Assembly (NCBI GenBank): GCA_025201845.1
Contig: MU603976.1
Location: forward strand, 48,211 to 112,210
Source: Martensiomyces pterosporus
Taxonomy: Eukaryota > Kickxellomycota > Kickxellomycetes > Kickxellales > Kickxellaceae
Direction of reading: 5' to 3'
Length of the DNA: 64,000 nucleotides
Position 1 is the first letter of the stretch. Each line of letters opens with the position of its first letter. The notes beneath the pieces are model-generated. The model did not search any database and was not told the DNA's origin. It worked only from the letters and a program-made list of their open reading frames with translations. The position numbers and the translations under genes are program-made. Below, one piece after another: positions 1 to 64,000 of this stretch.

Positions 1-38
1 CCAGAGATGCAGAGCACGAGTACACAGAGCTTGCAGAT

Positions 39-1526
39 ATGACCGGCGCCCCAGACGGTGCAGCGACAGAGCGTATCTACGAAGCCAATGGCGCTTCGTC
101 TTCTCTTAGCACAGGCAGCCTGGGACGCCGCGGGCTTTCCGTCCTACTTCATGACGCAGAGTTCCGCAAGCACATCCTGCTCAGCATGTCCTTTATCGTT
201 CTCTGGTACACGTTCTCGGGCATGCTCTCGGTGTATAACAAATGGCTGTTTGGCAAATCGGAGCGAGACTTTCCGTTCCCGCTCTTTGTCAGCAGCATAC
301 ATATGCTGGCGCAATATCTGCTGGCGCTTCTCTGTCTCCGCATGTTTCCAAGCATGCGCCCAACACAGTCCCCGACCTGGGGTGCCTATTTGACGCGTGC
401 TGTCCCGTGCGGAATTGCCACGGCTTTGGACGTCGGGCTGAGCAACATCAGTCTGCGCACAATCACGCTGACTTTCTACACAATGTGCAAGTCGTCCAGC
501 CTGGGATTCGTTCTGGTCTTTGCGTTTCTCTTTGGACTGGAGCGTGTGCGGCTTGTTTTGGTTGCAATCATTGCAATCATCTCTGTCGGTGTGGTGCTGA
601 TGGTCGCCGGCGAGGTGGACTTTATACTGTCTGGGTTCATCGAGGCCATCACCTCGTCGGCCATGAGCGGACTGCGCTGGTCGCTGACCCAGATTTTGCT
701 CTCCCAGCCGCGCTTTGGGATGAATAACCCGGTCGCCACAATGTCCAAACTCACTCCAATAATCGGCATCAGCATGCTGCTGTTCTCGCTTATTCTCGAG
801 CACCCATTCACCGAGATCTCAAAGAACAAGAACGTGGAGACAGCCCATGACGCGGTCTTTATTGCGCTGATGATGATTGCGGGCGGCGTTTTGGCCTTTT
901 CCATGGTGCTGTCGGAGTTCTTTTTGATTTCGCGCACGTCGGTGGTCACCTTGTCGATTGCTGGCATGCTAAAAGAAGTGGTGATGGTCGGTGTTGCGCA
1001 CCTGGTCTTTGGCGACAAGATGACGCTCGTCAACGCCAGCGGACTGCTTGTTGCACTGTTTGGCATCGGCATGTACAACTGGCTCAAAATCCACGACACC
1101 CTGAATAGCGGTGGCAAGCAGAGACACGGCAGCACAGACTCGATCAGCGACACCAACGATCTACAACACCGCCGGCTTGTCTTCTCCGGCGATCCCTACG
1201 ATGAGATGGTGGCCATGGAGGCGCTTCCCAGCGGCGACTGGGTTCCAAGCAATAAAGGCGGAGTAAGCAGCGGGATGAATGGCAGCAGCACTGCGCGTAG
1301 GCGGCAATCGGTGTTTGCGAGCGGCGAGGGCAGCAGCCGCGAGGACAGCGATGCGCTGGACCTGGATGGCGTCTCGCTGCCTGATGTTCGACCCAGCGAA
1401 GATGGCGGGCAGAGATATGTCGATATGCACCGGGCGTCACAGTCGAGTTCGCTCAACATGGAGTCGGTCATTTCGCAAGAGCGTGTGGGCAGCCCAAGTG
1501 CTGCAAAACTCAAGCAGCGCGGCTAA
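39..1526 (+). CDS. SLC35C2/YMD8-type triose-phosphate/nucleotide-sugar transporter family protein
   Basis: A 495-residue multi-pass membrane protein of the TPT/DMT superfamily. Hydrophobic helices run from about residue 48 to 350, with the family signature ALDVGLSN near residue 130 followed by the TFYTMCKSS segment, as in SLC35C2. Family members sit in Golgi or ER membranes and exchange nucleotide sugars or phosphorylated sugars; the substrate cannot be read from the sequence. The last 130 residues are a Ser/Gly-rich, probably cytosolic tail. The frame stays open upstream of the first ATG to the left edge, and those codons (DAEHEYTELAD) look coding, so the true start may lie outside the window. 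I am confident of the family and unsure of the N-terminus. Confidence 0.85.
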   Translation: MTGAPDGAATERIYEANGASSSLSTGSLGRRGLSVLLHDAEFRKHILLSMSFIVLWYTFSGMLSVYNKWLFGKSERDFPFPLFVSSIHMLAQYLLALLCLRMFPSMRPTQSPTWGAYLTRAVPCGIATALDVGLSNISLRTITLTFYTMCKSSSLGFVLVFAFLFGLERVRLVLVAIIAIISVGVVLMVAGEVDFILSGFIEAITSSAMSGLRWSLTQILLSQPRFGMNNPVATMSKLTPIIGISMLLFSLILEHPFTEISKNKNVETAHDAVFIALMMIAGGVLAFSMVLSEFFLISRTSVVTLSIAGMLKEVVMVGVAHLVFGDKMTLVNASGLLVALFGIGMYNWLKIHDTLNSGGKQRHGSTDSISDTNDLQHRRLVFSGDPYDEMVAMEALPSGDWVPSNKGGVSSGMNGSSTARRRQSVFASGEGSSREDSDALDLDGVSLPDVRPSEDGGQRYVDMHRASQSSSLNMESVISQERVGSPSAAKLKQRG

Positions 1527-1762
1527 GAAAGACAGTATATGCCACCACACTTGGCAAATGGACATCGTAGCACATCAGCAAAAAAAAAAAAAGGGGGGCA
1601 TGTATAGAGCTTATACACAGTGGCCCAAAGTATTTCTTCTCTCTGCTTGCTCCTCTCTCGCTCTAAAATGTGTACTTTACTTAGCACTGGTATTGAATCT
1701 GCCACACACAAAAGAGAAGCAAATGCCAGCAGCAGTGCGCTATGCTGTGCTGCTAAACAGAC

Positions 1763-3430
1763 TTACAGCTTTGCACTTTGCTTGTGTCTGCTGGCTTCGA
1801 GCTCCTTTAAAACACGGCGCAGGATCTTTCCTGTAGCCGATTTGGGGATGGCATCGATAAGCTCCACTCCGCCGCGCAGCTTCTTGTAGTCCACAACACG
1901 GGACTCGAGCCACTTGCTGATGTCGTCGCAAATGCCAGGCCGCTTCATCTCTGGTCTAACCACCACGTACGCCTTGGGGAGCTCGGATGCACGGGACTCG
2001 TCAAAGACAGGGATCACTGCTGCGTCAACCACTGCTGGGTGGTCGGTAAGCAGACCCTCGAGCTCGGCAGGTGCAATCTGGAACCCCTTGTACTTGATCA
2101 ACTCCTTCTTGCGGTCGGTGATGAACAAGTTGTTGTCCGAGTCGATGTATCCAATGTCGCCAGTGTGCAAGTACCCATCGCCATCAACTGTCTCTGCCGT
2201 TGCTTGCGGATTCTTGTAGTACTCTATCATCACCTGCGGGCCCTTGACCCACATCTCGCCAATTTCGTTGGCGCCTACGCGGTTGCCATCGTCATCAACG
2301 ATCGCAGCGACGGTATTGGGCAGCAGCCTTCCGATTGATCCGGGGACCTTGTCCTTCGCCTTGGCTCTGGCCACCCCGGGGCTCGTTTCCGACAGCCCGT
2401 ACCCCTGCGTGACAAATGCACCGAGCTTCTTCTCTGCCTCCACTTGCAGCTCTTTTGTTAGCGGCGCTGCACCAGAGTTGATGAACACAATGCTCGAGAG
2501 GTCGTACTTGTCGGCAATCGGATTTTTCACAAGCCCGAGTATGACGGGAGGGGCGAGATACAGGGTGTCGATTTTGTGCTCCATGATCAGGGCGCAAAAC
2601 TCCTCAAAGACGAACTTCTCCATGACAACGACAACTCCGCCGCTCATAAGGCTGATGTGGCTAATCAGGATGCCATATATGTGGAACATTGGCAGAACAT
2701 GCAGCCACCTCCTCTGGTGCTTGGTCTTTGTTGCAGCCATCAAGTCTGCGTCGTCATGCTCGGCACACAGGAATTGCATGGCATTGGAAACCAGGTTGCG
2801 GTGAGAGAGCACAACACCCTTGGGCGTCCCGCTAGTTCCCGAGCTAAACACAATGAACGAGGGTGTGTTTGTAACCTCAGCATCCGTCGTGAGGTACACA
2901 CGAGGGAAGGGCGCAGAGGAAAAAACGCCCCGAACATTGTTCTCGCCATCGATAGTCAATATGCGCTCACCGGGAATGGGTACATTGGCAATGCGCAGTG
3001 CCTCCTTGACCACTGGAACAGCCTCCTGCAGGGTGACCACAACCTTCGCCTCAGTGAGCTTGAGCTGGTGCGCGAGCTCGCGCGCATTGTAAGCTGGGTT
3101 CGCAGTGGTGACAATACCGCCAGCCATCAGGGTTCCCATCGTGACAATGGGGTAGAACGAGGTGTTTGGAAGCACGGTTGCCAGAATGTCGCCCTGCTTA
3201 AAGCCCACATTGTTCACAAGACCCGACGCAAAAGACACTGTCGTGCTCTCCAGTTCCGCGAACGACAGCGACTGGGTCTTGTCAAGTATCGCCACAAGCT
3301 TGGGATTCTTGCCGTAAACCGACTGCCGCTTGGTGTAGTCGAAGAAGAACGTCGGCAAGTCTTGGGCTGGCACTTCAAACTCGGGAAACGGCGACCTGAA
3401 GAGCATGTCTGCTGTAGCTACTTGTGCCAT
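1763..3430 (-). CDS. 4-coumarate-CoA ligase-like acyl-CoA synthetase with peroxisomal signal
   Basis: A 555-residue adenylate-forming enzyme of the ANL superfamily that activates a carboxylic acid to its CoA thioester through an acyl-AMP. The P-loop-like motif SSGTSGTPKGV, the YGLSETSPG motif, the HTGDIGYID segment and the terminal lysine motif SATGKILRR are all present in order. The protein ends in AKL, a type 1 peroxisomal targeting signal, so it probably acts in peroxisomes on a fatty or aromatic acid. I chose the ATG at 3430 (MAQVATAD); the frame stays open to 3838, but that extension is low-complexity and lacks homology features. A homopolymer of A follows upstream at 3736. The family is clear, the substrate is not. 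Confidence 0.9.
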   Translation of the reverse strand: MAQVATADMLFRSPFPEFEVPAQDLPTFFFDYTKRQSVYGKNPKLVAILDKTQSLSFAELESTTVSFASGLVNNVGFKQGDILATVLPNTSFYPIVTMGTLMAGGIVTTANPAYNARELAHQLKLTEAKVVVTLQEAVPVVKEALRIANVPIPGERILTIDGENNVRGVFSSAPFPRVYLTTDAEVTNTPSFIVFSSGTSGTPKGVVLSHRNLVSNAMQFLCAEHDDADLMAATKTKHQRRWLHVLPMFHIYGILISHISLMSGGVVVVMEKFVFEEFCALIMEHKIDTLYLAPPVILGLVKNPIADKYDLSSIVFINSGAAPLTKELQVEAEKKLGAFVTQGYGLSETSPGVARAKAKDKVPGSIGRLLPNTVAAIVDDDGNRVGANEIGEMWVKGPQVMIEYYKNPQATAETVDGDGYLHTGDIGYIDSDNNLFITDRKKELIKYKGFQIAPAELEGLLTDHPAVVDAAVIPVFDESRASELPKAYVVVRPEMKRPGICDDISKWLESRVVDYKKLRGGVELIDAIPKSATGKILRRVLKELEASRHKQSAKL

Positions 3431-3840
3431 ATGCGAGGGACTGTGGGCAATGCAGAGGCGCGCGAAAGAGAAACAGCAAATTGCGCTGGGGCGAAAGAGA
3501 GATGCGCTGAGGGAGAAAGATGCCTTGACGAAGGGAGGCAAGCCTGGCAGGCGGGTTGGGTGGTGACGCAGGTCCTGGGCGGGGTACGATGCGTAAATCA
3601 TCTCGCCAAACTTGGGTGCATGCTGCCATCTTTGGCACGCTACACGCACTTTCCAGCATGCATCTGTTGTTGCCCTTCCTCCTCTGGCACTGCATATATT
3701 GTGAAATAAGGCATGTGAAATGTCGCTCAGCGCAAAAAAAAAAAAAAGCCCCTGGGCGAATGCCTGGCATCCACCGAAGAGAAAAGCCGGGGCTGTGCTG
3801 CTGGTTGTCACGGCTCGCAAATCATATGCTGCATCCATTG
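3431..3840. other. Intergenic region, promoter of the acyl-CoA ligase and 3' end of TAF6
   Basis: About 410 bases between the ligase start and the TAF6 stop. It contains a run of 14 A residues near 3735-3748 and no convincing gene. The reading frame that continues upstream of the ligase is best taken as 5' leader. Confidence 0.5.
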
Positions 3841-5172
3841 TTAGTCTTTCCCAGCCCTGCTGTTGGCAAGCAAATACGCTACAATCTTGCCGGCGTCCTT
3901 ATCTGCAAAAACAGCTCTGGCAAGGGTATCACCAACAATCTCGGCTAGTTTCCCCCTCTGCACGCTGGTCAGGCTTGCTGGATCCAGCTCGTTGTTGTCC
4001 AGTGCCAATGCCCTCAGCGCGCCAAGCAGTGCCTCCTGGCAGTGCTTGCCGTCGTTGCTTAGCTGCGGGTTGTCCTTGGACATCTCGGCATCCAACAGCG
4101 ACATGTACGTTTTGATGTTGGGGAGAACCAGCACCTTGATAATGCTAACCCCAAGCTTTGTGAGGCCAACAACAGCACCATAATGCGTGGTCAGGGGCTT
4201 TGTCGGGTCCAGGAATGCGCGAAGCAGCGTCCGCGCGATGCGCGTCTGCAGCGTGTGATACGAGCGGCCGAATTGCTCGCAGATCTCGGCAATCTGGTCT
4301 GCTGCGCCATCACGCAGGGACCAGTGGTCGTCGGTGTAGCTCTCGCACAGCTTCTTGCTGACCAGGCAAGTCAGCAGCGATGGTATGAGCTGGTGCATGT
4401 AGGGCTCGACAAAGAGGTTTGGGTTTCTGCGAATTGCCCTTGCTACCGCCATGGCTGTTTTGAGAGCCTCGAGGCTGTGCATGTTGTTCTTTACAGTCTC
4501 TGCGATATACTGGACAAAGTACGTCACCAGCTGGTGGATTCCCGCATCGATTGAAATGCTCTCAAGCGCAGTGGACTTGACAACGGGATCGGTGCTTTGA
4601 AGCGACTTGGTGACGCACTCAAAGTACAGCTGGAGCTCCTTTGACAGAACGTGCTTTACCAGCGGTATGGTCTCGGCGCCGCCACCTGCTCCTTCTTGCC
4701 GCTGGGATTGCGGCTTGGCCTGCCTTTTAACCGCTGGCTCGTCCTCATCAGCGGGTATTGGGTTCTGCTGAATTCTGGGCTGCACTCCTTCAATAGCTAG
4801 CCAGTGCGCGGTGTAAACGATCTCCAGGGGGATGCTGGGCAGTGGCTCCTCAAGAAGCGTATCGAGATCTATTTGCTCGTCATCCACATAGTAGATATCC
4901 TCAAGCGCAGTGGCTGCTTTGCTAAACTTTATCGGCCGCCCTGTCTCGAATCCATATATAGGCTCAACGTTGCGCACGCGAAGCGCACTGTTGATATCAG
5001 CCACCGTTAGCTTGGTGCGCTTTGAGCGCCGCATAAACTTCATCGCCTCGTTAATCACCTCGTGCAGCCTGTACTCGACGTCTTGTGCCATCGCAGTGGT
5101 GATTCCATCCTTCAGCTTCGAAATACCGATCGACTCTGAGATGTTCTTTATTGTGCTCTTTGGGTATATCAT
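3841..5172 (-). CDS. TAF6: TFIID/SAGA subunit 6 (TAF6)
   Basis: A 443-residue TAF6 homolog. The N-terminus (MIYPKSTIKNISESIGISKL, residues 1-20) begins a histone-fold domain reaching about residue 70, with the typical LTVADINSALRVRNVEPIYGF stretch. After a linker rich in Pro and Gln, residues about 170-420 form the TAF6 C-terminal HEAT-like domain (LYFECVTKSL, NLFVEPYMHQLIPS, HYGAVVGLTKLG). TAF6 pairs with TAF9 through the histone fold in TFIID and SAGA and acts in the nucleus in promoter recognition. The length is close to other fungal TAF6 proteins. No intron is needed. Confidence 0.95.
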   Translation of the reverse strand: MIYPKSTIKNISESIGISKLKDGITTAMAQDVEYRLHEVINEAMKFMRRSKRTKLTVADINSALRVRNVEPIYGFETGRPIKFSKAATALEDIYYVDDEQIDLDTLLEEPLPSIPLEIVYTAHWLAIEGVQPRIQQNPIPADEDEPAVKRQAKPQSQRQEGAGGGAETIPLVKHVLSKELQLYFECVTKSLQSTDPVVKSTALESISIDAGIHQLVTYFVQYIAETVKNNMHSLEALKTAMAVARAIRRNPNLFVEPYMHQLIPSLLTCLVSKKLCESYTDDHWSLRDGAADQIAEICEQFGRSYHTLQTRIARTLLRAFLDPTKPLTTHYGAVVGLTKLGVSIIKVLVLPNIKTYMSLLDAEMSKDNPQLSNDGKHCQEALLGALRALALDNNELDPASLTSVQRGKLAEIVGDTLARAVFADKDAGKIVAYLLANSRAGKD

Positions 5173-5356
5173 TATTGAAGCCGAGTGCGCGGTATTAGTT
5201 CAGTAGCCAGAAGAAGAAGGGAAAGGGGGCGGAGCATGGGTGGGCTAATCATGTGGCAGCTGTGCTTTTCCTGGCCAGCTTGAGAAATAGCTCTCGAAGA
5301 ACAAGGCGCCGGTCTGGCTGTCGCTGGATTTGTGGGCGCGTGTCACGTGGATTGTG

Positions 5357-7267
5357 TCAAGCAGCAATATCGCGGGTTTCGATGGGCAGCGCAACCATGC
5401 ACACAGACGCCGCCCACAACAATGCGACGCTGATGTACATCGGAAGCGTGCTGCTGAGCTCTAATAGAAGCCCAGTGATTAGCGGTGCAATGATGCCTGC
5501 CACACGGCCAAGGGCCGACGCCATCCCACAGGCTGTGCCACGGATGGACGGATGGAAAACCTCGGGCGTGTAGGCATAGATGACAGCAAACATCAGCGAG
5601 CTCATCAGCCCAAACACGGATGACGAAACAGTTGTGAGCACTGGGCTGTGGGCCTTTGCAGTCAGAGCAAATGCGGTCAGCGCTAGCCCCGAAGTGAAGG
5701 TGGCTATTGCCATCGAGTATATTCTGCCCAGGCGCGTGTCCACCATCCAGGCACCAAGGACCGACCCAGGGATGCCGCTCACTGCATATATGAGTGCATC
5801 CCGATATACAGCAACCTGTTTTGCGTGCGATCCAGCAGCATTTGCTGACGGCTGACGGCTGCTGCTTGCCTCGCCCCCACGTGTCTCCAGCAGCTTGGGC
5901 AAGAACACGTTGAACATTGTGAATCCCATTGCAACCAATGACCATATAAGCCAGATCAGGATCGTGGTGCGTCGGAGAGACGGAGAAAACAGGGGCTGCA
6001 GCGTGCGCACATGCCCATTGATGTCAGCCGCACCTTTGACGCCTTTGATGCACGACTCAAGCATTCCAGCGACTGTACGAGATCTTGTGTCTTGCTGGCT
6101 GCGCGAAAATTCATAATCGCCGGCATCTTCATTCTCGGGCCATTCAAGCCAGGAGACGTCGTCAGAGTCATGAAGCGAAGGCGACTCGGTCCCGCCATGG
6201 CTGCTACTGCTGTTGTCTACCGGGTTTGAAATGAGCGAGCTCTGGTAGTCCACCGCCTCGTCTTGGCCATCGCGGCTCATAGCGGCAGGCGGCAATGGCC
6301 TGCTTGTACCCCCGTTAAAGTGCACGATCTTTTTCAGCACAACAACCACATCCGAGCGTCTTTTGTGCTGCAGGAGGAACTTTGGGCTCTCGTATAGGCG
6401 GAAGCAGCCATTGCGCAGTACCACCATCACGAGCGTGACCAAAGACATGGTGACCAGCAGGTACCGCCAGCCGCTATTCTGCTTCGACACATCGCAACCC
6501 TCGGACTCGGAGTCATCAGGACAGCTGAGCGGCGGCAGAATGACCAATGCGACGGCTGAAGTCAGCACCGAGCCGATAGAGAAAAATACACTCAGAAGAG
6601 TGAGGAGATGGCGCTTTTCACGCGGGATGAACTCGAGGAAGATTGCGCCATCAACGGGCATGTTTCCGCCAACGCCAGACCCCAGCCCAAATAAACACAA
6701 GCACAGGAGGCTGAATGTAGGTGCAGCGCTGGCCAGCAGCCCAAAGGTCGCAGACACAACAAGCGTCCAGCGGTAAGCAACCAAGCGCCCGAACTTGTCG
6801 GATATTGGACCCCAGAAAAGCGCACCAGACATCAGACCCAGGAACATGCTCGACGACATTATTCCGATATGTGAGTTGCTGATAGCAAAGTGCTGCTGGA
6901 TGCGTGGCAGGACACACGCCACGCACTGCATCCACATGTTGTCTGCTAGCCAGCCCAGACCGCAGAGAGCCAGAACGCGTCTGTGGTATCTCCCAAAGCC
7001 AATGTTTGAGATCATGCGATTCAGCTCGACTTCCTCGTCACTGTCGTCGCTCTGAGCGATTCCATACTCGCCGCTGTCTGGCGCAGTGGCAGCGCCTTCA
7101 GAGACGGCTGTGTGTGACACAACACTATGTCCCTGAGTACGTTGCTGCGGCAGCGGCGAAAACGGCTTGTGTGGATCGCTGCTGCCGTTGTCGTTGCTAT
7201 CGCTGCTAGAGCCGTGGTGGCTTGCCTCACGTCCAGACAGCACATTGTGAAATGCAGGCTCATTCAT
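5357..7267 (-). CDS. Major facilitator superfamily transporter, SV2/SVOP-like
   Basis: A 636-residue MFS protein with two blocks of six hydrophobic helices. The loop after helix 2 carries the MFS signature (GPISDKFGRL). The first block holds an NMWMQCVACVLP helix typical of SV2/SVOP-type and related sugar or organic-acid transporters. A very long, acidic and Ser-rich central loop of about 130 residues (near residues 310-440) separates the halves and is probably cytosolic and regulated. The substrate is unknown. I took the ATG at 7267 (MNEPAFHN); the frame is open to 7372, giving a possible 35-residue hydrophobic extension that I consider 5' leader. It is transcribed away from the RING gene at 7835. 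Confidence 0.85.
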   Translation of the reverse strand: MNEPAFHNVLSGREASHHGSSSDSNDNGSSDPHKPFSPLPQQRTQGHSVVSHTAVSEGAATAPDSGEYGIAQSDDSDEEVELNRMISNIGFGRYHRRVLALCGLGWLADNMWMQCVACVLPRIQQHFAISNSHIGIMSSSMFLGLMSGALFWGPISDKFGRLVAYRWTLVVSATFGLLASAAPTFSLLCLCLFGLGSGVGGNMPVDGAIFLEFIPREKRHLLTLLSVFFSIGSVLTSAVALVILPPLSCPDDSESEGCDVSKQNSGWRYLLVTMSLVTLVMVVLRNGCFRLYESPKFLLQHKRRSDVVVVLKKIVHFNGGTSRPLPPAAMSRDGQDEAVDYQSSLISNPVDNSSSSHGGTESPSLHDSDDVSWLEWPENEDAGDYEFSRSQQDTRSRTVAGMLESCIKGVKGAADINGHVRTLQPLFSPSLRRTTILIWLIWSLVAMGFTMFNVFLPKLLETRGGEASSSRQPSANAAGSHAKQVAVYRDALIYAVSGIPGSVLGAWMVDTRLGRIYSMAIATFTSGLALTAFALTAKAHSPVLTTVSSSVFGLMSSLMFAVIYAYTPEVFHPSIRGTACGMASALGRVAGIIAPLITGLLLELSSTLPMYISVALLWAASVCMVALPIETRDIAA

Positions 7268-7834
7268 GCTTGTATGCTCATGGCCAAGAGGGCAGTGGTG
7301 CAAGAAAAGCAAGGAAAAATAAGGAGTGGGAAAAAAGAGAGAGCAAGGGGGAAGGGGGCGGGTACCACACAAGTGCCGCCACAGACGAAATGTGCGGAGG
7401 ATGATTTTTGCATCACTTCAGCGGCAACATCAAAATGACGTCAAGCGAGTGGGCTACGGTAGCAGATTGATTGAGCTGGCCCTGCCCCTGCTGCCACTGT
7501 CTTGGACAGCACCCGGCCATCCAGCAAACAGAACCGCGCATTGTTTGCAAAAATTTCATGTACATGCGTGGTGCGTGTTTGCTTCTTTTGCCCTGGCATG
7601 TGACTACTTAACCAGGGTTGAGGTGCTTTGCCGGCATTGAAGGTGGGCGAGTCAGAGCACACTGGGGTAGCTATGCTCAGCCCTGTTCCTGCACCCTGCT
7701 TTTTCTCGCCCTCCTCTCATATCTTCCTCTGCCTTTGTTTTCCTTTGCTGATATTCTCCGTACTGTGCTTACTAATTCCGCCCTTGCGGACATTACACCT
7801 ACATACAGTCACCATAACTAATATCGCTACGAGC
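7268..7834. other. Divergent promoter region between the MFS gene and the first RING gene
   Basis: About 570 bases between two divergent genes. The 130 bases before the RING start are rich in C and T, a common core-promoter feature in fungi. I see no gene or RNA here. Confidence 0.4.
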
Positions 7835-9309
7835 ATGTATGTGCCCGACACCAGCCATCTCGCATCGGGCACAAACGCCAGTGCTTGGGGCTACTCCGCT
7901 GACGCGGTGGCTCGCCGCCACTATGCGCCACTATTCCCTCGCAGCTCTGGTGATTCTACCAGTTCTACCAATTCTACCACCACCGACAGCACAGCAGCCA
8001 GCCCCAAGACGTCCACAACCCTGTCAAAGCAAGCATGGAACATTGTTGCTTACGTCCTGTTCACTCTTGTGCTTGCCATTGGGATGTATAGCCTGAAAGG
8101 TACGCAAGTTACAGGTGCTTTCGTGTTTGACACCAGCCCTCGCTGCCTATTTTTCTTGTTAATTGCCCGCCCTGCTCCTAGCGCATGCCATGTGACCACA
8201 TCAGCCGGCTCACGGCTCCCAATCTGCAGATCGCCCTTGCTCCACTGAGGTTCGCGGGGAATTGCGGCCTGCTGCATTTCTTTACGCATTAAGGAACTGC
8301 TCCTGCTCTAGCCCCGCCATCTGCTACCGTCCATTCGCGGAGGTGGGCGCCTGAGCTTGGTAGTCCATATGAGTGCGCATGGAGGAGTAGGCAAGCCAGC
8401 TGTATCAGAGAGAACAGCTGTAGGAGCACGAGCCTGTCTGCCCGCCTCTCATCGCCATTATGCACGTGCGCGGAGAAATAAATAGATCAAGGAGCCTTCT
8501 GATGCATGTTTCCCAAGACATGTCGCATGCTGCATCTTTCCTCTCTTGCTTTCTCTCGTGCCCTTCCTCACAGCTATATATTCCCCTCTCTTTTCATTCA
8601 GCCGCAACACGCCTGTCTTGGTGCAGCCTACTAAATCCTTTTGTCTGAAGCCATGCATTTGTCCGAGATGCTGCTAGGCATGTACTATCGGAGAGCAGAG
8701 CGCAGGCGAGTGCGGCACGAAAAGCACCACAACCCACTGACTGAGGCTGACCTCGATATCCTGCCCAAGTACGAGCTCAACGAAGAGTCGATCGCCGATA
8801 TTCTTCGTCCCCACGACCGCCGCCGGTATCTGATCAACTCCAGCGGCGTGCAGCAGGCTACTCTGACCGCTCCTGAGCCAGCACATCTGGCACCTGAACA
8901 ACCCAGCACACACCCTGTGTCAGATCAGCAGCAGCAGCAGCAGCCTAGTGGAAGTGCCCCTGCCGAGGGGAAGGGTAAGGAGGTGTTGACTGTTGTCTCT
9001 GAAACACCCACTGACGAGACTGAGGAATCACGATACGCGCCTACTGAAACCAGCGCTAGCTGCGTGATCTGCTTGGAAGACTATGCGATTGGAGAGGTTG
9101 TCCGAGTCCTCCCTTGCGGGCACGTCTTCCACGATGACTGCATCACACACTGGCTCCTGCGCCCCAAGACCAAGTTCCATGACTGTCCGATGTGCAAGAC
9201 CCCCTGCTTTCCCGAAGAGGTAATAGCAAAGGCGCACGAGGAGGCTAGAAGGACCAGCGAGGTTGAGGCCCAAAGAAACTCGCGAACTGCAATTGTCTCG
9301 GTGTTCTAA
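7835..9309 (+). CDS. Membrane-anchored RING-H2 ubiquitin ligase, first of a tandem pair
   Basis: Two exons, 7835-8099 and 8678-9309, give 298 residues. Exon 1 encodes a Ser/Thr-rich, possibly lumenal N-terminus and one transmembrane helix ([19 protein letters not shown]). Exon 2 starts at the basic [10 protein letters not shown] stop-transfer stretch and carries a C3H2C3 RING-H2 finger (CVICLEDY, then [10 protein letters not shown], then CPMC) at about residues 216-264, so it is probably a membrane E3 ligase. The 578-base intron is unusually long. I chose the acceptor TAG at 8677 because every other intron here ends in TAG; an AG at 8650 is also in frame and would add nine residues. A TACTAAAT branch-like site lies at 8629. 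Confidence 0.75.
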
Positions 9310-9773
9310 AGCGCGCCTGAACCACTCAATCAGCATGACGGCAATATATTTACTTCTATTTATATTTCTTGGCCTTCATATATGTTTGTTTCGTATTTCT
9401 GTAATGTATGGATGGAGGCAAAAAAAAAATAGCTGGGTCTTCGTGATGCAGCTGCAAGACATGGGCACGGGACTTGACTTATATATAGCTGCACCAAAGA
9501 TATTTTTACTGCCCGCGTAGTTATGTCTGGATGGCTGATGTGACATACTCCTCCCCTCCACTACACCACTTTTGTGGCGCCTACTTGCAAATCGTCCCTA
9601 GCATACACCACTGGCAAATGCAGAGAATACAGATGCACTTTGCCTGGTTCTCCGAGCTAGATTAGAGGCCAGGGGCTGCCTTCTCTACGTTCTGTGTGGA
9701 ATTTGGAATCCCAGCTATACAGCTTCACATTCTTATGTGATTCGTCGCTAGCCTTGTGCTCTTTTGACAACAC
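9310..9773. other. Intergenic region between the two RING-H2 genes
   Basis: About 460 AT-richer bases with several ATATAT-like stretches. They must hold the terminator of the first RING gene and the promoter of the second. No gene seen. Confidence 0.4.
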
Positions 9774-10571
9774 ATGGAGATATATAGCTATAACCCAAAC
9801 AACCTGCTCATATCAACCATCATTGGAGGAGTGCTTGGGTTCGTCTTGCTGCTGCTCTTTTACATGATCCTAGTAGGTATGTATCTCATGTGTGCTCTTT
9901 GCTTTTCGGAGTGACCCAGGGTTCTCTATAGGAGCAGCTTATGACACCGCTCTTGTTGTCTTTTGTGCCTACTGGTAGCTTACTACCGACAAACTCGAGT
10001 AGGCGTGGAATGCAGCTCAGGCCCGCCATTTTGCTGTGCTGGTCTTGGCCGCCGCTTGGAAGGAGCAACGCCAATTGCACATGCCAGCAATGCCCACAAT
10101 CGCTATCCAGTAGACCGCATTGCACCCGAGACTGCGAGTATGGATCGCATTCCAGTGGATCTTTTCAACGTCAACACATATGCTGCCTACAACCGCGCCA
10201 CGCCGCATCCTGGAATGTCTTCTACATCTCTGGGGATAGCAGTGGGGCAAGAAGAGCCATTGAATGACAAGATAACAAGCCCGTGCGTTGCGCATCTGTA
10301 CCATCAACTCAGCGGCGGGCTAGATGTGTACTCCAGCAATGATGTGCTGGTATGGACACATGGCAGACGGCAAAGGAGGTCTTGGTTCCAAACCGGGTGT
10401 TCGATCTGTCTAGAGCCGTTTTCAGACCGCCAGCTGCTAAGGCACTTGGCCTGTGGCCACCCGTTCCATGCGGTTTGCATAGACAAGTGGTTCAGCCAGA
10501 ATGCACAAAAGGACCCTGTCTGTCCGCTCTGCCAGGCACCACATGCCCACTACAGTCGTGTAATTCTGTAA
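9774..10571 (+). CDS. Membrane-anchored RING-H2 ubiquitin ligase, second of a tandem pair
   Basis: Two exons, 9774-9876 and 9979-10571, give 231 residues; the first exon is missed if only single open frames are read. Exon 1 encodes a short polar N-terminus and one membrane helix (STIIGGVLGFVLLLLFYMIL). The 102-base intron runs from GTATGT to TAG and splits an Ala codon directly before YYRQTR. A RING-H2 finger (CSICLEPF, then ACGHPFHAVC, then CPLC) fills the C-terminus. The layout, with one helix, an intron just after it, a YYR motif and a C-terminal RING, matches the upstream gene, so the two are probably an old tandem duplication. The targets are unknown. The gene converges on VTC4. Confidence 0.8.
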
Positions 10572-10781
10572 TCCACACCGTGGGTCGAGGCGTGTGTGCG
10601 TGAGTGGTATTATTTATAAAAAGACAAGTGAAACGGAGGAGTCGGAGAAAGGAAAGCTGAAAAGGAGACAGGCAAATGTTGGATTGAAAAGCCCACGAGT
10701 CCCAACAGCAGAGGGCTGCTGACAGGCTGATATGGATCAAAGGGCATATGTGTGAGGCTTGGCCATGCTGCTCACCTAGTT

Positions 10782-13700
10782 TTACAGACCACTTTTTACC
10801 TTGAGGTAAAAGTTCAGAACCACAGCAGCGATCAAAATGATAACAAGGATGGTAGGGCCCTTGCGGTCGTCGTAGGGACCAGAGTCGCGCTGGCGGATGC
10901 GCTCAGCGCGCCACTGGAACAGCAGCAGTGCGTAGACCATGACAAACATAGCAATCAGGGTGAACACAGCGCCAGCGATTCTTCCGGTCTGGTCTCCAAA
11001 GTTCAGCAGCCCCAGAGCAAGCGACCCAAGGACGATGGAAAAGTTGAGCCAGGCGAGGAAGGTGCGCTCGTTGGCGAAGAACACCTTGGGCTCGACGCGC
11101 ACAGGAACGGCGATGCGCTTCTGGTTGCTGCCACCAGCGGACTGCTGGGCAATAAATGGTGCATCGCGGGTAGGCTCGCCGCGGCTGCTGTGGCTCGAAG
11201 AAGAGAAGGGGTTGATCTGCTGGAGGAGCCACGGCAGACCCGACGCTGCGCTTCTTCTCCTGCCCCTCGAGCGACTGCTGCCCCCTAGAAGCGCGGACTC
11301 CTCGTTGACTGTTCGGTCGGCGTCATCGTCGTAGCTGTTGGTGTACCTGGATTGGCTGCCATCGTTTTGGCTCGAGTTCTCCCCAGGCTCTTCCTCTACA
11401 ATTACCTCGATGTCGGGCTGGTACTGGCTGCTGTTATTCGAGCGTGAGCTGCTGCCACGGTGGCGCACAAGGTTGTCGATGTCCACCATGCTGCCTCGGG
11501 GACTCGATGCGCGCGAGACACCAATGTCCTTGATGACAGGCTTGCGGATGTCGCGGTCCATCTGGGAGAACCAGAAGGGGAAGACATCGACACGGTCCTC
11601 GAGCAGTGTGGATACGCCGTGGATGAACTTGCTGAACTTTGGCACGGCCTCGACGAGGTGGCTGTTGATCAGGTCGTCGACCCACTGGGGTGGCTCAACA
11701 CCCGACTGCGTCTGGAGCTTGACCTCAAGGATAGCGTAGGGGAAGCGGCAGACATCCTTTTCGGGGAGCTGGGAGAACGGGTAGTCGACGCCGATATCGG
11801 TGCGGCGCCAGTTGTCTCCGGCACGGGACTTGCCATCAAATCCATCTTCACGCACCATGGTCAGCTCAGTGTCAAGAGAGATGCGGACACGGGCATCGCC
11901 TGGAAGCTGAAAAGCCGTGCGGTTGTAGAATGTTCTCACGACTACAGAAAAGGCAAGGGACAGGATTTAAATAAGAATGACAGTTTGGGGGGGGGGGTTG
12001 CAGGAGACGATCAGTTGCACAAGTGTCTGGTGTGGAAGTGATAGCAGCGGTTTGGCGCGGTACAGCGGGGCTATCCAGACATCGGAGCAACGTGGTCCAA
12101 GTGCAGGCGCGGTGGTATGTGCGTTCACATGCGGGGTGCCCTCCACTCAACGCAAAAACAATGGAATCGAGGCTGCACCCAAGGGGGAGTGGCTGCTTGC
12201 GCGACATTGTCTGGAAAAGCAGACTCGGAGAAAAGCGCCAGCGCCCAGCCAGCAGCGCCAGGACATGCAGCCGATGCAACAATCGTGCCCGGCAGCGCAC
12301 TGCATCTGATTCAGGGCAGGCAGGTGCAGGGGGACAGCGCGTGGTGTGCATAAGAAAATTCACATTGTAGATGCTCCTTGCAGGATACATCCCAAACGGC
12401 GCATGAAACAAGCAGACCCCATGCCTTCAGGGAATAGCGGCTGCATCTTTGCAGCATATGGCACGGGTAAAGGAGCAGCAGCCGAATGGCGAGATGGCTG
12501 CCGCAAATTGGCAAACCGGAGGTGAAGGAGGGAAATGTAGGGTGCAGAGTTGCATTGCAGCAGCATGCAAGCGAGGGCGATGATGCTAATGAGCATGCAC
12601 GAGCTGCATGTGGATTAGTGTACTTACCAGGCACAAGGTGCTTCTTTTCAACGCTGGCTTGGACTTCGTAAGCAAGCGTCTCCATGTCCTGGAGGTCCTG
12701 GTCGCTCTTCTTGCCCTCCTCGCGCAGCTTGCGGATCTTTGCGTCAAGCGTGTACCTGCCAGCCAAGTAGTCGTTGACGTACTTCTCCTTGAGCGAAAAG
12801 CGCTCCTTGACGCTCTTCTCGCCGGTCCAGTCCTCGTGGTGCGTCTTTCGCTCGATGAAGATCTCGTTGCTCTCCATGTCGCCGTACCAGCGCAGGCGGA
12901 TAGCCTCGGCGCCCTCGCTCTTCTCGATGCGGCCCTGATAGAGGTCAACGCCCTCATTGTCAAAATAGATGCTGGTGATGGCCGGATTGGGGGGCTTCGA
13001 GGCGCCCTTTGTGCGGTAGATCAGCACAGGCAGGTACTTGAGGATGTACAGCTTGAGCTCCATGACGTTGTCGGGGTGGACCCAGTACTTTGTAGTCTGG
13101 CGCACAAAGTTCTGGCCGTTTCCAGACTGCGGATCTTTGCCCTGATCGACATCAACGCCGCCGTTGCGAACGATGTTGTAGAGACGAGAGAGCTCGAGAA
13201 GGAGCTCATCAAAGTTTTCCTTGAAGAAGGGCTTTTGGTTGAGGCGCACAGTGAACACAGGCTTGAGAACAAAGGGAGCGTTCTTGTCGTGCTTCTTCAC
13301 GATCTTGATGAATGCCGTGAAGTTGAGGCGGGTGAACTTTGCGAGCTCATACACCTCGCTGATCACAGCATCGATCTCCTTTTCGATGATGTCGAGCTGC
13401 TCACGCTTGGCTTCTGTAGGGGCATTGTTCTCAGTAATGAGGTTGACCTGCTGCTCGCAGTATTCAATGCGGCGCTTCATCTCGCCGCTCTTGGTCTGCT
13501 GGAAGTTGTTGACCTACAGTTGCCAGACAACAAGCACCCGATCCAGACACCAAATTTGCGGTTGGCACGTGCCACACATTAAGCATCAACAGGGGAAAAG
13601 AGAAACCTGGCAGTATATTAGAGCCACATGCTGCTACGTGGCTGCCACCAAGCACTGGAGGTGGCACACAGAGCTGGGGCCTGGCTCTTGCACAGCAGGC

Positions 13701-14025
13701 CACTTCCAACTGGCGCCTCCCCCTGCCCGCACACGCAAGCACGCGAATGCATGCGCTGGCAGACCGCTACGCACGAATAAATAGCAAGGCGGGTGCAGGA
13801 AACGTGCATCGGGGGTGGCGTATAGGGGAATCGATGGAACAAGGGTGCGGTTCTGTTTACCTTTTCGAGCTCTCCCTCGAGGAGGTTGACAAACTCAGCC
13901 TCGTCGTCGGCTGTGTATCCCTTGTCCGCGCGCTCATACAGGAACCGCTTCAGGTTCGAGTAGTCGACGTAGTAGAACTTCCAATCGGGAAAGAGCGATT
14001 CTCGAAGCTGCTGGCCAAACTTCAT
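10782..14025 (-). CDS. VTC4: VTC4, catalytic subunit of the vacuolar polyphosphate polymerase
   Basis: Three exons on the minus strand, 14025-13861, 13513-12628 and 11941-10782, encode 736 residues (yeast Vtc4 has 721). Residues 1-140 form an SPX domain; Tyr22, Lys26 and the lysine cluster at 125, 128, 129 and 132 that bind inositol pyrophosphates are all present. The triphosphate-tunnel domain follows with its basic catalytic residues: IRLRWYG near 260, IERKTHH near 277, ILEVK near 424 and VPKFSKF near 448. An acidic Ser-rich linker (about 490-620) leads to a three-helix DUF202 domain. The enzyme makes polyphosphate from ATP at the vacuole membrane. The introns of 347 and 686 bases are long for this window. 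It heads a four-gene VTC cluster. Confidence 0.95.
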
Positions 14026-14252
14026 TGCTGGCTGCTATTGCTGCTGTGGTATTTTTCTATATAGGACAGAAATCGGTGTGCACTGTTTAGGAGGAAAGTG
14101 GTATTAGCCGCGTGCGCAGATGTTGATGCCAGTGCAGCCTGGTGCAGGGGCAGTGGGGCAGCAAAGCAAGCGGAAAGTCCAAAGCGGGAAAAGAGAAAAT
14201 CAGAAGGGTTGAAAAAAGAAAGGCAGTTCGGGCGAAGATGCGATTTGCAGGG

Positions 14253-14260
14253 TATTTATA
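14253..14260 (-). promoter_or_regulatory. TATA box candidate for VTC4 (proximal)
   Basis: TATAAATA on the minus strand, about 230 bases upstream of the VTC4 ATG. The distance fits a normal fungal promoter with a short leader. Confidence 0.4.
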
Positions 14261-15088
14261 TCAGCTGTCGCTTTTTCCGGTGTGCCACTAGGGGAGGCAG
14301 GTGGGGGAGCCGGGGATAGGGGGCACGGCAGCTGGCAGGGGATGATATAGGGACAGCGGTAGATGAAGCGCAAGGTTCTACATAGCGCGCTTCGTCACAC
14401 GCTATTTCACCTGCGCTGAATCGATAACGACACTGATACACCAGACAAAGGGTCCTGGGAAACGACCAAGGAAGCGGGGGCAAACGAGGGAGAAGGGCGG
14501 GTGTGGGCAGAAGGCGTGATTGATGCGGTTTCTTGTAAACAGAACCTTCGGTGCATTTCGCGAGGCTGCTGGGCGAAGCAGGAGATCAGCTAAAGCCGTG
14601 CGCACAATGGGATGGACATTGAATGGGTGTGAAGGAAACAGCATAATGGCGATGCTGCATACATGGTGTGTAGTGGCATATATGCGAGCATTCTTCTGCA
14701 TGCTGGCACGGTGGTAGGAAGCATGGTGGTCGCTGGTTGTTCGGGCTGGCAAGCAGCGGCGGAGCTGTATAGTGCGCGTGCTGCGTGGCGTTTGTTGTTG
14801 TGCACAGCAAAAGCCTGAAGGCCACGCCTATGCGCAGGCGCTGCCCGCCGCAGTGCGGCCAGGCGGCAGCAGCACCCATGTGTTGGGGGATGGGTAGAAA
14901 GGAGAGCGAGCACTTACACTTTAAGGACGAAACAGCAAGGGTGACTTGTGGCCGTTCTGGGATTAAAGATGTGCGTTCCTTTGGGGAGGGGGTAGCTGGT
15001 GGTGGCTGTGGCTGCAGAAAGGATGTGTGGATGGGGAGGGGGCAGTGCTCAGCAGAAGCGAAGAGCACGGGCGAGGAGGTACCTTTGC

Positions 15089-15096
15089 TATTTATA
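15089..15096 (-). promoter_or_regulatory. Second TATA box candidate on the VTC4 strand (distal)
   Basis: The same TATAAATA octamer lies 1.06 kb upstream of VTC4. A C/T-rich stretch follows and then a GTAAGT donor at 14917. This would fit a distal start site with a spliced 5' leader ending at a TAG near 14053. This is inference only. Confidence 0.25.
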
Positions 15097-16373
15097 TCGG
15101 ACGTGAACGGCGCTTGGGCACCACGGCTTCCCTGGATATGCGGCAGCTGTGCTGGCAGCTTTCCCAAGTGCTCCAAAGCTGCCCGACAATGAGGGGTACA
15201 GAGATCGCCCGCAACGGCGGTGTCGGCAGTGCGCAGTGCTGTGACTCGGGTGTGAGGTTGCCTTTAGGAGAGCTACACCCGCCGTTGGGTTGTTCTTCGG
15301 CGGAGGATGAAAGAGATAATAGGCGGTGGCGACAGCTGAAACCTTCTATTTTGGCTCTGCGAGCTTGCTAGAGTGGCAATGGTCACACCCACGCCGCGCT
15401 TATCTCTCTGTCTGTGTGCGACTCCCAGCCGCCCAACAACCCGCCCAGCCCATGAACCAGATAGAACGCACATTTCATTTTGCGTGCTGCTTCAGCTACA
15501 TTGATCACCAAGCGCGACTGGCATATGCGCGGGGGCATCACGCAGCCAAACACGTCTGTGGCCAGGAAACGGATGGGAATAATGCCCGGTGCCTTGAGCG
15601 CGCGGTTTTGCCGTAGATGCTGCTGGTCTCCGCTCGCCTTGAGAACCCTTGATGCCCCGGTAATTTCTCGCCCCCGTCCCGCACCATGTGCTGAGCATGC
15701 TGAGGCTGCCTCGGTGTTGCAAGAAAGGAAACCGTGTGGCGATTGAATTGGCGTGGAGACCGCAAGCCTTGGCCAAAAACGTGAATTAACCGATGGCAGA
15801 TGGAGCGGTGCGGGGGAGCCTGATGCCAGCCAGCTCTGGGCCATTCAATGGTCCCATGTGGTTCCACGGCGCGCTTCGATTGGCTGGCTCCGTTTTCTGG
15901 AGGAGTGCTGCAGCTAGTGTTAACACCCAAATGCCAGCGTACCTGCCAAGATGCCGATCTGCGGGAGCAGGCACAGCGCATTTCGCCAATTTCTGGCATG
16001 CCTTGTTCTTTGACCCTGCGAAATCGGGACCTGCGGCAGCCAAAGCTGAGTTAGTGGGTAGATTTGCGATTGGGGGCAGGGCAAGGGAGGGGGGTGGCTG
16101 GGCACCCGCCCCATGCCCCTCCTCCTCGTGCCACCCGGAAGAAGGGCCTGCAGGCTCCAATCGATGGTGCTCAGCCATGGCTTCTTCCCCCGTCAGCACA
16201 CGCAAGCTGCTCTTGCTTGTTCGCTCGGCGCCTTTGCTCTTGACCTGTTTTCTTCCCTCCGTACTTCTACCTGCTGCACACGGACGCACGCTGTCTTTCC
16301 TCTGAATATACTCTTACTCCCAGAACAGCAAAATTTGCAGCTGCAGTCGCACTCACACAATACACAAGTAGCA

Positions 16374-16793
16374 ATGTCGCAAACAGCACGCACACCGCAG
16401 GTCGACTTTTCGCTCATTCGGCCCAAGAACTACTTTGCCAACGAGCGCACATTCATCAACTGGCTCCAGCTTGCCGTGACCATGGGCGGCCTTGGCCTGG
16501 CGCTGCTGAACTTTGGCGGCGATGGTATTCGCGTGCGCATCTCTGCGTTTGTCTTTGAGACCGGCGCGCTGGCCCTGATCGTGTACGCATACGTTATGTT
16601 CTGGTCAAGGGCCGAGAGACTGCGCCGCGGCGAGCGCGGTACGTGGGACGACCGCTTTGTCCCCGTGGTTGTAGTGATATTCTTTATCTTTGCCACTGCG
16701 GTCAACTTTGGGCTGACATTCCACAAGAAGGCATACACCCCTCCGCTGGACAAGCTTTCTGCCACCACCATGTCCTGGGGCGAGAAGAGCTGA
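16374..16793 (+). CDS. Divergent VTC1-like DUF202 membrane protein
   Basis: A 139-residue protein consisting almost entirely of one DUF202 domain with three membrane helices. The hallmark NYFANERTFINWLQLA is present, as are the RAERLRR and DDR motifs of the loop between helices 2 and 3. It lacks the [12 protein letters not shown] lead-in shared by true VTC1 and VTC4 and is clearly different from the VTC1 gene 690 bases downstream. It may be a second small channel-forming subunit of the VTC complex or a related membrane protein. Start chosen at the first ATG before the conserved part. No introns. A tetranucleotide repeat lies just downstream. Confidence 0.8.
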   Translation: MSQTARTPQVDFSLIRPKNYFANERTFINWLQLAVTMGGLGLALLNFGGDGIRVRISAFVFETGALALIVYAYVMFWSRAERLRRGERGTWDDRFVPVVVVIFFIFATAVNFGLTFHKKAYTPPLDKLSATTMSWGEKS

Positions 16794-17482
16794 GCGTGCT
16801 GCGATAGCTGTTTCTTAGCGATCCCTCTTCACCTTTTACAGTTTCCTTCAAATTGCACTCTACAATTGTATATTGCACGCAGTGGGGCTGCTCAGAAGCA
16901 CAGTTTGCTTAGTGCTATTTAGCTCGGAGTAGGCAGGCAGGCAGGCAGGCAGGCAGGCGGCTGCAGCACCCGAGAGCATCAATGGAATGTGGGCATTGTC
17001 TGGTCCGCTCTACTCTGCAGGCTGCAACACAACCACAGCACTATGTTGCCGGCGTGCGCTTGGGCGCTTGGGCTCTAGGAGCGATCCAGCTTCTCGCCGT
17101 CGGAGAGGCGGAGGATAGAAAGGGGGTGTTGAGTATATGAGTAACTTACACCCCCCAAGCGTAATAGTGCACCCACGACTCCCCTTCTCCTACGCACAGC
17201 CATCAGCTGCGCTTGCTCCTTCCCCCATCTGAGCCTTTCCCCCATCTGGGCGTCTGCGCTAAGAGCCTATCACCCTCCCTCAAGCAAGCATGCCCCTCAC
17301 CCCCAAACCCCTCTTGCCTTTGCGTGGTCGTAGCTGGTATTAAACGCTCGGTTCTTGCTCTTGCCTCGCCTCCCGCTGCTGCTCCTCTTGCACAACTCTC
17401 CTCCCTGCGGTTTTTCTCTTCTCTTCTCTCCTGCCCTTATCTCCCTCAAAGAAAGCTGCTCTTGTAATAAAATAAAAAAGAC
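16794..17482. other. Intergenic region upstream of VTC1
   Basis: About 690 bases with an AGGC tetranucleotide repeat (16931-16958), a TATATGA element near 17134 and a long C/T-rich tract reaching the VTC1 start. No gene seen. Confidence 0.4.
16931..16958. repeat. (AGGC)7 microsatellite
   Basis: Seven uninterrupted AGGC units in the spacer between the DUF202 paralog and VTC1. Such a repeat is likely variable in length. Confidence 0.9.
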
Positions 17483-17956
17483 ATGTCGCTAAACACAGAC
17501 GCCAGCGTCATTGCCGTTCAGGGCCACCGCCAAAGCCACGAAGAGGGCCTGTCATTCAACAGCAACAACAACACATCCTATGGCAGCGTTCCGTTTGTCG
17601 CACGCCACGACAACCCTGGCAAGCGCATCGCCGTTCCTGTGCGTGTCGAGCCCAAGGTGTTCTTCGCCAACGAGCGCACCTTCCTCTCCTGGCTCAACTT
17701 TGCCATCGTCCTTGGATCGCTTGCCCTGGGGCTGCTGAACTTTGGAGACCAGACCGGAAAAATTGCTGGCGCTGCATTTACGCTGGTCGCCATGTTTGTC
17801 ATGGTCTACGCGCTGATGCTGTTCCAGTGGCGTGCTGAGCGCATTCGCCGACGCGATGCTGGCCCCTACGACGACCGCAAGGGCCCTACCGTCCTGGTCG
17901 TTGTGCTGATCTGCGCTATTCTTGTCAACTTTTACATGCGCTTCATCCATTCGTAA
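17483..17956 (+). CDS. VTC1: VTC1, small channel subunit of the VTC polyphosphate complex
   Basis: A 157-residue protein (yeast Vtc1 has 129) with a polar N-terminus of about 45 residues, then [20 protein letters not shown] and three membrane helices of the DUF202 domain. In yeast, Vtc1 and the membrane part of Vtc4 build the pore that moves nascent polyphosphate into the vacuole. Residues 47-136 differ from the C-terminus of VTC4 in this window at only 8 of 90 positions, and the DNA differs at 23 of 270 bases, with loss of similarity at both edges. This suggests recent exchange between the two genes. There is no intron, and the ATG is preceded by an A-rich leader. Confidence 0.93.
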
Positions 17957-18927
17957 GCAAATAAACATGCTTTTTCTCTACGGCAAGCTCTGCTGCTCGC
18001 TCTGCGTTGTGTGTGGAGCGGATCGGCTGCTATGCACGTGGCCCTTTACCGCCGTCGCCCTTCGCTTTTCCTTCAACCTTTCGGCTCCCTTGAATACACC
18101 TGTGCAAATATACACCCGCTACTCCATTCACACGGCACCAATCTGCGTATGTCTCTTGCATATGGCAGCATTCTTTCTTGGGGGCGGCGATGCCGCTACT
18201 GCTCCATTAGTTCATGCCAGACTCCATCTTCCACTTGGGCAGCACCGCTGGCATTGTGCCCCCTCTCCAGGCCCTCGCCCTCATTGATGCCCCATGCAGC
18301 AGAGAAAGGCGGGATTGCCTATGCAAAAATGTCAAGAATCATGAAAATGAATGCAGCCAGGCTTGCTGGGCTCTCCCTGTACCAAGAGGAGACTCAGGGG
18401 CGGCAAGCTGTAGGATCACCCTATTCTCTCTTTCACTCTCCCACACATTCTTGCCTGCCATCGCTATTTCCTTGTGCTCTCTTTCTCTTTCTGCCTCCTT
18501 GTGCTCATCTGTCTTCTGGCTCGTATGCCTTACTACGACGACGCCCTCTAGCTCCTCCACTTTGCCGCGCACTTATAACCAGCTCTGCCCCTCCATACCC
18601 TCGCTCCCAGCCAACGTGCTCTTTCTGCCTCCCACTCGCAGAACATACCTTGGCCTCTGTCGACTTTTGTGCCCACTTGTCGCTGCAGCAAGCGGAAGGC
18701 AACCCACTCGTTGAAGCTACTAACAGCCAGGCAGCGTGGCCCCTCCCCTCTCCCACACACCCACTGCATACACATCTGAGGATACTCAAAGCAGCCCCGG
18801 TGTTACCCCAAGCCCTGCTCTCCCCAAACTAGAACCACACAGAAATAGAAAAAAACAGCACACGGCGTGGCGAACAAAGATAGGCGTGCACGAAGCACTG
18901 ACTTGCGGGAAACCCTCAGTAGCAGCC
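17957..18927. other. Intergenic region between VTC1 and the VTC2/5-like gene
   Basis: About 970 C/T-rich bases. A CACGTG E-box, the core recognised by Pho4-type bHLH factors in yeast, lies at 18035-18040, but such sites are expected about once per 4 kb by chance. An open frame on the plus strand (18011-18832) has low-complexity Ser/Pro/Leu composition and no domain. Confidence 0.45.
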
Positions 18928-21245
18928 ATGCCAGAGTCGTCGTCGTCGTCGTACACAGTTCCCGAGCCCATCTTTGCTGAGTGGGCCTATTACAACGTCA
19001 ACTACGGCCTACTATCATCACTTGCCCCTGATACAGCAGAGGCGTGCTCTTGTCAGACCGATGGTGAAGATGCTGCTGCCGAACGTGGATGCTCTGCTTG
19101 TGAGGCAATGGCCGAAGAGTACCGCAGGCAACTTGAAAAGGTAAGGCACCGCGAGCTCTGAAGAAGCGCAATACTGTCAGAATAAGCATGTTGTTTATTT
19201 GCATGGCCACGCTTGAAATCGCTCCTTTTCTTGCTCACTTCATGCTGGCGCCTTCTTTGTAGGTCAGCTCATTTCTGCATATGAAGGGGAGCGAGCTTGA
19301 GCATAGCGTCCGATCCTGTGAGCACTATCTCATGACACTTTCGACCCTCGACCATGGCGAGCAGCTGGTGGGATTAGGCCAGACCGAGGAGACCATCAGC
19401 TCAGCCATGGGCCAAATCCTCGCCCTCGCACGATTCCGCCGATCCAACTTTACAGCGCTTTGGCGGCCCCTGGACCGGCTACGCACACGCTGCAATAAGC
19501 ACCATGAGGAGCTACTCGATCTCGTTGCGTCCTCGCCGCTGTTCCGCGAGTCCTCCTTGGAGACGCAACAGCTGTACCGCACATCGCAAATGTACAACGC
19601 CATCATGCAGGCTGGGTATGCAGGTGGCGGATTTCTGGCTGAGAGCGAGGTGGCGGCATTGCAGGCATTCCCTAGCTTGGCTTTGTGGCGTGGGTGGATC
19701 AGCCCAAATAGCATAAGGAGGGTACATAAGCTGATGTGTGCCAGATTGTCTCCTGTTTACTGCGGCTGTGCCTGCAGCAACGGGTCGTCTTTATCCCAGC
19801 CAACAATGTCTGTTAGCGGTTTGTCTGCTGCTGCAGATCCTTCACCCTGCACCAGCGCACAGAAACAGCGCAAGCAACAGCAAGAGGAACCTCTCAAGGG
19901 CACTGACAGCAGAGAGAGTGCACCGCCCTCTTCGCCACAAGCATATAAATCATCGGCGTCAGCACCAGCACCAGCACCAGCACCAGCATCGATATCGATA
20001 TCGACATCAGAAGACGCATCGCCAGCACCATCGATAAAATCACTGAGCAAGAACTATGAGGACATGACAACTGTGTACTTTGACAGCACAGAGATGGCAA
20101 GATACAAGTCCGGCTTCTCGGCAGAGTCAACTAGTAAGGACTCGCTGGAGCTGTGGTGGTCGGAAAGTGGCGCTCAGACCGTGCATCTGGAGCATAGCAC
20201 ATATTCTGGCCCCTGGTTTGCTGCCGGCGCGACAAAGTCAGGCGCTACACTCGAATCTCGCTACGTGATCCCCTTTCTCAACAGCGAGTTCAATTTCGAC
20301 AGGCTCAGACCACCACCAACTCGACCACAGCAGGAAACCAAGCCGATGACAAACGGCCCTGCGGCAATAGATGTAGAGGAGGATGATGAAGCGACAGCGA
20401 CGCGGAGGCGTGTACAAGCACGAAATATGCAGAGGATCCAAAGAAGCATCATCATGGAAAACCTCAAGCCAGTGTTGGCTACAACCGAGAAGCGCACAGA
20501 GTATGTCGACGCAGCAAACCCAGACATCCGGGTGGCCCTCAGGCGCCATGTGGTCATTTCGCATGACGAGCAGATGCAGCAGTGCACCCAAAGTCAGGAC
20601 AGCCCCTGCTGGCTACAGAGGGCACTTGACGGCGCAGCTTCTAATGGGTCCATAGCTGAGCATCTGCCGTTTGCCATCATCGAAGTACACCTGGCAAACC
20701 ACTCGGTGCTGCCAGAGTGGCTGGCCCACTTGTTCTTCGAGAGCACACTTGTCCACCCGGTGCTTGACTTTGACCTGTATTCTCACGGCATCGCACTGCT
20801 GAAAGGCGACGCCGTTGAGGACCTGCCATATTGGCTGGTTGATTACCACCGGAATCTCTTTCAACCACCACTCTCCGCGGCCGCCGCCAACACAGCTTCG
20901 AGCCAGGTTCCGTCTCCCACCGCACATTCAACATCTAGCCAATCTCTCCAGATTGCGGCTGAGGGTCTGCAAAGCCCACACCCAGACCCCCAAGACTACC
21001 CCTGTGAATCCACAAGGCTTCTGCCGCTCCCAGTCTCTTCTGCGCATTCCAGAACGGCTGCAGCCAGTCGCTATTCGGTGGCAAAGCGGGCACGGTACTA
21101 TTTGTGCATCTCTTTGCTAGCTGCCATGGCCCTCGGCATTGCTCTTGCCATCTGGCCGTATCATGAGCGCCTGATGGAATTTCTAGCGGAGCTGGCCGAT
21201 CTAATTGCTCAGTGGGTTGCTAGGATGCTGCTGAGCAGCTCATAA
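18928..21245 (+). CDS. VTC2/VTC5-like SPX protein with degenerate polymerase domain
   Basis: Two exons, 18928-19140 and 19263-21245, give 731 residues. The N-terminal 150 residues resemble an SPX domain but lack the first helix; Tyr26 keeps the ligand tyrosine position while the lysine partner is Ser30, and the lysine cluster reads R, D, R, T (139-146). Residues about 340-600 follow the VTC tunnel fold (YEDMTTVYFDS, LPFAIIEVHL), but the catalytic bases are gone: IRLRW is LELWW, EVK is EVH and KFSKF is DFDLY. The C-terminus has one strong and perhaps a second membrane helix instead of DUF202. It is likely a non-catalytic accessory subunit like Vtc5. The intron sits exactly where VTC4 intron 1 does. 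Confidence 0.8.
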
Positions 21246-21468
21246 ATAAAGTCATTCACTAGCAGCCAACTTGTTTGGGGGAGGGGCGGAGCGATCGGCA
21301 CACAGCTCTTGAAGAAGGGGCTGCCAGGTTATTCTTTTGGTTTCCCGAAAAAGCCAGCACGGGTCGACTTGCTAAGACGTGGAGTGCAGCGTCCAGTAAG
21401 ACAAAACAGGGGTGACAGCATGTTAGATAGTGAGGCAGGGTGGCCGTATGAACTGCAGGGGTGTACTT

Positions 21469-21620
21469 GTAAATAGATGTATTGCTAACAAGGAAACCAC
21501 TACTCTACTGCGGCGGCCTCCCTGCTTTTATGCCAGGAGNNNNNNNNNNGTAAATAGATGTATTGCTAACAAGGAAACCACTACTCTACTGCGGCGGCCT
21601 CCCTGCTTTTATGCCAGGAG
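21469..21620. repeat. Exact 71-base duplication flanking an N gap
   Basis: Bases 21469-21539 and 21550-21620 are identical over all 71 positions and flank the ten N at 21540-21549. The likely cause is two overlapping contig ends joined with a placeholder gap, so the true sequence may hold one copy. Confidence 0.9.
21540..21549. other. Assembly gap (ten N)
   Basis: Ten unknown bases, a common scaffolding placeholder of arbitrary size. Confidence 0.99.
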
Positions 21621-21736
21621 AACTTCTGCGCCTTGGCGGACTCCAAAAGGGGAGAGAGCCAGCTCAGCGGCTCACTTCAATATTAGCATGACAAAACAGG
21701 GGTGACAGCACACCATGGGCCAGACAGGAAAAGTGG

Positions 21737-21741
21737 CAAAA
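21737..21741 (-). terminator. Pol III terminator of the tRNA-Asp gene
   Basis: Five T residues on the transcribed strand, six bases after the tRNA 3' end. Confidence 0.7.
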
Positions 21742-21746
21742 AGACC

Positions 21747-21818
21747 CTCCCCTGCCGGGAATTGAACCCGGGTCTCCAATGTGACAGACTGGTGTACTCG
21801 CCACTATACTACAGGAGA
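21747..21818 (-). tRNA. tRNA-Asp (anticodon GTC)
   Basis: A 72-base cloverleaf on the minus strand. The acceptor stem pairs TCTCCTG with CAGGGGA (one G-U pair), the anticodon stem pairs CCAGT with ATTGG around the loop CTGTCAC, giving anticodon GTC, and the T arm is CCGGG-TTCAATT-CCCGG with discriminator G. There is no intron. A T5 tract on the transcribed strand (21737-21741) follows within 10 bases and fits a polymerase III terminator. Confidence 0.95.
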
Positions 21819-21995
21819 TTTGCACATTCCGCTTGATGGTTTTCCTTGAAAAATAATAGTATAGTCAACCATGCTCGAATTCTCCCCCATAAACCCACAG
21901 CTCGTGTCTCTCGCCCATATGAACTCGCACAAGCACCTGTGCTCTCATGGCGCCAATAGCAACAGTATGCCACATGTACTTTCCCTGTACACACC

Positions 21996-22565
21996 ATGAA
22001 CAATGCATCGGTGCGGATCGGCGTCCTTGGGGATCTAGGCATCGGAAAGTCAGAGCTCGTTCACAGGATATGCCATCCAGGTAACACCGCGCCGAGCGGA
22101 ACGAGTGACTGGTCAGGACCAACTGTCGACGTACTTGATTTTGAGCGCGCAGGTGGACAGGAAAACGTATGGATCGAGTTCTTGATATTCCCCAGCGAGA
22201 CCAAGCATGCGTCGCCGCGGCAGATGCTATATGGCATTGGACTCGACGCAATATTTCTGGTTTGCGACTGCACTGTGTCCAGATCGTTCTTACATGCATC
22301 TGAATGGCTGGAAGAGGCTCGAGAAGCGCCGGGTCTGCTGAATGTGCCAACTGCATTGGTGCTTGGCGGGCCATCTATAATAGCTGACTGGGTTTCTAGC
22401 AAGGCAATCTCGCGGCTGGTGGAACCGCTGGTCGAGACATACGGCGCAAGAGTGATCAACCTGTCCGGCTTTCTTAGCGCAGCCAGGCTTGATGCAAAGC
22501 AGCAACTTCTGTTGGCAAAGTTTTACGAGTGGGTATTGAGGCGCAAACTTGCCAATTTAAAATAA
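21996..22565 (+). CDS. RABL3-like small GTPase-fold protein
   Basis: A 189-residue protein. The N-terminus has a Walker A motif (GDLGIGKS) directly after a hydrophobic strand (VRIGVLGD), as in Rab-like protein 3. The middle strand LDAIFLVCDCT and the C-terminal helix ending FYEWVLRRKL fit the Ras-like fold. At the place where RABL3 has the guanine-recognition sequence GTKLD this protein reads LGGPSI, so base specificity is doubtful. There is no C-terminal cysteine for prenylation. RABL3 has roles in cilia, trafficking and signalling in animals; its role in fungi is unknown. The gene starts 180 bases beyond the divergently transcribed tRNA-Asp. AATAAA follows the stop. Confidence 0.7.
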   Translation: MNNASVRIGVLGDLGIGKSELVHRICHPGNTAPSGTSDWSGPTVDVLDFERAGGQENVWIEFLIFPSETKHASPRQMLYGIGLDAIFLVCDCTVSRSFLHASEWLEEAREAPGLLNVPTALVLGGPSIIADWVSSKAISRLVEPLVETYGARVINLSGFLSAARLDAKQQLLLAKFYEWVLRRKLANLK

Positions 22566-22598
22566 AGCAGCATGTATAATTTGCGGAGGACATGGTTT

Positions 22599-24251
22599 CT
22601 ATCTTTTAGCTTCTAGCAGCTCTTTGACAATGCGGCTGACGTCTTGCGGCTTCGCTTGACCCTTGGTGGCGCTCATGACCTTGCCAACGAAGAAGTTTAG
22701 TCGACGCTTGTTTCCGCTCAGATAGTCCTCGATTTCCTTTTGGTGCGCATCGAGCAGATGGCTAGCAATGCTGTGCAGCTGGGACTGGTCGTCAATGACC
22801 TTCCATCCGTGGGCTTCAATCAGCTCCTCTGCGGTACGCTTGTCGCCATCCATCACCTCAATCAGCAGCTGCTTGGCCTGTGCTGATGTGACTTGGTCGT
22901 TTGTCAGGGCATCTAGCAGACCACAGAACTGCCTGACTGAAAGCGAGCTGTCACAAAGTCTCTGTCCGCGGTACGAGAGCTGCCCGAAAATATCCGACGT
23001 GATCCAAGCTGCAACACGCTTGGCATCCCGACCCTTTGCTGCCTCTTCGAAAAGTTCAATACAGCCAGGCTCGCCAAGCATCGTCTCAGTCTCCTCTTGT
23101 GACAGCCCGTATTGCGACATAACGCGAGCCAGTGCCTTTTCTGGAAGTTCAGGCATTGTGCACTGAACATCTTGGATCCAGCTATCAGCGATGTGAACTA
23201 GGGGTATATCGGGTTCTGGCATGTATCTGTAGTCTGGTGCTGCTTCTTTGGACCTGGCCAGGAACGTCTTGCCGTTCCTAGCATCGTACCCGCGTGTCTC
23301 CTGCTTCACCTCGTTACCACCCTCAATAAGTGCTATCTGTCTGGAAACCTCGGCTTCGATCGCACCGCGAATGACCTTCAAGCTGTTGAGATTCTTCAGC
23401 TCACACCTGGTTCCAGAAAGTCTATCCTCGCCATCTCGGTGGACAGATACGTTGACGTCGCAGCGCATTGACCCGTCCTCCATATTGCAATTCGATACGC
23501 CAATGTGTCTCAGTAGCGTCTGCATCTTGCGCACATACTGAGTCGCCTCCTCTGCCGTGTCCATATCAGCCTCGCTCACAATCTCCATCAGTGCTACGCC
23601 TGCGCGGTTGAGATCGGTCAGCGTGTATCCTGGATACACGCCGTGTATGCTCTTCGCAGTGTCTTGCTCCAGCTGCAACTGGTGGATTCTGATTTTCTTC
23701 GTGTAGCTGAACCCTTCAGCAGGGCCCAGTTCGACATAGCCGCCGCGGCCGATCGGGCGTGCATTCTGAGTGATCTGATAACCCAGCGGCTGATCTGAGT
23801 AAAAATAGTGCTTGCGGTCGAAGGCAGATACCCTTTGCACCTGGCCATTCAGACCCAGGATCGCTCGTGCTGCCAGTCTCACGCATTCTGGATTAAGCCG
23901 GGGCATGGATCCAGGGAGCCCGGCATCGACCATATTTACATTTGTGTTGGGCAGGTCGTCCCATTTGGCGCTTGCCGTGGAGAAGAGCTTCTGCGCCGCA
24001 GCAAGCTGGACGTGGAGCTCCAGCCCGATCGTAACGTTCCACGACGATGTCTGAGCTTGCGATGGCAAGCGTGCCTTTGTCGTTGTGATGAATCTAGAGC
24101 TTGGCATGCTGTGCTTCAGTTTATATAGCCGCTGTGTCGCCGCGCACTTGCTTTGCGCTGTGCTTCTTATTGCAGAGAACATCCCACGGCGCGAGATAGC
24201 GTTGGGAGCGACGCATTTCACGCTTGTCAGAATCCGCTGTGTGTTCTTCAT
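22599..24251 (-). CDS. PET112: Mitochondrial glutamyl-tRNA(Gln) amidotransferase subunit B (GatB/Pet112)
   Basis: A 550-residue GatB homolog. With GatA and GatF or GatC it converts Glu-tRNA(Gln) to Gln-tRNA(Gln) in mitochondria. The catalytic cradle begins at WNVTIGLELHVQL (near residue 73) and includes HYFYSDQPLGYQITQ, ELGPAEGFSY and the MEDGSMRCDVNVS signature. The C-terminal YqeY-like tail (residues about 400-550, with NFFVGKVMSATKGQA) contacts tRNA. I chose the ATG at 24251 because it gives a basic, Ser/Arg-rich presequence without acidic residues; the frame extends to 24476 without clear homology. Its 3' end nearly meets the RABL3-like gene. Confidence 0.93.
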   Translation of the reverse strand: MKNTQRILTSVKCVAPNAISRRGMFSAIRSTAQSKCAATQRLYKLKHSMPSSRFITTTKARLPSQAQTSSWNVTIGLELHVQLAAAQKLFSTASAKWDDLPNTNVNMVDAGLPGSMPRLNPECVRLAARAILGLNGQVQRVSAFDRKHYFYSDQPLGYQITQNARPIGRGGYVELGPAEGFSYTKKIRIHQLQLEQDTAKSIHGVYPGYTLTDLNRAGVALMEIVSEADMDTAEEATQYVRKMQTLLRHIGVSNCNMEDGSMRCDVNVSVHRDGEDRLSGTRCELKNLNSLKVIRGAIEAEVSRQIALIEGGNEVKQETRGYDARNGKTFLARSKEAAPDYRYMPEPDIPLVHIADSWIQDVQCTMPELPEKALARVMSQYGLSQEETETMLGEPGCIELFEEAAKGRDAKRVAAWITSDIFGQLSYRGQRLCDSSLSVRQFCGLLDALTNDQVTSAQAKQLLIEVMDGDKRTAEELIEAHGWKVIDDQSQLHSIASHLLDAHQKEIEDYLSGNKRRLNFFVGKVMSATKGQAKPQDVSRIVKELLEAKR

Positions 24252-24725
24252 TTCTTCCTCGAGATTACCACAAGACAAACAATAACAGTGCAAAAAAAAG
24301 CGAGGATACAGAAACCAAGGATATGCAAATCGGCAGACGCGCTTAGGAAGAGCGCTCTTCAGCGCATGCTGTTTTGGCTGCTCCTGAGGCGGTCGGCTCA
24401 CACGAGTCGCAAGAGCCGGCCACCCTGAGAGCGGAGGTTGGTTGCACCAAAGCGCCAGGAGCACCACTGTCTGCATTCACATGGTGTAGCCAATGCACCG
24501 CGAATCTTGGTCAGCAATTGCGTGCATTATGCATATCTAGGAAGGGGTAAGGGGAGAAAGCGGCGCGGGGTCACAAAGAGACGGCGGCGCCAAACACCCG
24601 ACGTTTAGATAAAACGGCCTGCCCCGGACACTCGCACTGTTTTCATCACCCTTTCTGACTGATCGCTGCTGCTCTATTCACTTGCAGCCTCTATTATCGC
24701 TTCAACCTGCAACCAGCACTCTGTC
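24252..24725. other. Divergent promoter region between PET112 and the nucleoside hydrolase
   Basis: About 470 bases separating two divergently transcribed genes. No gene seen. A run of A residues lies near 24292. Confidence 0.4.
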
Positions 24726-25712
24726 ATGTCCTCCGCTACTACCCCGATCCCTGTTTGGCTCGACTGCGATGTCGGCCACGACGACGCAATGGCAATAATC
24801 CTGGCTGCATACCACCCGCAGATTGAACTCTTGGGCATCTCGTCGGTGTCCGGGAACGCATCGGTTGACAACACCACAGCCAATACCTTGCGCATCCTCA
24901 AGGCAGCTGGCATCGATGATGTCAAGGTGTACAAGGGTGCTGCGAAGCCACTGGTAAAGCCTGCCAAGTATGCATCTGATATCCATGGCCCCACCGGGCT
25001 TGACGGCACCATCCTTCTGCCTGACCCCGACTACGACAGGTACTTTGTCAACGACGTCAACGCAGTCAACGCAATGCATAAAGCAATCATGGGCAGCGAA
25101 CAGCCAGTCACTGTTGCTGCCGTCGGCCCTCTGACAAACGTTGCCTTGCTTGTTTCCACCTACCCCGAAGTTGTTCCCCGGATCAGAACGCTGGCTATCA
25201 TGGGCGGTGCCATTGGCATTGGCAACGTCACTGCTGCGGCCGAGTTCAACATCTTTTGCGACCCAGAGGCAGCGCAGATAGTCTTCAACTCGGGGATTGA
25301 GCACATTGCGTTGGTCCCCCTCGATGTCACACATACAGTGCTCTCTACAAAGGCCATCATCCAGCGCATTCATGACTCGGTTTCTTCTCCGCGCTTCGCA
25401 CAGGTTGTCTGCGACCTGCTTCATTACTTCAAGGCCACGTATAAAAGCGTGTTTGGCCAGAAGGACGGTGCGCCTCTCCATGACCCAATTGCCATCGCGT
25501 ACCTGATCAGGCGGGATGCATTTACGGAAAAGCACGTTCGCGTGGATGTCGACTGCAATACAGGCCACTCCAACGGCAGAACGCTGTGTGATGTGTTCAA
25601 CAAGACAAAGCTCCCTCCAAACTGCTGGGTCACCACCTCTGTTGATGTCGAGTGGTTCTGGAACGAGATGATTGGTGCCCTAGTTGCTGCTGGCGAGCAG
25701 TCGCCAATCTAG
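24726..25712 (+). CDS. Inosine/uridine-preferring nucleoside hydrolase
   Basis: A 328-residue enzyme of the IUNH family, which cleaves the N-glycosidic bond of nucleosides to base and ribose. The Asp-rich calcium site is seen at the N-terminus (WLDCDVGHDDAMAI, residues 12-25), followed by GISSVSGNAS, the TVAAVGPLTNVALL segment and the MGGAIGIGNVTAAAEFNIFCDPEAA region; His and Asp near the C-terminus (HDPIAIAYL) complete the metal and substrate site. Length and layout match fungal Urh1-type enzymes of the pyrimidine and nicotinamide riboside salvage pathways. Single exon, cytosolic. Confidence 0.93.
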   Translation: MSSATTPIPVWLDCDVGHDDAMAIILAAYHPQIELLGISSVSGNASVDNTTANTLRILKAAGIDDVKVYKGAAKPLVKPAKYASDIHGPTGLDGTILLPDPDYDRYFVNDVNAVNAMHKAIMGSEQPVTVAAVGPLTNVALLVSTYPEVVPRIRTLAIMGGAIGIGNVTAAAEFNIFCDPEAAQIVFNSGIEHIALVPLDVTHTVLSTKAIIQRIHDSVSSPRFAQVVCDLLHYFKATYKSVFGQKDGAPLHDPIAIAYLIRRDAFTEKHVRVDVDCNTGHSNGRTLCDVFNKTKLPPNCWVTTSVDVEWFWNEMIGALVAAGEQSPI

Positions 25713-25805
25713 GCTGCGCTTTGTATGGCTGGAGCGCCAGCCCTTTTTAATTTAGCCTGGGCTTTGTATGAGAAGTAATCTGAATGATTAGCAGCGATCA
25801 CGATC

Positions 25806-25813
25806 TATAAAAG
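25806..25813 (+). promoter_or_regulatory. TATA box of the BFR2 gene
   Basis: TATAAAAG about 140 bases upstream of the first ATG of the BFR2 gene, in a short intergenic space. Confidence 0.55.
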
Positions 25814-25944
25814 CGGGAAAAATATGCTCACGCACTTTTGGACACACAAAGCGGTGCAATTCTCTGCAGCTCCTGCCACTTGCTCTTTCCATTTGTCGTG
25901 CGGTTTTCAATTAAAGTCTAGCTCGGCTACTAGTGTTAGCAATA

Positions 25945-27868
25945 ATGTCGAAAGGTAATTAGCAGGACTCGACACGGCACAGCACAGCGCATAGCCACGG
26001 CGATAGCACATCCAGGGAGGCATCATTTTGTGCCGCTAACCAGTCTTTTCGTTGTGTTGTTTCCATCGCTTGTAGCCACAAAGCGGACAAAGTCGCTCTT
26101 GGAGCAGATTGCCGATATTTCGGATCCCAAACCCAAGGGTAAGCACACAGCAAGCCATTCCAGGAAGCAGAAAGGCACCGCAGAGCCACTTTAGTAATAT
26201 CACTTGCTAACACTTGGCAGTTCTCTCTTGCCTTTTGTAGACTTTGATATCGAGAATGCCGACTTGAACGATGCCGCATACACCGGTGGCGGATCTGGAT
26301 CAGAGGGTGAAAGCTCGGAAGATGAGGAGCTGAAGCGCGAGCATTACATACAAATGGGGAAGAGCTCTTTGCGCAGGCAGCAAGGCCTGGGACAGCTTGG
26401 GCCCAAATATTCCGGCTCCCAGATTAGCCGTAAGGCACTGTATGGAAGTGAGGCTGAAAGCGATGAGAGCGAGGAAGAGATTGCACACGAAGAAAGTGGT
26501 GAGGAGGCTAGCGAGTCGGAGGGGGTGCCTGGGGCAGGTGAAGATAGCGACGAGAGCGAGGTCGAAGACGAGAGTGAGAGTGGCAGCGAGAGTGACAGCG
26601 ACCATGAGAGTAGCGACGATCGGATGATGGCATTTGGCGCAGCTGATGGTGTTGAAGGAGGCGCCGCAGAGTCTAGGAACCGCATCAGAGAGGAGATCAG
26701 AAAGCTTGAGGAGGGTGAGAAGGCCCTTCTAAAGTCTATCACTCAGACAGCACGCAGCGATGTGGAGAAGGGGCAGCACGTCTTGAACCAAACACGGCTT
26801 TGGGAAGGTGCTCTCGATGCACGAATCCGTGTCCAAAAGCTAGTCACTGCAGCTGACGAGCTCCCGCGCTTTGACCTGTTCACGGATCTGGTAGAGGCCC
26901 GTTTTGAAGAGAGTGGGGCTGATGTGGGCAGCGATGGCGAGGATGAGGACAGCAGGGAGGCCAACAGCTTGGAGAAGGCTCGCGAAGCGGTTGGCCTTCT
27001 GCTGAGCTCGCTGGTTGATCTGCGCAATACGCTTGCAGAGCAGAATCCCACAGTTAGGAAGTCACAGGAGATTGTAGGTGCAAGGAACAGCAAGCGCAAA
27101 GCACCCAGATCTGCAGGCGACGAGGACGACGACGGCGATGTGGCCACGACCTGGATGGAGCTTGAGGAGCTGCGCGATGAATTCCGCCCATACAGGGACG
27201 AGTCGCTTGAAAAGTGGAGCAACAAGGTGCAAACCTCAACAGGTGTTAGCACCAGCAAAAAGTTCAAGGCTGTCAACCAGGGTATTCTGCACCAGATCAA
27301 CCAGACGCTGGCTGGCAAGGAGCGTCTTATTGAGCGTACACAGCTGAAGCGGGCAGAGTACAGCATCATCGGCAAACCCAGCGCCGAGAAAGAAAGTGCT
27401 GATGAGACACGAAGCACATCTGTCGCTGTTGATGCTCACCTCAAGGACCATGATGCTGAGATCTTTGATGACACCGACTTTTACCAGCAACTCCTGCGTG
27501 AGCTGATCGAGAGCCGTATGGTTGACACCAACGACCCCACGGCGTCTCTCGGCGTTCGCTGGGCAGCTGTTAAGCAGCAATCGCGCAACAAGAAGCGCAA
27601 TGTCGACACGAAGGCATCCAAGGGACGCAAGATCCGCTACCACGTAATGGAGAAGCTGCAGAACTTTATGCCTCCAATTCCAGCTGGCACATGGCATGAG
27701 GACATGACCAATGAGCTGTTTTCCTCGTTGCTCGGCAATCGTGTGCCCAAATCGATCCTTGACGAGGAGATGGATGAGGGCGATGCTCGCCCGGCAACTG
27801 TCACAGAGTCGCTTGTGCAAACAGGCGAGATCGATGTGTCTGGCCAGGGCTTGCGTCTGTTTGGGTAA
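25945..27868 (+). CDS. BFR2: BFR2/AATF ribosome-biogenesis protein
   Basis: Three exons, 25945-25954, 26076-26138 and 26241-27868, give 566 residues. The first coding exon has only ten bases (Met-Ser-Lys and one base). Splicing yields LLEQIADISDPKPKDFDIEN, the conserved opening of the AATF/Bfr2 family. A long Glu/Asp/Ser-rich stretch follows (about residues 30-165), then the AATF leucine-zipper-like domain and the Traube C-terminal domain (ELIESRM near 440, KGRKIRYHVMEKLQNFM near 480). Bfr2 acts in the nucleolus in early 40S subunit processing. Both introns (121 and 102 bases) contain a CTAAC branch-like site and end in TTGTAG. A TATA box lies 140 bases upstream. Confidence 0.9.
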
Positions 27869-28043
27869 AGAACTAGCATTGAGCCCAGCAACGTCCCTCT
27901 TCTACACCTCCCGTTCTCTATTTTTCAATTACACTACTCTAGCATACAGCCGAAAACTCGATGGAAATATAAAGCAAAGTGGCAGCATGCTGAATAGCGC
28001 TCGTACATTTCCTTCTCAAATGCGGCTGTCTCCACTTTGAACG

Positions 28044-30056
28044 ATGCTAGCTTCTCATACCCAGCAGCGAACAGTTAGGCCTTTGGGAGCTGACACAGCC
28101 CGCCACATTCGGGCAGCATTTGAGGTTCCGTCCATACAGCACATTGTCCAGGAGCTAGTAGCGTAAGCGAGCTGGAGTAAGCGAGTTGGATACGAGCAGC
28201 ATCAGGGCGACAGCTGTAAGAAGTGAAACCGAGTCTTTTCTCACTAGAAATCCATGTCAGTTCTAGAAAATATACTCCCTGTAGGAATGCCCTCGAAGCA
28301 GGAGCCACAAGCATCAGCGTACGCTTGGCTGGAGGCGGGCTAGATCAAATAACAGTAGGTTCGTTGCTAGTGTGTTGAGTAGATAGGGTCCCGCTAGTAC
28401 CACATGGGCTCTCATTATAAGGCAGCAAAGGTCTCTTTTGTGCTGACAGTGGACAGACACAATGCCTCTTGTTGCATGCATGCTTAGTTGGTCGACGATG
28501 GCGCCGGAATTCTGCAGAGTAGCTTGGCATTGCTCGCGAAGCAAGGCTGCACGTCAAAGCACTCAGCAACAAACAGTGCTAGAGGGGGCTCGCTGGCAGC
28601 AATCCTTGCGGTTTCCAAACATTTGAGGATATGCACTCGAACACAGGATGACGTGGTTGCAACGATGCTAACCCTAGACAGCTGTGGCCAGGCAGTGGAA
28701 ACCAGAAACGTTGCTGGAAATATCGGGACAGCGGTGACAGTTGTACAGCCGCTATACAACCTCCCAGTGCGCTACAGCGTTGCGAAATCCCAGATATCAC
28801 GCACGGTAAGAGGGGTCAGAGAATGGCTAGTATCGCTTAGCCTCTCAAGCTATTGGATTAGGATCACCCTCTCCCTTAGCAGGACACCGTCCACGGGCCC
28901 TTGCGGCTGGAACAACGGCCTGGCATACTCTGGGACAGTGTCGCTAAAAGACGCAGTTCTGCACTATGCTGGAGCGCGAAACTCGACAAGACTCATAGCA
29001 ATAACAGATCCGGGAGAAAAGGCAGAATGTGCTTCACCAGCAAAAGGAAAGAGAGAGCGCATTGGGGGAGGCATATCAATTGATGGTGTGTTCTCTGATA
29101 TATCCAAAGGTAGGATGTATAGAATGCCATTTGTGGCGGCTACTTCCTTAGGCTGTTGCCACACACAGCACCCACAAATTCGTATCGACAACGCTAATGC
29201 AAGCTGAGTAGAGGGTGTCCCATCCAAGCAGCTTCCCCAGTTCAGCCTGTCCATTAATGGCGTCCCTTGCAAGGCAGATACGGTCCCAGGACTCTTCACA
29301 AGGCTTAGAGAGCTGTATTGTTGCACAGGCAATGAGTGCGTAAGGGGAAGCATGGCACGTTTCATGGGTGTGCTGAACTTGGTTATCCCGCCATCTAATC
29401 TGGACACAAGCACTCGCACACCTCGCCTGCGCAGCTCCTACGATGCTGAGAGCATTGGGGTTGAGGTCGTGGCAAGAATACGCTGCGCCAGCAAGGGGGA
29501 TATAGAGGAAAGACCACAGGCTCCCAATCAAATGACAGCAGGGCAGACAGATCTGAGGCTATCGATGCAGAACTTGGCGCAGTGGTCGCGAGGTCAGTGC
29601 CGCATTGGATCGCCAGTGGAGATGTATCGACCAGGAGCGAAGGAGACAGCCAAACCAGCGCGCACTCTAAAGCCCCGATACTCCACCCCGCCGAGGAAAA
29701 AAACAAAGCCAGTGCATGATTATGTGCACAAGAGCACTGCTGCTGCTCCCAATCTCGAAGCGCAGCATATCCCGAAAGTGAATTGGAGCCTGTGCTCAGA
29801 AAAGCTGGATGGCATCCTGCAGAATGGAGCTGTGGGCCGTATCCTGTGCTATCTCACGGCAGACGGCTCACTGCTTGGGTCAGGGTCGCCAGCAATAGCG
29901 CAAGCGCATGGCAGCAGCGCACGGCCATGCTTCATCTGGGCCAACGAGGCCCTCATGATGCTCGATGTGCAAGGTCTGCCTCCCGAAATGCTCATTTTGT
30001 CGACTGTTCAGCTCTCGCCTGCCATGAAACCCCACATGCGTCTGGCTGAGATCTAG
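28044..30056 (+). CDS. MutL homolog (probably MLH3-type) lacking the C-terminal domain
   Basis: Four exons, 28044-28162, 28285-28354, 28488-29109 and 29212-30056, give 551 residues. The joined N-terminus carries the GHKL ATPase motifs of MutL proteins: ELVANALEAGATSISV (motif I, Glu and Asn kept), VDDGAGI (motif II), TSK and RGGSLAAI where GFRGEAL is usual, then GTAVTVVQPLYNLPVR. The transducer domain continues to SLSINGVPC. The remaining 230 residues are not recognisable, and no DQHAxxERxxxE endonuclease motif or MutL dimerisation domain is seen; only 309 bases separate the stop from the next start. MLH3 works with MLH1 in meiotic crossing over and mismatch repair. This copy may be reduced or non-nucleolytic. 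Confidence 0.75.
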
Positions 30057-30365
30057 CGCTCTAATCACGAATAATCAATCCCCGCATGATTATCAGCATT
30101 TTGTGCTTACTGTGCTGATTTGCGCAACAGCTCTGCCAGCTTTATCGTCACCGCAGAGCGAAAAAGAATGGCGTTGGAAAATTAGCACATGCAAGGCCAC
30201 AAATGCGCACTTTCTCTTTCTGCTCTCTGTTCTCCGTCCTCTTCTAAAAATCGATTTTACACGGGCGCTCGAATCAGGGTGGTGTATTTCTTTTGTCTTG
30301 CTGGTTGCTCGGGGGTATTTTCTCTTTTTGATTTGCTAAAGCATTTACGTGAAGCAAAACCAGTA
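30057..30365. other. Intergenic region upstream of mL46
   Basis: About 310 bases between the MutL homolog stop and the mL46 start. An open frame continues upstream of the mL46 ATG but has no homology features. No domain remnants of MutL are seen. Confidence 0.4.
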
Positions 30366-31142
30366 ATGTTCAAACGCTCATTGGCGACAAAGCTGGCACA
30401 GGGTGTCCGTACCTTCAGCACAACCCGCACCGCATTTGGTGGTCTGCGTGCTGGCGTGCTCTTGCAGCGTGATCCGATCGTCCTTCAGCAAACCAAGGGA
30501 TTTGAGGCGGCTTCCGATGAGTACTTCCAGTGGCTCGAATATCTGTCGGCAGAGGCATTTCCCCGCGACTTTTACCTCAAGAAGGGTAGCTCGGCAGAGG
30601 CCAAGTGGGTGGAGATCGAGGATGAACGGGCAGCCAAGTGGTACTTTGACCCCGAGTCCAGGCCCAAGACCAAGTCGCTGAAGAAGGCACCTGTTAGCGA
30701 GGAGGACTCGACAGGCGAAGGATCGAAGCGCATCGAGGTGCAGCCACGGGAAACAGAGGCGGACAAAGCGGGCGATGTCAAGTCGCTGGAGCGCAAACTC
30801 GATCGGACGCTGTACCTCCTGGTCAAGGACAAGTCGGGGTCGTGGGTGCTTCCGCAGGGCGAGATTGAGGGCGATGAGCTGCTCCATGAGGCGGCGCGGC
30901 GGAATCTCAAGGCCATTTGTGGCGGCAAGATGAGCACGTGGTTTGTTGGTCGTGGACCAGTGGGCCACCACAAGGCAGAGGACCACACGTCGTTCTATAT
31001 CAAGGCACATATCCTTGCTGGACAGGCAAGCCCCCAGAAGTCGCTGGCGTCGGACTTTAAGTGGGCCACTCGGGAGGAGGTTGAGTCTAGCGTCTCCGCC
31101 GAATACTGGCAGTCAGTAAAGGACATGCTGACATCGATCTAA
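30366..31142 (+). CDS. Mitochondrial large ribosomal subunit protein mL46
   Basis: A 258-residue homolog of mL46 (yeast Mrpl17), a Nudix-fold structural protein of the mitochondrial 54S subunit. The first 25 residues (MFKRSLATKLAQGVRTFSTT) form a basic presequence for mitochondria. An N-terminal L46 region (QRDPIVLQQT, FPRDFYLKKGS) precedes the Nudix-like part (LYLLVKDKSGSWVLPQGEIE near residue 155, ETLH-type HEAARRNL). The catalytic Nudix box is not intact, as expected for this ribosomal family. Start at the ATG before the presequence, although the frame is open further upstream. Confidence 0.9.
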   Translation: MFKRSLATKLAQGVRTFSTTRTAFGGLRAGVLLQRDPIVLQQTKGFEAASDEYFQWLEYLSAEAFPRDFYLKKGSSAEAKWVEIEDERAAKWYFDPESRPKTKSLKKAPVSEEDSTGEGSKRIEVQPRETEADKAGDVKSLERKLDRTLYLLVKDKSGSWVLPQGEIEGDELLHEAARRNLKAICGGKMSTWFVGRGPVGHHKAEDHTSFYIKAHILAGQASPQKSLASDFKWATREEVESSVSAEYWQSVKDMLTSI

Positions 31143-31361
31143 GATGAGCCACAAACACAAAAATCACCGCTTCATTTGCGGTGCTTCTTACATCATGTTT
31201 CCTTCCTTCGTCTCGTTCTATGCCTTTTTCTACCTCCAATTTAGTTTGCTGCTTTTGCTTATGCATCCTAGACGCCATGCGCAAACGTAGAGTGCACAGT
31301 GGTTGTTCATGTACAAAAGACAAGCAGTGGCGGCAGAGGCGGTGCTGCTAATGATCAGATC

Positions 31362-32405
31362 TCAGAAGGTGGCCACAGACTGCCTTGGCTCAGATACCTC
31401 TTGTACCCATGCTTCTTCGGTGGTTAGTGTGGCGTCCGATAGGCGTCCGACAAACATTGACTCGCGGTGTCCGCGGGTGAACAAGGGGATCATGACGCTG
31501 TCCTTGTGGAGAATCCAGTACCAGCGCATGACACGCTGGACAGGCGGAAGCATGGCGAACACCATCATGTCGAACATCGCCTGCAGCGGAGCAATGATCT
31601 CGGATGTGATCCAGATTGCCTCGGTGGCCTTTGTTTGTTTCAGATGCAGAGCTTGGACCCAGTAAAAGACCAGCGTCGGTGTGTAGAATATGATGGGGCT
31701 GAGCGGATAGAGGATCAGAATGCGCGCCTTTCTGCGCATTCTCTGCTCCAGAGTGCGCATGACGTCTGTTGATAACGAGTCCAGCCCATTGTTCTCTGAC
31801 GGGAGCTCCAAGCGGAGGCGCATGATTACCATGAAGACAACGAGGGCAAAGTTGGCCAGCTGTATGACAATCCACAGGTAGAAGCCAAACACCATGTAGA
31901 TGGCATCGCTGGTTCGGCTGCCGAACGACCACTGCGGGTAGAGGAACTGGGGATCAAACCGAGCAGGCGCAAAGAAGAGCGGGAAGGCTAGTGCAAAGGC
32001 CAGGGCAGCCGACACGCGCGCGTAGTGGCGAATAATCCAGCGCAGCGAGCGGCTGCAGGTGAGCCAACCTAGGAAGTTCGTCTCGAGGTCCAGCGCTACC
32101 CTACTAACAAGGAATATGCTGAGCAGTGGGAAGAAGTATGTGGCAAAGGCGAACACTCGGGCGGCACCATTGTCCGTTTGGAGCGACGGCCGCAAAGACA
32201 GCTCGCGGATGATTAGGTTGCAGATTTGGAATAGCGCGTCGCTCAGCCCAAGCATCCCAGAGACACGCACCGTCACTGTATCGGCAATGTCCTTGTACAT
32301 AGCAAAGAGAACTGTGGCCGAAACAGCTACCGAGAGACCGCATGCCGGCGACAGGACATCTACGATGACACAGTAGTAGTTGGTGAGCCACGACGAGCTA
32401 TCCAT
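31362..32405 (-). CDS. Seven-transmembrane receptor-like protein (cAMP-receptor/Git3-like GPCR)
   Basis: A 347-residue protein with seven predicted membrane helices spread from about residue 10 to 295, beginning with the segment CVIVDVLSPACGLSVAVSAT. The third cytosolic loop is long and charged (SENNGLDSLSTDVMRTLEQR then MRRKAR), followed by LILYPLSPIIFYTP, a Pro/Tyr-rich helix common in fungal glucose- or cAMP-receptor-type GPCRs. The C-terminal tail of about 50 residues is Ser/Thr/Glu-rich and may be phosphorylated. The ligand is unknown. I chose the ATG at 32405; a longer reading to 32564 would add a Pro/Ser-rich leader that I think is untranslated. Confidence 0.65.
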   Translation of the reverse strand: MDSSSWLTNYYCVIVDVLSPACGLSVAVSATVLFAMYKDIADTVTVRVSGMLGLSDALFQICNLIIRELSLRPSLQTDNGAARVFAFATYFFPLLSIFLVSRVALDLETNFLGWLTCSRSLRWIIRHYARVSAALAFALAFPLFFAPARFDPQFLYPQWSFGSRTSDAIYMVFGFYLWIVIQLANFALVVFMVIMRLRLELPSENNGLDSLSTDVMRTLEQRMRRKARILILYPLSPIIFYTPTLVFYWVQALHLKQTKATEAIWITSEIIAPLQAMFDMMVFAMLPPVQRVMRWYWILHKDSVMIPLFTRGHRESMFVGRLSDATLTTEEAWVQEVSEPRQSVATF

Positions 32406-32804
32406 GCCAAGCGTATTAATGCGCAAGAAGTGATATAGAAGGGAGCGTGCTTTGGTAGCATAAAAGTGTAGAAATTGGAAGGAAGCAGGCTGAGAGGAAG
32501 ATGGCGGCGGAAAGGAGCAACTTGGGTGTAGATGTGGAGTGTGATGTGTTGCAGGAATCTGCATGGATTTTGCATATGCAATCTGGTGCTCTCTTGGTGC
32601 ACAAGCTTGATTTGGCGCGCCGCTGTCCCCTTGGCACTCCTTGTTTCTTCAAAGCCTCATTTCCTATATTCGCTCTTTATTCCCCCCTTCATACCTACCG
32701 CACCTCCCCTGCCCCTCCTTCTCTTACTCCGTACCGTGCAACAACCCACTCTACTTACGTTTCCAGCGCTATACTATTGAACGAAGCGACGATTTAATTC
32801 TGCC
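32406..32804. other. Divergent promoter between the receptor and LAMTOR1 genes
   Basis: About 400 bases, strongly C/T-rich on the plus strand just before the LAMTOR1 start. No gene seen. Confidence 0.4.
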
Positions 32805-33323
32805 ATGGGTTTGTGCATTTCGAGGCCAGAAATCGACGATGTTGACGATGAGCAGACTGCCCTGCTGAGGGACAACGCTACACAGAGCCAGACAGACACT
32901 GTGCCCAACCGGTTTGCCAACATGAGTCCTGAAGAAATTGCAAGAATTCAGGAGGAAGAGCGGCTAAAGACGCTGGAGCAAAAGACAAGAGACGCGCTTA
33001 TAAACATATCCCATCGCGCTGACTTTATGCATGGCCAGTCGTTCAGCAGCAACTCTCGCGACTACGCCGACCTCCTTTGCCGGTTCAACCAGCAAATCAA
33101 GCTGCCTCTGACAACGCTAGTGGGTCCCGCTGAAGAGCCTCGCCGGGGAGCACGCCATGCAGACATCGCTGCTGTGCTGGCTGAGGGCCACATACCCGAC
33201 AGCGATGTCGAGCTTATTGACGGCACCATTGACAGGATAATCAGCGCCATATCGGTGATACACATAGATGTGCCTGGAGACTGCATCGTGCCGCTGTCGC
33301 TTCAAAACGAACGTGTATCATAG
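32805..33323 (+). CDS. LAMTOR1/Meh1-type lysosomal (vacuolar) membrane adaptor of the Ragulator/EGO complex
   Basis: A 172-residue protein. The N-terminus MGLCIS has Gly2 for N-myristoylation and Cys4 for palmitoylation, followed by an acidic patch and DEQTALL, as in LAMTOR1 (p18) and yeast Meh1/Ego1. A helix-rich middle (EEERLKTLEQKTRDALINIS) and a C-terminal strand (DRIISAISVIHIDVPGDCIV) match the LAMTOR1 layout. In other eukaryotes this adaptor holds Rag GTPases on the vacuole or lysosome for amino-acid signalling to TORC1. Single exon. Assignment rests on N-terminal lipid motif, size and the pattern of the C-terminal part. Confidence 0.8.
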   Translation: MGLCISRPEIDDVDDEQTALLRDNATQSQTDTVPNRFANMSPEEIARIQEEERLKTLEQKTRDALINISHRADFMHGQSFSSNSRDYADLLCRFNQQIKLPLTTLVGPAEEPRRGARHADIAAVLAEGHIPDSDVELIDGTIDRIISAISVIHIDVPGDCIVPLSLQNERVS

Positions 33324-33439
33324 CGTAGCACTGCATATCTATTTCCGAGTCCTTTGCCAGTCCCCAATTGAGCAGCTTTGTCCCCTGTAGAAACATCTAG
33401 CGGGCTAGCACATGCCCAGCTAAAATGTAGCACACGCCG

Positions 33440-33446
33440 TATAAAC
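33440..33446 (+). promoter_or_regulatory. TATA-like element upstream of the DUF2009 gene
   Basis: TATAAAC 183 bases upstream of the first ATG of the DUF2009 gene. Confidence 0.4.
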
Positions 33447-33622
33447 GAGCTGCTGGCTGCATGCGGCCAAGGCGGCTTGAGCTGGTTTTGTGCTGGCGCT
33501 TGCCCCAAACTGAGGTCTGGGCGTGCGCAGGCGTGTACTCGCCCCCACCGCCTTGCTCTGCCTTTGCTTCTTGTGCTTTGGGGGTTTCTTTGCTTTTCCT
33601 TGCAGCTCATTTTATCCTTAGT

Positions 33623-35693
33623 ATGAAAATGCCCGTGGCACCTTCTCTTAGCGACATTTTGCGTTCTGATGCCGCCGACGACTTTGCAGAGTCGTTTGGG
33701 GCTGTCCAGAATGTTTCTGCCGACGATGAACAGAGCGGCGGCGATGACGGCTCGGAAAGCACTCCAGAAGGGAGCTGCGTCGAATGCAAGGACCAGCAGG
33801 TAAGCAGGGGACCGCCAATAAATAGCGAGTGAGGCACATATGCGGTAGTCTTGTGGTCATGGCTAATGGCTGACACCCTCGTCTGCTTTGCTTCCTGGTC
33901 TCGCCTTTGTGCAAAGCGTATAGGCGCAGGTGTACTGCGAACAGTGCCAGGAGGATTTCTGCGAGGTGTGTGCTGGCATGATTCATCGCACCGGGAGACG
34001 GAAGCAGCATGTCATGAAGAGCATAAGCGTAGAAGGCTCAGCGCAAAGAGAGGGCGATGCCGCCGAGCGAGCTGCTACAAGCGGTAGCAGTGGCAACGGA
34101 GATGTCTCTTCTGTTGAAGGCGGCCAGGACAGCTCCGAGGCTGCGGCCATAAATGGTGATGAGGAGATGGCTGATGGCCAAGCCACGGACGGTGTGATGA
34201 TGTCAGGTGCAATGTCTGTCTCGTTCAGTGCACAGAGCGGCAAGGTTGAGACATCGGGCGGACCGTCTTTCTCTGAATGGATCACGGAGCGAGCAAAGTA
34301 TATCCCGCTGCGCCTCACCCTGAAGGAACGCAAGTACCTTCGACTTTTGGAGGCAGCGCTCAATGTCAGCGAGTACACGGACAAGATTGATGTTTTGATG
34401 TACGGCAACAAGGCCAAGCGCATTGTCGCCCAGATCAAAGAGCTGTGCGCCATTCTCTCGGGTCTCATTCTGGCCAGCGACTACAAGGCCGGGCAGACTT
34501 TGTTTGAGGACCGGCAGTTCGAGGATAACGAGGAGTTTTTCCAAAAGATATTTGAGATTGGCCGCCGCCATAAGATCATGAACCCGGAGAAGATGCGCAA
34601 CGAGTACGGCAAGATGATGTACCTGCTGCAGGACTCGCAAATGAGCGACGTCCGCAATATGCTGAACTTCTCCATCGTCGCGCCGGTCAAAACCGTCTAC
34701 TCAGTGCTCGAGTCCCTGGGCGTCACGTACTTGCTCGAGGACGAGATGGTCGCTGTGGCCACCAAGGAGATCATCCCGCAGGGCAAGACCCGCTCGCAGA
34801 TCCAGCTCGAGATCAAGCAGAAGGAGCGCGCAATCGAATATCTTTGCAAGGCATATGCCACCCATGATTGCCCTGAAGAGGTTATCCGCCAGTGCCTCTA
34901 CAGCATCGGCGATAATCACGCGTACCTGAGATTCAACCGCGACCCGTGCGACCGTATGATCGGGTACTTGACTGCCTACTTCAGCCCCAAGCGTGCCGAG
35001 TCCGACAGCCTCTCTCTGGCCATCCTCTACGGCCGCAATGGTGCTCGGCTCTCGCACTCGCACGAAAACCAGTTCCACTATGTGCGCCAGACACTCACTC
35101 TGTGGCGAGAGATCCTCCACGACATGTTCATGCTGTGGCACCATGCAGACGCAGATATGCTGTCTCCCAAGAACACATACCGCCTAAAGGACACCGGCCA
35201 GGGCTTCAACCGCGTGCAGAGCTGCCCACGAGTGTCCAAGTCGGCACACACGATCCTGCACCGCACGCAAAAGGCTGTTGGGCGGTGGGTCGGATCCGCA
35301 ATGATTCACTTGGGCGACCGCAACGTGCCCAACGCCCTCATGTTCATTGACAAGTACAACCAGGTAGCCAGCATCCTCAACCCTGTTGTGCATGTGCTTG
35401 AGTACCTAGAGTCGCTAGAGACCAGCCGCACCGCGAACCAGAGCATTGCGCAGTTCATCGAGACCACTTACGGCGGGATCGCTGAGGCCAAGAAGCTTGT
35501 GTTAGCAGATTTTTTCCGATCGGCATTTGATGGCTCCGGCGCCGACAACTTCTTTGACGCTGGATCGTGCATCGATGGCCGCCTTACATCGGCATGGAAC
35601 TGGTGCTCGAACATCGAAAAGAAGCCTTACTTTTCGATATTCCTTCTCTCTGGCTTTGTCGGCTTCAACGGCGGTCCCGATGGCTTCAACTAG
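33623..35693 (+). CDS. UPF0652 family protein with B-box-like zinc finger and DUF2009 domain
   Basis: Two exons, 33623-33799 and 33924-35693, give 648 residues. A B-box-like zinc finger (CVECKDQQ, then VYCEQCQEDFCEVCAGMIH) is cut in two by the 124-base intron and only becomes complete on splicing. The large DUF2009 domain follows from about residue 180 (FSEWITERAKYIPLRLTLKE) to the end, where the family signature GFVGFNGGPDGFN closes the protein. Homologs with this layout occur in plants, amoebae and fission yeast; the molecular function is not known to me. The intron has a CTAATGGCTGAC branch-like region. Acceptor at 33923 chosen; one six bases later would drop two residues. Confidence 0.88.
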
Positions 35694-36110
35694 AAAGCAG
35701 CCCCCAGCTTGATACATGTCTTTTTTTCCTGTCTCCATTCTTGCGACGACGGCGACTGGCGACCACAAAGCCTGGCTCTGGCGCCTCCTAGCTTTTTCAT
35801 ACACCTTCATATGCAGTCGTGCCTAGAAAAAATGCGCCGCCGATTAAGGGGGTTTATTTTCAGAAATCTACTTATCAGTGAGCAGGAAGCAAGGCCGCTG
35901 CTGCCCGCCATCTGTTTTTCTGTAGATCAGCAAGGCACTATCCGCCTCGCCCGGCAGCCCTCCTTGTCCTATTTTGCTCAAAATTCATACATTCAGTTCC
36001 TTGCATTCGCGGCTTCTTCGGTTTCAGACAGCAGAGGTTGGAGAAAAGACACGCCCTTCTTGCTATACTGCCACGCCCTTCTTCCATATAGTCCTCTGGC
36101 AGGTCACAGA
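35694..36110. other. Intergenic region upstream of the PPR gene
   Basis: About 420 bases. The PPR frame is open here too, but the encoded residues are hydrophobic and Cys/His-rich without repeat structure, so I treat it as promoter and leader. Confidence 0.45.
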
Positions 36111-38612
36111 ATGCTTGTGCCTGGCTCATTCCAGGCCAGACAGCGCGCATGGAGCAAAATGCTTTCGCTTGGCAATTCTAGCACGTCAAAGGCAGCGTCA
36201 AGGTATTATTGCGAGCGGGCAGCAGCAGCATTCGAGACAGAAGCCAGTCGGCGGAGCCCACTTCGCTTGTCCGTGCGGGCAAGGCCCGAACAAGAGCAGC
36301 GAACAGCTACCACCGCCACAGCGACAGCTCGAGATATGCGGCACCCAGCCTCTGGTAGACATGCATATAGGGATCGAGCGACAGCACACGTTCCTGGCTG
36401 CACAAACATCAAAACAGACGATCAGCTCACGAGTGTCTTGCGGCGATTCCGCAAGGGTTTGACGGACAGAAATCTGGCAGCTGCAATCGAACTGTACAGC
36501 GATATTCGAACGTATGTAATTGAACCGGCTGGCAATGATAGCAGCTCGCACAGACACAGCAGGCGCTCACAAAGGGCATCGCAGCTGTTGAAGCTGGGCG
36601 ATTTCCGCGCGTTTCACATTTTCCTGAGTCGCTCGGCGTCAAAGGCCCAAACACAAGAAGCAGCAGCGAAGCTGTATGGCCTAGTCATACAGACCGTCGA
36701 TGATATGCGGCAGTTGGGATTTCGAGTCGGCGCCACGGAGATTGCAGAGTATGTATGCGCGCGCAATCGGCTGGAACAGCACGCAAAATCGATCAATGTA
36801 TGGCGGGAAAGCGTGGCAGTGACCCTTAGGGGCTCTGGCCAAGCTGATTCGGCAGCTCAAAAGGGTCTTGTCAGGCACCTGTATCCTAAAACGCACGTAT
36901 ATGCGCTCGGCTCTGCCGTTGCTTTGAAGGACCCTGGCGTTGTGCGAGAGGTGTATGACGGCGCGATGCGGTCTATGGAGATGTCACGGAGCTCAAAGGA
37001 TAATCCGCCAAAAACGCCACCGAAGCCAACGCTCTCGCTATTCCGGAGCATATTTAGAACACCATCCAAGCGTGCAAGAGGAGTTGCTGTCGGCACTACA
37101 CCGGTGCAGTCCAGCAGTGGCCTAGATCGTGTGTGGGACCCTGCAAGATTGGGATCGGGGTTTCTTGCGCGTGTTTACGACGACGCGCAGCGGTGGGTTG
37201 GATCAGAGTGCGAGCTGCTCCCACAGATCGGGCAGCATATTCTCAGAGCATTGCTTCTTGAGGGTAACGCCAAGCGAGCTATACAGCTGTACGAAAGCTT
37301 GTCACAGTCAAATCAAAATGTACATAGCCAGCACGAGACTGCTGCAAACTCCAATGCGGCGATGACTGCGGGGATACTGTGCGAGCTTGTGGGCGGATTA
37401 TGCAGGCTGTCGCGAGCAGATGCTGCATACTCGAGGCTCATTGGAGCTGAAAAGAGATACCGAAGCGTCGCTGTCTGGAATGTGTATTTTGATGGGCTCT
37501 GTAACCTTGTGCATCGCCAGCACTCTCGGCAGCGGCTGGGTGAAACAGACCAATTCGGTAATCGCAACAGCGGCAGCCAGACTGGCGATCCGCTAGAACG
37601 GCTACGCCAAGCCATTAGGAAGATGGAGGAGTTCGACGCAATTGAGCCCGATGTTGCTACACGGTCGATTTGGATGCGAGCATGCTTTCGGTCGGGTCAA
37701 TGGAAAAATGCAGCAGCCTGTTTTCGTACCTACTCGGACTTGATGTGTGGCGATGTTGTGTGCTGGGACATATTGATCCGCGGGATGCTGGGCAGCGACG
37801 ACCCTGAGGCTCACAAGGAAGGATGGGAGCTGGTGGGCCAGCTTACCATGCGCCGCCTGGGTTCTACGGCGAGCCAAGGTTCCGCAGACGGCAGCAGCTC
37901 GCGAGTGCCACAGCCGACCATCGATGCCAGGCTTGTCGAAACGATACTTCTGCACCTGTTCGCACGACTAAATGGCAGCCCTGCCTCGGCTTCTGCCCCA
38001 GACGAGGATGCGATCATGAGTGCAGCTACTTGGGCGGAGAGCAACGTCTCTTTGGACAGAAAAAACACGCACGCAATCATCATCGGCTCCCTGCTCAGGG
38101 CAGGGCAAATCGACGGTGCGTTGGAGATCCACAAGGCTATGCGCAGCCGGGGGTTTTGGCCGACCAGGTCGATCAACTGCATGATAGTCAAGGCGCTCGC
38201 CAGCCAGCCACCGCAGATCCAGCAGAGCCACGACGTCGCCGAGTTTATAGAGACTTGTCTTCCCCCACAGCACCTTGCTGCTGCGTATGCCATCGTGCTC
38301 AAGCTAGCACTGGGGGCCCGAAACTACGAATATGCGTGGTCTATCATGGACAAGCACTATCCAGAAGTGAGCAGCAGCAGCAGCCTGGCCGCAAGCGAGC
38401 AGCAGCGCCAGTCCAACTCCTCGTCTCCGTTCCCAAATGCCACCATGTACCATACAGCCTTGCAAATGACCAAGGCACATGGAGACCCGGGGCAGCATCG
38501 CCGTGTGCTCGACAGGATGGAGTCCCACTTGGATCTCATGCACGGCAGCCACCAAGCAGCAAGCAAGCGCATAGCCCTGCTGTTCAACCAGTACAAGCAC
38601 AACCACCGCTAG
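36111..38612 (+). CDS. Pentatricopeptide-repeat protein, probably mitochondrial
   Basis: An 833-residue alpha-helical protein with degenerate PPR units. The clearest are WDILIRGMLGSDDPEAHKEG (near 550), AIIIGSLLRAGQIDGALEIH (near 655) and TMYHTALQMTKAHGDPGQHR (near 780). The N-terminal 90 residues are rich in Arg, Ser and Ala without many acids, as in mitochondrial presequences. PPR proteins bind organelle RNA in processing, stability or translation; the target is unknown. The frame is open from 35709, but I took the ATG at 36111 because the earlier part reads like untranslated leader. AATAAAA follows the stop by 20 bases. Confidence 0.75.
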   Translation: MLVPGSFQARQRAWSKMLSLGNSSTSKAASRYYCERAAAAFETEASRRSPLRLSVRARPEQEQRTATTATATARDMRHPASGRHAYRDRATAHVPGCTNIKTDDQLTSVLRRFRKGLTDRNLAAAIELYSDIRTYVIEPAGNDSSSHRHSRRSQRASQLLKLGDFRAFHIFLSRSASKAQTQEAAAKLYGLVIQTVDDMRQLGFRVGATEIAEYVCARNRLEQHAKSINVWRESVAVTLRGSGQADSAAQKGLVRHLYPKTHVYALGSAVALKDPGVVREVYDGAMRSMEMSRSSKDNPPKTPPKPTLSLFRSIFRTPSKRARGVAVGTTPVQSSSGLDRVWDPARLGSGFLARVYDDAQRWVGSECELLPQIGQHILRALLLEGNAKRAIQLYESLSQSNQNVHSQHETAANSNAAMTAGILCELVGGLCRLSRADAAYSRLIGAEKRYRSVAVWNVYFDGLCNLVHRQHSRQRLGETDQFGNRNSGSQTGDPLERLRQAIRKMEEFDAIEPDVATRSIWMRACFRSGQWKNAAACFRTYSDLMCGDVVCWDILIRGMLGSDDPEAHKEGWELVGQLTMRRLGSTASQGSADGSSSRVPQPTIDARLVETILLHLFARLNGSPASASAPDEDAIMSAATWAESNVSLDRKNTHAIIIGSLLRAGQIDGALEIHKAMRSRGFWPTRSINCMIVKALASQPPQIQQSHDVAEFIETCLPPQHLAAAYAIVLKLALGARNYEYAWSIMDKHYPEVSSSSSLAASEQQRQSNSSSPFPNATMYHTALQMTKAHGDPGQHRRVLDRMESHLDLMHGSHQAASKRIALLFNQYKHNHR

Positions 38613-38715
38613 CCTGATACGCTAATGTATTGCAATAAAATAGACAGCTTTGTTGCTGCGTTGTGTGTATATATTTCTTTGTGTCAGCTGGGTTCAAGAA
38701 AGAAAGAAAGGATGC

Positions 38716-39654
38716 TCACTTCATGTGGGTGTCAAACCACTCGATCAGCAGCTTTGGGTTCTCAGGGAAGTAGTTGTAGCCGTCAAAGCGACGCGTGGTG
38801 CCGTAGATCCAATGGAGCTTCTTGTCCTTGCAGCTGATGTTGTCGAAGATGGCCTGGATATCGCTAGGATCCGTCATGCAGTCGTCATGGACCTGGGCGA
38901 TGAGTGTTGGCCAAGTGACAGCCTTTGCGTAGGGGATGGGCGACATATTGTCAGCAGTGAAGCTGTTGATAAGCTGGGTGGCTCTGTTGATCTCGTCGTA
39001 CTTTTCTGGCATGCCCAGCAGCTTGGTCACAGCCTTGTAGAATGCCTCCATGGAGACAGGCTGTGGAGACACCTGGCAGACAATGTCTTTGAAGTACTCT
39101 GGGTAACGTGCAGCTGCAATAAATGTGGAGTTGGCGCCGACGCACCGGCTGTACAGCCCGATCTTCATGTTCTTGGTGTCTGGACGGCTCCTGGCGTACT
39201 TGATTGAGGCGGCGACGTCGCGCGACTCGTACCACCCGTTGCCGGTGATGCCGCCGTTTGCCGCGCCAGAGTGGCCGTGGTTGCGTAGGTCGTAGCAGAG
39301 GACATTGTACCCGGCGTCGTGGAGGTGCTTGTAGTCGGGCATGAAGTTGATCCGGAACGTGTTTCCGCCTGCTGCACCGATCGACCTCCAGGGCTCGATG
39401 TCGCCGGGGAATCCCGACCGGTTCATCCAGAGGACGTGGTTGCAGATCACAAGCAGGTTGGAGCCCTTGCAGGGGAAGAACCAGCCCTCGAGTGGGACTC
39501 CATCCAGAGACGGGAAGAATACGTCTTCGTACTCCAATCCGTAGTCCTCGGGGTAGTGCAGGATCGGGCAGCGGATCGGCTTGGCAAATGTCTCGGCAAT
39601 CTGCTTACAGATTGCGTTCTTTTGCTCGTCAGTGAGCTGCTGCTGGTCAGACAT
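38716..39654 (-). CDS. Alpha/beta hydrolase with an apparent cysteine nucleophile
   Basis: A 312-residue alpha/beta-hydrolase-fold protein. The oxyanion region is VICNHVLWMN, and the strand YNVLCYDLRNHGHSG is typical of the fold. The nucleophile elbow reads YSRCVGANS, so Cys stands where Ser is usual, as in dienelactone-hydrolase-type enzymes. An Asp (DDCMTDPSD near residue 255) could be the acid. The expected catalytic His after the last strand is Arg in GTTRRFDGYNYF. The substrate is unknown, and catalysis may be altered. The protein starts with a Gln-rich stretch (MSDQQQLTDEQ) and has no signal peptide, so it is probably cytosolic. The frame is open 43 codons further upstream; the ATG at 39654 fits best. 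Confidence 0.8.
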   Translation of the reverse strand: MSDQQQLTDEQKNAICKQIAETFAKPIRCPILHYPEDYGLEYEDVFFPSLDGVPLEGWFFPCKGSNLLVICNHVLWMNRSGFPGDIEPWRSIGAAGGNTFRINFMPDYKHLHDAGYNVLCYDLRNHGHSGAANGGITGNGWYESRDVAASIKYARSRPDTKNMKIGLYSRCVGANSTFIAAARYPEYFKDIVCQVSPQPVSMEAFYKAVTKLLGMPEKYDEINRATQLINSFTADNMSPIPYAKAVTWPTLIAQVHDDCMTDPSDIQAIFDNISCKDKKLHWIYGTTRRFDGYNYFPENPKLLIEWFDTHMK

Positions 39655-40084
39655 TGGTTGCTGCGACAAAAGTGGAGTAGGAGGGGGAGATAGCAAGTTC
39701 CAGGGTATATTGGAATAAAGGCTAAGGACGGAAGAGTGGAAAAGCGAGGACAAGGAACTCGCAAAAGGGTTTTGGATGTGCAAGCCTTTCTATAGGGCGT
39801 GTCGCACGCTATAGGGAGGGGGGTTTAGCACGGAGTAGAGGTGTTGGAGAACAAGCAGCTGTTCAGTATGGATGCATGCAGCTGGTGGTGCGGACTAGGG
39901 CTCGCTAGTTGGCTAGCAGTGTCGTCGCTGCCTGTACCTGGCTGCTGTCTCATGTAGTCAAAGAATGCAGTTTCACAGCCAGCTAGTCAGCAGGACGGCG
40001 ATGAGTAGTGTTGTAATGCACTGATTATTAGCAGTAAACACGTCCTGCTGGCTCCGTATTACAAACACGCCCTCTCTGGCTGTG
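39655..40084. other. Intergenic region
   Basis: About 430 bases between two minus-strand genes, holding the promoter of the hydrolase and the 3' end of the CCA-adding enzyme gene. No gene seen. Confidence 0.4.
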
Positions 40085-41926
40085 CTATTTATGCGCCTGG
40101 GGGGCGAGTGTAGGAGCAATCGATTCCGCGATATACACCTCGCATTCGGCCCTTGTGCCCTCGGGGTGGCTGAGCTGCCACTCCATGACTTGGTCAAGGA
40201 CGCCTCTAATAGCAGGGCCGGGCTTGATGCCAAGCAGTCTGGCTGCAGATTTGCCATCGACAATGTGCTTCTCGTTGAATGCCTCGACCAGCCCCTGCGA
40301 AACAACGCGATCCACATAGGCTTTGTACTTCTCCGTCACCTTATCCACTTGCGCTCCGCCAAGGAGCTCGACCGCAGCAGCGAAAATAACAGCCATAGTC
40401 CAGCGCGCCCCAATGGCGCGAATCTGCAGGCCAAGCGTTTTGCGATCCAGTGTCCCGGCCAGGCACTGGGCTGCAGCCTCAGAGATCCTGGGCGCAAAGC
40501 TGTGCAAGGCAAGCGTGGCGTCGACATCGTGGTTGGACAGCTTGATCCCATCGCGGATGACCAAGTGGGGGACCGGCAAGACCTTCTTCCTATCCTGTGC
40601 CCAGAGCTGGTGGTAAGGGTAGAGATAGGAGGCAAGCACCAGCGAGCGCCGGGATTCCGGGGTAGCCACAAAGAAGCTTTCTGGCACTCCCGATACAATC
40701 AACCCGCTGCCCTGCATATTGTGAGAGTCCAGCAAGTTTAGCACATGGCGCGTCATGCTCTCAGCAACCAGCTGGCCCAGAAGCTCGCCGCCGCCAGACC
40801 ACGACTCCTTTGGCGGCGCACGGAACACATTGGCATACAGATCAAACTCTAGAATCAGCTGGATAGACAAGAGAGGGTTCGGTCCCCCGGCCATTTTGTC
40901 CAGCTCCACGCCGACACGCTCGCGGCTGATCTTTGCGTCCAGATCGTGCTTGATCTCTGCGCGGCGAATAGCGTCGGCGGTGCTCTCATCGATCGTGTAC
41001 CCAAATCGACTGGCAAATCGAATAACCCGCAGCACACGCAGCGGGTCGTCTCGGAACGTCTCAAAGGGCGCCAGCGGGGTGCGCACAACCCCGTTCTTCA
41101 GGTCGTCCATCCCACGGCCCGTAAAGTCCTCGACTTGGTGGGTGTGGATGTTGTAAAAAAGCGCGTTTATGGTGATGTCCCTGCGGTAGGCGTCCTCGGT
41201 CGGGGTCCCAAACTCGATCTGCGGGATGCGGCTGTCAGAGTTGTATGTCTCGCTTCGCAGGTTGACAAAGTCGACCAGCAACCCCAGAACGCTGGTAGTC
41301 GCGGTCTCCAGGTGCTTTGATCTTTCGGGGTTCTGGTTGATCTTTGCAATGGAGCGCACCGGGTAGTCGTTGTCGGCCAAGTACTGGTTGACGTGCTGGG
41401 CCAAGTCGAATCCGCTCATATGGTTAATGGCGATATCCAAGTCGTGCGACTCCAGACCCAGGAGCTTGTCGCGCACCCAGCCGCCGGCAATGCGTAGCAC
41501 GAGCCTGGGCTGATCCGGCAGGGTTTCATGGATGTGGTCTACAACCTTGACAAGCAAGTCGCATATCTCGCGCTCCTTTGACGTAAGCACGATGGCCATC
41601 TCGTTCTGTCTGCTATTGCGGTTGGCTGTTTGCGGAGCCGCAGTTTCTGTGTAGTTGCGAGGGTTCCTTCCGAGTGTGCGGTGCAGCTCGGCCGATGTGC
41701 ACCTTCTCTTGCTGCTTCGTGCCTCCTCTTCCTTCTCTTGGCCGCTGCAAGACGTGGGCGAGAAGGCAGCCGCAGTGGTATTTCTGTGCTTTTCCGCTGC
41801 CAATTTTGAATAGCGTAGGCGGGGTAGACGTGTGCCGCAAAAGACGTGTTCGTGAGCAAAATATATGCGAGTGCTGAATGTGAGGTTGCGCGTAGGAGGA
41901 ATGAATTTGGCAAGTCTACTACTCAT
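40085..41926 (-). CDS. CCA1: tRNA nucleotidyltransferase (CCA-adding enzyme)
   Basis: A class II CCA-adding enzyme that completes the 3' CCA of tRNAs in nucleus, cytosol and mitochondria. The head domain shows LRIAGGWVRDKLLG and the two catalytic Asp in SHDLDIAINHMSGFD, then the PQIEFGTPTEDAYRRDITIN region (motif B), DDPLRVLRVIRFASRFGY (motif D/E) and the helical neck and body. Reading from the ATG at 41926 gives 613 residues with a basic N-terminal extension that could target mitochondria; starting at the ATG at 41599 (MAIVLTSKERE) gives a 504-residue cytosolic form. Yeast CCA1 uses alternative starts in the same way. Which one dominates cannot be read here. Confidence 0.93.
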   Translation of the reverse strand: MSSRLAKFIPPTRNLTFSTRIYFAHEHVFCGTRLPRLRYSKLAAEKHRNTTAAAFSPTSCSGQEKEEEARSSKRRCTSAELHRTLGRNPRNYTETAAPQTANRNSRQNEMAIVLTSKEREICDLLVKVVDHIHETLPDQPRLVLRIAGGWVRDKLLGLESHDLDIAINHMSGFDLAQHVNQYLADNDYPVRSIAKINQNPERSKHLETATTSVLGLLVDFVNLRSETYNSDSRIPQIEFGTPTEDAYRRDITINALFYNIHTHQVEDFTGRGMDDLKNGVVRTPLAPFETFRDDPLRVLRVIRFASRFGYTIDESTADAIRRAEIKHDLDAKISRERVGVELDKMAGGPNPLLSIQLILEFDLYANVFRAPPKESWSGGGELLGQLVAESMTRHVLNLLDSHNMQGSGLIVSGVPESFFVATPESRRSLVLASYLYPYHQLWAQDRKKVLPVPHLVIRDGIKLSNHDVDATLALHSFAPRISEAAAQCLAGTLDRKTLGLQIRAIGARWTMAVIFAAAVELLGGAQVDKVTEKYKAYVDRVVSQGLVEAFNEKHIVDGKSAARLLGIKPGPAIRGVLDQVMEWQLSHPEGTRAECEVYIAESIAPTLAPQAHK

Positions 41927-42145
41927 CAAGCCGAAGAGACAGGCAATGAAGGCCAAGGTCCAGCGAGTCGGCAAGAAAAAAAATGACAGAAAGAACGGCA
42001 AGAGCAGGAAGCGAAAAACGAGGGGGAAAATGGACAAGGGAAAGAAAAAAAAAGCTGGTATTGTGTATAAACGGAGGTTCTTGGTGAACTGCTGAGCCGC
42101 TCTGGAACAAGTGCAGTCGAGGGCCAAAATCCGGCATTGGCGTTC

Positions 42146-43807
42146 TCAGTTAGTAGTAGTAGTAACAGCGGCAATAGCAGCAACAGCAGAAGACAGACAC
42201 TGGGGACACACATATCGAATGGACTCCCAGTCGTCCTCGTCAATCTCCCTCCCAACCCTCTGTGCCTCGCCACGCAAAGCACAGCCCAAATGCCTCCACA
42301 CGCCGCACTCCTCGCACGCCGTCATTGCGCGCCCGTCGTCATAGTTATGCCCCGACTTGCCGCACGAGCAGCTGAACATCCAGTCATCCTCTTCCTCCTG
42401 GTCTTCCTCTGCACCCGCAGCGTCGGCAGTAGATTCCCGGAGGCCGCTTGCTTTGCCAGCGATCTCGCTTAGCGATTTGGCCACCGCCGCGCTCTCCATA
42501 GCCTGTCGCCGTGCCTTCTCTCTCCTTTGCGCTCTAATATTGCGATTCTTGACCAGCGCGTCATGTGAATCCACGGGCGGCACAGCGTCAGAGGCAGCAG
42601 TCTCCCCGTCTCTTTGGCTCCTCAGCCGCTTGGACGCTCTTCTACCCTCAGCCAAAGCCTGCTGCTCGTCCAATTGCCGCCGCTGCTCCACCTGTTTGTG
42701 CAGCTCCTCCTGGTGGTACAGCTCCTTCATAGCAATCCTCGAAGAGCGCTTGCGATGCGCCACGGCAGCCTGCATCTGCCGCCGCCTCGCCGCAGCATGT
42801 AGTGTGCCAACGATCCCCGGAGCAGCGGTCGCCAGCGCCTTGTACAAAGACCTCTCGCTCTTGCTCTTCGATCTGCTGAACACTTGCGGGAACGCATCCC
42901 ACTCATCGGCAGTTACACACAGAATCTCCCACAGATCTCCGCACTCCTCTCGCATTCGGTGTCTGGGCGGATCAGCAAACTCTATCATCTCTCGGGATGG
43001 CAACGAAGACCTGGGCCTTGCTGCTGCTGCCTTTGCCTGTGCTTCCGCTTGTGCAGCAGCGGCGGCAGCAGTTTGCGCACTGATTCTTGTCGATCGGCGC
43101 CGCAGTGTTCCTCCGTTTGACTCGGGCGAGTCCAGCGACTTTGGCCCGGCATCTGCATTTTCTCCCTTCTTCCCCCAGTCGCTGCTCTTTTTCTCGGTCT
43201 CATGTTGCGCCTGCTCATCACCGCCACCACCATCATCCGCTAGTAGCAGATCAGCAATCTGCTTTGGGGTCTCTCTATACAGCCTCGAATCGCACAACAG
43301 CCAGTACGTTCTGTTTAGATCATCCACGCCCAGCGGAGCAACTCTCCACATCTGCGGATCCATCCTGGCCACACACCCAATGGACCTGAAGTTATCCGGG
43401 CGACAAAACACCAGCTCACAGGTCTCCAGCACCACCCTAACGCGGTCGCCCACTCCGATGCCAAACAGCCCCAGCTCCTCAAACGACTCTGGCAGGGCGT
43501 GAGCCTGGCTGCCGGCATCCGCGTAGTACCTCTCCCATGCCCTCGCGATATAGTGCTCAAGCCGGTTCTCGTCGATGTTCCGGTTGCCCGTCAGCGTGCG
43601 CAGCGCCCTTTTGGCCACCTGCCGGATGAGCGGGCTGCTGCTGTCGTCGACCTGGCAGAGCTCAGCCTCTAGTCTCTCAATCTCGAACGTCTCCACATTC
43701 AAGGCGGTGTGAAAAAGGTGCAGGAAATGCGACAGCCGTGCGAAATTGCGCGTGTCGCGGAGCCCTCCTGAGCGCAGCTGCCTGGCTTTCGGCGTAGCGA
43801 GCGGCAT
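42146..43807 (-). CDS. Chromatin protein with DDT/WHIM-like region and C-terminal PHD finger
   Basis: A 553-residue nuclear protein. Residues about 20-110 (LSHFLHLFHTALNVETFEIE, ELCQVDD) resemble a DDT domain, followed near 160-185 by LGVDDLNRTYWLLCDSRLYR, the WHIM-like motif of ISWI-associated remodelling factors such as RSF1. A charged, Ala/Gln-rich coiled-coil region (about 330-450) leads to a PHD finger at the C-terminus (CSCGKSGHNYDDGRAMTACE, CGVWRHLGCA, CPQC). PHD fingers of this type read histone tails. It may be the large subunit of an ISWI-type remodeller, but the exact ortholog is not clear. The last residues are a short Thr repeat encoded by repeated triplets. Confidence 0.75.
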   Translation of the reverse strand: MPLATPKARQLRSGGLRDTRNFARLSHFLHLFHTALNVETFEIERLEAELCQVDDSSSPLIRQVAKRALRTLTGNRNIDENRLEHYIARAWERYYADAGSQAHALPESFEELGLFGIGVGDRVRVVLETCELVFCRPDNFRSIGCVARMDPQMWRVAPLGVDDLNRTYWLLCDSRLYRETPKQIADLLLADDGGGGDEQAQHETEKKSSDWGKKGENADAGPKSLDSPESNGGTLRRRSTRISAQTAAAAAAQAEAQAKAAAARPRSSLPSREMIEFADPPRHRMREECGDLWEILCVTADEWDAFPQVFSRSKSKSERSLYKALATAAPGIVGTLHAAARRRQMQAAVAHRKRSSRIAMKELYHQEELHKQVEQRRQLDEQQALAEGRRASKRLRSQRDGETAASDAVPPVDSHDALVKNRNIRAQRREKARRQAMESAAVAKSLSEIAGKASGLRESTADAAGAEEDQEEEDDWMFSCSCGKSGHNYDDGRAMTACEECGVWRHLGCALRGEAQRVGREIDEDDWESIRYVCPQCLSSAVAAIAAVTTTTN

Positions 43808-44255
43808 TCTTCAACGAAAAACAAAAGACAGCGAACAAATGGAAAAACCGACAAGGAACAGAGCAAATAAAGGCGAAGCAGCCAAGAAGCAAAAAAAAAA
43901 AAAGACAATCAAGAAAGGCAGCGAAGAGTGGCAGTGGTCCGCCCCTCTTTCAGCAAAAAGACACGAAAAGACGCGTGCAAGGAGATGTGCCACGCCAGCC
44001 AACAGGGAGAAACGCACTAGGACCAGCAGTGGCCAGGAAAGAGCAGTGTCATTGTAAAGGGGAAACGGGCCAAACTGAAAAAGACGCGACGGCATCCGCC
44101 ACAGCCATTCCCAGCAGCTCACAAGCCCCGAAAGCAGGAGCGCGAGCGTGCAGCCGAGAGGCAAGCGAGGCGCCAAAGAAGGAAAGGCTACAAAACGCGC
44201 GGTGGGATGCATAATCTCCTCCTGCCTGCTCGCTTAATAGTTTTCTGTGCGTGCT
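43808..44255. other. Intergenic region
   Basis: About 450 A-rich bases (including a run of 13 A near 43891) between the PHD-finger gene start and the protease stop. No gene seen. Confidence 0.4.
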
Positions 44256-47200
44256 TTACTTGTATTTTGGTTCCAGCGGTCTTGTAGGAATAGGCGCACC
44301 GGACTGGCGCAGCGTGGCCTTGAATGTCGACGCCTCTCTAAACACCCACGCTCCGCTGGGCGTCTTGATCGCTCCAATGTTCTCCAGGCTGCCCTTGTCC
44401 GCGACTGCCGACGACTTGCTCTTGGCGCTGTTCACGCCATTGGCCGTTGGTGCCTCAGCAGAATGCCCGGCGCTCGGGCCCTCAGCTGCCATAGACAGCG
44501 CGGTTCGCACGTACGACGACTGGCCAGCGATCTTCGACACGACCCTTTGCACATCTGCCGATGGCTTGTCGGCCTTGGCCGCTGCCTCTTCATACAGCGC
44601 CTTGAGCCCCTCAAAGGCCGCATCGCTGTCGGCGCCAGAAAGCGACCCGATAAACCTGTCGACATCGTCAAGCGACAGCTCCGTCGCTCCGTCGCGGTGG
44701 AGGCATCCATGCAGCGCAATGGAAATAGCCGGGTACTTGGCCAGATCCTCGTACAATGGCTGCGGGATCTTGGACGACCAAATCGCCGCCGTCAGCCGAG
44801 TGTACCTGGGCGCAGTCAGCGGGTTGACGTACTGGTCCCAGAACGCCAGGATGTCCGCCTTGGTCAGGCTGAGCAGGTTGGAGATGTCATGGTCGATCTT
44901 GTCAAACTCGTAGTACCCGGAGCACACGTGGTGCCAGAACCTGCTCGTTTCTTCGTACAGGTTCTTCAGCTTCTCCTCCTTCTTGACCTTCAGACTGTTG
45001 ACGTACCGGTCAAACTCCTCCTGCGTCATCTCCTCCAAGCGCTTGCGGAACCCGCTTATGAACTGGTCGATGCGCAGCGAGACATATGCGGGGTTAGATT
45101 CGCTCTGCACCAGCAGGCGAAGCGCCATCGGTCCGCCGTTGTATTTGCGGTCGCTGCTGTACGTGATGTAGCCCAGCTGCTCCTTGGTGCGCAGCTGGTC
45201 AAAGAACGGCTCCTGCATGATCAGCGACAGCAGGTCAAGCAGTGCACGCTCCCGGTAGTTCTCGGCGGATCCGGTGTAGATTGACTGGTCGACGCCGCTG
45301 TTCAGGTTGCCCTCGTCGGGCATTGTTGCGTGGTGGATGAACGTTCCGGGGTTGTGCAGCAGCGCACGCGGCACGCGGCGGGCGTAGTCGGGAAGCGGCT
45401 TGAACCCAAGCACCTCGACAATGCTGTCAGCGGTGGCCAGCGCATCGGCTTCGGAAAAGTTGCCCATCACAATCATTTGGACTCTGGCCAGGTCAAACAG
45501 CGAGTCAATGAACAGCTGCAGCTTCTCCTTGGTGACCATGTCAAAGGCGCTGAGCTTGTCCGAATACCGCCACATCATCGCCTGGTTGAGGAAGTTGACG
45601 TTCGTCTGGATGTGGTTGTAGGGCTCAGAGTGCTTGGCGTTGTCCAGCTTCTTTTTCACCTCGCGGCTGTACACCTCGAACCGCGTATCGTCGACCTTGT
45701 GCGATCTAAGCGCCTTGAGCAAGATCTCCAGCAGCCTTGGCAGCTTGTCGTTGAACCCGTCGAGGTGCAGGAAGATGCCGTCAGCAGAGTCACGGATGTC
45801 GAACCACAGCCCAGCCACCTGCGCATCATACGTGATTTCCGAAAGGCTGTCCTTGAGGATCAGCACAAACAGCTGGCTGAGGATGCTGTTCAGCGGCGAC
45901 TCGTACACGCGCGGCGTCTCAACAACAATGCGGATCTCGCCGCGCGGAAGGAAGAAGCGGTCGTCGCGCTTGAACCACACCTCAGCACCCTGAGTGCGTC
46001 TCAGCAAAACCGGCGCCTGTGCGGGCTCCGCGGGCCTCTCGGGCTTGTCTACATCGAGGTTATCGGGGATGAACCAGTTGGGCTCGGGGAGATGGAGCTC
46101 GTCAAACAGCAGCTCGCCGTGGATGTCGGCCATCAGGTCCTCGGGGATCGGGTCGACGCGGTAGCTGATGCCATAGTACTTCTCCTTGCGCTCGCACTCG
46201 ACGTCAAACTCCCTGGCGGCCAGCAGGACGCGGAAGTTGTCCGGGTTCAGCTCGCTCTGCACCCTTTTCACGAGCTCCTCGTCAAACCCGCGGAGCAGGA
46301 TGTTGTTGGACAGGATGTTCTGCGGCGGCAGGTACCGATTCTGCATGATGCTAGCAAGCGTAGAGGCCAGGTTGACGGCGTCGTTCTTCTCCATAAACTT
46401 GTACTCGATCTCGCTGACGCGCTGCAGCTCATCCTGGAACCACTTCTGTGGCTCCTTTGACAGAAGCAGCTGGATAAACGCGAATATTGCCCGGACCACA
46501 TCCTTGTAGTGCTTCATTCCAAGCTCAGTCAGGCTGACAGTGACCTTGAACATGTCGAATCCGTCGGCCGAGGTAGGGGACCTGCCAGCAACGATGCTCG
46601 TTGCCCATCCGCGCCTCTTGAGGTACGAGAGCACAGATCCCTTGCCCTCGTGCCCAATCAGCGAGCCCAGGTATCTCGCGGGCTTGGTCAGATAGTACGG
46701 CTTGAGGTCAGGCAGCGGGAAAGTCAGGTCAAGGGTGCGCTGCTCACGGATGCTCTTGATGCGGATCAGCTTGCCAACCTCCTTCTTAGTCAGCGGATGG
46801 CCCTTGAACAGGGGCTTAGTCATCCCCTTGCTCTCGATCTCGGAAAACTTTGACACGGCCCACTCGGCGAGCTGGTCCAAAGAGTCGCGGCCGACAATAA
46901 CGAGCTTCATGATGTCCGCCGAGTAGTATTTGGCGTGGAACTTGAGAAGCTCCTCCCGAAGATCGACACCGAGCTCCTTTGCCGCACCCGTAAGCGTGTC
47001 CGCGTTTCCGGTGGCAAAGAGATTGAAGGGGTGGCTGGGGCTTGACAGCTCCTTCTCGATCTGGTACTGGCGCCACATGTCGTTCTGAATGTTCTTCTTG
47101 TGCTCCGAGTCCACAGCGCGCACCTCACGGTCGGTACAGTCGGCAGTGAACAGCGGGTTGATGAAGAACTGCGAGAATCGGTCCAGCGCACCCTCGAGGG

Positions 47201-48481
47201 CGTCGTACGTCACCTCAAAGTAGTAGCACGTGTCCTCGAGGTCAGTGTACGCATTGGAGTAGCCGCCGTGAGCCGAGAGGTACTACAGGGACAAGGCGGA
47301 GCAAAGCAAAGCAAAACGCCCGCAGGGGTGTGCACGTACATGCCACCAGCAGCGGCTTGTCAGCACTGATTCTGGTATGAAGTGGAAACGCCGGCCGATA
47401 AAAGCAAAGCAGCAGCAGAGTGACATAATGGCAAAGTGCTTACGGCATTGTACTCGTTCTCCTTTGGATACCGCTCGGTTCCCTATAGAAATTTTAATAA
47501 CAACAAAAAGGGTCATTCAGATGACAGCAGCAACAACAAATTAGATGTGCACAATCGAGTGATATTGCGTTTTTCAGGTCATGGACAATGAACTGTCATG
47601 TAAATGAACTGCATGCATCAGCGTCGCCATTTTCCAGCTGCCTTCGCTGCGCGCCAGCTCGCCATGCCGCCATCGCCTCTCCCACCACCTTCTCAGACAA
47701 CCCAGGGAATGCGGCTCTCGCTTTCACACACAGACACCAAAAGAGCACCCAGCTGCCTGTCCGGATACGGTGTCAGACTGGGAAGAAGGGGCGCCTGGCA
47801 TGCAAGGATTAGCAGGCGCTGTCCACGGCTGCCAAAAGCGAAGTGGCGAGGGGCGAAAACAAAAAGCCAGGACCCACCCTGCGCATAGACAGTAGCCCAG
47901 AAAAGAGGTGTCGTAGGCGACAGGAAAAAAGGTGTCGGGTGCCGCAAGAGAATCTTGCGCACAATGTGCAGAAGCAGGGTGGAAAGAGACTGCAATCCCC
48001 CAAGAATATCAAGTCGCAATGGCCAGATGCGTCAAGCCTCCTCAGCATCTAGTGGCAAGAGAGGGAGGGAGAGAGAGCCTCAAAGAGCAGAATGCAGAGA
48101 ATGCATTTTTTGGGGAGAGAAGCATGCAGCCGAGTATGAACACTTTACCATGAACAGCAGATGCTCGCAAAAATGAGCCAGGCCCTGAAACTCGGGAGGG
48201 TCAGCCAGGCTGCCCACGTTCACATCCAGCGCCGCACACGACTTGCTCTCGGTAGGGTCGTGGACACACATGGCCGTGAGTCCATTAGGCAGGCGGATTA
48301 AGCGATACTCGCGTGTATCGCTGGCCGACTTTCCCAGATCTCCGACGAATTCGGTGTAGGGCAAATTGGACTGAATGGTCGTCCGCTCAACAAAGCTTGT
48401 CCTGAAATCTGCCACTGGAGGCAGAAAGGGATTCTCCTTCTGCGTCGGCAGCTTTTCCAGCGTCTCAAAAGTGCGGCCCAT
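44256..48481 (-). CDS. STE23: Insulin-degrading enzyme / Ste23-type M16 metalloprotease
   Basis: Three exons on the minus strand, 48481-48149, 47482-47444 and 47282-44256, give 1132 residues (human IDE 1019). The zinc motif HxxEH reads HFCEH at the end of exon 1; the third ligand is Glu in REVRAVDSEH in exon 3. The 39-base middle exon encodes GTERYPKENEYNA, a stretch conserved in the family, which confirms the splicing. Four M16 halves follow, with LIGHEGKGSVLSYLKRRGWA near 270-290 and the Arg/Tyr substrate-binding tail region. The enzyme degrades short amyloidogenic peptides, and in yeast Ste23 matures a-factor. Introns are 666 and 161 bases. A TATAAAA box lies 54 bases before the ATG. Confidence 0.95.
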
Positions 48482-48534
48482 GCTTAGCCAGTGTGCTGCT
48501 GTCGCTGCCTGGGGGTGTTCACTAAGTGCTTGCG

Positions 48535-48541
48535 TTTTATA
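48535..48541 (-). promoter_or_regulatory. TATA box of the Ste23-type protease gene
   Basis: TATAAAA on the minus strand, 54 bases upstream of the protease ATG. Confidence 0.5.
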
Positions 48542-48664
48542 GAGCGGGCGTCGCTGCGGTGGAAATGCGTCCTTTGCGAATCGTGGAAGCCAGAGTAGGT
48601 GCTAGTAACCGATTTCAAGCGCAAACACGTAAGCAATGCAAAGGCGGAGGGAGAGAAAGGCAAG

Positions 48665-48692
48665 GAGAGAGAGGGAGAGGGAGAGGGAGAGG
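48665..48692. repeat. GAGAGG-type purine microsatellite
   Basis: A short run of GAGAGA and GAGAGG units within a longer purine-rich stretch. Confidence 0.75.
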
Positions 48693-49147
48693 CAAAGCAG
48701 GACGGTGCTTGCCTGTTTATAAGTAAGGGCTAATAAATTTACTCTATTCTGGTCTTCAGACTTATTTCTAAGCGTGAATGTGGGAGGGAGAGAGGAAAAT
48801 AAGAATTACCTTTGGAGGAGAGAGGCAAGACGGTGGCTGTGAACTGGCGCTGAAAAAGCAGGCTTCTGGCATCAAAGCTTGGTTCCCGCTTGCATCATCC
48901 CGAAAATCAATCTATGCCCCCCTTACTCCGCATGCTGGAACACATGACGTGACCATGGCTGTGCACCCAGGCTGCCCGGGGCATATTTTTAGCCTCAGGA
49001 GTTACGCGTCACCCCGACGGATCCACGCCTGCCATGCCAATGCTGCATAGGAGGCGGCGCAGCTCATGGGCTGCAGCGGCGGTGGAGAAGCCGTGTTTTA
49101 TAAATGTACTTCACTATGATTTTGCGTATCTAGAGCATTCGGTTTAA

Positions 49148-52100
49148 TCAAATGTCGCCAGCAAGGGCGCCGCTGCCTTCAGCACCACTGCCGCCAGCGC
49201 CGACATTGGGCTGCATGAGGAAGTCTCTCTCGATGGAGATGAGCGAGGCAGCGCCGTTCCTACCAGCACTAAGCTCGTTCAGCAGCACGCTAGTCTGGCG
49301 GTAGATGCGCTCGAGAGACGATGCTCTGGGCTCTTTTTCCGACGCAATGACAGCCAGCTCCACCAGCCTAGCCAGCGGCTTGCAGGCCTCCGGGTCAAGC
49401 AGCGCGTAAATGGGGCTCTGTGCTGGGTCCGCATATGCCAGCAGCGAGAACGTGTGCACAAGGCCCTCGCGGATGATTGGGTTGGGCGAGGATCCGTAGT
49501 CCGCCTGCAGCTGGCGCCCGTACTCGAGCAGCACTCTTACCAGCTGTGCTGGCTCCATCTTGCGCAGGTTCTTGATCTGGCCAAACGGCGCTCCCCGTGT
49601 GGTGTTTGGCGCATTGGTGATGGCTGCCAGCGACATCATCGACGGCGACTTTGTGTCATCCACATCCATCATGTCCTCGGCTGGCTTTTCGTGCTTGTCG
49701 CGACCGCCCATTGGCGCGCTGGCCGCAGTTTCTTGCGCTGCTGTGGTCGATGCCAGCTGCGAGTCGTCGTTCGGAATGCAGTCGGCAATATGGTATCCGT
49801 TGGCTGCCCGCACAAGCTCGATGAATTGGCGGCATCGCAGCTGGAACACCAGCGACTCGTCCTCAAGCACCTGCGGGTACGACTCCTGCAGAAGACCAAG
49901 CGAGTAGTCAATATCGCCCTCGCAAATGTACCTGCAGATCCTCTTGCGCTTTGCTCGCCGCAAGTCCTGCTCGCCCAGCACCTTCAGAATGTCAGCCAGC
50001 CGCTCGTTCCTTGCAGCAGCCTCGCTGCTCGACCTGCCAACGATGTTCTCGATCAAAGCGCGTGCAGTCGCGTAGTGCTCGTTGTCCAGCAGGTGCGAGA
50101 GAATGATGCTCAGCGTGGCGTCGGACGTTGCGATGTCCGATCCATGAGGGACCGTTCCGAGCTCGCCATCTCTGATATGGAGCAGCTCCCTGGAGATTTG
50201 CAGGGTGTCCATGCCACTCGGGTCGCTGCCTTGTTCGTCTGCCACCTCGTCCTTGTCGCGCTTTGGGTCGGGTTTCGGAGGCTGCTTGGCTGGAAGCAGC
50301 GGCTTGATGGACGTGGCGCTGACGGCCACTAGCGCGCTGTCATGGGCCTCGCTCACATAGTGGTCGATGTCATACGCAAACGCCTTGTGGCCAAAGTTGG
50401 CGACCACGTGCTCGCCAGGCGTGCGCATGCCCACGCACGGATACAAGTCCTTTGAAATGTCAATGTCCTTGAACGCGTATCCAAGGAAGAAGCCGTTGCG
50501 GGTGAAGAAAATGCGCCGCAGCATAAAGTCAATCCCACACCCCACCGTGTCGCCAGTAGTGAAGCCGGGTCCGTAGGGATGGCCATGTCCGTCGCCGCCA
50601 AAGCTGTTGCCGTCGTCGCCGTGGTAGCCCCACGAGCCTTCGTCCCAGCCAGGCAGGCGATGTGCGCCGATGCCGTAGAGCGAGAGTCCAATGCCAATGT
50701 AGCCGCTCTGGCCCCGGCTCTTGATATGCAGCTCGAAGTAGTACACGCCGCTGCGGGCCGGGATGCAGTTGTTCGCCTGCACCTGAGCGGCGTCTGCGTC
50801 TTGGCGGCCTGGACCGGTATATTGGACGCTCAGCCGGTCGGGGCCTATGGTCATCCTGGATGACTCGCACAGCGGGTGCCACTCCGTGGGCAGGTCTTGG
50901 CCCTCATCTGCTGTATCGCTGGGCTTCGTTCCGCTGCCAGCCGCTCGCTGCGACCGACGAGACGCCGGGTGCTGGCGCCGGAACACGCTGTCTGCCTGAG
51001 CATGCGGAGCTGACGGATGCTGCTGTTCTTGCTCATGCTGTCGTTCTTGCTGCTGCCGCCGCTGTTGCGATTGTGGCGTGCTTGCAGGCTGGCTGCCATT
51101 GCTCGTGCTCGCACCTCTGCCTCTAGTCCCGCTGCTGCCGTTTACACCGTCAGCAGGCATGGTGTGGAACTGGTCGCCAAGACCCAGGCCATACCCTAGC
51201 CTCAGGCCAGTGAATGCCGACACCGATGGATTGGGCGTGCAATAGTGCGGCCACGAGTCCTGCACAAGCGACCTGAAGAACAGATCGGGAGGCACACGGG
51301 ACATCTCGCTATCCGCGCCGTTAGTCGTCAGCAGCGAGCGGCCATTGGCGAGCCCTGCTCTTCGTGCCTCGCTATTGGCCCTGCTCTTGTCTAGTAGGCG
51401 GCGGTGGAGCGTGCCATAGGCGGTTTTCTCGAGGTACTTGGGGATGAAGTCCGCCTTGGGCCGCTCTTTGGCGCGAGATCGCTTTGCGGCTCGAGCCAAG
51501 TGTCGGTTGGCGGCAGTCAGCAGCGAGGGAAGGTCCTCAAACGAGGCGGCGTCGTGCGTGCCGGTGTGCAAGGGATCGCTGCCGTCGCCGTCGCCGTCGT
51601 CGTCGCTGGTGCTGTCGTCGCCGCTATCGACGCTGAAGACCTCATCGCTATCCCTGTCGTCATTTTCGTTGTCGTCTTCACGGCCACCATCGTCGTTGTC
51701 GTCGCTGTTGTCGTGGTTGTCGTCGTCGTCGTCGTCGTCCTCATCGTGGGGCTCCTCCATGTCAGTATCGTCGGCTCCGTACTCCTCGTGGTAAAACTGC
51801 ACAGTCTCCTCGCCATCCACCTCGTCGTCGTCGTCATCATCATCGCCATCGTCCATTCCATACATCATGTTTCTATGGAATGAAGACGGCCTCGAATCAT
51901 GAGAAAGATCCCCAAGGCGTCCAAACCTCCGCCTCACCGGCGACCCTTCATCATCATTAGCATCTGCACCATGCGACGGCTGCGTGGCACTGGAAGAGGG
52001 TGCCTCGCCTGGGCCACGGCGGGATGAGCTGCGGCGCATCGAGATCCACGTGGACCCGGTGCTGGGTCGGATGTTCTCCATTGTACTTCCAGGCGAAGTG

Positions 52101-52231
52101 GCCGGGGCTCTTCCTCTGGGAATGATGATAATAGATGGACTCGATACAGGTGGATTTCCTGGTGCGGCTTCTTGCTCTTGCTCTTGCTCTTGCTCTTGCT
52201 CTGAGACGCGCCTGGGATTGCCTCTGCTCAT
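49148..52231 (-). CDS. VID30: GID1/VID30 (RanBPM-type) SPRY-LisH-CTLH subunit of the GID/CTLH ubiquitin ligase
   Basis: A 1027-residue protein. The first third is low-complexity: an EQ repeat near residue 12, then an Asp-rich stretch (about 125-220) encoded by repeated GAC/GAT triplets. A SPRY domain spans about 457-627 (SGVYYFELHIKSRGQSGYIG, GDTVGCGIDF, FFTRNGFFLGYAF), LisH about 700-730 (LSHLLDNEHYATARALIE), CTLH about 755-810 (ICRYICEGDIDYSLGLLQES) and a CRA region to about 980. In the GID/CTLH E3 ligase this subunit is the scaffold that binds substrate receptors, for example to degrade gluconeogenic enzymes in yeast. Single exon. Longer than human RANBP9 because of the acidic N-terminus. 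Confidence 0.92.
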   Translation of the reverse strand: MSRGNPRRVSEQEQEQEQEQEAAPGNPPVSSPSIIIIPRGRAPATSPGSTMENIRPSTGSTWISMRRSSSRRGPGEAPSSSATQPSHGADANDDEGSPVRRRFGRLGDLSHDSRPSSFHRNMMYGMDDGDDDDDDDEVDGEETVQFYHEEYGADDTDMEEPHDEDDDDDDDNHDNSDDNDDGGREDDNENDDRDSDEVFSVDSGDDSTSDDDGDGDGSDPLHTGTHDAASFEDLPSLLTAANRHLARAAKRSRAKERPKADFIPKYLEKTAYGTLHRRLLDKSRANSEARRAGLANGRSLLTTNGADSEMSRVPPDLFFRSLVQDSWPHYCTPNPSVSAFTGLRLGYGLGLGDQFHTMPADGVNGSSGTRGRGASTSNGSQPASTPQSQQRRQQQERQHEQEQQHPSAPHAQADSVFRRQHPASRRSQRAAGSGTKPSDTADEGQDLPTEWHPLCESSRMTIGPDRLSVQYTGPGRQDADAAQVQANNCIPARSGVYYFELHIKSRGQSGYIGIGLSLYGIGAHRLPGWDEGSWGYHGDDGNSFGGDGHGHPYGPGFTTGDTVGCGIDFMLRRIFFTRNGFFLGYAFKDIDISKDLYPCVGMRTPGEHVVANFGHKAFAYDIDHYVSEAHDSALVAVSATSIKPLLPAKQPPKPDPKRDKDEVADEQGSDPSGMDTLQISRELLHIRDGELGTVPHGSDIATSDATLSIILSHLLDNEHYATARALIENIVGRSSSEAAARNERLADILKVLGEQDLRRAKRKRICRYICEGDIDYSLGLLQESYPQVLEDESLVFQLRCRQFIELVRAANGYHIADCIPNDDSQLASTTAAQETAASAPMGGRDKHEKPAEDMMDVDDTKSPSMMSLAAITNAPNTTRGAPFGQIKNLRKMEPAQLVRVLLEYGRQLQADYGSSPNPIIREGLVHTFSLLAYADPAQSPIYALLDPEACKPLARLVELAVIASEKEPRASSLERIYRQTSVLLNELSAGRNGAASLISIERDFLMQPNVGAGGSGAEGSGALAGDI
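51540..51860. repeat. Imperfect GTC/GAC trinucleotide repeat inside GID1
   Basis: Dense GTC, GTT and CTC triplets on the plus strand, encoding a poly-Asp/Glu/Asn stretch in GID1 on the minus strand. Interrupted by other codons, so not a pure microsatellite. Confidence 0.8.
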
Positions 52232-53019
52232 TTAATAGACGCAGGCTCAATGAGTGCAACCAAGACTGCGTATGCGCACGCCTATTCTTAGATAAAGTGT
52301 CGGGAACAAGAATAGAAACCAGCCGAGCGAACAAGTGACTAATATAAAAGCAGCAGCTTGCTGTTCTGGCACTCAGGCGGGTGGTGCCTAACGCTATTAG
52401 TAGGAAGAAAAATTCAGATTATTGTGCGGTGCCAATACCGTGTAGAAAAACATGAAAGGAAAGGGAGCAGAGAGCAGAGAATGGCCAAAGCTACACAGGC
52501 GAAGCGGCGCTTGAAGGCCTAGAACAAAATAGAGAAGCGGGTGGCCGGCCTGCACTTGCACCCCTACCCCCACGCCTCCGTAGCCAGCCGCCACTCAGCT
52601 GGGGCAGGCTTTTGGCTTGATCAAGAACGCGTGCACGCAAATAGCAGCCAAAAGAAAGAAAAAAAAGTTGGTGCTATGCTTGCCCAAGCCATGCCTTCTC
52701 ATTCGTCTCTTTCCGCTCTGCTAGGCACCATTTCTCGCATCAGGTACTGCCTGCATTCAGCTGTTTGCTCCGCTTTCCAAACCTTCTTCCCCCGCCTTCT
52801 GAGCGACAGCAACAGCAGCCCCTTTCTACAGCGGGCCGTATACTTTGAGGCAAAAGGTACAAGAACAGCTGCTAGAGTTTCTAGACCTGCTCTCCCTGGG
52901 CACAGTGTGAACATAGTGTGTAGTCAGCCGGGTCTTCATTTCTCACAATCACGCACGCAGAAGAAGACAAAAGAGCACCTACAGCCAAATATCTTTTCTC
53001 CCACGCTTCCTTCACCAAA
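52232..53019. other. Divergent promoter region between GID1 and PRP5
   Basis: About 790 bases between two divergent genes. An open frame at 52541-53023 is not conserved-looking and is rich in Ser, Ala and Cys. No gene or RNA supported. Confidence 0.45.
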
Positions 53020-53546
53020 ATGACCCATTCACGAACTAGCTCTCGCCATGGAAGCGCGTCGCGCTGCAGGAGCAGCAGCAGGCACCGGACTGCTCGTAGG
53101 GACTCAAGGTCGCCAGAGCCCTCATCGAGGCACTCGCCTGCCTACAGCCCACGCCGCAGCAGGTCGCCCAGCCGAACAGCAGCCGTGAGGCCGCCGCCAC
53201 ATGCTGCATCTCCTGTAAATGCCGCGCCAGAGAGCAAGCCCGGCGGCGATGGTAAAAAGAAAGGCATGCTTGAGAGGCTGGCGATGTGGAGGAAGCGCAA
53301 GGAGCAGGAAAAGTCAGCAGATCAGTCGCCTGCTGCTGCTACTCCTCCTCCTTCGGCCGCGCCAGATAATTCCGACACGCATCGCTCACCAAGCGGGTTT
53401 AGCCAAGCACCGGCAGAAATATCTGGATCGAGAAGCCGCACGTCGTCGATGGCAGAGGACAGCAGCTCCAGCGTGCAATTTGTTACAGCGCCAAACTCCG
53501 TTGCCTCACAGTCATATTCCCCCAGTGACTCCGGGCACCAGTCTCC

Positions 53547-53579
<33 letters not shown>

Positions 53580-56493
53580 CACAGCTCCGACAATGCATCT
53601 GGCCCACATTTCCAGGCCATTAGGCGCTCCTGGGTTGAGCCCTGCACTGAAAATTGAGCAGCACAGCAGCAGCGTCTCTACGAAGCAAGCTGGTGGTGCG
53701 GTGAAAATGAAGCTTGGCAAAATCGGGCTAAAGCCCAAGCGGCCGCAGCTGAAATCATCGCTTGGGTCGAGCGTCTTTGGTGCAGGTGTCGAGACAGACG
53801 ATGCAGTGGTCGGGACCCGTCTGCCGCGCAAGCTGCCATTGGTTCCGCTCTCAGATGCAGACACTGCAGCAGCAGAGCAAAATGATGTCTCGAACTCTGT
53901 GCCTGATGCGACTGAGCCCACGGCTACGGCTGATGCGGATGGCATGGACATTGATGTGCACGACGCTGATCCTCTGGAGGCATACATGCAGTCAGTCAAG
54001 ACGCAAATGGCTGACACAACCAGCCACAAAGGCGCAGATGCTGGTGGCACTGTCAGCCCGGCACAGGCCATGCTTGACGACGACACAGTAAACTTTGACG
54101 ACGGTCTGCCCGCCGACCCCGAAGACATCCTGGCCATGGCCGCCAAGCGGCTAAAGAAGAAGGATCTGGCCTCTGTGGACCACTCCAAGATGAACTACGA
54201 GAGCTTCAAGAAGAGCTTCTACATCGAACCCGCCGAGCTCCGCTCCATGACCGCCGAGGAAGTCGACATGATGCGCGTCGACCTGGGCGGGATCAAGATT
54301 CGGGGCGTGGACCCGCCCAAGCCCGCGCACAGCTGGTCCCACTTTGGTCTTCCAGCAGCCTGTGCTGACGTTATCAAGCACCAGGGGTTCGAGCGCCCGA
54401 CGCCCATCCAAGCCCAAGCTGTGCCGGCTATCCTCAGCGGCCGCGACGTCATTGGGGTGGCGAAGACGGGCTCGGGGAAGACGCTGGCGTTTATCTTGCC
54501 CATGCTCCGACATATCAATGCGCAGAGACCGCTGGCGCAGGGCGACGGCCCCATTGGCCTCGTGATGACGCCTACTCGCGAGCTCGCTGTGCAGATCCAC
54601 CGCGAATGCAAGCCGTTCCTCAAGCCGCTGGGGCTGCGTGCCGTGTGTGCCTACGGCGGGTCGGCCATCAAGGACCAGATCGGCGAGCTCAAGCGCGGCG
54701 CTGAGATCGTCGTGTGCACGCCAGGCAGACTGATCGACCTTTTGTGCGCAAACTCGGGCCGCGTAACCAACTTGCACCGGGTGACGTACTTGGTTCTTGA
54801 CGAAGCGGACCGCATGTTCGACATGGGATTCGAGCCCCAGGTGACAAAGATTGTGCAGAGCGTCCGGCCCTCGCGCCAAACCGTCCTGTTCTCGGCCACG
54901 TTCCCGCGGCAGATGGAGGCACTGGCACGCAAGATCCTCAAGCGCCCCCTAGAAATCGTGGTCGGCGGGCGCGCCCTCATCCCGCCCGAGGTCACCCAGC
55001 ATGTGGAGGTGGTTGAGAGCAAGGACAAGTTCGTCAGGCTGTTGGCTATCCTTGGCGAGGCGTTTAATGCGAGCGGCGATACGCTGGCGCTGATCTTTGT
55101 TGACCGGCAGGAGGCCGCCGACGGACTACTGCGCGATCTCATGCGGAGGGGATATGTGTGCAACTCGCTGCATGGCGGCAAGGACCAGACAGACCGCGAC
55201 CAGGCCATTGCTGACTTCAAGAGCCGCGTGTTCTCCGTCCTCATTGCGACCAGCGTTGCTGCGCGCGGCCTCGACGTGCGCGGGCTCAGCATGGTGATCA
55301 ACTACGACTGCCCCAATCATATGGAGGACCTGGTCCATCGCGTGGGCCGCACGGGACGTGCAGGCAACAAGGGCGACGCGTTTACATTTATCACGCCTGA
55401 CCAGGACCGGTACGCCAGCGAGGTGGTCAAGGCGATGAAGCTCAGCGGCCTGACGCCCCCAGCCAGCGTGCAGGCGATGGCCGACTCGTTTATCGAGAAG
55501 GTGCGGCAGGGCAAAGAGAGGCACAGCAGCAAATCTGGGTTTGGCGGCAAGGGCCTGGAGAAGCTGGACAAGGACCGCAGCATGGTCAAGAAGATCCAGA
55601 AGATCACCTACGGCGGCGGCGCTGATGACGACGACGACGACGAGGATGAGGAGAAGCGTGAGCTCGACAGCGATGGCGAGGCCGTGTCCAGCAAGCGCAA
55701 ATCAAAGCTGAGGGGCGACCAAACACCCGATGCCGAGATTGTGCGTAGAAAGGCAGTCGCCACGCCAAACTCAAGCCGCCTCCAAAGCACAGCCAGCGAT
55801 GCGTCTAGACTCTCGTCTGCCTCCCCAGCCAATAATAATGGCGCTAGTGCCGCTGCTGCGAGCGCTCCATCGATGCCAGAGGGCATTTCGGCTGCGGCAC
55901 GGGCTGCTCTGCAAGCAGCACAGGCTGCGGCCCGCAGGCTGAATGTCGGCACTAGCTCGGATGCCCAGAATGCACCGCTGAGCGTGGTCGACCAGATCAA
56001 CAAGCAGCTGGGCACGCCAGCAACACCCAGCGCCAGCGGTGCCTCATCAGCAGCGCACGCGGGCAGGGACGGCAGCAGCAACAGGGATAGGCGTGCTGGG
56101 GCAGGCGAGGCGGCTTCCTTGGCGGCAAATGGCGCAAGCGGCGGTGGCGGTGCATCTGGAGCCAGCGCAGCTATTCCTGTCGGCGAGTTTGCCTGCGAGC
56201 TTGACATCAACGACTATCCACAAAAGGCGCGCTGGCGGGCGACAAACAGAGACACGCTGTCGCGGATCATCGACCAGACTGGCGCAGCGATCACCACGCG
56301 CGGTATCTTCGTTCCGCCTGGCAAGCCTGTGCCTGAGGGCGAGCGCAAGCTGTATCTGTCGATCGAGTCGGACTCGGAGCGGTCGGTGGAGCAGGCGAAG
56401 AACGAGCTGAAGCGGATTCTGACAGAGGCAACGATCCACGTCATGGAGCAAGAGGCGCGCTCTGGCGGAGGCGGGCGGTACTCTGTGGTCTGA
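53020..56493 (+). CDS. PRP5: PRP5/DDX46 DEAD-box RNA helicase of the spliceosome
   Basis: An 1157-residue helicase. The N-terminus is Arg/Ser-rich (residues 1-60), followed by a disordered region with a short poly-Ala run encoded by GCT repeats near 53555. The helicase core has the Q motif (FERPTPIQAQ near 465), Walker A AKTGSGKT, PTRELA, DEAD, SAT and HRVGRTGRAG near 772. The C-terminus (about 1060-1150) has a KH-like fold signature (RDTLSRIIDQTGAAITTRG) found in DDX46/Prp5 homologs. Prp5 remodels U2 snRNP and checks the branch-site helix in prespliceosome formation. Upstream of the core the DPLEAYM motif typical of Prp5/DDX46 is present (near residue 323), which distinguishes it from DDX42. 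Confidence 0.93.
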
Positions 56494-57256
56494 TTATGCT
56501 GGGAGGGGTTTGGAGCAGCAGCCCCTTATTGTGCATTGCATGTGGCAATAAAAGTTACTGATCTCTGCAGGAGCAGCCGGAAACGCTCCGAGCACAGAAA
56601 TTGCAAAGATGGCTGGGAAACGCGGCGACTCATTCTAGGTCTTCCATGTACACTCAGGCGGGATTTCCTAGGTGGGTCTGGTAGACTGCTTGAGGGACAG
56701 GGCCGTGTTTGCGTGTGCTCCACATACGTGGAGGTCCCTCTGTCCAATTGTGCGCTGCTTATGTGTGCTTGTGCCACCACGCTGTTTGTCGCTCTATATG
56801 AGTAGCACCGCCTCAGTCACTGCTCCGCGAGCGAGCTATGGGGGACAGTGGGCCCACATTGTTTCCACTGCCAGCTCGACCATTACACGCCATGTCCAGT
56901 GGTCATGTGGGGAATGCGAGTGCGAATAAAAGAGGACAAGCACGCATGACCTCGCTTGCCCGCCCCTCTGCCAGACCAGCCCTTTCTGTGTATGCAAGCG
57001 CGTGGGTTTAGGGGGCTGGGCATGACGACACGGCGTGATGTTTCTTATCCTTGCTGCCGCTCACACCGACCGAGCCTGTTGTCACATCCCCTGTCTGGCG
57101 AGTATATAAAGCTGCCAGCCGAGGGCGGGGAGGAGGGTGCCAGCGACACACCAGCAAAAGCAGCCTCTGTATTTTTCCTCTCCACTGTCTACACCTCTCC
57201 AAAACAGCATCCCCCGCCTGTATTCCACCCACCTCTCTTATTTGACAAGCACTGCC
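56494..57256. other. Intergenic region between PRP5 and DAP1
   Basis: About 760 bases. AATAAAA at 56546 fits the PRP5 polyadenylation signal. A clear TATA box for the downstream gene lies at 57103. No gene seen. Confidence 0.5.
57103..57110 (+). promoter_or_regulatory. TATA box of the DAP1 homolog
   Basis: TATATAAA about 150 bases upstream of the ATG at 57257, preceding a C/T-rich leader. Confidence 0.55.
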
Positions 57257-57619
57257 ATGGATTCCAACGTCACTCTCAAGGCTGGCCACCCTCCCGCCAT
57301 CCGCGCCGGCGGCAGACGCAAGTCGCAGCCGACCTTCATCCCCACCTTCAAGGGCAAGCAGGACGATGCTGGCACCAAGGACGCCCGCACCGACGAGGGC
57401 TCGCAGGAGCTCATCCGCCAGACCGAGATGGACGAGCAGCTGTTCCTCCAAAGGCAGGTCAAGGAGCAGCAGCAGCACGAGGTCAGGAGCCACACCAAGT
57501 ACACCAACGCATCCATCAACAGACCCCCGCCCATGGCCGAGGCCGGCCGGATCAGACAGCCTGGCCGCTTCCAGTCTGGACTCCCTAAGGAGACCATCCA
57601 AGTTATGAAGGAAATGTAA
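57257..57619 (+). CDS. Death-associated protein 1 (DAP1) homolog
   Basis: A 120-residue, probably disordered protein. The N-terminus LKAGHPPAIRAGGRRKSQ matches the signature of animal DAP1 (KAGHPPAVKAGG), and near the C-terminus IRQPGR resembles the conserved IQQPRK end of DAP1, followed here by 17 extra residues. In animals DAP1 restrains autophagy as an mTOR substrate, and in fish and frog eggs the related Dap1b sits in the exit tunnel of dormant ribosomes. The middle (residues 30-80) is rich in Glu, Gln and Arg. The strong TATA box suggests high or regulated expression. The reading frame is open upstream, but the conserved start is the ATG at 57257. Confidence rests on the N-terminal motif. 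Confidence 0.75.
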   Translation: MDSNVTLKAGHPPAIRAGGRRKSQPTFIPTFKGKQDDAGTKDARTDEGSQELIRQTEMDEQLFLQRQVKEQQQHEVRSHTKYTNASINRPPPMAEAGRIRQPGRFQSGLPKETIQVMKEM

Positions 57620-57863
57620 TTTTTATTCGTGCCCTGCTGTGTTTTTCGCCAGCTACCGTTTCGTTTTATGTTTTGCTCAACGTGCCTCTATTTCTCTCCC
57701 CCTCTCTTTGCACTTGGTGGTGCCGTCATTGCCGCCACAGCGACTAGCACGCTAAGACACCGCTTGCAGGGATTTGCAAGACATGCAGGCAAATAAACAG
57801 CTATATGTCGACGTCAGTATCAGCATCCTGAAACCCCGAAAAGGCTATGGCTATTGCCGCTGA

Positions 57864-60329
57864 CTAGTCATCAGATCTAGTGAAGAAGTACACATACGCC
57901 TGCTCGGGCTGGGGCTCGGGCTGGGCAGCGGCCTTCTCGTCGTTGAACAGGAACCACTTGGTGCCCTCGTCGCCACGACCGAGGCCGTGCCGCACATGCG
58001 CGATATAGTGCCCACAGTGCACGGAAGACCCCTTGTGCGAGACAAACCCGGTCAGCTCATACACGCCTGCTGCCTTGGCACTGCTGCTGTCGTCCAAGCC
58101 CGCCAAGGTGCCGCCGGCTGCCTCCATAGCCACATCATTGTCGGCAGCAGCAGTGTCGTCGTCGTCAGCAAAGTTCAGCAGGCGGTCCAGAGCGCGGTTA
58201 GAATCGCCGCCAGTGTTTCTGAGCGCCTTTTCCACCCGGCCCTGCGGGAACCCCATGGCCATCAGCTGCTCAACAGCAGCAGGATCCACAGCACCGCCCG
58301 CTGCAGCACCTGGCCCTTCCTGCTCATCTGGAACGTCGATGTTTGGGTCGTCCATGTGCTCAAAGATCCAGTTCAGCGCCACTTCAGCGCCAGCGTTTCC
58401 TGTGGCCCCCAGTGCCTTGACACACCTGACGCGAGGGAAGCCCATAGACTCCAGCTGAGCAACAGCACCCTCGTCAATCGCAGGCTGCTCCTGCGCACTG
58501 CTTGCAGCGGCAGAAGCAGCAGCCTCCTCATCATTCTCTGGGAGCGGCTCCTCGTCTGGCTGGATACCCCTTCCACGATACTCCTCAAAATCAATGCGTC
58601 CAAGAGGCACTTGTACCGGAATGTCGAGCTTCTGCGGCACCCAGTTTACAAGCTCAAAGCGACGCACTTGCACAGCGAGCACCTTGGGAAACGAGGCAAA
58701 CCTTGTGGATTTTACAGCTGTTGTTGCCTGCTGGCACGATGGACAGCGGTACCCCTCGACAGTCTCCTCGCTTGCCATCAGATCCAGGCACTCTGCCAGA
58801 GAAACAGACTTGAACTTGCGCTGCTGCTGCTGCTGCTGCTTCTCCTTACTGCCTTCTGTTTCCTCGGTATCAGCAGCATCTTCAACCTCGCGCTTGATGA
58901 CAGGGAGCGAGACGGAGCTTGCTGCCTGCATCTTATAGCGCACCTTCCGGCAGGTCTTGCACTGCAGCCGCTCCTCGGTTTTGAAGTCGAACACCTTGGT
59001 CGGGTCCCTGCCGCCACTCTCTACCGCACGCTCGGCAATGTTTACCTGCTTGGTGAGGTACTGCAAGAACTCGAACGCGTCCTGCTGGCGCATGGTGCCA
59101 AACTCGTAGTGGTCCTTGGCAACCGCCGCCTTGAAGTGTGCGGGAGGAATGCCGCGCTGCTGGACAACGCTGCTGCCATCTGCATCTTTCTCCAGACGCG
59201 CATACCTGCCGCTCCACAGGCCATCCGCAAGCTTGTGGAGCTGGCACAGCATGCACTGAGCAGGCCGCGGCTGCGAGCACGTTGCAAAGTGGTCGGCGGC
59301 CGTGGGGAAGTATCTGTCGCGGAACCGATCGATCCCAAACACGCACTGCAGCACCGAAGCCATGTAGCACGAGTTGCCCAGATTCTTCAGCCCAGTCAGC
59401 CCGGGTCCTGCGACAGGTTCTAGCTGCGTACCGTCAGCAGTGGTCATACTAAAGTCAAACTTGAGGTTCTGCTCCAGCTGCAGCTCTGCAATGCTTTTCT
59501 CAGTCTTCTGCTGAGCCGTGACGCTGATTCCAAAGGTCTGCAGGTGTGCAGCGAGCGATGGGTCAAACTTGTTGTCGTCACAGGCGTAGCAGTAGGCGTC
59601 GGCAGTGCCCTCAGGCGTGATTGTCCCAAGCTTGCACGACACACGGTGCCCCGTCTGCTCAAAATGCGCAATAGCGTGGTTGTTGCCGCCGCTGCCATCA
59701 TACTGCCTGCGGCCGCAGCCAACGTGGCCGCACGAGAGACACAGCCACAGGTTCTCGCTCTTCTCGCACGAGCTGCATTTGTGCAGCCTGTCCAGACTAA
59801 AGCCCTCCGCAGGTGCCTGCTCCAAGCCCTCAAAATGCTCACAGGCCGTAACCTCCTCGGCCCACGCCTTAATCTCGTGGCTCTTGCTGGCCTCCACCGA
59901 GTGCAACACGGCCTGGACGGTCGGCTCGATGTTTTCCAGCCCATCTTCAACTCTGGCGCCCAAGCAGCCCCAGCAGCGCACATGTGTCTTGAACTCGTAC
60001 TTTTCCTCGTCGCTCTCCTCCTTGATCTCGAGTTTTGTCAGCTTCGCCGGGCGTGCATCCTCGTCACCATCGGTATTGCTGCTGGCAGCTGCGGCTTTGG
60101 GAACGCGTCGGATGTTCAGAGTCAGATAGTGGCCGCTCTTCATAGCGTGCAGATGGGCGTGGTTGCGGAGGGAGTCTGTGCACGACCCGTTGAAGCACGA
60201 GAGGCAGACATCGATGCCTCCAGGCATGTCCTGGCTGTCAAAGCAGAGCGTGCATTCCTCCTTGTACACAGGCGTCGATGACGACGGCGGTGAAAGCCGA
60301 GCGTTAAGTGCATGTTCACAAAGCGACAT
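57864..60329 (-). CDS. UBP14: Ubiquitin carboxyl-terminal hydrolase of the USP5/UBP14 type
   Basis: An 821-residue deubiquitinase that disassembles free ubiquitin chains. Two N-terminal zinc-finger regions include the ZnF-UBP that grips the free ubiquitin C-terminus (CSSCEKSENLWLCLSCGHVG near residues 190-210). The catalytic Cys is in LKNLGNSCYMASVLQ near 316. Two UBA domains are inserted before the His box (VAQLESMGFPRVRCVKALGA near 625; VEQLMAMGFPQGRVEKALRN near 685). The His box is SVHCGHYIAHVR near 770, and the protein ends with YVYFFTRSDD. Layout and length match yeast Ubp14 (781) and human USP5. It supports proteasome function by keeping unanchored chains low. Single exon. Confidence 0.95.
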   Translation of the reverse strand: MSLCEHALNARLSPPSSSTPVYKEECTLCFDSQDMPGGIDVCLSCFNGSCTDSLRNHAHLHAMKSGHYLTLNIRRVPKAAAASSNTDGDEDARPAKLTKLEIKEESDEEKYEFKTHVRCWGCLGARVEDGLENIEPTVQAVLHSVEASKSHEIKAWAEEVTACEHFEGLEQAPAEGFSLDRLHKCSSCEKSENLWLCLSCGHVGCGRRQYDGSGGNNHAIAHFEQTGHRVSCKLGTITPEGTADAYCYACDDNKFDPSLAAHLQTFGISVTAQQKTEKSIAELQLEQNLKFDFSMTTADGTQLEPVAGPGLTGLKNLGNSCYMASVLQCVFGIDRFRDRYFPTAADHFATCSQPRPAQCMLCQLHKLADGLWSGRYARLEKDADGSSVVQQRGIPPAHFKAAVAKDHYEFGTMRQQDAFEFLQYLTKQVNIAERAVESGGRDPTKVFDFKTEERLQCKTCRKVRYKMQAASSVSLPVIKREVEDAADTEETEGSKEKQQQQQQRKFKSVSLAECLDLMASEETVEGYRCPSCQQATTAVKSTRFASFPKVLAVQVRRFELVNWVPQKLDIPVQVPLGRIDFEEYRGRGIQPDEEPLPENDEEAAASAAASSAQEQPAIDEGAVAQLESMGFPRVRCVKALGATGNAGAEVALNWIFEHMDDPNIDVPDEQEGPGAAAGGAVDPAAVEQLMAMGFPQGRVEKALRNTGGDSNRALDRLLNFADDDDTAAADNDVAMEAAGGTLAGLDDSSSAKAAGVYELTGFVSHKGSSVHCGHYIAHVRHGLGRGDEGTKWFLFNDEKAAAQPEPQPEQAYVYFFTRSDD

Positions 60330-60828
60330 TTTTTCCTTCGCACTGTTTTAGGTGTGGTGGATTTGAGCGGGAAATAAAGAGGAATGAGAAAATGGTAGAC
60401 GAGAGAGCCAAATCCAGCAAAGGGCCATTTGCGGCAACTCAAAGCTTTGTGCGCCAAGGCACTTGCTGAGAGCCTGCGTCATCGCTGCTGATTTTTTTTT
60501 CGCCCACGCCAATTTCGCCAGCCAAAGGGCGACGTGATTGCTGGCACTTGAACAATCACAAAATGGCGCAAGCTTGGATGCTGTGGGAGCCAGGCTTGGT
60601 CATCTGCACCAGCCGCCTTCCGCCTGCCGCTACTGCTGCGTCCTCTTCTTTCCGGGCTTGCACTTTACATGGCACACGCTATTTGCTTCGCTTCTTATTC
60701 TGCCAGCACACCAGCTTCACAAGCCAAAATAGCCAGAGGCGCAAACGAAGAGCGTTGCTAGACTTGGTGCGTTCTATTGCAAAGTTGGAGACGTCGCATT
60801 CTGACACCGCCGCCACAGCTGATTGCTC
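60330..60828. other. Divergent promoter between UBP14 and the EST1/SMG7-type gene
   Basis: About 500 bases. Open frames here have no homology features. A run of T lies near 60492. No gene seen. Confidence 0.4.
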
Positions 60829-63598
60829 ATGGGGAAGGAAACAGAGGTCGAATTCAAAAGGTACTTGGCGCAGGCGGCCAGCGCACACACAGGCTGGCCC
60901 CGGCCTCAGACCCTCTGCACGGTGCTGTGAGCGCCCACATGGCGTTGTTAACATGTGTACTATAGGTGCTATGCCACACACGCACGCTGCTCCTCTGTCC
61001 CTGCCATGCCTGTAGGCAATGTAACGAGATTATTGAATATCTAAGGACGAGGTACAAAGACCTGAGGACATGCGCGACGAGGGAGGATCTGGACGCTACG
61101 TGGGCGGATATCGTGGTTCACCGCTTAGCGTAAGTTGTGAAGGGCCGTGCGCCTTCTCGCTCCTTTGCTGCTGCTAGGCCTTGCAGCATTTACACGAGTG
61201 AACGCTTCTGGTCGATAAACTGAACGCCTAAGCCCCGCTGTCCCGCATCTAACTGACACCATCTTTGCTTTGTAGCTTGCAGGACGAGTGCGAGGAGCTC
61301 ATCATGGTCCACCCTGAGGTTGCCAACACGCTCAAAGCCGACAAGTATCTGTGGAAATATGTATATTATGACCCGATTGTCGAGTGCCGAAAGCGGCTGC
61401 GGCTCACAGTGCCTCTGCACAACCTCTCGCGCACCTCGTCGATAACTGGCAGCATCCGTGGATCGGACTACATCGGGAGCAACGACGAGAGCCTGGTGCT
61501 GAGCAGTCGCGCCACATCGGTTTCCGATGCGCCCCTTGAGGAGTGGAGGCGCCAGTGGTGGACTGTCACCCTGTGCACGCTGTTTAGCGAGGCTTCAGGG
61601 TACTTCCAAATACTGCTCAACAGCGTCACTGCTCAGCTAGGCAAAGCATCGCTGCAGTATGCGCTGGACTATTTGCGCGCGCAGCAGCATCGCCCGGATT
61701 CTCAGCACCAAATTGCACGGCGTCTGCTCATATACGCTGGCGACGTTTACAGGTACCAGTTCATGTACCTCCCGCTCCTGACATTTGGAGACATAGCCAA
61801 AGTAGACACCGACGGCATTTTGCTGCTGGCCAGATGGATGTACGGCCGTGCAAAGGCAATGTATTTTGACTGCGGCCGTGCGTGTGAGCAGATGGCGCTG
61901 CTTTCGGTCTACTCGCACAACACATTTGAGGCCATCTTTTGGCAGACGTGCGGTCTGTGCTACGAGGACCAGGTGGGGATCAGGAACAAAAGCATCCTCA
62001 ACCTGGCAACGTCGAATAAGAGCGCCCTGGAGGATGAAGACCCTATAGAGTCGATGGTGGTTGCGCTGGTGCATGCGGTCTTGTGCGGGTCGAGCAGCGT
62101 CGTGCTTGCTCGCTACCAGGCACTCGGCGAAGCCCTGGACAGAGATTTGGCGGAGATCAGCAGCGGCGCCAGCACGCCGCTGGATCTTGATAAGGATTTC
62201 TGGAAACACGAATATATGCTCAGCGTTGTATTGGCGGCGCTGCTGACTTCGGTGGCTAGCATAGGCGCTGTGAATGGCAGACAGGAGGACTACCTGCTTG
62301 TAATTCAGCATCTGGCAATCACGGTGCTGCTGCGCCAGATGCTGTGCTTGAAGCAGGCGCTGTTGCTGGCAGGGGGTGGCCCAGAAGGAGGCATCATCTA
62401 CCCGCTGGTGAGCATTGCGCTGTGGATGGACATTTGGCGCGCGGGGCCGTATTTGACTGACGCCTACGCCTATGCGCACTCGCGGCCGGCAAGCTCTGAT
62501 TTTGCCAAGAAGACAGAGGACATGTTCGCTTGCTTGATAGAGCTGGTTCGCGCAAACACAGACATTCGCCTGTCCAGGTCGGCTGAGCTGCAGCGCGAGC
62601 TCTCGTGCATGATTCTTCCACACGACATCTCCCTGATGGGGTGGGTCTCACTTAGACCGGTGCAGCGCGAGCTGCAGTACGACACAATCAAGAACCTGCC
62701 CACACTGAGCCCGTCTGCAATGAATCCCTTGGCATCTACCGTCGAAAGCAGCGCCGGCTCAGAGACAGGCGAGGCGGGCGAGGCAGGTGGGAAAGGGCGC
62801 GGTCTCTGGGACGATGCGGACTATAGCATGCGCATCGTGTTTTCGAGGGCTCAGATGCTGATGCTGTCCCTTGCAAAACGAAGCCTGCTCCAGTTTCTCT
62901 CGTGGGACCCTGACGACGAGCTGGTCGTGGAGACGGAGAGCACAAGGAGGGAGCGGCAGGAGCGGCAGATGCGGGTCATGGCAGCATCGATGCTGGAGCA
63001 CCAGGCGAACAACAAGCAAAGGCCCGCCAAGAATGCCCAGCCAAAGCACTTGTCGCGCCCGCTGCGCATCCCGGACTTTGAGTGCTGGTGCTACCACCTG
63101 CCAACGCTCGAGCGGTGGATCCGATCAAATGCATATTGCATTGTGTTTTCTGCAAGCGTGCTTCGCGGCATCGATGGGGCCAAATCCGACAAGCAGATTG
63201 GGTTTAGGGCTCGCTCGGTGTCGCAGTTTATTGACGAGGAGCGTGAAAGAGAGGACACGCCGCTGGTCTTGCAGCGACCAGGAGCGCAGCTGAATGCGTG
63301 GGAGAGCGCGCAGCAGTACTTGCTCAGCGACGAGGAGTTTGAGGCTGAGGGTATGGACGGCGATGGCGGCGGCAATGGCGATGGCGACATGCCGAGCGTG
63401 CTGGATGTGCCCGAGGAGATGCAGCCGATTTTGTCCTGCGCCCTCTACTATATACATGTCAAGGCGGCTGAGCATGGCGTGGAGATTGTTACGGAGTCAG
63501 AAGAGCTGGAGTTCTACGCCTCGTGGTTCGGCATTCCGTGTGTGTCGCCCGTGAGCCCGCCTACTAAGAAAGCAAGCATCAATAGCCATGCTTCTTAA
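60829..63598 (+). CDS. EST1/SMG7-family protein (14-3-3-like TPR domain)
   Basis: Three exons, 60829-60860, 61016-61129 and 61276-63598, give 822 residues. The first coding exon has 32 bases and joins in frame to give MGKETEVEFKRQCNEIIEYL, a helical start, before DLDATWADIVVHRLALQDEC and LWKYVYYDPIVECRKRLR, the conserved opening of EST1/SMG5-7 proteins. The 14-3-3-like TPR domain continues with ARRLLIYAGDVYRYQFMYLP, ARWMYGRAKAMYFDCG and NTFEAIFWQTCGL, and a helical hairpin region follows. No PIN domain is present, so it is EST1 or SMG7-like rather than SMG6. Such proteins act in nonsense-mediated decay or recruit telomerase; which role applies cannot be decided. All three splice joins keep phase and use GTA/TAG sites. 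Confidence 0.85.
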
Positions 63599-63702
63599 AT
63601 TGTAGAGCCAAGTCTTGCCACCCCTTTCTCTATATAATTGCTAGCACTAGAAATGCAGATTGCTGCCGCTTTGCAAGTCTGGCGGAGTGGAAATAGAAGC
63701 TG

Positions 63703-63752
63703 CTGCTGTAGCTGTGATTGTTATTGTGATTGTGGTTGTGGTTGTAGTTGTA
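63703..63752. repeat. Degenerate TTGTGR tandem repeat
   Basis: Imperfect 6-base units (GATTGT, GGTTGT and similar) in the 3' region after the EST1-type gene. Confidence 0.6.
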
Positions 63753-63831
63753 CATGTAAAGTAAAGATTGTTTAATGAAGTGAATAAAAGACCCAGCACC
63801 AAGACAGCACACATATGCCGCTGGGCGGGCT

Positions 63832-64000
63832 CTAGACGGTGCCTGAGACTGCGAGTCCGTGGCCAGGTGCCGCTCGGTTGCCCAGCATAAGGGGGGTAGC
63901 TCTAGGCTGCGAGAAATAGTCGGTCTCTTCGTCCCTTAGGCGCTTGCCCAGCGACGCACTGACATGTGCCTTTGGCCGATCACCATCCTTGTGTGCGTTG
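63832..64000 (-). CDS. 3' end of an unidentified gene (partial)
   Basis: A minus-strand frame enters from the right edge and ends with TAG at 63832, giving 55 residues in the window. The sequence is polar and Arg/Lys/Asp-rich first (SASLGKRLRDEETDYFSQPR) and Gly/Ala-rich at the end (MLGNRAAPGHGLAVSGTV). It looks coding in composition, but I do not recognise the family. It converges on the EST1-type gene, whose AATAAA site lies at 63783. Confidence 0.45.
   Translation of the reverse strand, partial: NAHKDGDRPKAHVSASLGKRLRDEETDYFSQPRATPLMLGNRAAPGHGLAVSGTV

Follow-up and report, generated by a model that had tools for sequence, protein, structure and literature searches.

Four adjacent VTC-related genes in Martensiomyces pterosporus and a possible redistribution of polyphosphate polymerase subunits in Kickxellaceae

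The Gene Cluster

The window analysed here, a 64,000-nucleotide stretch of the genome of Martensiomyces pterosporus (Kickxellaceae), contains four adjacent VTC-related genes, VTC4, DUF202b, VTC1, and VTC2L, within 10.5 kb (Table 1). The intergenic distances range from 0.7 to 2.3 kb, the latter being that between VTC4 and DUF202b, and VTC4 diverges in transcription from the other three genes, which corrects the preliminary description of the locus. No N occurs inside the cluster, and the sole assembly gap of the window lies at positions 21540-21549. The three spaces between the genes hold 16 open reading frames of at least 80 aa (12 between VTC4 and DUF202b, 1 between DUF202b and VTC1, and 3 between VTC1 and VTC2L), none of which has a Pfam match above the cut-off, and no unrelated gene is therefore apparent between the cluster genes. 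The preliminary description, which placed the four genes side by side with nothing unrelated between them, is thus borne out, and its identification of all four was right, with the fourth best called Vtc2/Vtc3-like. With Rfam and ARAGORN, one tRNA-Asp gene was detected in the window, at 21747-21818.

Table 1. Coordinates of the cluster genes and of the similar VTC1 and VTC4 tracts within the window.
Feature	Position	Strand	Description	Basis
VTC4 exon 3	10782..11941	-	End of tunnel (polymerase) domain, linker, DUF202 membrane domain, stop	Pfam, gene model
VTC4 membrane-domain tract like VTC1	10800..11120	-	277/321 nt alike	
VTC4 exon 2	12628..13513	-	SPX end, first part of tunnel domain; equivalents of R264, R266, K281	Pfam, by-eye comparison with yeast Vtc4
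VTC4 exon 1	13861..14025	-	Start codon, SPX start	Pfam, gene model
DUF202b	16374..16793	+	139 aa, free-standing three-helix DUF202 protein	Pfam, fold, alignment
VTC1	17483..17956	+	157 aa, DUF202	Pfam, gene model
VTC1 partner tract	17621..17941	+	Inverted orientation, ~6.5 kb from VTC4 tract	
VTC2L exon 1	18928..19140	+	Start of degenerate SPX domain	Gene model
VTC2L exon 2	19263..21245	+	Remainder of SPX; tunnel domain (non-catalytic); one clear transmembrane helix, then a semi-hydrophobic one at the end; DUF202 absent	

Pfam assigns SPX, VTC, and DUF202 domains to the VTC4 exons, DUF202 to DUF202b and VTC1, and VTC without DUF202 to VTC2L; NCBIfam gave zero matches for all four proteins. In whole-genome searches, in which the best candidates were scored, the VTC domain was found in three stretches, all within the cluster, and DUF202 in six, three of them in the cluster. 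The remaining three DUF202 stretches are divergent and, read by eye, lack the Vtc1 motif PKxFFANER.

The VTC4 model (736 aa) is 100% identical, end to end, to the deposited M. pterosporus protein P0013, in which PF03105, PF09359, and PF02656 occur together, so that the VTC4 domain set is complete. The VTC2L model (731 aa) corresponds in the same way to the deposited protein P0001. Among the 120 deposited matches listed there is no Martensiomyces VTC1 or DUF202b protein, and these two models therefore rest on single open frames and on relatives. The deposited Martensiomyces contig measures 126,288 bases and the one analysed here 112,210, which means that the assemblies differ.

Properties of the Four Proteins

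By-eye comparison with yeast Vtc4 indicates that the catalytic residues R264, R266, K281, and E426 are all kept in VTC4, whose catalytic motifs read RLRWYG at 261, ERKTH at 276, and AILEV at 420. We take K281 to be a catalytic residue of the yeast enzyme; the other three are named as such in the part of Guan et al. (2023) available to us.

VTC1 matches yeast Vtc1 with 160 bits, and three hydrophobic helices were computed for its Dipsacomyces relative. The pore residues K24 and R31 of Vtc1 are invariant in a 29-row alignment that includes VTC1, with K18 and R25 as their counterparts in DUF202b. The latter protein has the three-helix Vtc1 fold with pore residues present, and it is 78-89% identical to the relatives listed, those of Mycoemilia and Spiromyces aside. 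The Vtc1 N-terminal motif KRIAVPVRV is absent from the DUF202b rows of the same alignment; in yeast, the N-terminal segment of Vtc1 (residues 1-21) contacts the Vtc4 linker, according to the part of Guan et al. (2023) at hand. Descent of DUF202b from a detached Vtc3 domain is unsupported, as the protein is closest to Vtc1; its branch in the 84-row tree described below is long (2.89 changes per column) and its placement unsure.

The tunnel domain of VTC2L has lost R264, R266, and K281 and is non-catalytic, while its SPX domain is recognised from profile and fold comparisons but escapes Pfam. No DUF202 match was obtained in VTC2L, and none of the three DUF202 stretches of the analysed contig lies in it. 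The missing channel domain, a point absent from the subunit list of the preliminary description, changes the possible role of DUF202b. VTC2L aligns with yeast Vtc3 in a single continuous stretch (profile 10-586 to 35-612, 97.9 bits), and the arrangement of its SPX and tunnel domains agrees more closely with Vtc3 than with Vtc4; by sequence score, Vtc4 ranks first. No Vtc5 chain occurs among the VTC2L matches listed, though structure entry 9umg carries Vtc5 in its title. Confidence in the predicted structure is low (mean pLDDT 56.3), so it is the SPX and tunnel parts that carry the structure matches. The list of VTC2L protein matches was complete with 12 entries, and identity to relatives is 37-54%, which points to fast evolution. 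The first intron of VTC2L and that of VTC4 share position and phase (phase 0, LEK|V).

Linkage in Relatives and Regulation

Scored through organism name and longest-contig match, a fingerprint rather than a read-out of gene order, at least two cluster genes share a contig in 16 of 22 Kickxellaceae records, versus 1 of 14 records from other fungi, among the matches listed, at most 120 per search. VTC1 and VTC4 are on separate contigs in 13 of these 14, again among the matches listed. The records counted are those with at least two of the four genes listed, the species of the window included; they are keyed to the first-named organism, and the longest contig of a record may derive from a different member of the protein cluster. 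C. erecta enters as two records, and two further VTC2L rows of this species, P0003 and P0010, were omitted, their strain being unmatched. Some of the genes listed for C. spiralis and Dipsacomyces are on other contigs. The recurring linkage, together with the absence of N from the cluster, rules out misassembly as its source. The preliminary description had considered that the arrangement might be confined to one scaffold, with the genes scattered in related genomes; the linkage recurs in other Kickxellaceae, and the cluster is no accident of a single scaffold.

Co-regulation of the four genes, suggested in the preliminary description, may follow from their clustering. The words CACGTG and CACGTT, which we take to be yeast Pho4 sites, show no enrichment across the window, with 10 occurrences of CACGTG where 18.8 are expected and 22 of CACGTT where 24.3 are, and words of 6 to 8 letters common to the four 600-base upstream regions show no excess over shuffled sequences. 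An operon or polycistron is ruled out by the opposite strand of VTC4 and the spacing of the genes. According to the preliminary description, the VTC genes of Saccharomyces are on different chromosomes. VTC1 to VTC5 of yeast are all under the PHO pathway, as stated in the accessible part of PMC7381174, and their co-regulation therefore needs no cluster.

Similarity between the Membrane Domains of VTC1 and VTC4

In the tracts of VTC1 and VTC4 given in Table 1, the same codon is used in 71 of 86 positions, whereas 33 to 45 are expected under three codon-usage sets (0/20000 simulations each). In the first 48 codons the proportion is 40/44, a cut chosen after the alignment had been viewed. The control pair DUF202b-VTC1 also exceeds its expectation (28/45 against 17; 15/20000 simulations), and codon usage therefore sets the expectation too low for these genes. 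In a permutation test on 7 of 8 organisms, with Spiromyces omitted and the C. spiralis pair drawn from two contigs, same-organism VTC1-VTC4 pairs are more alike than cross pairs (4/5040 permutations). The first DUF202 tree comprised 84 rows, 79 hand-picked for spread from 235 domain stretches and 5 extra. A second tree omits the 13 DUF202b rows altogether, as well as four VTC4 rows that were long. There, one clade uniting every VTC1 domain, a group chosen after the first tree had been seen, was rejected (p-AU 0.00018), Kickxellomycotina VTC1 as one clade was not rejected (p-AU 0.058), and the grouping of Kickxellomycotina VTC1 with VTC4 has support of 96/73, not starred. The two membrane domains look homogenised, perhaps via gene conversion, with the control pair exceeding expectation as well.

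Proposed Model and Alternatives

We lean towards a conserved Kickxellaceae cluster that encodes every VTC polymerase subunit found in the genome and whose products divide the channel among them, partial gene conversion between VTC1 and VTC4 included. The four genes, their adjacency, the linkage in relatives, the VTC4 catalytic residues, the losses in VTC2L, and the DUF202b pore residues are the observed parts of this explanation. VTC4 would use ATP to make polyphosphate at the cytosolic face of the vacuole membrane and pass the product into a channel of five DUF202 domains in that membrane, most of which VTC1 and the VTC4 tail would supply. DUF202b may take the place of the yeast Vtc3 C-terminal domain in this channel, and VTC2L would be a cytosolic regulatory part only, anchored by one membrane helix. 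Gene conversion would keep VTC1 and the VTC4 tail alike, at least partly. A complex with its third subunit divided into two proteins fits the data. The fuller proposal, that Vtc2/3 was functionally split in Kickxellaceae into a single-helix SPX-tunnel regulator and a free channel protomer, DUF202b, clustered with VTC1 and VTC4 and with gene-converted channel domains, is offered tentatively, as a rather doubtful one.

The cluster could instead be a mere leftover of local duplication, with VTC4/VTC2L and VTC1/DUF202b as tandem paralogs that never separated and whose adjacency serves neither regulation nor assembly, and we consider this nearly an even possibility. The domains common to the four genes, the shared first intron of VTC4 and VTC2L, upstream regions without a common motif, and the yeast genes, co-regulated without clustering, all agree with it, but the separation of VTC1 and VTC4 in most of the other fungi listed speaks against it, and linkage across Kickxellaceae asks for a reason or for slow rearrangement. 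The likeness of the membrane domains, for its part, might be ancestral and kept by shared-pore selection and strong codon bias without gene conversion, a plausible reading to which we give somewhat less credence. Globomyces VTC1 and VTC4 are 86% identical despite separate contigs, and the 84% found within Martensiomyces is below the 87-91% between its VTC1 and Coemansia VTC4 and inside the 81-85% between other organisms' VTC1 and its VTC4; the control pair points the same way. The excess of identical codons, the same-organism effect, and the rejected VTC1 clade argue for conversion.

We consider it unlikely that DUF202b and VTC2L stand outside the polymerase as accessory proteins (VTC2L, for example, as a Vtc5-like stimulator), with VTC1 and VTC4 alone as the core, as in trypanosomatids. 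Vtc1 and Vtc4 occur without Vtc2/3/5 in trypanosomatids and in Chlamydomonas, the latter with additional Vtc1-like sequences, as described in the accessible part of PMC13251457; the fast evolution of VTC2L is also consistent with such a role. Against it stand the one-stretch alignment of VTC2L with yeast Vtc3 and the conservation of DUF202b with its pore residues.

For fungi, it is unusual that subunits of a single housekeeping complex are encoded in a conserved cluster. Among the best literature matches, judged by titles and abstract openings, we found nothing on VTC gene clustering, Kickxellales VTC, or VTC gene conversion. Guan et al. (2023), in the portion consulted, conclude that polyphosphate discharge appears to be dominated by the first membrane helix of Vtc3. 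A natural complex in which a protein of its own carries this segment would keep the synthesis, the regulation, and the translocation of polyphosphate apart. The cluster would also allow gene conversion to be followed between subunits in mutual contact.

Comparison with Known VTC Systems

The part of PMC13251457 available to us makes no mention of gene clustering for the Chlamydomonas or trypanosomatid VTC; these systems resemble the present one in a subunit list unlike that of yeast, Chlamydomonas also in its additional Vtc1-like sequences, and differ in having no Vtc2/3 at all. A possible parallel between VTC2L and yeast Vtc5 is that of a non-catalytic SPX protein with the potential to stimulate VTC, but Vtc5 has three C-terminal transmembrane helices (PMC13375126, as far as accessible), and VTC2L one clear and one semi-hydrophobic helix. 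The Saccharomyces cerevisiae complex (Vtc1/Vtc3/Vtc4, 3:1:1) has in common with the Martensiomyces proteins an SPX-tunnel-DUF202 Vtc4 with catalytic residues, a Vtc1 with K24 and R31, and a non-catalytic SPX-tunnel partner. In Martensiomyces, unlike in yeast, this partner has no channel domain of the DUF202 type, DUF202b occurs as a second free DUF202 protein, and the genes are adjacent; identity between the membrane domains of VTC1 and VTC4 amounts to 84% there, in contrast to 36% in yeast.

Cluster and Gene Content

The preliminary description of four adjoining VTC genes with no unrelated gene between them holds, as none of the 16 gap open reading frames (ORFs) of at least 80 aa scanned between the cluster genes gave a Pfam match above the cut-off. 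VTC4 (three exons) is read leftward, and DUF202b (a free-standing second DUF202 protein), VTC1 and VTC2L (Vtc2/Vtc3-like, two exons) are read rightward. According to the gene models, the first introns of VTC4 and VTC2L lie in the identical place (LEK|V, phase 0), and a protein search returned deposited proteins of Martensiomyces pterosporus, family Kickxellaceae, identical to both spliced products. Judged by domain, no flanking gene on either side has a phosphate-specific domain.

Features of the cluster and its flanks
Feature	Window position	Side of cluster	Source or remark
MFS transporter		left	domain search
Two neighboring RING-finger ORFs	8641-9309, 9963-10571	left, past the 3' end of VTC4	Pfam; possibly tandem paralogs
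VTC4, DUF202b, VTC1, VTC2L	10782-21245		
10-N assembly gap between two identical 71-base copies	21469-21620	immediately right	as if overlapping contig ends were joined, unmerged
ORF without Pfam match	21996-22565	right	looks like a small-GTPase start (GDLGIGKSELVHRI); possibly RABL3-like
tRNA-Asp		right	
GatB gene		right	domain search

The genome searched comprises 17.4 Mb in 216 contigs, with the window as the final 64 kb of contig C48. A six-frame domain search, in which the best candidates alone are scored, located the VTC domain in three stretches genome-wide; exons of VTC4 account for two of these and VTC2L for the third. DUF202 occurred in six, three of them inside the cluster; the three outside are all divergent and devoid of the Vtc1 motif. 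The cluster therefore holds every VTC-domain and Vtc1-type gene detected among the best candidates scored. Eleven of the 12 SPX stretches lie outside it, as expected, because other SPX proteins exist. The best-scoring DUF202 stretch anywhere in the genome (E 1.8e-17) lies on another contig (C4, L004 1441-1854), outside the cluster, and has no Vtc1 motif; the encoded protein may resemble bacterial YidH.

Linkage in Related Fungi

Linkage, as distinct from gene order, was inferred from protein matches sharing the organism and the size of the longest contig. The Kickxellaceae set comprised the 22 records, Martensiomyces included and C. erecta counted twice, for which two or more cluster genes were among the matches listed; Kickxella and the Coemansia sp. 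strains were assigned to the family from their genus. Among these matches, at least two cluster genes shared a contig in 16/22 records, so that the cluster is not confined to one scaffold, and all listed cluster genes lay on a single contig in 14. The six records without a shared contig among the matches listed were Coemansia sp. RSA 989, RSA 1939 and RSA 2673, C. nantahalensis, Spiromyces and Linderina pennispora. Among other fungi with both VTC4 and VTC1 listed, one of 14 was linked (Benniella, 1.67-Mb scaffold); the difference (Fisher p 0.00014) is a guide only, because related organisms are counted as independent and contig sizes are unequal.

The most convincing evidence comes from short contigs in four species, which combined are consistent with the neighbor order of the window: DUF202b and VTC1 in Linderina macrospora (3,248 bp), VTC4 and DUF202b in Coemansia biformis (3,573 bp), VTC1 and VTC2L in Dipsacomyces (3,737 bp), and VTC4, VTC1 and DUF202b in C. 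erecta (7,129 bp). Mycoemilia carries VTC4 and DUF202b on a 72,536 bp contig. In Coemansia sp. RSA 988, a single gene model spans DUF202b into VTC1 (deposited protein P0133, 271 aa), and its number adjoins that of VTC4.

Co-regulation of the module had also been suggested. Yeast Pho4 sites are not enriched in the window, and the upstream regions of the four genes share no common word beyond chance; these motif tests are weak because the fungus may use another regulator. All five yeast VTC genes are under the PHO pathway, according to PMC7381174.

Likeness of the VTC1 and VTC4 Membrane Domains

The C-terminal DUF202 domain of VTC4 agrees with VTC1 in 90/107 residues and 277/321 nucleotides. The same codon is used in 71 of the 86 agreeing residues with synonymous codons, against 33 to 45 expected under three codon-usage sets (0/20000 simulations reached 71), and in 40/44 within the first 48 codons, a cut set after the alignment was viewed. 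As controls, VTC2L and VTC4 (51/116) match the codon-usage prediction, and DUF202b exceeds expectation with both VTC1 (28/45; 15/20000 simulations) and the VTC4 tail (27/44; 26/20000); the codon usage of these genes is therefore more biased than the model. In domain trees, Kickxellomycotina VTC1 and VTC4 form one group (98/77 in the first tree, 96/73 in the second), and a single clade of all VTC1 was rejected (p-AU 0.00018) in a test made after the first tree was viewed. Across seven Kickxellaceae organisms, VTC1 and VTC4 resemble each other more within an organism than between organisms (4/5040 permutations).

From these comparisons, some gene conversion between the two membrane domains seems moderately probable. 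Three points speak against it. Martensiomyces shows no same-organism excess at the protein level; in Globomyces pollinis-pini the two domains (deposited proteins P0083 and P0192) are 86% identical on separate contigs, a likeness without linkage; and selection on touching helices could partly imitate such likeness.

Proposed Working of the Channel

Guan et al. (2023) describe the yeast channel as a ring of five DUF202 domains, from three Vtc1, one Vtc4 and one Vtc3, in which the Vtc3 helix appears dominant in polymer discharge; in the same test, changing Vtc1 K24 and R31 raised in vitro activity but abolished the cellular vacuolar store. Unlike yeast Vtc3, VTC2L has no DUF202 channel domain, and a spare DUF202 protein is encoded next door by DUF202b. 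The simplest reading is that DUF202b would fill the channel place of Vtc3, occupying the ring position of its DUF202 domain; in the main alternative, the ring may consist only of Vtc1 and Vtc4. A literature search found nothing on this cluster among the matches listed; its parts are members of the known VTC family, and what is new is the gene layout and the probable division of a subunit.
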